32,102 nt of DNA from Candidatus Woesearchaeota archaeon CG11_big_fil_rev_8_21_14_0_20_43_8. GTDB taxonomy: Archaea; Nanobdellota; Nanobdellia; Woesearchaeales; CG08-08-20-14. How positions within the stretch are numbered: the first letter of the stretch is position 1; each line of letters begins with the position of its first letter. The translations under genes and the position numbers were made by a program. Shown here piece after piece: positions 1 to 32,102 of the stretch. The notes beneath the pieces are model-generated. The model made no database searches. It saw only the letters and a list, made by a program, of their open reading frames with translations, and was not told the origin of the DNA. Where the stretch lies: NCBI GenBank assembly GCA_002762705.1, contig PCVE01000041.1:1-32102 (forward strand), read 5' to 3'.

Positions 1-316
1 TGTAAGTCCCTTCCAGAACAAGATCAGTGAAATCACCGACCAGGCATGGATTGTTACCCTGGCAGTTGACATCGTTCCCAGTGTAATCTTTTGCCTTTTT
101 TAGATCATCACTGAATATGACAATCCCATCTTTGTTTTCGACATCGAATGTGCCTGTTAGAGATGAAGTATATACAACGACTTGTTTGTTTGACAAAGGA
201 TGATAACCCATCTGTGACGTAGCCGCTAAGTCCGCATAAATGGATGGGATGAAGAGTAACATGACTAATACGGCCAAAAAAACATTCAATTTCCATTTTT
301 TTATGTTATCTTTCAT
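1..316 (-). CDS. Secreted protein, N-terminal fragment running off the left edge; CelD_N / GH9 cellulase N-terminal Ig-like domain
   Basis: Hand translation from the ATG at 316: MKDNIKKWKLNVFLAVLVMLLFIPSIYADLAATSQMGYHPLSNKQVVVYTSSLTGTFDVENKDGIVIFSDDL...CLVGDFTDLVLEGTY. Signal peptide followed by the GYHP...K...F.V...G.....VGDF..L...GTY pattern of CelD_N domains. The ORF track missed it because it has no stop in the window. Confidence 0.6.
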   Translation of the reverse strand, partial: MKDNIKKWKLNVFLAVLVMLLFIPSIYADLAATSQMGYHPLSNKQVVVYTSSLTGTFDVENKDGIVIFSDDLKKAKDYTGNDVNCQGNNPCLVGDFTDLVLEGTY

Positions 317-342
317 TTTGATCATCTATCTGTGGTTTATCT

Positions 343-780
343 TTATCCTTTATTCCAGGTGAATTTTTTATTGAGTCCGTAATTGAATATGAACATGACG
401 AAGATCGCGATGAAATTCCATACGATCAAATGCCCGATACCAAGGGATGTCGTCAACGCCCAGAGTATCAATATAGTCCCAATGATGGTCGTAGTGCTTA
501 TCAACTGGAAAGATATGAATTTCCGAAATACTCCTTTGTCAGTCAATCTTTCATTGAATGTAAGTATGTGGTTTCCGACAAAATTGCTTATGATCGCAGT
601 CTCAGTGGCCAATACTGAACTTATCAGGTAATGGATCCCAGCATAGAATGTGAGGACATATAATACTCCAGTATTTATCAATGTCCCAAGAGCACCAACT
701 GTGCCAAAAAGCAAGAATCCTCTGGATTCATTCAGCTTCTGCCATGCGTAATCTCTTATCGCCGCAAGACTTGTTTTCAT
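343..780 (-). CDS. GtrA-like family membrane protein
   Basis: 145 aa, four hydrophobic segments, FLLFGTVGALGTLINTGVLYVL start and FNYGLNKKFTWNKG end typical of GtrA; 4-bp ATGA overlap with the upstream GT2 gene. Confidence 0.85.
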   Translation of the reverse strand: MKTSLAAIRDYAWQKLNESRGFLLFGTVGALGTLINTGVLYVLTFYAGIHYLISSVLATETAIISNFVGNHILTFNERLTDKGVFRKFISFQLISTTTIIGTILILWALTTSLGIGHLIVWNFIAIFVMFIFNYGLNKKFTWNKG

Positions 781-1676
781 TTTTCCAGCCTCATCGGAGC
801 CGCATATTGTCGTCTTATGTGTGTATGTACCTTCGGAGTGCCGATGCGTAGTCTCAGTACACTAAGTCCAAGCTCTATCATATCTGACATCTGGATCTTG
901 CTTTTGCCGGCGTTTCGTTCTGCGAAATGGATGGGTATCTCAGTTATCTTAAATCCAAAACGATTGGTGGCATGAAGAAGTGATATCTGAAATGCATAAC
1001 CCTTGACATTCAGAAGATCTAAGTCGACTTTGTCGAAGACGCTTGTGTGTATGGCTCTAAATCCACCAGTGCAATCCTGTATCTTCTTGATCCCGAGAAT
1101 CATGCGCGTGTATAGATTAGCAGACTTGCTGATCAATACTCTATGGAATCCCCAGTTTTTTGGTATCGATCCACCCTTCACATAACGTGATCCAATCGCG
1201 AAGTCCGCACCATCTTTTATCGCTCTGAGCAATCGTGGGATATCTGCGGGATCGTGCGAGAGGTCTGCATCCATCTCGAGGATCACATCAGGGTCAAGTG
1301 TCTCCATTGAATATTTCATCCCCGCGATATAAGCTGCACCGAGTCCTTCTTTTTCAGCCCTGGAAAGAAGATGGATATCCTTGTCATTCTTCATGCATTC
1401 TCTGACAATGTCGGCAGTCCCGTCTGGTGATGAATCATCGACTACTAATGTCATGAGTTTGATGTCTTTTAGCTCTTCTTCATCCCTGTTCTGCGCTATC
1501 CTGTCTAACACAAGTTTGATATTATTGGCCTCATTGAATGTAGGCACAACCACACATGCTGATCTTATCGGTCTCTTTTTTTTGCTTTCTTTGTCGCGGT
1601 CCATTTTTTTCACCTTATTCGCTTCTTTTAGTACACTTAATATTTGCATTGTCTTATCTTTCGTGCGAAATGACAT
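777..1676 (-). CDS. Dolichol-phosphate mannosyltransferase-like GT2 glycosyltransferase
   Basis: CVVVPTFNEANNIKLVLDRI, VVDDSSPDGTADIV, EMDADLSHDP, GSRYVKGG: DPM1/GT-A motifs. Confidence 0.92.
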   Translation of the reverse strand: MSFRTKDKTMQILSVLKEANKVKKMDRDKESKKKRPIRSACVVVPTFNEANNIKLVLDRIAQNRDEEELKDIKLMTLVVDDSSPDGTADIVRECMKNDKDIHLLSRAEKEGLGAAYIAGMKYSMETLDPDVILEMDADLSHDPADIPRLLRAIKDGADFAIGSRYVKGGSIPKNWGFHRVLISKSANLYTRMILGIKKIQDCTGGFRAIHTSVFDKVDLDLLNVKGYAFQISLLHATNRFGFKITEIPIHFAERNAGKSKIQMSDMIELGLSVLRLRIGTPKVHTHIRRQYAAPMRLEK

Positions 1677-1725
1677 GATCTATTGGATTATCATACCTTT
1701 GAGACAAAAAAAAGATACAGATGGA

Positions 1726-3294
1726 TCAGGTGCCAATCATTGTCTCTTTTTTCGCTTCTTTGACCCTTACATGTTTTGTCTGCATCTTGCTTATGATCTG
1801 AGACATAAGGGCATCTGCTGGCAGTATCTTCTGATCCAACGGCACACAGAAATCACCAGATACTCTAGTCCTGTCTGCGGATATCGCTACGCCTGCTTCA
1901 GCTAACAATTCTATGTCGTTATAATTGTCTCCGATAGCAAGGACATCTGATCTTTTGAGACCAAGAAATGTGGTCAGTCTTTTCAATCCAACACCTTTGG
2001 TCTGATCCCAATTTATGCCGATATCATATGCTTCACCATTCCAGATAGAGTATAGGGGCGTGTGCTTTGCCATGATAAACTCCACATCATCGACACGGTC
2101 TGTCGCATGAATAGTTATGATGAATTCCTTTGGTTCAAATCCTTTTATCTTTGGATCGGATATCATCTGCAATTCCTTGTGGACATCGTTTAGCTTGTCA
2201 AAGCTATTGATGTGCTGATGTATCTGTCCTCTGAACCAGGTCGCGCTCCCATTCTCATATGTTATGCTGACATATTCAAGTATCTCGCGAAACATCTCCT
2301 GGAGCATCGTGAGGCTTCTGCCGCTGCTTATGTTTATCATGAATCCTAGATCATGGAGCTGTCTGATCTGGTCTATCTGTTTTCTAAGTATTTTCTTAGT
2401 CTCAAGTGTGGTGATATTGCCTGATTGCCTGATCTTTGTGCCTCGTGGGACAAGAACTCCATCGACATCGAATACGATGAGCTTGATATGAGCAAGTTCA
2501 GTCTCATCGAGCATCGAGATATCTTTGTCACAAATTGGTATATCGTGAGATTTGATCCATGAGCGTTCAGCTATCCTGAGTCGTTCTTTGGTTCCAGTAT
2601 CAAACCATTGGCCGTTGAAACGATACCCAGATAATCTCCCCATCTCTGCAAGTTTTCCAAATAGGTCTGTCTCGATCATCGATCTTTTTGCATCTGGAAG
2701 AAAATCGATGGCTGCGGGTTCTAATATATATAAGCCTGCATTTATCAGGTTGCTTGGCGCTTCTTCTTTTTTTGGTTTCTCTACAAAATATATTATCTTC
2801 TCATTGTCCATCGCGACAACACCATATTGGCTTGGGTCTTCGACTTCAGTGAGTGCGATAGTAGCAAGTGCGCCCGTCTTCTTATGTAGCTCATGCATCT
2901 TTCCTATGTCGATCTCCTTTAGTTCATCAGCATTGCACATGAGGAAAGTGCTGTCAAACCAAGGTCTTGCCATCCTAAGGGCACCTCCAGTCCCGAGTGG
3001 CTCTATCTCATCAATATAAGTTATTTTGACGCCAAAGGCTTTTCCATCACCAAAATATCTTTTGATCTGTTCAGGCAAATGATGGACACTTATGGCGATA
3101 TCTTTTATCCCGTTATTTCTGCACATATCTATTGTGTATTCCAGTATCGGCTTATTTTGCACTTTGAGCATCGGTTTTGGCGTCTTGTTTGTCAGTTCTT
3201 TTAGCCTTGTGCCAAATCCGCCTGCACTTATAAGAGCCTTTTTTATTCCTACATTATTTCCGTTATTTTTCATCATTTCAATCACATCCATCAT
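1726..3294 (-). CDS. Fusion protein: N-terminal sugar-1-phosphate nucleotidyltransferase plus C-terminal HAD (Cof/IIB-like) phosphatase
   Basis: N-term KALISAGGFGTRLKELTNKTPKPMLKVQNKPILEY...PLGTGGAL; C-term LIVFDVDGVLVPRG (HAD motif I) and IGDNYNDIELLAEAGVAI (HAD motif IV). Confidence 0.88.
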   Translation of the reverse strand: MMDVIEMMKNNGNNVGIKKALISAGGFGTRLKELTNKTPKPMLKVQNKPILEYTIDMCRNNGIKDIAISVHHLPEQIKRYFGDGKAFGVKITYIDEIEPLGTGGALRMARPWFDSTFLMCNADELKEIDIGKMHELHKKTGALATIALTEVEDPSQYGVVAMDNEKIIYFVEKPKKEEAPSNLINAGLYILEPAAIDFLPDAKRSMIETDLFGKLAEMGRLSGYRFNGQWFDTGTKERLRIAERSWIKSHDIPICDKDISMLDETELAHIKLIVFDVDGVLVPRGTKIRQSGNITTLETKKILRKQIDQIRQLHDLGFMINISSGRSLTMLQEMFREILEYVSITYENGSATWFRGQIHQHINSFDKLNDVHKELQMISDPKIKGFEPKEFIITIHATDRVDDVEFIMAKHTPLYSIWNGEAYDIGINWDQTKGVGLKRLTTFLGLKRSDVLAIGDNYNDIELLAEAGVAISADRTRVSGDFCVPLDQKILPADALMSQIISKMQTKHVRVKEAKKETMIGT

Positions 3295-3296
3295 TT

Positions 3297-3935
3297 CTAA
3301 ATGTCCTGCAGACCCATCGAACTCGGTATCTTCACTGCCCCTTCACGCGAGAAGACAGCTATCATGCTCCTTTTCTCGATGATTCGACCATTTGTTTTCT
3401 GTAATCTACATGATATCTCCCAGATTCCGGGTTTTGGCACTGATGCTGTTATCATCTCATTATCCTGAAATTCTTGGAAAGATATCTTGTTTGTCCCTTT
3501 TGCTTCCCAGATAAGATTTGATTCTTGCACACGTCGCTTTCTCTCCCATTCTGCGATGAAGCTCAGTCCTTCGCCATTGAGCAATCTTATGTCTGTGGAT
3601 TTTTTTTTATTTCGCCGATCAATAAGTGTATATCCATGTCTGTCTTTGCTATTGCAATCCACCAGATAGAGGTGCCCTTTCTGTAGATCAACTGTGAGCT
3701 GTCCTTTTTTTGTGATATGATTTTTCACAGTTTTTTTATTGTCCCGTTGTATGATATTCCATTCCACTGGTCCGCCCATATCTTCGCAGGTGAAATGATA
3801 TCTGTTCTTGATGAAATCAGTCTTGATCTGGATCTTTTGGTTCTCTTGCTTATCCAAATGTCTTTCATTGGCATCATTGTCCGCATTTCCCGTCAAAATA
3901 CCTTTCCAATAATCCAGATAAATCTTCATGTCCAT
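3297..3935 (-). CDS. Hypothetical protein, probably beta-rich, first gene of the glycan operon
   Basis: 212-aa ORF ending 2 nt before the next start; GGTGGTG SD-like sequence before the ATG; no recognised motif. Confidence 0.7.
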   Translation of the reverse strand: MDMKIYLDYWKGILTGNADNDANERHLDKQENQKIQIKTDFIKNRYHFTCEDMGGPVEWNIIQRDNKKTVKNHITKKGQLTVDLQKGHLYLVDCNSKDRHGYTLIDRRNKKKSTDIRLLNGEGLSFIAEWERKRRVQESNLIWEAKGTNKISFQEFQDNEMITASVPKPGIWEISCRLQKTNGRIIEKRSMIAVFSREGAVKIPSSMGLQDI

Positions 3936-4155
3936 TTTTTCACCACCATTTCAATTTTCACAGTACACCTGGATATTTGTTAAAACCTTTTGGAGGTTAT
4001 TTGTGAAAAACAAAAAAAAACAGATGATATATGTGTGGATTCGTAAATGAATGCAATTGCGACCATATTCAGGACATCCGGTGAATTTTTTGTTTTTGAG
4101 CAAAACATAAGACCGAAATTAATTAAATGAAGATTATTGTCAATATGATAACAAA

Positions 4156-5109
4156 TTGGATGGTGAAAAAGTGTTAGATGAAATAATAATTAGTCGGATA
4201 TTAAGTCGTAGAAAATTTGTGCAAGCTTCAGTATCTGTAGTCGCATTAACTGCTATTTTAGAGTGTGGAGATAAATCTAATCCCTATCGTGGAAATGATA
4301 TGGAGAAATGCAAAGATGCACATATCGATACAGCGAATATGTCTGGTCTGACAGAACAACTCGCACATGAGATCGATATGACTGTGTCCAAAGAATCCGG
4401 ATATAAAGGAGGTTGGTCAATCAAGATACTGGAATTGTGCGCACCAAATAAAAGCCATCTTGTGACTGGGGAAAATGAACCTTGCCTTGAGAGCAAAGAC
4501 CAAAAACAGTTGCTGACGACTTCTATAGATATATCTTGCAATGAGCCTCAAATTATATGGAAGAGAGATGATGCGATGACTACGATGGTCGATAATCAAG
4601 GCCATGTCAATTATATGGGACTTTACTTCGACGACAAGCCTGATTTGATGATAAATAATGTGGCTGGTGATGGCGGCAAAAGACAGCAATATGTTCGAAC
4701 TATTTCTGATCTTGGCATGGATCTCGATGGGATTTTTGATTGTGTTAATTGCACATCAGATCAGATGCAGAAGTGGCTTCGCGGCGAAAGCGACCCATTC
4801 AGCATCACGACGATACATAAGGTAAACACGGATGCTTTTGGAAATATGATATATGACGTCGGACTTTTCAGGGTGGATTTGGATGACGTGCGGACGCGTG
4901 TCCTCACAGCGCAACTTAATTTCGCCACTGGACTGCTGAAAAGGATTGATAGTCGATCAAAACTTGGCGGATTTTATTCAAAAATATTCGCCTGGATTCC
5001 TGGTACGGATGGTTTTGAAATAAAGAAATACGGTGTAGACACAGAGACGCAGAATGAATCACACCAATATATGCCAGAGCTTCTTGCCGAGAGTGGTCCG
5101 TATAAATGA
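4156..5109 (+). CDS. Hypothetical secreted protein with twin-arginine (Tat) signal; start may be GTG at 4171
   Basis: N-terminus LSRRKFVQASVSVVALTAILECG: SRRxF-type Tat motif plus hydrophobic core. The TTG start at 4156 is weak; GTG at 4171 has GGTG 5 nt upstream. Confidence 0.65.
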   Translation: MDGEKVLDEIIISRILSRRKFVQASVSVVALTAILECGDKSNPYRGNDMEKCKDAHIDTANMSGLTEQLAHEIDMTVSKESGYKGGWSIKILELCAPNKSHLVTGENEPCLESKDQKQLLTTSIDISCNEPQIIWKRDDAMTTMVDNQGHVNYMGLYFDDKPDLMINNVAGDGGKRQQYVRTISDLGMDLDGIFDCVNCTSDQMQKWLRGESDPFSITTIHKVNTDAFGNMIYDVGLFRVDLDDVRTRVLTAQLNFATGLLKRIDSRSKLGGFYSKIFAWIPGTDGFEIKKYGVDTETQNESHQYMPELLAESGPYK

Positions 5110-5723
5110 TGGTTTTATCTATTTTTTATTTTATGATCTATTATTTATGTGGCATTCATAATATACCTGATTCAACTATATTATCTGTGCATGTATGGAC
5201 TAAAGCTTTTTATTCGCATCTTTTTTTATTATTTAATGAGTCTGTATTGAAAATGATTAAGATGATAGTAGTGGATCGGTCACGTCTTTTTGATGTGCTA
5301 GAAACGTGTTCCGTCGATCTTAAGGAACCAATTTATAGATCTCTTTATGGAAAAAGTCTTGACACTTATGTTCAGACTGGATTCATGTATCCGCAATGTG
5401 GTGCGCTAGAAGCCGGCACTGGGGTTTTCTTCTCTTTGGATAGCCGATATGTGAAGGACATGAACCTAAGTTGCATCGTAATCGCTGATCTTGCTGATTT
5501 CCGGCTTGACAACAGTGTGATAGATACTAGAAATACAAGTTACCTGCCTGAATTTCGCCAAAGGACAATCGAACGGAAAAGTTTTTCCCATTCAGGGTAT
5601 GACATCTGGGATGAAGTTTGCAGACTCGACACATTGGTCGAACAGCATGGCGGATATATCATCTATACCCATAGAAAATCAATACACCGCGACCAGCTCA
5701 AGTATGAAGTGTGGATAGATTGA
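5106..5723 (+). CDS. Hypothetical protein, possibly translated from about 5251
   Basis: ATG overlaps the upstream stop (ATGATG). A TATA-like AAAGCTTTTTATT at about 5201-5213 and an internal ATG at 5251 suggest a shorter alternative product. Confidence 0.55.
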   Translation: MMVLSIFYFMIYYLCGIHNIPDSTILSVHVWTKAFYSHLFLLFNESVLKMIKMIVVDRSRLFDVLETCSVDLKEPIYRSLYGKSLDTYVQTGFMYPQCGALEAGTGVFFSLDSRYVKDMNLSCIVIADLADFRLDNSVIDTRNTSYLPEFRQRTIERKSFSHSGYDIWDEVCRLDTLVEQHGGYIIYTHRKSIHRDQLKYEVWID

Positions 5724-5735
5724 TCTGATTATAAT

Positions 5736-5786
5736 CTTGCATTTCCACTAGTCTATTGATTGGTGGCGATTTAGTGGAAATGCAAG
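5736..5786. repeat. Perfect 15-bp inverted repeat with 21-nt loop
   Basis: CTTGCATTTCCACTA (5736-5750) / TAGTGGAAATGCAAG (5772-5786). Confidence 0.9.
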
Positions 5787-5863
5787 GGTCCGAGAAAACG
5801 ACCCGGAGCAAAGCTAAATAGCTATCGGTTGTGACCAGTGGTGGTGTCGTTTTCGATTGACAA
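5736..5863. ncRNA. Candidate structured RNA, strand unresolved
   Basis: 15-bp hairpin followed by GAAAACGAC (5794-5802) / GTCGTTTTC (5846-5854) enclosing CCGGAGC / GCTATCGG, plus local hairpin GGGTC / GACCC. No ORF fits; region lies between convergent genes. Confidence 0.4.
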
Positions 5864-5921
5864 TCTGTCTTTCTTAGAAAGCATACGCCATCATTTGTGA
5901 AGGTCGGTGGAATGAAAGCAT

Positions 5922-6650
5922 TTAGGTCTTCACACCATAGTCGAAAGTAAAATACTGAATGTTCTCGGAGATCTTTTTTGCATCTGCTGCAGCATATTGG
6001 ATCGCATGCAGTATGTATGGGTCCTTGAACATCGCTTCTTTGTCAGCCTTGATCTTGTCTACAGACCTAAGGACAGCATCAAAATATTGGTCTGCATATT
6101 TTTTATATCTCCCTAGCTGCTTCTTTGTCCCGATCATATAGTTCTGCGCATGCTGCGCCACGCAGTGCCTGAATCCTTCATCGCTTCTTGGATGTTCATA
6201 TCCTGGATATCCGACCATACCGCCGACTGCTGTATCGATCGCGAAATTCCACATCTTCTCGAATGGGACCATCTCAGGCACCCAGGTGGATGAGTCGCCG
6301 ACTTTCTGTCCCAGGCCATTGTACAGGGCTTCGCTTTCTGGTTTCTTGTAATCGATCTTCTCGATGTCGATATCGACATGGATGCTTATGCCGCCATCGA
6401 ATCTCCCACAGCCCGCAGTCCACCATAATCCCGTTAGGAATTCTGCCAATCTGAAGATATTTCTTGTGTCTACCAGGTACCCTTCCAGTGCCTGGCCTGT
6501 GATGGTGAGATATTTTCCGGCTTTCTCTGTGATCTTATGTAACAATTCGCGGTTATATTGCCCGAAATCGTCGATATCTGTCTCAAGCTTCCTTCCTATG
6601 CAGTAAAATTCGATCTCTTTATCCTTGATATACTGTTCTAAGGTCTTCAT
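5922..6650 (-). CDS. Hypothetical protein
   Basis: Long ORF; the MKTLEQ start at 6650 is preferred because GGTGGT lies just upstream. No recognised family. Confidence 0.75.
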   Translation of the reverse strand: MKTLEQYIKDKEIEFYCIGRKLETDIDDFGQYNRELLHKITEKAGKYLTITGQALEGYLVDTRNIFRLAEFLTGLWWTAGCGRFDGGISIHVDIDIEKIDYKKPESEALYNGLGQKVGDSSTWVPEMVPFEKMWNFAIDTAVGGMVGYPGYEHPRSDEGFRHCVAQHAQNYMIGTKKQLGRYKKYADQYFDAVLRSVDKIKADKEAMFKDPYILHAIQYAAADAKKISENIQYFTFDYGVKT

Positions 6651-6757
6651 CAATACCACCCTAAACTAGAATGCTTTTAGGAATATTTATAATTATGGTA
6701 TATATTGATCAGATAAATCGCTATCGATGCAAATTTGAATCCGGGCACACTAATCGC

Positions 6758-8149
6758 TTAGCGATCCAGCTCTTCCTGATAGATCGAACAGACCTTTGCT
6801 GCGATCTTCTTTGGTATGGTATCAGATGTATGCAATGTCATAAATTCATTGTGGAGCTCATCTTCTCGTTCCATGGCTTCTTTTAAGAATTTGCGTTTGA
6901 ATTGTGAGATGAGATAGCCTTTCGCGCCTCTTTTATATGCGAGATAAAATGCATATAGCATCTCATCTCTTCCAAGACCTGAATAATCATATGGTTTCAT
7001 ATTGTTGTTGTCTTCATTGAAGATTGAAAAATAGCTTTTGTTCTCCTTTGTGAACATGTCTTTTCTGATGTTGATGCTTTTTGGGTCAATGCCAAGTGCT
7101 CTTATCATGACGTATATCCTTGCGCATTTTGAACATGAATGGCACCATCGAGAGTTCTTTGCGGTGTTTGAGTCTGCGAAACAGGACATCTGGTATTTCG
7201 CATAGGCAGGATAACGCTGATGCAAAATTTTTATGATCGCAAGTTCATGCAATGGTTCGACTAAAGACATGGCGGAGACCTGCTTTGTGAGTATATGGAG
7301 CATCTTGCTCAGTTCAAATGTCCATGGCTTTGACTGATCATATACGGGATTCATGCGAAATCCTTCTTCAGTCAGATAGTGTTCAGAACAACTGGCCTCA
7401 TTTCCGAAAACAATGTGCTTTGCATGAAAATAATGGGTGAAAGGAAGCATAAGGAGGGCATATTCAGTCAATTGCGTCGCCCAGCCGATGTCTGGCTTGC
7501 AGAGATTGAAATATTCCGGATATCTGGTCACTCCCAGCATATTCTCGATTCTGTATACTTCTTTTCCGAACTCTTTTGATAATTCATCTACAAGATCATT
7601 CTTATGCTTGATCTCATACATATTCTGGATCTCTTGTTTGGTCTCATCCATATATTTGATATCTGGCTCTTGGACATACACTAAAACAGGATCAAGTCCG
7701 ATCTCTTCAGAGACCGCAAAATTAAGGAGACTTTCCTTTCCAAATGTAAATAGGATGACTGATCGGTCTTTATTTCTTGGATTGTAATTTGGAAGTTTTA
7801 CCCTATGCGAATCGAATTTATAGTTCATGTTGATAAATGATCTTAACGATGGCAGATTGGGATTTCCAGCTGAGTCATTGCTAAAAGGGATGTAATTCAG
7901 TACAGGATTTAAGAGCAATGATTTCAAAACGGGTGAATTCATCTCATATCTGATATTCTCCTTGTCCATAAGTAAAGGCAATGTCTGTGTTGCAAGAAAG
8001 ATAAAGTTTTCAATAGTCTCTTTTTTTATTGGGCTTGGAAATCGGTCCCAGACTTCTTGGGGATAGGTTATATTGAAGAATTCTTTATTGACTTTCACTC
8101 GAAATCCATTCTTATTAATCTTATATGCTATATGTATATCTTCAATCAT
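6758..8149 (-). CDS. PP-loop ATPase-like protein (QueC/MurL-like architecture)
   Basis: VILFTFGKESLLNFAV resembles a modified SGGxDS PP-loop; WCHSCSKCARIYVMIRALG resembles the C-terminal Cys cluster of QueC/MurL-type proteins. TATA-like TTTTTAAACTTA upstream. Confidence 0.5.
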   Translation of the reverse strand: MIEDIHIAYKINKNGFRVKVNKEFFNITYPQEVWDRFPSPIKKETIENFIFLATQTLPLLMDKENIRYEMNSPVLKSLLLNPVLNYIPFSNDSAGNPNLPSLRSFINMNYKFDSHRVKLPNYNPRNKDRSVILFTFGKESLLNFAVSEEIGLDPVLVYVQEPDIKYMDETKQEIQNMYEIKHKNDLVDELSKEFGKEVYRIENMLGVTRYPEYFNLCKPDIGWATQLTEYALLMLPFTHYFHAKHIVFGNEASCSEHYLTEEGFRMNPVYDQSKPWTFELSKMLHILTKQVSAMSLVEPLHELAIIKILHQRYPAYAKYQMSCFADSNTAKNSRWCHSCSKCARIYVMIRALGIDPKSINIRKDMFTKENKSYFSIFNEDNNNMKPYDYSGLGRDEMLYAFYLAYKRGAKGYLISQFKRKFLKEAMEREDELHNEFMTLHTSDTIPKKIAAKVCSIYQEELDR

Positions 8150-8232
8150 TGGATTTTCAATGATTGATAAGTTTAAAAAGATTCACTTTTCTCTGTCGTG
8201 TCATTGTCAATATGCAATCCTGATAGCAAAGT

Positions 8233-8255
8233 GCGAAACGCACCTCCGAAGCTAC
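8233..8255 (+). repeat. Direct repeat R1 copy 1 (23 nt)
   Basis: gcgaaacgcacctccgaagctac, identical to 8441-8463. Confidence 0.9.
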
Positions 8256-8350
8256 TCTCGTAAGCAAAGCTTACGGAGCATTGTGACTTTGTCACAATAC
8301 AGCGGAAATCGAAAACCAAAGGTTTTCGAGTTGATAAGCTTCGCTTATCA

Positions 8351-8371
8351 AAAATGTAGATGGGGTTGGGA
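8351..8371 (+). repeat. Direct repeat R2 copy 1 (21 nt)
   Basis: aaaatgtagatggggttggga, identical to 8469-8489. Confidence 0.9.
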
Positions 8372-8440
8372 AGAATCGCATAATATCTTGTTCGAATCTC
8401 TTCAACAATTGAAACAATCCCAAGTGCGCTTGAGCCGAAG

Positions 8441-8463
8441 GCGAAACGCACCTCCGAAGCTAC
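8441..8463 (+). repeat. Direct repeat R1 copy 2 (23 nt)
   Basis: gcgaaacgcacctccgaagctac, identical to 8233-8255. Confidence 0.9.
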
Positions 8464-8468
8464 AGCGG

Positions 8469-8489
8469 AAAATGTAGATGGGGTTGGGA
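8469..8489 (+). repeat. Direct repeat R2 copy 2 (21 nt)
   Basis: aaaatgtagatggggttggga, identical to 8351-8371. Confidence 0.9.
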
Positions 8490-8602
8490 GGACTTTCGGT
8501 GAACTGTGAGTTGCCAGCTATGAGCTGTGATTTTTATCCACAGCCCATGGCTCACGGCCCAAAGCTCATTTCGAACCCCCGATCACACGGCCCCCAGCCG
8601 CA

Positions 8603-8630
8603 TATCATAGCCAAACTAGACCACAACCCC
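8603..8630 (+). repeat. Direct repeat R3 copy 1 (28 nt)
   Basis: tatcatagccaaactagaccacaacccc, identical to 8727-8754. Confidence 0.9.
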
Positions 8631-8726
8631 ATAAATAAAAGGCATCATTCTGTTTTCGGCTGGGCTTTATCCCCAGTCGCACATTGTACCGCAGGTACAA
8701 TGCACCGCAACCGCAGGTTGCGCGAG

Positions 8727-8754
8727 TATCATAGCCAAACTAGACCACAACCCC
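8727..8754 (+). repeat. Direct repeat R3 copy 2 (28 nt)
   Basis: tatcatagccaaactagaccacaacccc, identical to 8603-8630. Confidence 0.9.
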
Positions 8755-8781
8755 GTGGTTATTAGAAGAAATATGTCTGAT

Positions 8782-9423
8782 TTATAATAGTTTCTCAAGA
8801 AAAGCGCCCATTACAATAGTCCCTGAACCATCCGCCCAAGCAGGGCCAAAATGGGCTATACGTAAGAATCCAAGTGCCTCATAAAGATACTGGGATGGAC
8901 TGACATCCCAGCAGTTGACAAAGGCAGCGATGCTTCCCTGTTCTTTAGCTGACTCCAGCCTTTTTTTCACAAGGGCTTTTCCGATTCCATGCCGCCTGTA
9001 TTCTGGGTGTACACACATCATAGCCAACTGGACATCTTTTTCCTTTATCTTATATCTCTTATCATTGAACTCATTTGGAAATTGTTCATAAAAGACTTTG
9101 CAGTCGGGGCCATCTCCTCTTGAATAAGCGTAGAGGTCGCCTTTTATCTCTCGTTCGATAGTATAAAAATCTGATGTGATGTAATCATTTGTCCTTTTTA
9201 CATAGAATCTAATCATTGGATCTGAATCTGGAAAAGTATGTGTACCAAATCCGATCACATTTCTTTTGATTGTAGATACAAATGTGGTCTCAGTTGTATA
9301 GAATCTTCGAAGGTAATCTTCATTTTGTCTATAATAACTATCTGACCTGTTGAAACACAATTGTTCTATAGATAAGACCTCATCAATGTCATCTGGCTCA
9401 AAAGGACGGATTATCATATGCAA
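8782..9423 (-). CDS. GNAT family N-acetyltransferase
   Basis: MCVHPEYRRHGIGKALVKKRLESAKEQG acetyl-CoA binding motif A; YEALGF. Confidence 0.9.
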   Translation of the reverse strand: MHMIIRPFEPDDIDEVLSIEQLCFNRSDSYYRQNEDYLRRFYTTETTFVSTIKRNVIGFGTHTFPDSDPMIRFYVKRTNDYITSDFYTIEREIKGDLYAYSRGDGPDCKVFYEQFPNEFNDKRYKIKEKDVQLAMMCVHPEYRRHGIGKALVKKRLESAKEQGSIAAFVNCWDVSPSQYLYEALGFLRIAHFGPAWADGSGTIVMGAFLEKLL

Positions 9424-9503
9424 GGGATTCTTGGCGGATTTATAAGACTTGCTTAAGAAACAACCGTGTCGAAAGAGATTCTAAGCCATGTATTTAAGAG
9501 GTA

Positions 9504-10535
9504 TTACTTTTTCTTCTTCCTGCTAGATTTCTTCTGTTCGACCACGATCTTAGTGTCATCAGATACCTTCACTTCCTTGATCCTTTCATACAGGCTGTCT
9601 TTCTTCTTCTTGAGTATCTCATATAATGTCAGGAGAGTGATGAAAGCGCCTGCGATCGCCGAGATGATCACTATGTTATCTTTTATCTTGGCAAGAAGCG
9701 GCCTTTTCTTCGCGTTCTCTATCTTGTTCTTCTGGTCTTTATATTCGGTCGTTGCCTGGATCATGTTTATCTTAGCCTGGTCGACATTTCCGCTGGCGAC
9801 AGCGGCCTGCGCAGCCATGATCATCTTTTTTAGGTCTGTAAGTGTGATCTCGCTGACATCATAGTCTTCTTTTATAGATATATATCTTTCATCCAGCGCA
9901 TTGTATTCTTCAGTGAGATTAGCAAGTTGTTTATCATATGAATCAAGAAGATCCTGCTTCGCTTTTTCATCAGCAAGTCGCTTCTTCTCTGCGTCATCTT
10001 TCTGCTTCTCAAGATCGATCTCTGCCTGAGGCACGGTTATGTTGATACTGTCATAGAATAATTCATCTCCGATGCGCATAGTCAGGAGTATCGTACCGGT
10101 ATCTGCGAACCTGCCATTCACAATGAGTTTTCCAGTCGCATTGACTGCAAGGCTCTTCAATGGCACGGCATTATATGTCGCGAACCCTCGTCCGATGACG
10201 ATAGGGATAAGATTCTTCAGTTCGACGTTGCCTGTGTTCTTCACAGAAATCGTGACAAGAACATCGCCTTTTTCGGCTGCTTTTGGAGTTATACTGACAA
10301 CTTCAAAGCTTTCGACAGGGACAAAAACTTGCTCTGTGATGTTCTTTGTCAGATTTTCCACAATAGAAACTGGTTCTTCTATGACAGGCACAGTCTCATT
10401 CATGATTGGCAGTACAGATGAATTCTCAATCACAGAACTGTTCTCGAGAGTAGAATTATCAGCAAGCGAAGATAAAGATCCGATGACAACAATTACCCAC
10501 AACACATTCAAAGCGAATATCTGGTGCTTATTCAT
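9504..10535 (-). CDS. Membrane-anchored exported protein: signal segment, Ig/CARDB-like domain, coiled coil, C-terminal TM and Lys-rich tail
   Basis: N-terminal hydrophobic segment; VLVTISVKNTGNVELKNLIPIV (CARDB-like); coiled coil; NIVIISAIAGAFITLLTLYEIL; terminal SSRKKKK. Confidence 0.75.
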   Translation of the reverse strand: MNKHQIFALNVLWVIVVIGSLSSLADNSTLENSSVIENSSVLPIMNETVPVIEEPVSIVENLTKNITEQVFVPVESFEVVSITPKAAEKGDVLVTISVKNTGNVELKNLIPIVIGRGFATYNAVPLKSLAVNATGKLIVNGRFADTGTILLTMRIGDELFYDSINITVPQAEIDLEKQKDDAEKKRLADEKAKQDLLDSYDKQLANLTEEYNALDERYISIKEDYDVSEITLTDLKKMIMAAQAAVASGNVDQAKINMIQATTEYKDQKNKIENAKKRPLLAKIKDNIVIISAIAGAFITLLTLYEILKKKKDSLYERIKEVKVSDDTKIVVEQKKSSRKKKK

Positions 10536-10602
10536 ATTACCTAATCCTGTCGCAACTTAGATATAAAGATTGCTTTTTTTAAGTCATTTAGCGGTGAATA
10601 CA

Positions 10603-11382
10603 TCAAAGACCGGCCGGGATATATGGTATTGTCTGCTTGAACTTGTTTTTTTCATGCATGTGGATGACGAACTCGACATCATCGCAAGAGAACCCCCTTT
10701 TGCTTATCGTATCATGATCTTCACGAAGATCAAGATGGCATCTTAGTATCTGGTCTACGATTGGCAGACCTATGTTTACTATGCGTGTTCTCATGATCTG
10801 ATCGGTCTTTCCAAGCCAGGTATCGATGGTCGGCATGCGGTCCTGGATATATTCTGGCGCACCGAGATACCCAGCAAAATGCCTAACTTGCGTCTTGAAA
10901 AGTACACGCAAGGGCTGGATGCTCGCATCAAGCGCATAGATCGGGAACTCTCCAAGTTCATATTCTGTGCGGTTCAAAGTACCAAAGACCATGGCATCGA
11001 GCTTATGTGAATAATCTAGGATAACTGCGCGCTGAACCCTTGAGACCATGTTCGTCATCTGTATAGTATTTCCTTTTTTCTGCCAGGCATCAAGCATAGG
11101 GCGGATGTCATCAATGTAACGATTGGAAAGCCCGATATCATCGCAGATCCTGTTGTATTCATCTGAGCTCCTGTCATGTTCATGATGCGGCAGATGCACA
11201 GCCAGTACATTATTCACACCGACTATCTCTCTTGCAAGATATAACGATGTAGTTGAATCAAGCCCAGTCGATGCACCAATGACTAGTTTCTCTATCCCTG
11301 CAAGTGAAAGATATCTGCGGGTGTTGCCGACACATGTAGAAAGGAAATTCTTTTCATCAAATCTAAGCAATTTCGGTATCAT
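10603..11382 (-). CDS. Divergent NAD synthase-like (NadE-like) N-type ATP pyrophosphatase
   Basis: VIGASTGLDSTTSLYLA (variant of SGGxDS), VFGTLNRTEYELGEF, FKTQVRHFAGYLGAPEYIQDRMPTIDTWLGKTDQ. Start at 11382 preferred: ATGA overlap with the upstream stop and GGTGATC SD. Confidence 0.75.
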   Translation of the reverse strand: MIPKLLRFDEKNFLSTCVGNTRRYLSLAGIEKLVIGASTGLDSTTSLYLAREIVGVNNVLAVHLPHHEHDRSSDEYNRICDDIGLSNRYIDDIRPMLDAWQKKGNTIQMTNMVSRVQRAVILDYSHKLDAMVFGTLNRTEYELGEFPIYALDASIQPLRVLFKTQVRHFAGYLGAPEYIQDRMPTIDTWLGKTDQIMRTRIVNIGLPIVDQILRCHLDLREDHDTISKRGFSCDDVEFVIHMHEKNKFKQTIPYIPAGL

Positions 11383-12017
11383 CTGATCACCTTCTTTATC
11401 AGCCACTTTATGTTCCGAAGTTGAATGGCATGATATATGTTACCATGAAGAACATATTCTTCGATTCCTCCCGTGTGTGACCTGAAATCTTTTCCATATC
11501 CATGCATCACCTGGAGCCTAAGATCTTGGAACATATCAACAAGCATTTGGTCATGCGTCGCGATTTTTACATTGAGATCGTTTTCTAGGCAATATCCAAC
11601 GCACTTGATGAAATTCTCACTGATATCATGGCATTGGCCTTTCGCATTGAACGCGCCTTTTACTATGCGTATATTCGGCTCTGCATTTTTAATGTTCTTG
11701 AGATCATCAATGGTCCTTTGGAGATAAGCCTGAAGACAGATCACAGAATCTGGACATTCAACTTTCACTCTTAAGTATGTCTCTATGGTCTCATCTACTA
11801 TGCTTTCATTTTGCATGTCAAATTCAAGCCTGATACTATATGTCTTAGACCGTTCTACTATTTCATCAAGACCATCTATCGGACAGCGCAAGGCTATCGC
11901 ACTCTTTAGTCCAAGCTTATTCATTGTTAAAAGACATGTTAGATAATCTTTTTTCATTGGATAGATTATATAATCGCCCGCTGTATCTAGCTTCTTAAGA
12001 TTTCTAGAAATCACCAT
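11379..12017 (-). CDS. Proline dehydrogenase-like TIM-barrel protein, short and divergent
   Basis: VICLQAYLQRTIDDL, IRIVKGAFNAKG, VKIATHDQMLVDMF, LQVMHGYGKDF follow the order of PRODH signatures. Confidence 0.7.
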   Translation of the reverse strand: MVISRNLKKLDTAGDYIIYPMKKDYLTCLLTMNKLGLKSAIALRCPIDGLDEIVERSKTYSIRLEFDMQNESIVDETIETYLRVKVECPDSVICLQAYLQRTIDDLKNIKNAEPNIRIVKGAFNAKGQCHDISENFIKCVGYCLENDLNVKIATHDQMLVDMFQDLRLQVMHGYGKDFRSHTGGIEEYVLHGNIYHAIQLRNIKWLIKKVIR

Positions 12018-12603
12018 TTTTGATCCTCACATATAATCCTGCGACTTCAGATTCAAGTTGTGAAACTGATCCTTCATTGTTGATGACATGATCTGGATTA
12101 CCGTTATTCCCCTGCAACTGTTTCTCGATTACATAGAGGGCCTGCTCATCTGTCAAAATAAAATCGTCACGTCTTTTCGCCCTATCCATAAGAAATTCAG
12201 CCTGTCTCTTGGTGGGCATCTGGATCTCAATTACCTTTTTGCAGTATCTATTCCACTCTCTTTTGTATAATTGTGCTGCTTCAAATATCGTGATTTCATT
12301 ATGTTCTTTTTCAAGTATCGGGATGATGCGTGGTTCAAGATATGAATCTGCGATTTCCCAGAAAGTCTCGATCAAATCCATCTTTTCCAACATGGTTTTC
12401 TTTAGTTCTGTTCGGTCAATCTTCCCAAGAGTGTCAAGTATCGAATCACCAAATAAACACAGGATTTCCTCTTTGAGGTCAACATATGCACCCTTTAGAT
12501 AGTCATCAGTCCGTATCAGTGTGGCACCGTGCATCTTAAACATCTCCGCGACAAGACTTTTTCCAGTGCAGATACCTCCAGTGAGTCCGTATAGCATAAA
12601 CAT
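12004..12603 (-). CDS. Dephospho-CoA kinase (bacterial CoaE)-like P-loop kinase
   Basis: YGLTGGICTGKSLVAEMF (Walker A), LFGDSILDTLGKIDRTELKK, Q-x-R-x-R-like KRQAEFLMDRAKRR, HVINNEGSVSQLESEV. Confidence 0.75.
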   Translation of the reverse strand: MFMLYGLTGGICTGKSLVAEMFKMHGATLIRTDDYLKGAYVDLKEEILCLFGDSILDTLGKIDRTELKKTMLEKMDLIETFWEIADSYLEPRIIPILEKEHNEITIFEAAQLYKREWNRYCKKVIEIQMPTKRQAEFLMDRAKRRDDFILTDEQALYVIEKQLQGNNGNPDHVINNEGSVSQLESEVAGLYVRIKNGDF

Positions 12604-12680
12604 AGTGTGTTCTCAACACTAATAAACCTTTCGTTTTTAAGGCCGTTAATTATTTAATTTGACAGAGATCACATCCACCT

Positions 12681-12962
12681 ATGAGAATTGGAGTGACATC
12701 AGAAAGCAAGATAAAGCTTGACGCAGTCAGGACTGTATTTCCTGGTGACACAATTCTTGGTTATAAGACAAATTCCAAAGTCGGCGAGCAACCAGTAGGG
12801 CATGATACAATAAATGGCGCCTTGAATCGCGCGCTTGATCTTGAATCAAAGACAAAAGACCCTCACCTGAGCCTTTCAGGAATACCTAGACAAAAATACA
12901 TCGAAGCATCATTAGATCTTCTCTGGAGATCATTCAGTGACAACCCTGGAATCTCAGAATAA
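12681..12962 (+). pseudogene. N-terminal part of a DUF84/YjjX-like (inosine/xanthosine triphosphatase) protein, truncated
   Basis: MRIGVTSESKIKLDAVRTVF...EQPVGHDTINGALNRALDLE matches the family N-terminus; the GxExG-containing half is absent in all frames downstream. Confidence 0.5.
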
Positions 12963-12966
12963 GAGT

Positions 12967-14271
12967 TCATTGCAACGCATCAAATGCGCTCAATCTCTTG
13001 TCGAATTCATCCATGAGATGCATCGGCACTAGTGATGTGCATATACGCAGACCATCTGGGTGCCCTCCGCCGAATATCCCTAGTGGGACAGCAGTGAGAC
13101 CGCACCTGAACATGTCCGCAAGAAGCAGGCTTCCATCTGAATATCCTGAATGATTCACAGTGAAATAGAAACCATCACCGACAGGTCCATAGCTGTCTTC
13201 TTTATACAATATATCGAACCCATGCTTTCTGAATATCCTCTTCATCTCTCTCGCGCTTTCAGAATATGGTCTCAGATGATCTCCTATGCTGAATGTTCCT
13301 GAACTGGAAAAATCAAGCAACGATGCGAAAGCCATCTGGGCGGATCTTGGCGCGCTCGCGACTATTGAATAGAGTCCTCCTTGGATAAATGCGTCAAGGA
13401 ATCTTTCCTGGTTGAACATTTTCCTAAGCGATTGTGACCTATGATCTTTCAGAGCGTCTCCGATCGCGGTGAAACCCACTCTTTCCCCTGCATAACTGAA
13501 TATCTTCGAAGCAGAGAAAAGCGCGATATAATTATCAGTATACTTCATGATGCTTGGCGCAAGATCAGGATCATCCGGATCTAGGAATCCCGGCCTTCTT
13601 GAATCAAAACCGAAATATGCGTTGTCCTCTATGGCTGTGACATTGTGTCTCTCAAGGACTTTGGCTAGCTTCTCAAGCTCGCTTTCAGATCTGACTTCCC
13701 ATGAAGGATTGCAGGGAGATGACCAAAGAAGGGCTGCTATACTTGTATCCTCTGAAAGTCTTCGATCGATCTCTTCTACAAGCGCATCTCCTGACTTTTC
13801 ATAAGTATCAACACATTCTACGCCTACTCGCTGTATCTTAGCCTGCAGCTTATTGACAGCGAAACCAGGATCAAGTGTCATTATCTTGTCTCGTCCCTGA
13901 TAGAGTGAAGCTATGAGGCCTATCGAGACAAAGCATCCATGCATGGCTCCGACAGTGGGTATGATCGATTCAGGATCTATACTTTTGCCGAGGAATGTCC
14001 TTATGAATCTGCTTCCTGCCTCTTTTAGTTCAGGCGTCCCTGCAAACGAGCAATATTGCGCGCTGTCGGCATTATTTAGCGCGGCTTTGTGCGCTTCGAT
14101 GCCCGCATCAGGCGCAAGAAGTCCAGGGATGCCCATATCCATCCTGATATATTTTATCGAAAGAGCATCTTCTATCTTTCCTGCAAGTATGCCCACATTC
14201 CTTATCGATATGCCTTCAAGGTTGATTCCTGACTGGTTTATAACTTCGTCTATTTTCTTAGTATCTATCAT
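12967..14271 (-). CDS. PLP-dependent aminotransferase class I/II
   Basis: LLWSSPCNPSWEVRSESEL, AIEDNAYFGF, FSASKIFSYAGERVGF (Schiff-base Lys), LRICTS. Confidence 0.88.
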   Translation of the reverse strand: MIDTKKIDEVINQSGINLEGISIRNVGILAGKIEDALSIKYIRMDMGIPGLLAPDAGIEAHKAALNNADSAQYCSFAGTPELKEAGSRFIRTFLGKSIDPESIIPTVGAMHGCFVSIGLIASLYQGRDKIMTLDPGFAVNKLQAKIQRVGVECVDTYEKSGDALVEEIDRRLSEDTSIAALLWSSPCNPSWEVRSESELEKLAKVLERHNVTAIEDNAYFGFDSRRPGFLDPDDPDLAPSIMKYTDNYIALFSASKIFSYAGERVGFTAIGDALKDHRSQSLRKMFNQERFLDAFIQGGLYSIVASAPRSAQMAFASLLDFSSSGTFSIGDHLRPYSESAREMKRIFRKHGFDILYKEDSYGPVGDGFYFTVNHSGYSDGSLLLADMFRCGLTAVPLGIFGGGHPDGLRICTSLVPMHLMDEFDKRLSAFDALQ

Positions 14272-14418
14272 ATCGGGCAGGTTATTGCCGGATCTGATTT
14301 AAATCTTTTGGTCAGAAAATGCATCAATCAGAAAGGCACATAATCCAGTTTCAATAGTTCGCTGTTGATGTGTGGATCATATTTATCTATTATAATTTTG
14401 CTAAAAAGGGTCAAATAG

Positions 14419-14691
14419 TCACTTCAATTTAGACAAGTACTTCTCTAAGTCTTTGTAAACTTTTTTCCTGCTGAGAAGACATACCAACATGACATTTGGT
14501 TCTATGATCGCATAGACCAGCCTTGTCTCTCTAGATTGTATATCTAGTCTTACTCTGAAAAGTAGAGAATATTGCTTCGCGATGGGAGCGTATCTTGCAT
14601 GATACAGATGACAAGCGCACGCTGCATTCAGCAGTGTGCCCCGCATATGGATGAAATACCCAAATCAACAAAAGACTTCTCGTAGTGCCAT
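14419..14691 (-). pseudogene. Possible RelE/ParE-like toxin remnant, interrupted by an in-frame TGA
   Basis: SLLFRVRLDIQSRETRLVYAIIEPNVMLVCLLSRKKVYKDLEKYLSKLK resembles the RelE-fold C-terminus. An upstream ATG at 14691 reads MALREVFC*FGYFIH in the same frame into the 75-aa ORF. Confidence 0.35.
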
Positions 14692-14790
14692 GATAGCCGG
14701 AACATTTAAATACCCTGTTTTATTCATCCAAATCTATGCGGCCTCTGGAAAGGGGGTTGTATATATAAAGTAAATATAGGTGAGAAAGAT

Positions 14791-15198
14791 ATGTTTGGAA
14801 ATAGAAGACCACCAATGAGAGCTCCGGTCGAAGTCGGTGAGGAGCTGGATGTAAGGATTGAGGCTGTCGGTGAGAAAGGCGACGGCATCGCAAAGAAGAG
14901 CGGGTTCGTCCTGTTCGTTGCGAACACAAAAGTCGGAGACACTGTTAGGATCAGAGTCAACAAGGTCTTTAAGAAAGTCGCATTCGCAGATGTGATCGGC
15001 GAAGCGAGCGGACCTATACCAGAATCAAGTCCGGCACCAAGCAGGGGGGATCAGGAAGTATCTGTCCAGCCTGAGCCAGATGAGGAACGAGAAGAGGATT
15101 CAGATTCATTCGGCGAAGAATCAGAAGAGACTGACAGCGCTGATGAAGAAGAGTATTCCCAGGACTCAGAGGACGAAGAAGAAGAGAAAAACGAGTGA
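14791..15198 (+). CDS. TRAM-domain protein with long acidic C-terminal tail
   Basis: VEVGEELDVRIEAVGEKGDGIAKKSGFVLFVANTKVGDTVRIRVNKVFKKVAFADVIGE is a TRAM domain; tail is Glu/Asp/Ser rich. AGGTGAG SD upstream. Confidence 0.9.
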   Translation: MFGNRRPPMRAPVEVGEELDVRIEAVGEKGDGIAKKSGFVLFVANTKVGDTVRIRVNKVFKKVAFADVIGEASGPIPESSPAPSRGDQEVSVQPEPDEEREEDSDSFGEESEETDSADEEEYSQDSEDEEEEKNE

Positions 15199-15259
15199 TT
15201 CTTTACATTTTTTTGATTTTTTCTTAAGTTTTTTATATATTCTGATACACCCCCAGCCT

Positions 15260-15841
15260 ATGGCGCGGCTTGAATCCTTAGCTGAAGAAGGCATTGTGAA
15301 ATATTTCTTCCATTCTCCGTCTTCCAGACTGCCGATCCGCGATGTGCTCAATGAGCAGGGGGCGGGTCATAAGAGAGAGCCACATATCGAGGCAGGCGCT
15401 GAGAACTATCTCACTGGATGCTATCAGAGGAATGTCCGGAATTTCGCTTTTTCAGACCGGCGATATCTTTTCTGGGTGACTATGTGCAGGAACAGAGGGC
15501 TTGAACAGAACGGCAGGCAGTTTGTCGTCGGATATCTCGACAAGAAAGAGGTCCTAGAACGTGGAGATCACCTGGCCGTCAGGGGTGATGTACATCTTTA
15601 TTCATTCTCAGATGCGATTCTTGTCTCTGATATCTTCGATTGGAAGAGTTTCACTCGTCCTCTTCTGAATTCAGTGCCATTTATTGATAAAAGAAGGACT
15701 AAAAAAATCCTGGCCTGCTTCAAAGGGAAGAGAAACATTACGGATAGATGCATAGAAGAGATTATCCGCCTTGACACCGGGATGTATACCTGCGTCGGTC
15801 TGTCCTGTGACTATGCTAATAGATGTCCTAGGATTTCTTAA
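15260..15841 (+). CDS. Hypothetical protein
   Basis: ORF trimmed to the ATG at 15260, which lies about 20-30 nt downstream of TTTTTTATATAT; the longer ORF start at 15080 is inside the TRAM gene. Confidence 0.7.
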   Translation: MARLESLAEEGIVKYFFHSPSSRLPIRDVLNEQGAGHKREPHIEAGAENYLTGCYQRNVRNFAFSDRRYLFWVTMCRNRGLEQNGRQFVVGYLDKKEVLERGDHLAVRGDVHLYSFSDAILVSDIFDWKSFTRPLLNSVPFIDKRRTKKILACFKGKRNITDRCIEEIIRLDTGMYTCVGLSCDYANRCPRIS

Positions 15842-15935
15842 AATGGCCTTTCTTTGATTTTCGGGAAAAACTTAATGTGAAACGGAGTCAATATCCATAA
15901 ATGGCCCTATCAGCCGTCAGGCTTCTTTGTCGATT

Positions 15936-18398
15936 CTATAGCACTCTGCTCACATGCTCTGTCTTCTCGATACGGACAATGTTCTCGACAAAGCTCTCTA
16001 TCTTCGGGTCATGCGAGACAATGATCGTCTGCTGAGCGCCGATCTCCTCGAGCACATCACGTACTCGATCAAGCTGATCAGAACTGAATCCATCTGTCGG
16101 TTCATCCAGTATTATTATCTCGTCGGTGCGGATTGTCTTGATAAGATCATTGATCACTTTGTTCAACGCAAGTCTATAAGCCAAAGCGATAGATGTCTTC
16201 TCGCCGCCAGACAGATGCGCGACGTCGATGTCATGGCCGTTCTGGAACACAAGCGGAGTGAATTCATCATCGATCGAGACACTGGTCGTGTCATCCTCGA
16301 CAAGCATATCGAACCAGTTCTGGAACAGGCTCTTGAATTCACGATTGATCTTCACCATGACATGTTTCTCTATGGTGCTCATGAGATTCATGAACTGGTC
16401 CTGGAGCCAGATCGACAAGCCTTCATATGTCTTCAGGCGGGAGTACGCTTCCCTCATCTTCCTGACATCTTCTTCTATCTCGATGCAGAAAGCCTCAAGA
16501 GAATCATGCTCGCTCTTCAGCCTCTCTCTTCTGAGCTTGATCTCTTCAAGCAGACCTGAAAGATTCTGGAATCCGACTTTCTTTTCTAGATGTTCTTTTT
16601 CGATATCACCAAATGCATCTGACTTTGTGATAGATAGATCCCGTTCTTTTTTTATCTCATTGATATTTTCTTCAGCGAATGTCGGGTCATTCTTTGCGTC
16701 GCGCAGGCTCTGGCGTTTTTCATCTAGACGCAAAAGGATGTGTTTCCTCTCCTGGAACCTCATATGTAGTTCTCTTATCATGGTGATGGCTTTCTTTTTC
16801 TTCTCGATCGAATCAAGCATCTTCATATCAGATAGCGTGTCAAGTTCTTTCTCAGTTAGAAGGACCTCTTCTTTTAGCCTGTCGATCTCTTCATTTGACT
16901 GTAGCATCGTGGCTTTACGTCTATAGAACTCATCGAACCATGATTTTATCCGCGCAAGACCGATCTCTTGTTCTGAAAGCGTGTCCAATTTGTTGTGCAT
17001 GGATTCGATCTCTTCCTTAAGACTGACACGTTTCACCGCAAGCTTGGATATGATGGTATTGTTCTCGAGTATGACATTGTTCTCCTTCTCCAATATCGAC
17101 CTCTTATGGACACCATCGACAGTCTGCAGACATGTCGGGCATTCCTTCAGATCACTTATCCTGTTGACAAGCTCATCAGCATCCAGCTTATAGACTTCTG
17201 CCTTTGTGATAGCGGAATCAAGCGCCTTCATAGCCTCTTCTTTCTCCTTGAGTTTTCCAAGGAAAGTATCTTTCTTCTCAAGATTCTTTTTTATCAGATC
17301 GACTTTCTTGATATATTCTGTTTCTTTTTTTAGGTCCTCACTGAATTCTTCTGCCTGCATAGAGAGCTCTTTTATTGATCTCTTCAGGTTCTGCAGCCTC
17401 TCAGTGAACGCAGCCCTCTTCTCAGATGATTCTCTGTATTCATCTTGCAATATCTCAAGATCTTTTTCAGCAGATCCGATATCAGGTTCATCCGAAGTGG
17501 ATTCGATAGATGCTGATCTTTTCTCAAGTGTCAATATCTCTTCGGCATATTGCTTCATCCGTCTCTCAAGTTCGACTCGTTGCCGTAATTTCTCTTCGAG
17601 CTTTGTCTTGAGTATCTCTGTCTGTTGTTTTATTGTCCTGAAAACATCTAAGCGTTCTTCAGATTCCAAAATCCCCTTCTTTTTCTCAGAATGGTCCTTC
17701 ATGACTTTCTTTAGTTCAGTCTCACATCTCTCAAGATCATCTTTTGTGCGGCCAAGCAATAGACGCCGCTGCTTCATCATCTCTTCTTTCTCAGAAAGGC
17801 CGATAGTCCTACCTTTCTCAAGGCGTGTCCTGTCTTTTAGCGTCTTGACATATTCGGCCGCGTTCTCTTTTAGCCGTTTGTATTTATCGATCCTAAAGAC
17901 CCGCCGCAAAGTGTCGAGCCGCATCTGCGGGTCAGAGAACAATATGTGCTTCATCTCTTCTTGTGGAGTATAGACTGTGAATCGGTATACAAGATCTTCT
18001 CCTCGTCCGATAAGGCTCTTAGGATATCCGATCAAGTCATATATCTTCGAACGCATCTCGACTGGCGTGTAATCATGGCGCTTGCCATCGATCTCTATAT
18101 ATCCAGCTTCCTGACGGATGCCTTTGCTATGTCTTTTTAGGTTCCGTCCTATAAGCACTTCATTTCCACCGACGATGATCGATAGTTCGACAGAGCCATC
18201 ATTTTTTCCTTTCCTGAGAAGTGATTGTGCAGGTAAAGAACCCTTCTTTATGCCGAAAAGACCGAATTCTATGGCATGCAGGATAGATGATTTCCCGGCC
18301 CCTATATCGCCAGATAGCAGAAGAGTCCCTTTTGGGAATGTGACTTCTTCTTCCCGATAGCTTCTGATATTCTGGAGCTTTATGGATTTGATCAGCAT
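15936..18398 (-). CDS. Rad50/SbcC-like SMC-family ATPase with zinc hook
   Basis: FPKGTLLLSGDIGAGKSSILHAIEFGLFG (Walker A), CPTC hook in the coiled coil, HLSGGEKTSIALAYRLAL (signature), IIILDEPTDGFSSDQL (Walker B). Confidence 0.9.
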   Translation of the reverse strand: MLIKSIKLQNIRSYREEEVTFPKGTLLLSGDIGAGKSSILHAIEFGLFGIKKGSLPAQSLLRKGKNDGSVELSIIVGGNEVLIGRNLKRHSKGIRQEAGYIEIDGKRHDYTPVEMRSKIYDLIGYPKSLIGRGEDLVYRFTVYTPQEEMKHILFSDPQMRLDTLRRVFRIDKYKRLKENAAEYVKTLKDRTRLEKGRTIGLSEKEEMMKQRRLLLGRTKDDLERCETELKKVMKDHSEKKKGILESEERLDVFRTIKQQTEILKTKLEEKLRQRVELERRMKQYAEEILTLEKRSASIESTSDEPDIGSAEKDLEILQDEYRESSEKRAAFTERLQNLKRSIKELSMQAEEFSEDLKKETEYIKKVDLIKKNLEKKDTFLGKLKEKEEAMKALDSAITKAEVYKLDADELVNRISDLKECPTCLQTVDGVHKRSILEKENNVILENNTIISKLAVKRVSLKEEIESMHNKLDTLSEQEIGLARIKSWFDEFYRRKATMLQSNEEIDRLKEEVLLTEKELDTLSDMKMLDSIEKKKKAITMIRELHMRFQERKHILLRLDEKRQSLRDAKNDPTFAEENINEIKKERDLSITKSDAFGDIEKEHLEKKVGFQNLSGLLEEIKLRRERLKSEHDSLEAFCIEIEEDVRKMREAYSRLKTYEGLSIWLQDQFMNLMSTIEKHVMVKINREFKSLFQNWFDMLVEDDTTSVSIDDEFTPLVFQNGHDIDVAHLSGGEKTSIALAYRLALNKVINDLIKTIRTDEIIILDEPTDGFSSDQLDRVRDVLEEIGAQQTIIVSHDPKIESFVENIVRIEKTEHVSRVL

Positions 18399-18518
18399 AA
18401 GTATATGGTTTGCGACGTGGATATAAAAAGTTTAAGAAACAGCTAAAAAAAGCACCCTACATATCACAGCATCATCCAGTATGCTTCAAAGATACAAAGC
18501 CAATCTCAAAAAGAGCAA

Positions 18519-21380
18519 TCAATCAGCCTTGTTCAATGCGAGCAGTTCGATGTCTGTCTTCAATTCAAGAAGATCATAATATGTCCTCTTCTTGTCATCG
18601 CCATCAGGCAGTACCTCATACGCAGGCTGGAGCAAAGAATAGAGTTTCTTCGATGCCACCACGTCCTTCTCTTTGATAGCTTCTTTGGCTTCAGAAAGCA
18701 ATGACAAGACTTTCTGGAATGATGGGTCTTTCTCGTTATCAAATGTGATAGCGCCAGCACCGCCTTTGTCGAGCCGGTCAAGTTCTTCAGAAAGATACAG
18801 ATGGAACGCGTCATCGCTGATCTCTGTCTTCTCGCGGAGCAGCTGTTCACGTATATCGAGCATCTTCTGCTCACGGCGCACCAATTGCTTCTCTTTGTCT
18901 TTGAGTCTCGCATCAAGTTCAGAAAGCTCTCTCTCTTTCTCTTTGTTCGCCTCTTTCTTGACCATTATGTCCGTGCTAAGCTTCTCGTAGTTTTTCTCGA
19001 GATCATCGACTTTTTTCTTAAGCATCTTCTCACGGCGTTCGTATTTAGTGATATCAGTCTTCAACTCCTTCGCTTTTGCGATCTTTCGTCTCTCCTTTTC
19101 AAGCCGGTCTAGTTCAGCACTATATTTCTCTTCAAGCGAAGCGATGTGCTTCTCTCGTGAATCCATGCTGTCTTTTAGTTTTCCCATTATGCTCTCTTTC
19201 TCTTTCACAGAATTCTGCAATTCGACAAGCCGGGATATCTTCTTGACAACACCTTTCTCTTTGCTATCCAGAAGGCGTACATTCTTCTCGATCTCATGTA
19301 CGGTCTTGATTATCTCCGCTTCTTTCTTGTTCAGGAGATCGACATTCTGCTGGATTATGCCTTTCTTCACATCGATAGAGTTCATGTTGGTCCGAAGTTC
19401 TTTCGTCCGAAGCTCCCATTCATTCCCATATTTTGTGAGCTCCTGTTTATATGCCGGCATTATATTCTCGAACTCTTTCTTATAATCAAGAAGCTCAGCA
19501 CGCAGAGTGTCAAGCCGTTTCAATTTCTCTTCATATTCCTGCTGGAGCTGTGACAGGTCGCCTGATTTCAATAATATCTCTTTCTCTTTTATCTCAAGAC
19601 GTTTCTTCGCTTCCATCACTTTGATCTCTTCTGATTTTATATCCTCTTCCTGACGTGAGAGCTCAAGCCTGCTTTTCTGCACATCATCAGTATGTCTCTT
19701 GACGAGTAGATCCTTGCCATTGATCCTGTCTTCTTCAAAAGTGAGCCGCTCTGCGATGGATTTTATCTCGACTTTATCAGTCTCTACTTCTTCTATCTTC
19801 TCTTTTAGGAAAAATTTCAGTTTCTGCAGCGCTTCTCTCTCTTTTGTCAAGCCTTCGAATTTCTGCATATATTCTGCTTTATATCGATCCAGGTCCTTGC
19901 TTTTCTGCTTTGCGTCTCTTTGCAGCCGATCGAGCTCTTTTTCTTTGAATTCTATCTTCTGTCTCTCATCATTCAACTCGAATTCTTTCTTCTCGAATTC
20001 TTTTCGTCGGATCTCTACATCTTTTTCCCGTTCTTTAAGGGCAGCTTCTTTCTCTTTTAGGATATGTTTCTCAGTTGATAGATCTTTTTCGCGATCGCCA
20101 AGTTCAGTGATCTTATGATTGACTTTCTCGAATTCGTTTTGGAGCTTCTCTTTCTGACGTTCCTGCTCAAGCTTAAAATCCTGTTTCGCCTTGCTTAGCT
20201 CAAGTTTCTTCTCTTCTATCTCTTCCTTTTTCTCTCTTTGTCTGTCTTCATGCAGGCTGATCTTCTCCTGGCGTTCGACTAGCTTGAGCGCCTTCTCTTC
20301 TGCAGCTTTTTCCTGCTTCTTTAGGGCTGCTGTGGCATGCTCGATCTCTTTTTTCAGTTCTTTTAGCTGACGGATCTCTTTTGTCAGCTTATCTTCTATC
20401 TCACGGACCTCTTCAAGACGGTCCAAAGCACTGCCGCCTATCGGGCCGATATCATCGAAATCTGGTTCATCTTTGACCTTCTCTTTGACTTCTTTTAAGA
20501 GATTCTCTGCGTTCTTGCTTTCGCCTTCGACAACAGATAATCTTTCCCGTACTTCTTTTTCAAGGTCATCATGTCTTTTCTCATCATGTCCCTCTACTGT
20601 CAGATTATCAATATCTTCTTTGATCTTCTCCTCTTCATCCATTGACTCGTCATTCTGATCAGAACCCATAAACCCCAAAAATGCAGAAAGCACATTTTGG
20701 AACTCAACACGAGATGATGTCCGGGAAAGGTCATCTGCAAGCCAGTTCTCTTTCAAAACATCGCGTACCCATACTGCGAAGTCATTCTTGACTTCATTCA
20801 CATGATGGGAGAAATCCATATCATCCATGGTCTTGACAGCTCCAAAAAGTTCATTCAGATTCCTGATCTCACTGCCATTTTTGAGCCGGAAATATTGAGA
20901 CGGTGATACCGATTCGTTTTTTGTCTTGATACTGACTTTTTGCTCTTCATTGGATATCGCATCGCTGACTATAATCTCTTGTGTGATATCTTCAGGCCTA
21001 TCATCTACACTTACTGCCACTTCAGGGGTCTGTGTCTCATGCATTTCATGAGTCTCATCAGGATTTGGGATATTCCAGAAATCTTCATCTTCATTGACGT
21101 GGATCATCTTGACTTTTATATCAGCAGATAACCGTGGTGTCTCTTTCTTCTTTCCAAGTGAGAGGATGCTGTCTATTATGCCATGTTTTTTCTTTGTCTG
21201 AAATTCAGGCGCAGGTGCGCTTGGCATATCAGTCTGTCCAGATTGAACAAAATCTTCAAAGTGAGGCGGTTCTGAGACCTCGTCGTGCTTCTCTTCTTTT
21301 GGTTCAGTATCTTCCTTGAGTAGATTATCAAGTTTAGAATTCAATGCTTTTATCTCTTTATCAAGCTCTTCCTTGCTCAT
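18519..21380 (-). CDS. Large coiled-coil protein of unknown function
   Basis: 953 aa, almost continuous charged heptads from about residue 280 to 850, then a C-terminal helical domain (SEAKEAIKEKDVVASKKLYSLLQPAYEVL...). Confidence 0.8.
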   Translation of the reverse strand: MSKEELDKEIKALNSKLDNLLKEDTEPKEEKHDEVSEPPHFEDFVQSGQTDMPSAPAPEFQTKKKHGIIDSILSLGKKKETPRLSADIKVKMIHVNEDEDFWNIPNPDETHEMHETQTPEVAVSVDDRPEDITQEIIVSDAISNEEQKVSIKTKNESVSPSQYFRLKNGSEIRNLNELFGAVKTMDDMDFSHHVNEVKNDFAVWVRDVLKENWLADDLSRTSSRVEFQNVLSAFLGFMGSDQNDESMDEEEKIKEDIDNLTVEGHDEKRHDDLEKEVRERLSVVEGESKNAENLLKEVKEKVKDEPDFDDIGPIGGSALDRLEEVREIEDKLTKEIRQLKELKKEIEHATAALKKQEKAAEEKALKLVERQEKISLHEDRQREKKEEIEEKKLELSKAKQDFKLEQERQKEKLQNEFEKVNHKITELGDREKDLSTEKHILKEKEAALKEREKDVEIRRKEFEKKEFELNDERQKIEFKEKELDRLQRDAKQKSKDLDRYKAEYMQKFEGLTKEREALQKLKFFLKEKIEEVETDKVEIKSIAERLTFEEDRINGKDLLVKRHTDDVQKSRLELSRQEEDIKSEEIKVMEAKKRLEIKEKEILLKSGDLSQLQQEYEEKLKRLDTLRAELLDYKKEFENIMPAYKQELTKYGNEWELRTKELRTNMNSIDVKKGIIQQNVDLLNKKEAEIIKTVHEIEKNVRLLDSKEKGVVKKISRLVELQNSVKEKESIMGKLKDSMDSREKHIASLEEKYSAELDRLEKERRKIAKAKELKTDITKYERREKMLKKKVDDLEKNYEKLSTDIMVKKEANKEKERELSELDARLKDKEKQLVRREQKMLDIREQLLREKTEISDDAFHLYLSEELDRLDKGGAGAITFDNEKDPSFQKVLSLLSEAKEAIKEKDVVASKKLYSLLQPAYEVLPDGDDKKRTYYDLLELKTDIELLALNKAD

Positions 21381-21509
21381 CCTCTTTTCCCCCTTTATCA
21401 GGAATATCCCAATGTTAAGATTATTATGATATAATATGTATTATACGCCCCAGGCTATTTAAATACTTTTTGGAAAGCTTTTTAAAAGGGAGCCCATTTT
21501 TAAATACAG

Positions 21510-21872
21510 ATGGCATTTATACCCAAAAAAAAGAAGAAAGTCAAAAAAGGTCAGGAAGCAGAAGAAGAAGATCAATTGATCCGACGTGTCAAGCTTCCGC
21601 GTGGCAGAGAGACATTAGGCCTTCTTGACCAAAGATTAGGTGCATCAAGGGTACGTGTCAGATGTCTTGATGGAAAGACTCGTGTATGCAGGATACCAGG
21701 AAGGCTGAAAAGGCGTCTTTGGGTCAGACCAGGTGACATAGTCATAGTCGAACCATGGGAGTTTGGTGGTGACGAGAAAGGCGATGTCATATTCAAGTAT
21801 AAGCCGATACAGGTCCAATGGCTTGAGACGAACGGTTATCTGAAGAAACTCACAGATATGGACGCTTTCTAA
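21510..21872 (+). CDS. eif1A: Archaeal translation initiation factor aIF1A
   Basis: [43 protein letters not shown]1-like OB fold of eIF1A/aIF1A; basic N-terminus. Confidence 0.95.
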
Positions 21873-21912
21873 GGTAAGCTTTATATTCTAATTTAATCTA
21901 GCATAATCTGGG

Positions 21913-23256
21913 ATGGGAATTAGTCCGATTACTTTTGATTGTATAAATGATCTGAATGTCAAAGCGCTGGACAAAAAATATGCTCCCTTTCTTAGATATA
22001 GCAGAATCACGAAACATATCGAACATCTTGAACAGGAGACAGGAAGGACCAAGGAGATAAAAAGGCTTGAGGGTGAAAGACAAGAGTCACTTGAGAAAAC
22101 TCATCTTCTTCTTGAAGAGATTGTGGATGAATTTGTCCAGAAGACTTTCGGGGTCGAGACACCGCATAGATTCGCTATCAAAGAACCGACGACATGGATT
22201 GATGTCTGCAAGAAATATGAACAAAAATTGTTCAAAGAGATAAATCTGCATAAGAAAATACCTGAAGCAGAGAAACGGAAGATACGTCGTGAATATGCGA
22301 AAAAAGGGATGATTGCAAACATAGAAGAACTCTCAGGCTTATCTGGTGATCCACTTGAGATAACCGATCGAGAGTTCAGGAGTTATTGCATTATATCGGC
22401 GGTGTTCCATGAGATCACCCATAATTACCAGGAACTTTGCCGCCAGCCCGTCTGGGAAAAATATACTTTTTCAGATGTGGAAGACCCAAAAATTGTCAGT
22501 GAGAGCACAGCTGAACTTATCGGGATGCAGGCTACTGATTGTTTCATCAACAGTCTTCCAAAAAGCAGTAGACTTTCTAAAAAACTTCGAAAAGAAAAGG
22601 CAGATTTATTCAAGAAATTCAATCGGTTGAAGATCGGACATGGGCATGTGATGAAATTTCTTGACCTAGAGGATTATGATGGCATTGAGGAATACATAGA
22701 GATGATCAATGAGAATAAGTTTCTTGGGCAAGATGTGAACTTCACATATTTTATTAGCCGCTCGAGATATCTTCTGAACACGAAGTTCACAGCAGACCTA
22801 GAAGAGATAATGACTAAATGCAATTCACTTCGGCTTTTTACAGACATCACAGGGATGCTTCTCTCATATGATGACCTTAAATATGCGGTGCAGCAGAAGT
22901 CCGCTTATCAGGATGACACAATCTATGAACTGAAAAAAGACCTTAAGATACATAGGCATAATCTCTTTTTTGATCTTTTCGAGAATCAGGCTGGGTGGAT
23001 AAATCGGCTTTCAGAGATCAATAGATCATACTTAGATATCATGCTGATATATGATGAGTTATTAGGCCGCGATGTGAGCCGGAAAGGTCTTATACAGAGC
23101 GCATCATATCTCTATGACAAAGTGCAGGGTATAAAAGAGAATCGGCATTACACTTCAGAAGTCAAAAATTGGAAAAAGACATATACCCTGCCTGACATGG
23201 TGGCGATGTCGCTAAAAAGATCATTGCAGCACGAATATCATCAGAGCAAAAAATAG
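21913..23256 (+). CDS. Putative zinc metallopeptidase-like protein with HExxH motif
   Basis: SAVFHEITHNYQELCRQ (HEITH) followed about 30 residues later by SESTAELIG, a gluzincin-like third ligand arrangement. Confidence 0.5.
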   Translation: MGISPITFDCINDLNVKALDKKYAPFLRYSRITKHIEHLEQETGRTKEIKRLEGERQESLEKTHLLLEEIVDEFVQKTFGVETPHRFAIKEPTTWIDVCKKYEQKLFKEINLHKKIPEAEKRKIRREYAKKGMIANIEELSGLSGDPLEITDREFRSYCIISAVFHEITHNYQELCRQPVWEKYTFSDVEDPKIVSESTAELIGMQATDCFINSLPKSSRLSKKLRKEKADLFKKFNRLKIGHGHVMKFLDLEDYDGIEEYIEMINENKFLGQDVNFTYFISRSRYLLNTKFTADLEEIMTKCNSLRLFTDITGMLLSYDDLKYAVQQKSAYQDDTIYELKKDLKIHRHNLFFDLFENQAGWINRLSEINRSYLDIMLIYDELLGRDVSRKGLIQSASYLYDKVQGIKENRHYTSEVKNWKKTYTLPDMVAMSLKRSLQHEYHQSKK

Positions 23257-23307
23257 AAACCAAGATGGAAGCAAAAAAATATAAGGCAGATATACGCGGA
23301 GTATTCT

Positions 23308-23850
23308 ATGACTGATAAAGAATATATCTGTCCTAAAGAGTTGACACATGATTCATTCCTTCTCGCAAGACGGGTCTATGATTCTGGTTTCAGGCCTGAC
23401 TTCATAATTGTTCTCTGGCGAGGTGGGACTCCGATAGGTATAATCGTCCAGGAGTTCTTCAAGTACAAAGGTGTAGAGACTTATCATTCTGCGATAAAAG
23501 TCGAAGCATACACTGGGATAGGGAAGATGTCTGATGTGCATGTTGCGGATCTGGATTGGTTATTGAAACGCATCGGTAAAGAACATTCTATCCTGCTTGT
23601 CGACGACATATTTGATTCAGGAAAGACGATGGAGAAAGTCAGCGGTATAATGAAAGGTCGTTGTGGCGATGTAAAAATCGCCACATTGTATTACAAGCCA
23701 GAGAAGAACCAGACAAAGATAACACCTGATTTCTTTGTACGTCCGACAGATAAATGGATTGTGTTCCCGCATGAAGTCATCGACCTGACTGATGAAGAAC
23801 TAAAAGAGAAAGATCCGTTTGTATGGAAGATACTGAAAGGGAATTTATAA
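23308..23850 (+). CDS. Phosphoribosyltransferase (hypoxanthine/xanthine type)
   Basis: SILLVDDIFDSGKTMEKV PRPP-binding motif; VLWRGGTPIG. Confidence 0.9.
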   Translation: MTDKEYICPKELTHDSFLLARRVYDSGFRPDFIIVLWRGGTPIGIIVQEFFKYKGVETYHSAIKVEAYTGIGKMSDVHVADLDWLLKRIGKEHSILLVDDIFDSGKTMEKVSGIMKGRCGDVKIATLYYKPEKNQTKITPDFFVRPTDKWIVFPHEVIDLTDEELKEKDPFVWKILKGNL

Positions 23851-25212
23851 TATCTCTCTGAGGATCGGTTCTCGCGCAGCTTTCACCGCATCCAAACGTC
23901 TTACCGGAGCATTGTTCGGCGCATTCTTTAATATCTCTGGATTATCCTCTGCATCTCTTCTTATCTGTTCCATGACTTCACAGAATTTATCGAGCGTCTC
24001 TTTGCTTTCAGTCTCTGTCGGCTCGATCATCATCGCGCCTTTGACAATGAGCGGAAAATAAACCGTCGGCGGATGAATCCCAAAATCGATCAGACGTTTA
24101 GCGATATCGTTTGTCGTCACATTGTTTGGCATCCCTTCATCGCAGATGACAAATTCGTGCATGCATGGTCTATCGAATGGGAGATGGAATGTCTTTTTCA
24201 ATCTATTCTTGAGATAATTCGCGTTGAGCACTGAGTATTCTGAAACCTGATAAAGTCCATCTTCTCCGAGGGCCAGAAAGTAACAGTAAGCCTTCACAAG
24301 GACACCAAAATTCGACCAGAACGATCGCATCTGCCCGATAGAATCAGGAAAATCATATGAAAATGTCCCTTCGACAATACGAGGCACTGGAAGATACTTC
24401 CTAAGTGATCCAACAACACCGACTGGCCCTGAACCTGGTCCGCCGCCGCCGTGTGGTGTCGAGAATGTCTTGTGCAGGTTCAGATGTATTATATCAGCTC
24501 CAAAATCCGCCGGTCTTACTCGGCCAAGCAAAGGATTCATATTCGCTCCGTCGCAGTACACAAGCCCGCCATTTTCATGCACAATCCTTGTGACTTCCAT
24601 TATATTCTCATCAAATAACCCAAGAGTATTTGGATTTGTCACCATGAGACCAGCGACATCATCAGCCATCTTCTCTTTCAGGTCGGACAGGTCTATGTTT
24701 CCGCGGGCATCTGATTTGATCTCAACCACAGAAAATCCGCACAAAGCGGCAGATGCTGGATTTGTTCCGTGCGCTGAATCGGGTATGAGGATCTTTGATC
24801 TTGTATCACCAAAATGTTTTCGCAGGATCATCACGCCTGTAAGCTCGCCATGCGCGCCAGCAGCAGGTGATAATGTGAATTCTGCCATGCCCGTGATCTT
24901 GCATAGCATAGAAGACAGTTCTGTCATCAGTGTTAGACATCCCCTATTGTCTTTAGTCAGAGGGTGTATCGATGCAAACAATGAAGCAGCCCATTCATTG
25001 ACCTTTGGGTTGTACTTCATCGTGCAGGAACCAAGCGGATAGAACCCATTGTCGACACCGTGGTTCATGCGTTCGAGACTGACGTAATGCCGGACCACAT
25101 CAGTCTCGCAGAAGTCAGGGATCAAAAGTTCTTTTCGCAGGAATCTCTGATCGATATCTATATCATTGAACACATGTCCCTTCCTGTTTCCTTTAGCGAA
25201 AATTGTCTTCAT
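23845..25212 (-). CDS. gcvPB: Glycine dehydrogenase (decarboxylating) subunit 2
   Basis: LIPDSAHGTNPASAALCGF, DIIHLNLHKTFSTPHGGGGPGSGPVGV (PLP Lys region). Start trimmed to MKTIFAKG at 25212, giving an ATGA overlap with gcvPA. Confidence 0.95.
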   Translation of the reverse strand: MKTIFAKGNRKGHVFNDIDIDQRFLRKELLIPDFCETDVVRHYVSLERMNHGVDNGFYPLGSCTMKYNPKVNEWAASLFASIHPLTKDNRGCLTLMTELSSMLCKITGMAEFTLSPAAGAHGELTGVMILRKHFGDTRSKILIPDSAHGTNPASAALCGFSVVEIKSDARGNIDLSDLKEKMADDVAGLMVTNPNTLGLFDENIMEVTRIVHENGGLVYCDGANMNPLLGRVRPADFGADIIHLNLHKTFSTPHGGGGPGSGPVGVVGSLRKYLPVPRIVEGTFSYDFPDSIGQMRSFWSNFGVLVKAYCYFLALGEDGLYQVSEYSVLNANYLKNRLKKTFHLPFDRPCMHEFVICDEGMPNNVTTNDIAKRLIDFGIHPPTVYFPLIVKGAMMIEPTETESKETLDKFCEVMEQIRRDAEDNPEILKNAPNNAPVRRLDAVKAAREPILREIL

Positions 25213-26429
25213 TTTATTGTCTCGATAAATATGTCGATCTTGTCTTTGTCGTCGATCTCTGTCGCGCATACAAGCCTACATCCAGATAATTCGGGGTAAT
25301 CAGACCAAAGTGCATACCCGATATCAAGATCAGTCCGGATCATGAATTCATTATAGAATGGATTATCAAACACGACTTCAATGCCTTTTTTCTGCAGCTG
25401 ATCTTTTAGGTGCCTTGCATTCTTGACATTGCGCTTCGCTATATCCAGTAATCCACTGCCCCCAAGTGTTGAAAGATGGACTGTCGCTGCAAGCGCGCAG
25501 AGCGCTTCATTCGAGCAGATGTTTGATGTCGCTTTCTCACGCCTTATGTGTTGCTCTCGTGCCTGGAGTGTGAGCACAAAACCGTCTTTTCCTTCTGTGT
25601 CAGTGGTCTTTCCGACAATCCTGCCAGGAAGCAGCCGCAGGTAATCTTTCTTGCATGCGATGAATCCAAGATATGGCCCGCCAAATGACAATGTATTTCC
25701 AAATGACTGCGCCTCACCACAGACTATATCTGCTGCAGATGTATCAAGAAGCGCAAGAGATGTCGCTTCATTCACCACTGCGATCAAAGGAATATCTCCT
25801 CTTTTCAATTCTTCAAGACAACCGAAGAAATTAGGTGTCTGGATTATGATACATGCAGTGTCTTCATCGGGGGTGCATAGATCCGTCACACCTTTATTGC
25901 ATCCAATCTCCTGGATGATACTGTCGGTGAATTGAAGATAAGTCGCAAGCACTCGACGGTAATGTGGATGCACTGCTCGGCTGACAAGGACTTTCTTTTT
26001 CCCAGTCTTTCTAAGTGTCATAAGCGCGGATTCCGCCATCGCGGTCGCGCCGTCATACATGGATGCGTTGGCTACATCCATTCCAGTGAGCTCGCACATG
26101 TATGTCTGGAATTCAAAGATGGCTGTCAATGTTCCTTGTGAAATCTCTGCCTGATATGGGGTGTATGCTGTCTTGAATGCGGGAAGAGTTGTGATGAAAT
26201 CGACTGTCGCTGGAATGAAGTGCCTATATGCGCCTGCACCAGTCAAGGGATTTCCAGGAGAATTATCCATGGCTTTCTTTGTGATCGCTTTTCGAAGGGC
26301 GATCTCATCGATGCCTTTTTCAAGCCCTAATAAGATAGATTCAGGAAGATCAAGCCCGCTGATCGATGATATCCCAAGTGAAGAGAGCATCTCTTGCTTC
26401 GCTTCATCAGTGAGGGGGATGAAATCCAT
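25209..26429 (-). CDS. gcvPA: Glycine dehydrogenase (decarboxylating) subunit 1
   Basis: YTPYQAEISQGTLTAIFEFQTYMCELTGMDVANASMYDGATAMAES; FGGPYLGFIACK. Confidence 0.95.
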   Translation of the reverse strand: MDFIPLTDEAKQEMLSSLGISSISGLDLPESILLGLEKGIDEIALRKAITKKAMDNSPGNPLTGAGAYRHFIPATVDFITTLPAFKTAYTPYQAEISQGTLTAIFEFQTYMCELTGMDVANASMYDGATAMAESALMTLRKTGKKKVLVSRAVHPHYRRVLATYLQFTDSIIQEIGCNKGVTDLCTPDEDTACIIIQTPNFFGCLEELKRGDIPLIAVVNEATSLALLDTSAADIVCGEAQSFGNTLSFGGPYLGFIACKKDYLRLLPGRIVGKTTDTEGKDGFVLTLQAREQHIRREKATSNICSNEALCALAATVHLSTLGGSGLLDIAKRNVKNARHLKDQLQKKGIEVVFDNPFYNEFMIRTDLDIGYALWSDYPELSGCRLVCATEIDDKDKIDIFIETIK

Positions 26430-26432
26430 CGA

Positions 26433-26813
26433 TTATGCCTCCTTTGTGATATCGGTATAAGCAACCAGGTCAAGAAGTGTCTCTGCCTCGGCTGGGTCGC
26501 TTATTTTAATCTTGAATAGCCATCCCTTGCCGTATGGGTCTTCATTGATCAATTGCGGATTGTCAGCCAGATCCTGGTTGGTCTCAAGAACCTCACCTGT
26601 CATCGGCGAGAGTATGTCTGAGACAGATTTGACTGATTCAAGCGCGCCCGCTGATGTACCTTTTGTGACATGTTTTCCCTTTTCTGGAAGCTCTACAAAT
26701 ACGATATCAGTAAGTTGCTTCTGCGCATAATCAGTTATCCCTATGATGGCTATATCGCCATCTATTTTCACCCATTCATGGTCTTCAGTATATCTTAGTC
26801 CCTCTGGTGTCAT
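26433..26813 (-). CDS. gcvH: Glycine cleavage system H protein
   Basis: YTEDHEWVKIDGDIAIIGITDYAQKQLTDIVFVELPEKG, ESVKSVSDILSPMTGEV (lipoyl-Lys). Confidence 0.96.
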   Translation of the reverse strand: MTPEGLRYTEDHEWVKIDGDIAIIGITDYAQKQLTDIVFVELPEKGKHVTKGTSAGALESVKSVSDILSPMTGEVLETNQDLADNPQLINEDPYGKGWLFKIKISDPAEAETLLDLVAYTDITKEA

Positions 26814-26982
26814 AATGATCCCTCTTTTGGAGATTCAAGGCTTTAGACGTTTATAAAGTTAACTCCGCTATCGACGACTGTGTGCCTTTGAGCGTGTATG
26901 TGATTTCTTCTATTTGGGATAATCCTTTAAAAAGAAATACAAAAACGAGGGTTAGTGTCACTTTTGAGGGGCAACATTAACA

Positions 26983-26998
26983 AAAGATTTATATACTA
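26983..26998 (+). promoter_or_regulatory. Archaeal TATA box-like element upstream of the 27061 gene
   Basis: aaaagatttatatactag in the divergent intergenic region between gcvH and the 27061 ORF. Confidence 0.6.
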
Positions 26999-27060
26999 GC
27001 TCCCCCACAAATACATTAATTACCATAAAGTAATCAAAATGCCAAAAAGAGGTAATCACA

Positions 27061-28692
27061 ATGACTGAAAAAAAACAGGAAAGCAAGGAAAAGAGCGAAA
27101 AAGAACAAAATTCTGAAGCTAAGAAAGTCGAGCATATAAAGCGGATAGCTAGCTGCGATTCATATACTTATGAAGAGAAACTTGAGAAGATAGCGCATCA
27201 TGCCCAATATCTGACCGATGCTGATAACATAAATTCAGTCAGGGCTGTATACGGAGCGCTTGTCATATCAAGCGACGCAAGTGGTCAAAAGAAAGACAAA
27301 AAAACAAAGATCACAGAAGTGAGATATGCGAATGATCTTGATGCAGTCTTCTACAAAGCTTCAGGTCTGAAACGAGTGGCCTCAGTCATCGAGAGATCAA
27401 ACATAGCGCCAGGCGGCCCTTATGGGATGGCCATGCTAAAAGATGAGACATTGAATCTTGATGATCTTTCCGAAAGAGAAGCAAGAGAGCTTGGCCGTGT
27501 CTGCAAGATGACACAGCACAGATACGAGAAAATCAATGAACTGAAATCAGGTTCTCTTGTGAAAAAACAAGCTGATCCAAAACATGAAAATGCACGATAT
27601 TCAAATCTGACCCTGTATCATGAACTTACAAAGAGACAAGGCGAAGCGATCAGAAAAGGGTTTGGTTTCAAAAAAAGAGAAGACATCAGATCAAAAGAAC
27701 AGAAGACAGAATCATCATTCGATGAATTGGTCACACGTGCGATGTATGAGGTAAGTCTCGGAAAAAAAGCTGTTAAGAAAAATAAATCAAGTGATTATCC
27801 ATTGATGACTCTTCCGCATGACGACAGCACGGCCTATGATCTTGTCAGACAGCTTAAGAGACCAAAAGTCATGGCACCACTAAAGGTACTAAAGAAGACT
27901 GTGGATACAGAGAAATCAGATGTCAGACAGTCACCTAAAGAAGTGACCTATGCAAGATCTGAAGAATTCAAAAAGATATTAGAAGCAGCTAAGATCGGCC
28001 CAGTGTCAGACGTCTCAGAATTGGACACTACCGATCTTTTTGATGTCGAAGATGTGACGGAATTAGATCCTTATTCTCTTTTTGAGGTACAGGATGCAGC
28101 TAGATTCGATGGAAGAGTCGTGGTGCCTATCAAGAATTCCACCCCACCACCGATACCATATGAAAAAGAAGTGACTAAAGTGGGATATGCACCCCTTAAA
28201 GATGATCGTCACTTGCTCAGTCTCATATCTGGTCAGGAGATTGTCGAAGATCTAAGTGAGCCTGGAGAATTTGAGGTCGCTGACCTTCTTGTGAAACCAC
28301 GCTCTGGCGCGATCTATTCAGAACCTGAAAATAAGACTTGTATAAAAGGATCATTCGATGTCGATTGGACTTTGGATAATCAGATAATGAAGGAGCCAAA
28401 AAAGATCAAGTTCAGAGATAGCTTTCTTCTGTCTCTAAGAAAGCTTGCGCCAGCGAAGAGATTGACAGAAAATGACATTGAAGAATATGTGCTCGATGAA
28501 GGGGATCTGTTAAACGCAGCAGAACCACCAGCCATTCCAGCAGATGCTTTTGATGATTCATTGGGTATCATCCCTTTGCCTAGGGATCCAGAGCGAAATA
28601 TCGCTACTATGATTGTCAATAATCCATACAATACAAAGAAAAGTGGATTACTTGGAAAGATCGGTTCTTGGATAGCACAGCCATTTAGGTGA
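27061..28692 (+). CDS. Hypothetical protein, largely charged/low complexity, C-terminal amphipathic segment
   Basis: 543-aa ORF with GAGGT SD upstream; internal repeat VSELDTTDLFDVEDVTELDPYSLFEVQD; C-terminus SGLLGKIGSWIAQPFR. Confidence 0.75.
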   Translation: MTEKKQESKEKSEKEQNSEAKKVEHIKRIASCDSYTYEEKLEKIAHHAQYLTDADNINSVRAVYGALVISSDASGQKKDKKTKITEVRYANDLDAVFYKASGLKRVASVIERSNIAPGGPYGMAMLKDETLNLDDLSEREARELGRVCKMTQHRYEKINELKSGSLVKKQADPKHENARYSNLTLYHELTKRQGEAIRKGFGFKKREDIRSKEQKTESSFDELVTRAMYEVSLGKKAVKKNKSSDYPLMTLPHDDSTAYDLVRQLKRPKVMAPLKVLKKTVDTEKSDVRQSPKEVTYARSEEFKKILEAAKIGPVSDVSELDTTDLFDVEDVTELDPYSLFEVQDAARFDGRVVVPIKNSTPPPIPYEKEVTKVGYAPLKDDRHLLSLISGQEIVEDLSEPGEFEVADLLVKPRSGAIYSEPENKTCIKGSFDVDWTLDNQIMKEPKKIKFRDSFLLSLRKLAPAKRLTENDIEEYVLDEGDLLNAAEPPAIPADAFDDSLGIIPLPRDPERNIATMIVNNPYNTKKSGLLGKIGSWIAQPFR

Positions 28693-28772
28693 CTGTCCTT
28701 ATCTTTTCCATGTCAAAAGCTTTATAAAAGACAATATACCCTATAGATTCGGAAATATTGGGGGTAATCTGA

Positions 28773-29513
28773 TTGTCTGAATCTGACGAGAAAGAGATCA
28801 ATATAAGCTATGAGACTTTATTTGATCTCCTTAGACGTGAAAAGGAAAGAGGAGAGCTACAAAAGCTCACATCTAGATTCATGTATGATGTCGCTGAATA
28901 CATAAAAGGCAAGAATTCTCTTCTAAAAAAGAACCGGAGCGGCGCAGAAGAGCTCCCGATCTCAGAGAAGCAGCGTGTTGTCATGCATCTGCAGAATATC
29001 CGAAAGATCCTGCGTGATCTCTATAACCGACGTGAATCGAAGATTTTGATCATGGCCCAGAATAAATCAAAGACACATTCTACTATCGTTGATAACGCAG
29101 CTATGCTTGATGAAGAGAAGACACTTTTTGAGAGCCTCACAGCTGTCCTTGATCGTTGCAGAAGGAACACCATGACAACTTTTTTTGCGACAGGCAAACC
29201 CTTTCTGAATCTTGAGCTTTTCATGGACAATGATATCGATGACGAACAGATGCCTGAAGAACATCTTGTAGAAAAACCACGCCCTGTCGAGATCGAGAAA
29301 AGAGAGACGACACCGATAAAAAAAGTCGAAGACAAAGAAGAAAAGAAATCAGAGACACTGATGATCCGTTTTCTTGAATCTATCCCTAAATTTGTCGGTC
29401 GTGACCTCAAAGTCTACGGCCCATTCAGGGTCGATGATATGGCAAATCTCCCATCCGATCTTGCCACTATCCTCATTAGCAAGGGGAAAGCTGAAGAGAT
29501 CAATGTCGATTGA
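28773..29513 (+). CDS. Archaeal GINS complex subunit, Gins51/Gins15-like
   Basis: N-terminal helical domain with RRESKILIMAQN; C-terminal small B-domain IRFLESIPKFVGRDLKVYGPFRVDDMANLPSDLATILISKGKAEEI. TTG start; AAGCTTTATAAAAG TATA-like box upstream. Confidence 0.85.
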   Translation: MSESDEKEINISYETLFDLLRREKERGELQKLTSRFMYDVAEYIKGKNSLLKKNRSGAEELPISEKQRVVMHLQNIRKILRDLYNRRESKILIMAQNKSKTHSTIVDNAAMLDEEKTLFESLTAVLDRCRRNTMTTFFATGKPFLNLELFMDNDIDDEQMPEEHLVEKPRPVEIEKRETTPIKKVEDKEEKKSETLMIRFLESIPKFVGRDLKVYGPFRVDDMANLPSDLATILISKGKAEEINVD

Positions 29514-31937
29514 TCATTTCTTCTCTGGTGTCAAAAGCCCTTTCTGTACGATGATCTGCTTCCTTATCCCATCAAGCTCATCTTGATATGAATTATCAAG
29601 AGCTTTTGCGCTGGCAAGACAATTCTCGGCGAAGACATAGACAGACATGACTTCTCGTGGCTCTTTTAATTTGTTTCCAAGCTCGACAGCGTGGTTCCCT
29701 AATCGCGAATAAGCATCAGCCACGGTCTTTATCGTCTTTGTCTCCATCTTCCGATAAAAAGTATCTGTCGAGAAACGTTTGTGTTTGTTTAAGATGATCA
29801 CCATCTCATTATACCGCTTTTTGATATATGTCCTGCTCCTATTCAGAAGACTAGTGTTCTCTATCTCAGAAAATGTTGTCTCTTTTAGTTCATATACGGC
29901 TTTGTTGATCGGCAGGAACTCAGGGATGATCTCTACTAGTTTTATTCTCTCCTCAAGCGCTTTTGCCGGAGCGTCCTCACCAGTCAGCTTCACTGCAGTT
30001 CTCAGATAGCCTTTTGCGTCATCTATATATTCATCGCCTGCATTCTTCATATCTGATCTTGTGATCCATTCGTCATATGGATATGAGATGCTTTTCTCAT
30101 AACTATCTATCCCTTCATTCAGGTCACGAGCGCTCCTTTGCAATAGTCCAAAAACTCTTATGGACTTCACTTTCTCAAGCACATTCTTGTATTTTTCCTC
30201 ATCGTGTGATTGGAGCCTGAATATACCGATAGACTTCTCGCATTCAGATAATTTCTTGTTGCCGTCAGTAAATGACTCTTCTGTTCCATTATCATCGTTG
30301 TTCTCACTGATCTCTGCAAAGTTGTTTCTTGCATCTTTCAAGAGCACATGGCATTTCATCAGATGCACATAGGAAGACATCTTCTTGACACGGTTGTCAA
30401 GCGCTGTGACTTTCTCTTGGGAAGAGAGAGAAGCGACGATGAATGCGAGGTGTGTCTGCGCACGCGTGGAGTTCTTTATGATGATCTCGCTTGCGTCATC
30501 ATAATCCTGTCGGGTCGTCTCGACGTCAGTGAGCGCCTTCTCACCTTTAGCAAGCGAATCCTTTATCATCTCTATCCGCGCATTGATTTTCAATCGCTGT
30601 AGCCTGTCCTTATAGTCTGCGCTCTTTGCTTTGTCGCCGCTTCGTGAACGGAAAAAATCATAGAACTTCTCTGCCTCTTTTTGTCCGATCGCGACCTTAT
30701 CCAGAAACAGGCTGTCATCTATCGGGTTTTTTGTATAGTTTTCGATCTCAACCTCAAGAGTGCCGATGCGTGAATCAAGTATTGTCTTAGATGTCATGAC
30801 AATCTCATCTTTCGCCTTTGCAAGGCTATCACTTACAGAGAAATCACCTGCCGCGATTGTCGCTGTCCGTTTGCTGATGCCTTCGAGTGCTTTTAGTTTC
30901 GCTTCGAGTGTCGTGACGATCTCTTTGATCTCACCAGTATTTGATTCCTGCTTCATACGTAACAATCTCAGATCAGAGGTATAATTGATGAGGAACTGGT
31001 TATATGCATCTGCCAGGTATTTTCTTCCGACCTTGTCAAGCCGTCTGTCATATTGTACGCCTATGGAGTGGAATATCTTCGCGATATCATTCGATATGTC
31101 CCTCATCTTTTTGTATTCAGATTCCATAGCGCTGATCATGACAACTTTCTTCTGGCTGCCCTTCTTTTCTTGTATCAGAGCCATTGGATTGTCATATTGT
31201 GAAAGCTCTTCAAGGGAAGTGACATGCTTAGAGCAAAGGTCCAGATAGAGTTTCCCTGCCAATTCGGATATTTTTACTTTCTCTTCTGGCGTGAAATGGG
31301 CTTTAGCATCGTTGAATGTATCTAACGATGCTGAGAATCTCTTGTAAGCATCCCAGAATCTGTCGCCTTGTACCAAGGCACTTATCTCTTTTGTTATATT
31401 TGCGGAGATATGATGTTGTACTTTAGGTTTTATACCAGTCCTGAAACCACCTAACGCATTGAAATTCTTCTGTAAGGTGTAACCCTCTTCTATATGTCTG
31501 ATCCTCTGTCCTAGCTTCCCAGCATAATTCTCATCAAGAAGCCCTGGATTTTTGTCTAATTGCGCAAGATCGCCATTGAGTCTCTCTTCAAGCTTCTTTG
31601 GTGAGACAGAATCAAGTGTCATCTCAAGCCGGTTGATGTCTTTTGAGAAATCGCTCTTGAAGACCAGAAAATTGTATTTTGACAGGAGACCCATAGAATG
31701 CTTAATTTCACTTATGATATGGGCGGCATTGGCATAGTCTTCATTTTTGACATATGTCGTCATCGACTCTTCATGTTTATGTATCCTTAATCTCTGGGTA
31801 CCCTGGAATCCGCCGATGCCAAGAGCGCCTGTGAGCATGACACTACCAAGAGTGATTCCTCCAATTTTTAGGATCTTCTTTATCTTGCTATTTGATTGTG
31901 CATCTGGTGATTTTTTCTTTGGTCTTTTATCTGCCAT
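29514..31937 (-). CDS. Hypothetical membrane-anchored helical protein
   Basis: 807 aa; basic N-terminus then one TM (IGGITLGSVMLTGALGIGGF), remainder alpha-helical. Good SD (GAGGGGGAT) and TATA-like CTTTTTATAAATATT upstream. Confidence 0.8.
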   Translation of the reverse strand: MADKRPKKKSPDAQSNSKIKKILKIGGITLGSVMLTGALGIGGFQGTQRLRIHKHEESMTTYVKNEDYANAAHIISEIKHSMGLLSKYNFLVFKSDFSKDINRLEMTLDSVSPKKLEERLNGDLAQLDKNPGLLDENYAGKLGQRIRHIEEGYTLQKNFNALGGFRTGIKPKVQHHISANITKEISALVQGDRFWDAYKRFSASLDTFNDAKAHFTPEEKVKISELAGKLYLDLCSKHVTSLEELSQYDNPMALIQEKKGSQKKVVMISAMESEYKKMRDISNDIAKIFHSIGVQYDRRLDKVGRKYLADAYNQFLINYTSDLRLLRMKQESNTGEIKEIVTTLEAKLKALEGISKRTATIAAGDFSVSDSLAKAKDEIVMTSKTILDSRIGTLEVEIENYTKNPIDDSLFLDKVAIGQKEAEKFYDFFRSRSGDKAKSADYKDRLQRLKINARIEMIKDSLAKGEKALTDVETTRQDYDDASEIIIKNSTRAQTHLAFIVASLSSQEKVTALDNRVKKMSSYVHLMKCHVLLKDARNNFAEISENNDDNGTEESFTDGNKKLSECEKSIGIFRLQSHDEEKYKNVLEKVKSIRVFGLLQRSARDLNEGIDSYEKSISYPYDEWITRSDMKNAGDEYIDDAKGYLRTAVKLTGEDAPAKALEERIKLVEIIPEFLPINKAVYELKETTFSEIENTSLLNRSRTYIKKRYNEMVIILNKHKRFSTDTFYRKMETKTIKTVADAYSRLGNHAVELGNKLKEPREVMSVYVFAENCLASAKALDNSYQDELDGIRKQIIVQKGLLTPEKK

Positions 31938-32032
31938 GATATCCCCCTCGAAAAGTTAGATCTCTTTTGCAATGTTCAATATTTATAAAAAGATTTCTAT
32001 ATCCATAGTGTCAGAAGGTCCAGAGATCGTTT

Positions 32033-32102
32033 TTATTGGGAACTCTCTTCAGCATCATATTCCTCGCATCTCTTCACCATCTTAGCAAGGCCCATCTTTT
32101 TT
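32033..32102 (-). CDS. C-terminal end of a gene running off the right edge
   Basis: Hand translation ...KKMGLAKMVKRCEEYDAEESSQ* with TAA at 32033-32035; too short to identify. Confidence 0.35.
   Translation of the reverse strand, partial: KKMGLAKMVKRCEEYDAEESSQ

Follow-up and report, generated by a model that had tools for sequence, protein, structure and literature searches.

The question raised by the locus described here is why relatives of three housekeeping enzymes are encoded by overlapping genes in an archaeal genome. In the window, i.e., the whole stretch of 32,102 nucleotides that was analyzed, three serial genes on the minus strand, read from 12603 to 10603, encode proteins that resemble dephospho-CoA kinase (CoaE), proline dehydrogenase (PRODH) and NAD synthetase (NadE). 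The archaeal content of the window comprises aIF1A and a Rad50-like protein. The window makes up one of the 143 contigs of the source genome (1.84 Mb), which is 78.8% complete and is the only member of its family among the genomes searched. Judged from their sequences, the three genes may be transcribed together as a small operon, each of them a paralogue with altered substrate specificity, possibly for one metabolite; this is the reading that we prefer at slightly less than even confidence.

The first gene of this putative operon encodes a CoaE-like P-loop kinase of 199 residues (12004–12603, minus strand). It overlaps by exactly 14 bp (12004–12017) the gene for a short PRODH-like protein of 212 residues (11379–12017, minus strand). 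The third open reading frame (ORF; 10603–11406, minus strand) encodes a NadE-like ligase and begins with a GTG at 11406, which yields a product of 267 residues, while an alternative ATG at 11382 yields 259 residues. The shorter product is the likelier one because this ATG overlaps the TGA stop codon of the PRODH-like gene in a 4-bp ATGA (11379–11382) and is preceded, at a distance of 2 nucleotides, by GGTGATC (11385–11391, minus strand), which resembles a Shine–Dalgarno sequence and may function as such; the ATGA overlap is conditional on a start at 11382 rather than at the GTG. Upstream of the operon, an AT-rich, TATA-like element (12620–12641, minus strand) is a candidate promoter. For all three genes, codon statistics assign the best coding score to the gene's own frame. 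The layout that had been proposed in an earlier, sequence-only reading, i.e., three overlapping minus-strand genes with overlaps of 14 bp and then a 4-bp ATGA, is borne out by the ORF coordinates and the sequence. Such tight translational overlap suggests that the three proteins are made together, and they may act on one metabolite.

The surroundings of these genes are varied. On the plus strand, an ORF of 93 residues (12681–12962) resembles the DUF84/NTPase family and covers only the N-terminal part of that family (about 160–170 residues); it is hemmed in by an aminotransferase gene and is probably a truncated remnant. On the minus strand, the C-terminal half of the ORF at 6758–8149 matches MurL (UDP-MurNAc-L-Ala-L-Glu epimerase) far below the curated cut-off, and the gene at 1726–3294 encodes a fusion protein that combines a sugar-1-phosphate nucleotidylyltransferase with a HAD-type phosphatase. 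Four successive ORFs at 3297–6659 match no Pfam or NCBIfam family at the thresholds used.

The weakest profile match among the three genes has an E-value of 9e-5 (PRODH-like protein, Pfam) and the strongest one of 2e-40 (NadE-like protein, NCBIfam), and the homology is therefore not due to chance. To describe the divergence, near-invariant residues were scored against aligned homologues, with leave-one-out scoring of the homologues as the yardstick; most homologues lose few such residues, and the worst loses 14.

The CoaE-like protein scores 60.3 bits with Pfam CoaE (PF01121; cut-off 27) and just misses the cut-off of the TIGR00152 equivalog (62.3 bits vs 65.55). It shares with CoaE the P-loop kinase family, the Walker A motif (GGICTGKS) and Asp33, whose counterpart in CoaE is catalytic (PMC2765170), and alignment with homologues shows that Arg64 is also kept. 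In contrast to CoaE, it lacks the residues that bind dephospho-CoA, where the His-Pro pair is replaced by Asp86-Ser87, a conserved Glu by Lys114 and the lid Arg by Phe137. In a docked model of Mycobacterium tuberculosis CoaE, dephospho-CoA is contacted by His88, Glu117 and Arg140 (PMC2765170), the columns of which hold Asp86, Lys114 and Phe137 here, if the numbering corresponds as we infer. In total, 12 of the 23 near-invariant residues are kept and 11 lost, compared to losses of 0–7 among homologues. The protein probably uses ATP to phosphorylate some small metabolite that carries a hydroxyl group and is not dephospho-CoA. By analogy, there is a strong precedent for such a CoaE homologue in TK1334 and TK2192 of Thermococcus kodakarensis (arCOG01045), which lack dephospho-CoA kinase activity and are of unknown function (PMC6650551); the CoaE-like protein is likewise probably not an enzyme of CoA synthesis.

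The PRODH-like protein falls below both of its family cut-offs, with 22.6 bits for Pfam Pro_dh (E 9e-5; below the cut-off of 27) and 54.8 bits for the NCBIfam model ProDh_Thermus (E 7.9e-15; below the cut-off of 500). Comparison with the proline dehydrogenases 4h6q, 5m42 and 2ekg (PF01619) shows that barrel residues on the flavin side are common to both, and that Asp67, Gln96, Arg117, Gly121, Ala153-Thr-His-Asp156, Tyr188 and Arg201 are kept. The protein differs from these enzymes in that the N-terminal helical arm is absent; a Thermus proline dehydrogenase without this arm is barely active (PMC6017737). It differs also at the substrate site. In PutA, the proline carboxylate is bound by the pair Arg555/Arg556, and a role of Tyr552 has likewise been described (PMC10651016). 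When PutA numbering is transferred by our own mapping, the first Arg of the pair is kept as Arg201 and the second is Asn202, the equivalent of Tyr552 is Ile198, and the Tyr of the KGAY motif is Phe123. The column of the catalytic Lys329 of PutA is occupied by Thr31, Leu29 or Arg44 depending on the alignment, i.e., its position is uncertain. Eighteen of 39 near-invariant residues are kept and 21 are lost, a part of these losses reflecting truncation or uncertain N-terminal alignment, while homologues lose 0–14. On inspection by eye, the sequence is compatible with a compact barrel of eight units; a single-sequence structure model (pLDDT 34.8) gives no support for that fold. We consider the protein to be, probably, a minimal barrel that binds a flavin and has lost the capacity to bind proline.

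The scores of the NadE-like protein are 117 bits for Pfam NAD_synthase (PF02540; E 9.9e-34, cut-off 21), 95.7 bits for TIGR00552 (cut-off 63.65) and 138.6 bits for PRK13980, below the cut-off of 255. In the predicted structure (pLDDT 87.1; best PDB match the NH3-dependent NAD synthetase 2e18, TM 0.83, E 4.2e-16), the NAD synthetase fold is kept, with confidence falling to 76 around residues 151–160 and to 55–72 across residues 191–210, which are the regions of altered motifs. Shared with NadE are also Ser46, Gly48, Asp50, Ser51, Thr143, Asn145, Glu148 and Lys171. The differences are found in the PP-loop, where SGGxDS has become STGLDS with loss of the second residue, a change seen in 0 of 64 aligned homologues, and in three further motifs, i.e., GYFTKYGD is replaced by GEFPIYALD, GQTDE by GKTDQ followed by an insertion of four residues, and HK by FK. 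The YFTKYGD and QTDE motifs, which we take to be linked to deamido-NAD binding, and the second residue of SGGxDS are recognizable in almost all of the 64 homologues. Half of the 58 near-invariant residues are kept (29) and half lost (29), compared to losses of 0–4 among homologues. The substrate that this ligase adenylates and subsequently amidates is probably a carboxylate different from the nicotinate of deamido-NAD, and the altered STGLDS loop could also mean that activity has been lost.

In all three proteins the losses fall largely at substrate sites and most of the residues that bind nucleotide or flavin are retained, where the division into a cofactor side and a substrate side was taken from the cited papers and general knowledge of the families and is not a statistical test. 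This unevenness suggests changed specificity rather than decay. As far as residue counts tell, such divergence is not shared by the genome as a whole, because the other two CoaE copies lose just 1 (contig C1) and 7 (contig C115) near-invariant residues; the genome's own second PRODH loses 12. The earlier description of each protein as a diverged relative of a housekeeping enzyme thus holds, given the family profile matches together with the motif and residue losses.

These additional copies are informative about the roles that the three genes need not fill. Two other CoaEs score above the TIGR00152 cut-off (156.7 and 116.9 bits). On C1, the gene for a bacterial-type CoaE overlaps one for CoaD, and this contig also carries what by eye is a likely archaeal-type peptidyl-tRNA hydrolase. 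The second CoaE, on C115 (L058:252-1786), is a diverged paralogue followed by an arginase/agmatinase-like ORF, with an overlap of about 46 bp when the latter is read from a TTG start, and is another CoaE with an unexpected partner. A second CoaD is found on C47, so that one archaeal genome harbors two bacterial-type CoaDs (L057:1345-1818 and L111:1471-1986), both above the TIGR01510 cut-off. A fuller PRODH of 383 residues, with the proline-binding Arg pair, is encoded on contig C24 next to a likely acetyl-CoA synthetase (by eye). Because of these two CoaEs and the second PRODH, the CoaE-like and PRODH-like proteins are probably not the housekeeping copies. For NadE the situation is different: no other NadE was found with a convincing score in the 78.8%-complete genome, and two of the weaker PP-loop matches resemble asparagine synthase and ThiI. 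The cell would thus seem not to need the CoaE-like and PRODH-like genes for housekeeping, which may not hold for the NadE-like gene. The proposal that the locus serves something other than CoA, proline and NAD metabolism is accordingly probably right for the first two proteins, given the other copies and the lost motifs, and is less secure for the sole NadE. Its premise that archaea as a rule rely on an unrelated GTP-dependent dephospho-CoA kinase does not fit this case; no such kinase (DUF359) was detected in the 78.8%-complete genome, which instead has bacterial-type CoaD and CoaE.

A conserved pathway would be expected to leave the same gene order in other genomes. Each of the three proteins, as well as a NadE alignment, was used as a query, with all three proteins searched against 100 relatives and viral contigs, the PRODH-like protein against plasmids, phages and a 380-genome sample of the phylum, and the PRODH-like and NadE-like proteins against 359 genomes of the order and GTDB contigs. 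None of the 100 relatives, the 359 order genomes and the genomes of the phylum sample showed the three-gene linkage, nor did the scans of GTDB and IMG/VR reveal it; the loci retrieved outside the window held 947 ORFs with 113 matches, and no locus had more than one of the three. There was no orthologue of the PRODH-like protein among the relatives, the order genomes, the phylum sample, GTDB and IMG/VR, the best PRODH matches in relatives, order and phylum sample scoring about 51 bits or less vs 476 for the protein itself. For the NadE-like protein, the best match in the order scored 93 bits vs 607. Searches of GTDB and of viral contigs likewise yielded no close relative, and the NadE alignment retrieved 32 NadEs from viral contigs, all without the partner genes. 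A mobile or viral origin of the operon was considered and found no support; PADLOC gave no defence match for any of the three proteins, and the matches in PHROGs were limited to NAD synthetase for the NadE-like protein and, weakly, a kinase for the CoaE-like one. We found no literature on a combination of CoaE, PRODH and NadE genes. The absent linkage counts against a widespread pathway and leaves a lineage-specific one possible, and the shared pathway of the sequence-only reading is thus not borne out by a search that was a weak test because genomes close to this family were absent from the sample.

Against this background, the three diverged genes may simply have become neighbors in a compact archaeal genome, with unrelated roles and no shared pathway. 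The absence of the linkage from every genome searched fits such a chance arrangement, as does a second overlapping gene pair in the window, GcvPA/GcvPB, which shows that overlap alone is not rare here. We nevertheless regard it as somewhat unlikely, since there are two consecutive overlaps and all three proteins show the same bias, with residues on the cofactor side retained and those on the substrate side lost. Far less probable is that these are pseudo-enzymes of a decaying operon that are losing their functions; many invariant residues are lost and the truncated DUF84 ORF next door points to decay nearby, but the three overlapping frames are intact with a coding signal, and the losses lie mainly outside the residues that bind nucleotide or flavin.

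A more specific alternative is that the NadE-like protein is the cell's fast-evolving NAD or NMN synthetase, the other two genes being passengers. Its status as the only NadE-family gene found in a genome that is 79% complete keeps NAD or NMN synthesis possible for this protein, which scores above the TIGR00552 cut-off and might work with an archaeal NMNAT-like protein encoded on contig C11. That protein falls below curated cut-offs (L112:781-1962) and carries an extra C-terminal region of ~200 residues without a family match. In Francisella, a NadE homologue has become an NMN synthetase (PMC3376133). However, this enzyme (3fiu) keeps SGGxDS, YFTKYGD and QTDE in recognizable form, as do almost all of the homologues, while the NadE-like protein has lost YFTKYGD, QTDE and the second SGGxDS residue. 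Furthermore, no NAPRTase was found in the genome and a QPRTase at most as a sub-threshold match, and the incomplete assembly may simply lack an ordinary NadE. Taken together, we consider the synthetase role improbable. The preferred reading remains that of paralogues with changed specificity: the operon is real and unusual, and its genes are probably neofunctionalised. That a kinase derived from CoaE, a minimal flavoenzyme derived from PRODH and an amidating ligase derived from NadE constitute an undescribed pathway, which would build or modify one small molecule or cofactor, is doubtful at present; a new pathway is possible, rests on one genome, and is itself conjecture.

What CoaE homologues do in archaea has yet to be settled (PMC6650551), and a CoaE paralogue encoded beside relatives of a redox enzyme and a ligase offers a concrete metabolic context in which such a kinase can be tested. 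Should the three proteins turn out to cooperate, theirs would be a new small-molecule route. If they do not, three housekeeping families would be found in one lineage apparently without their usual substrate sites.
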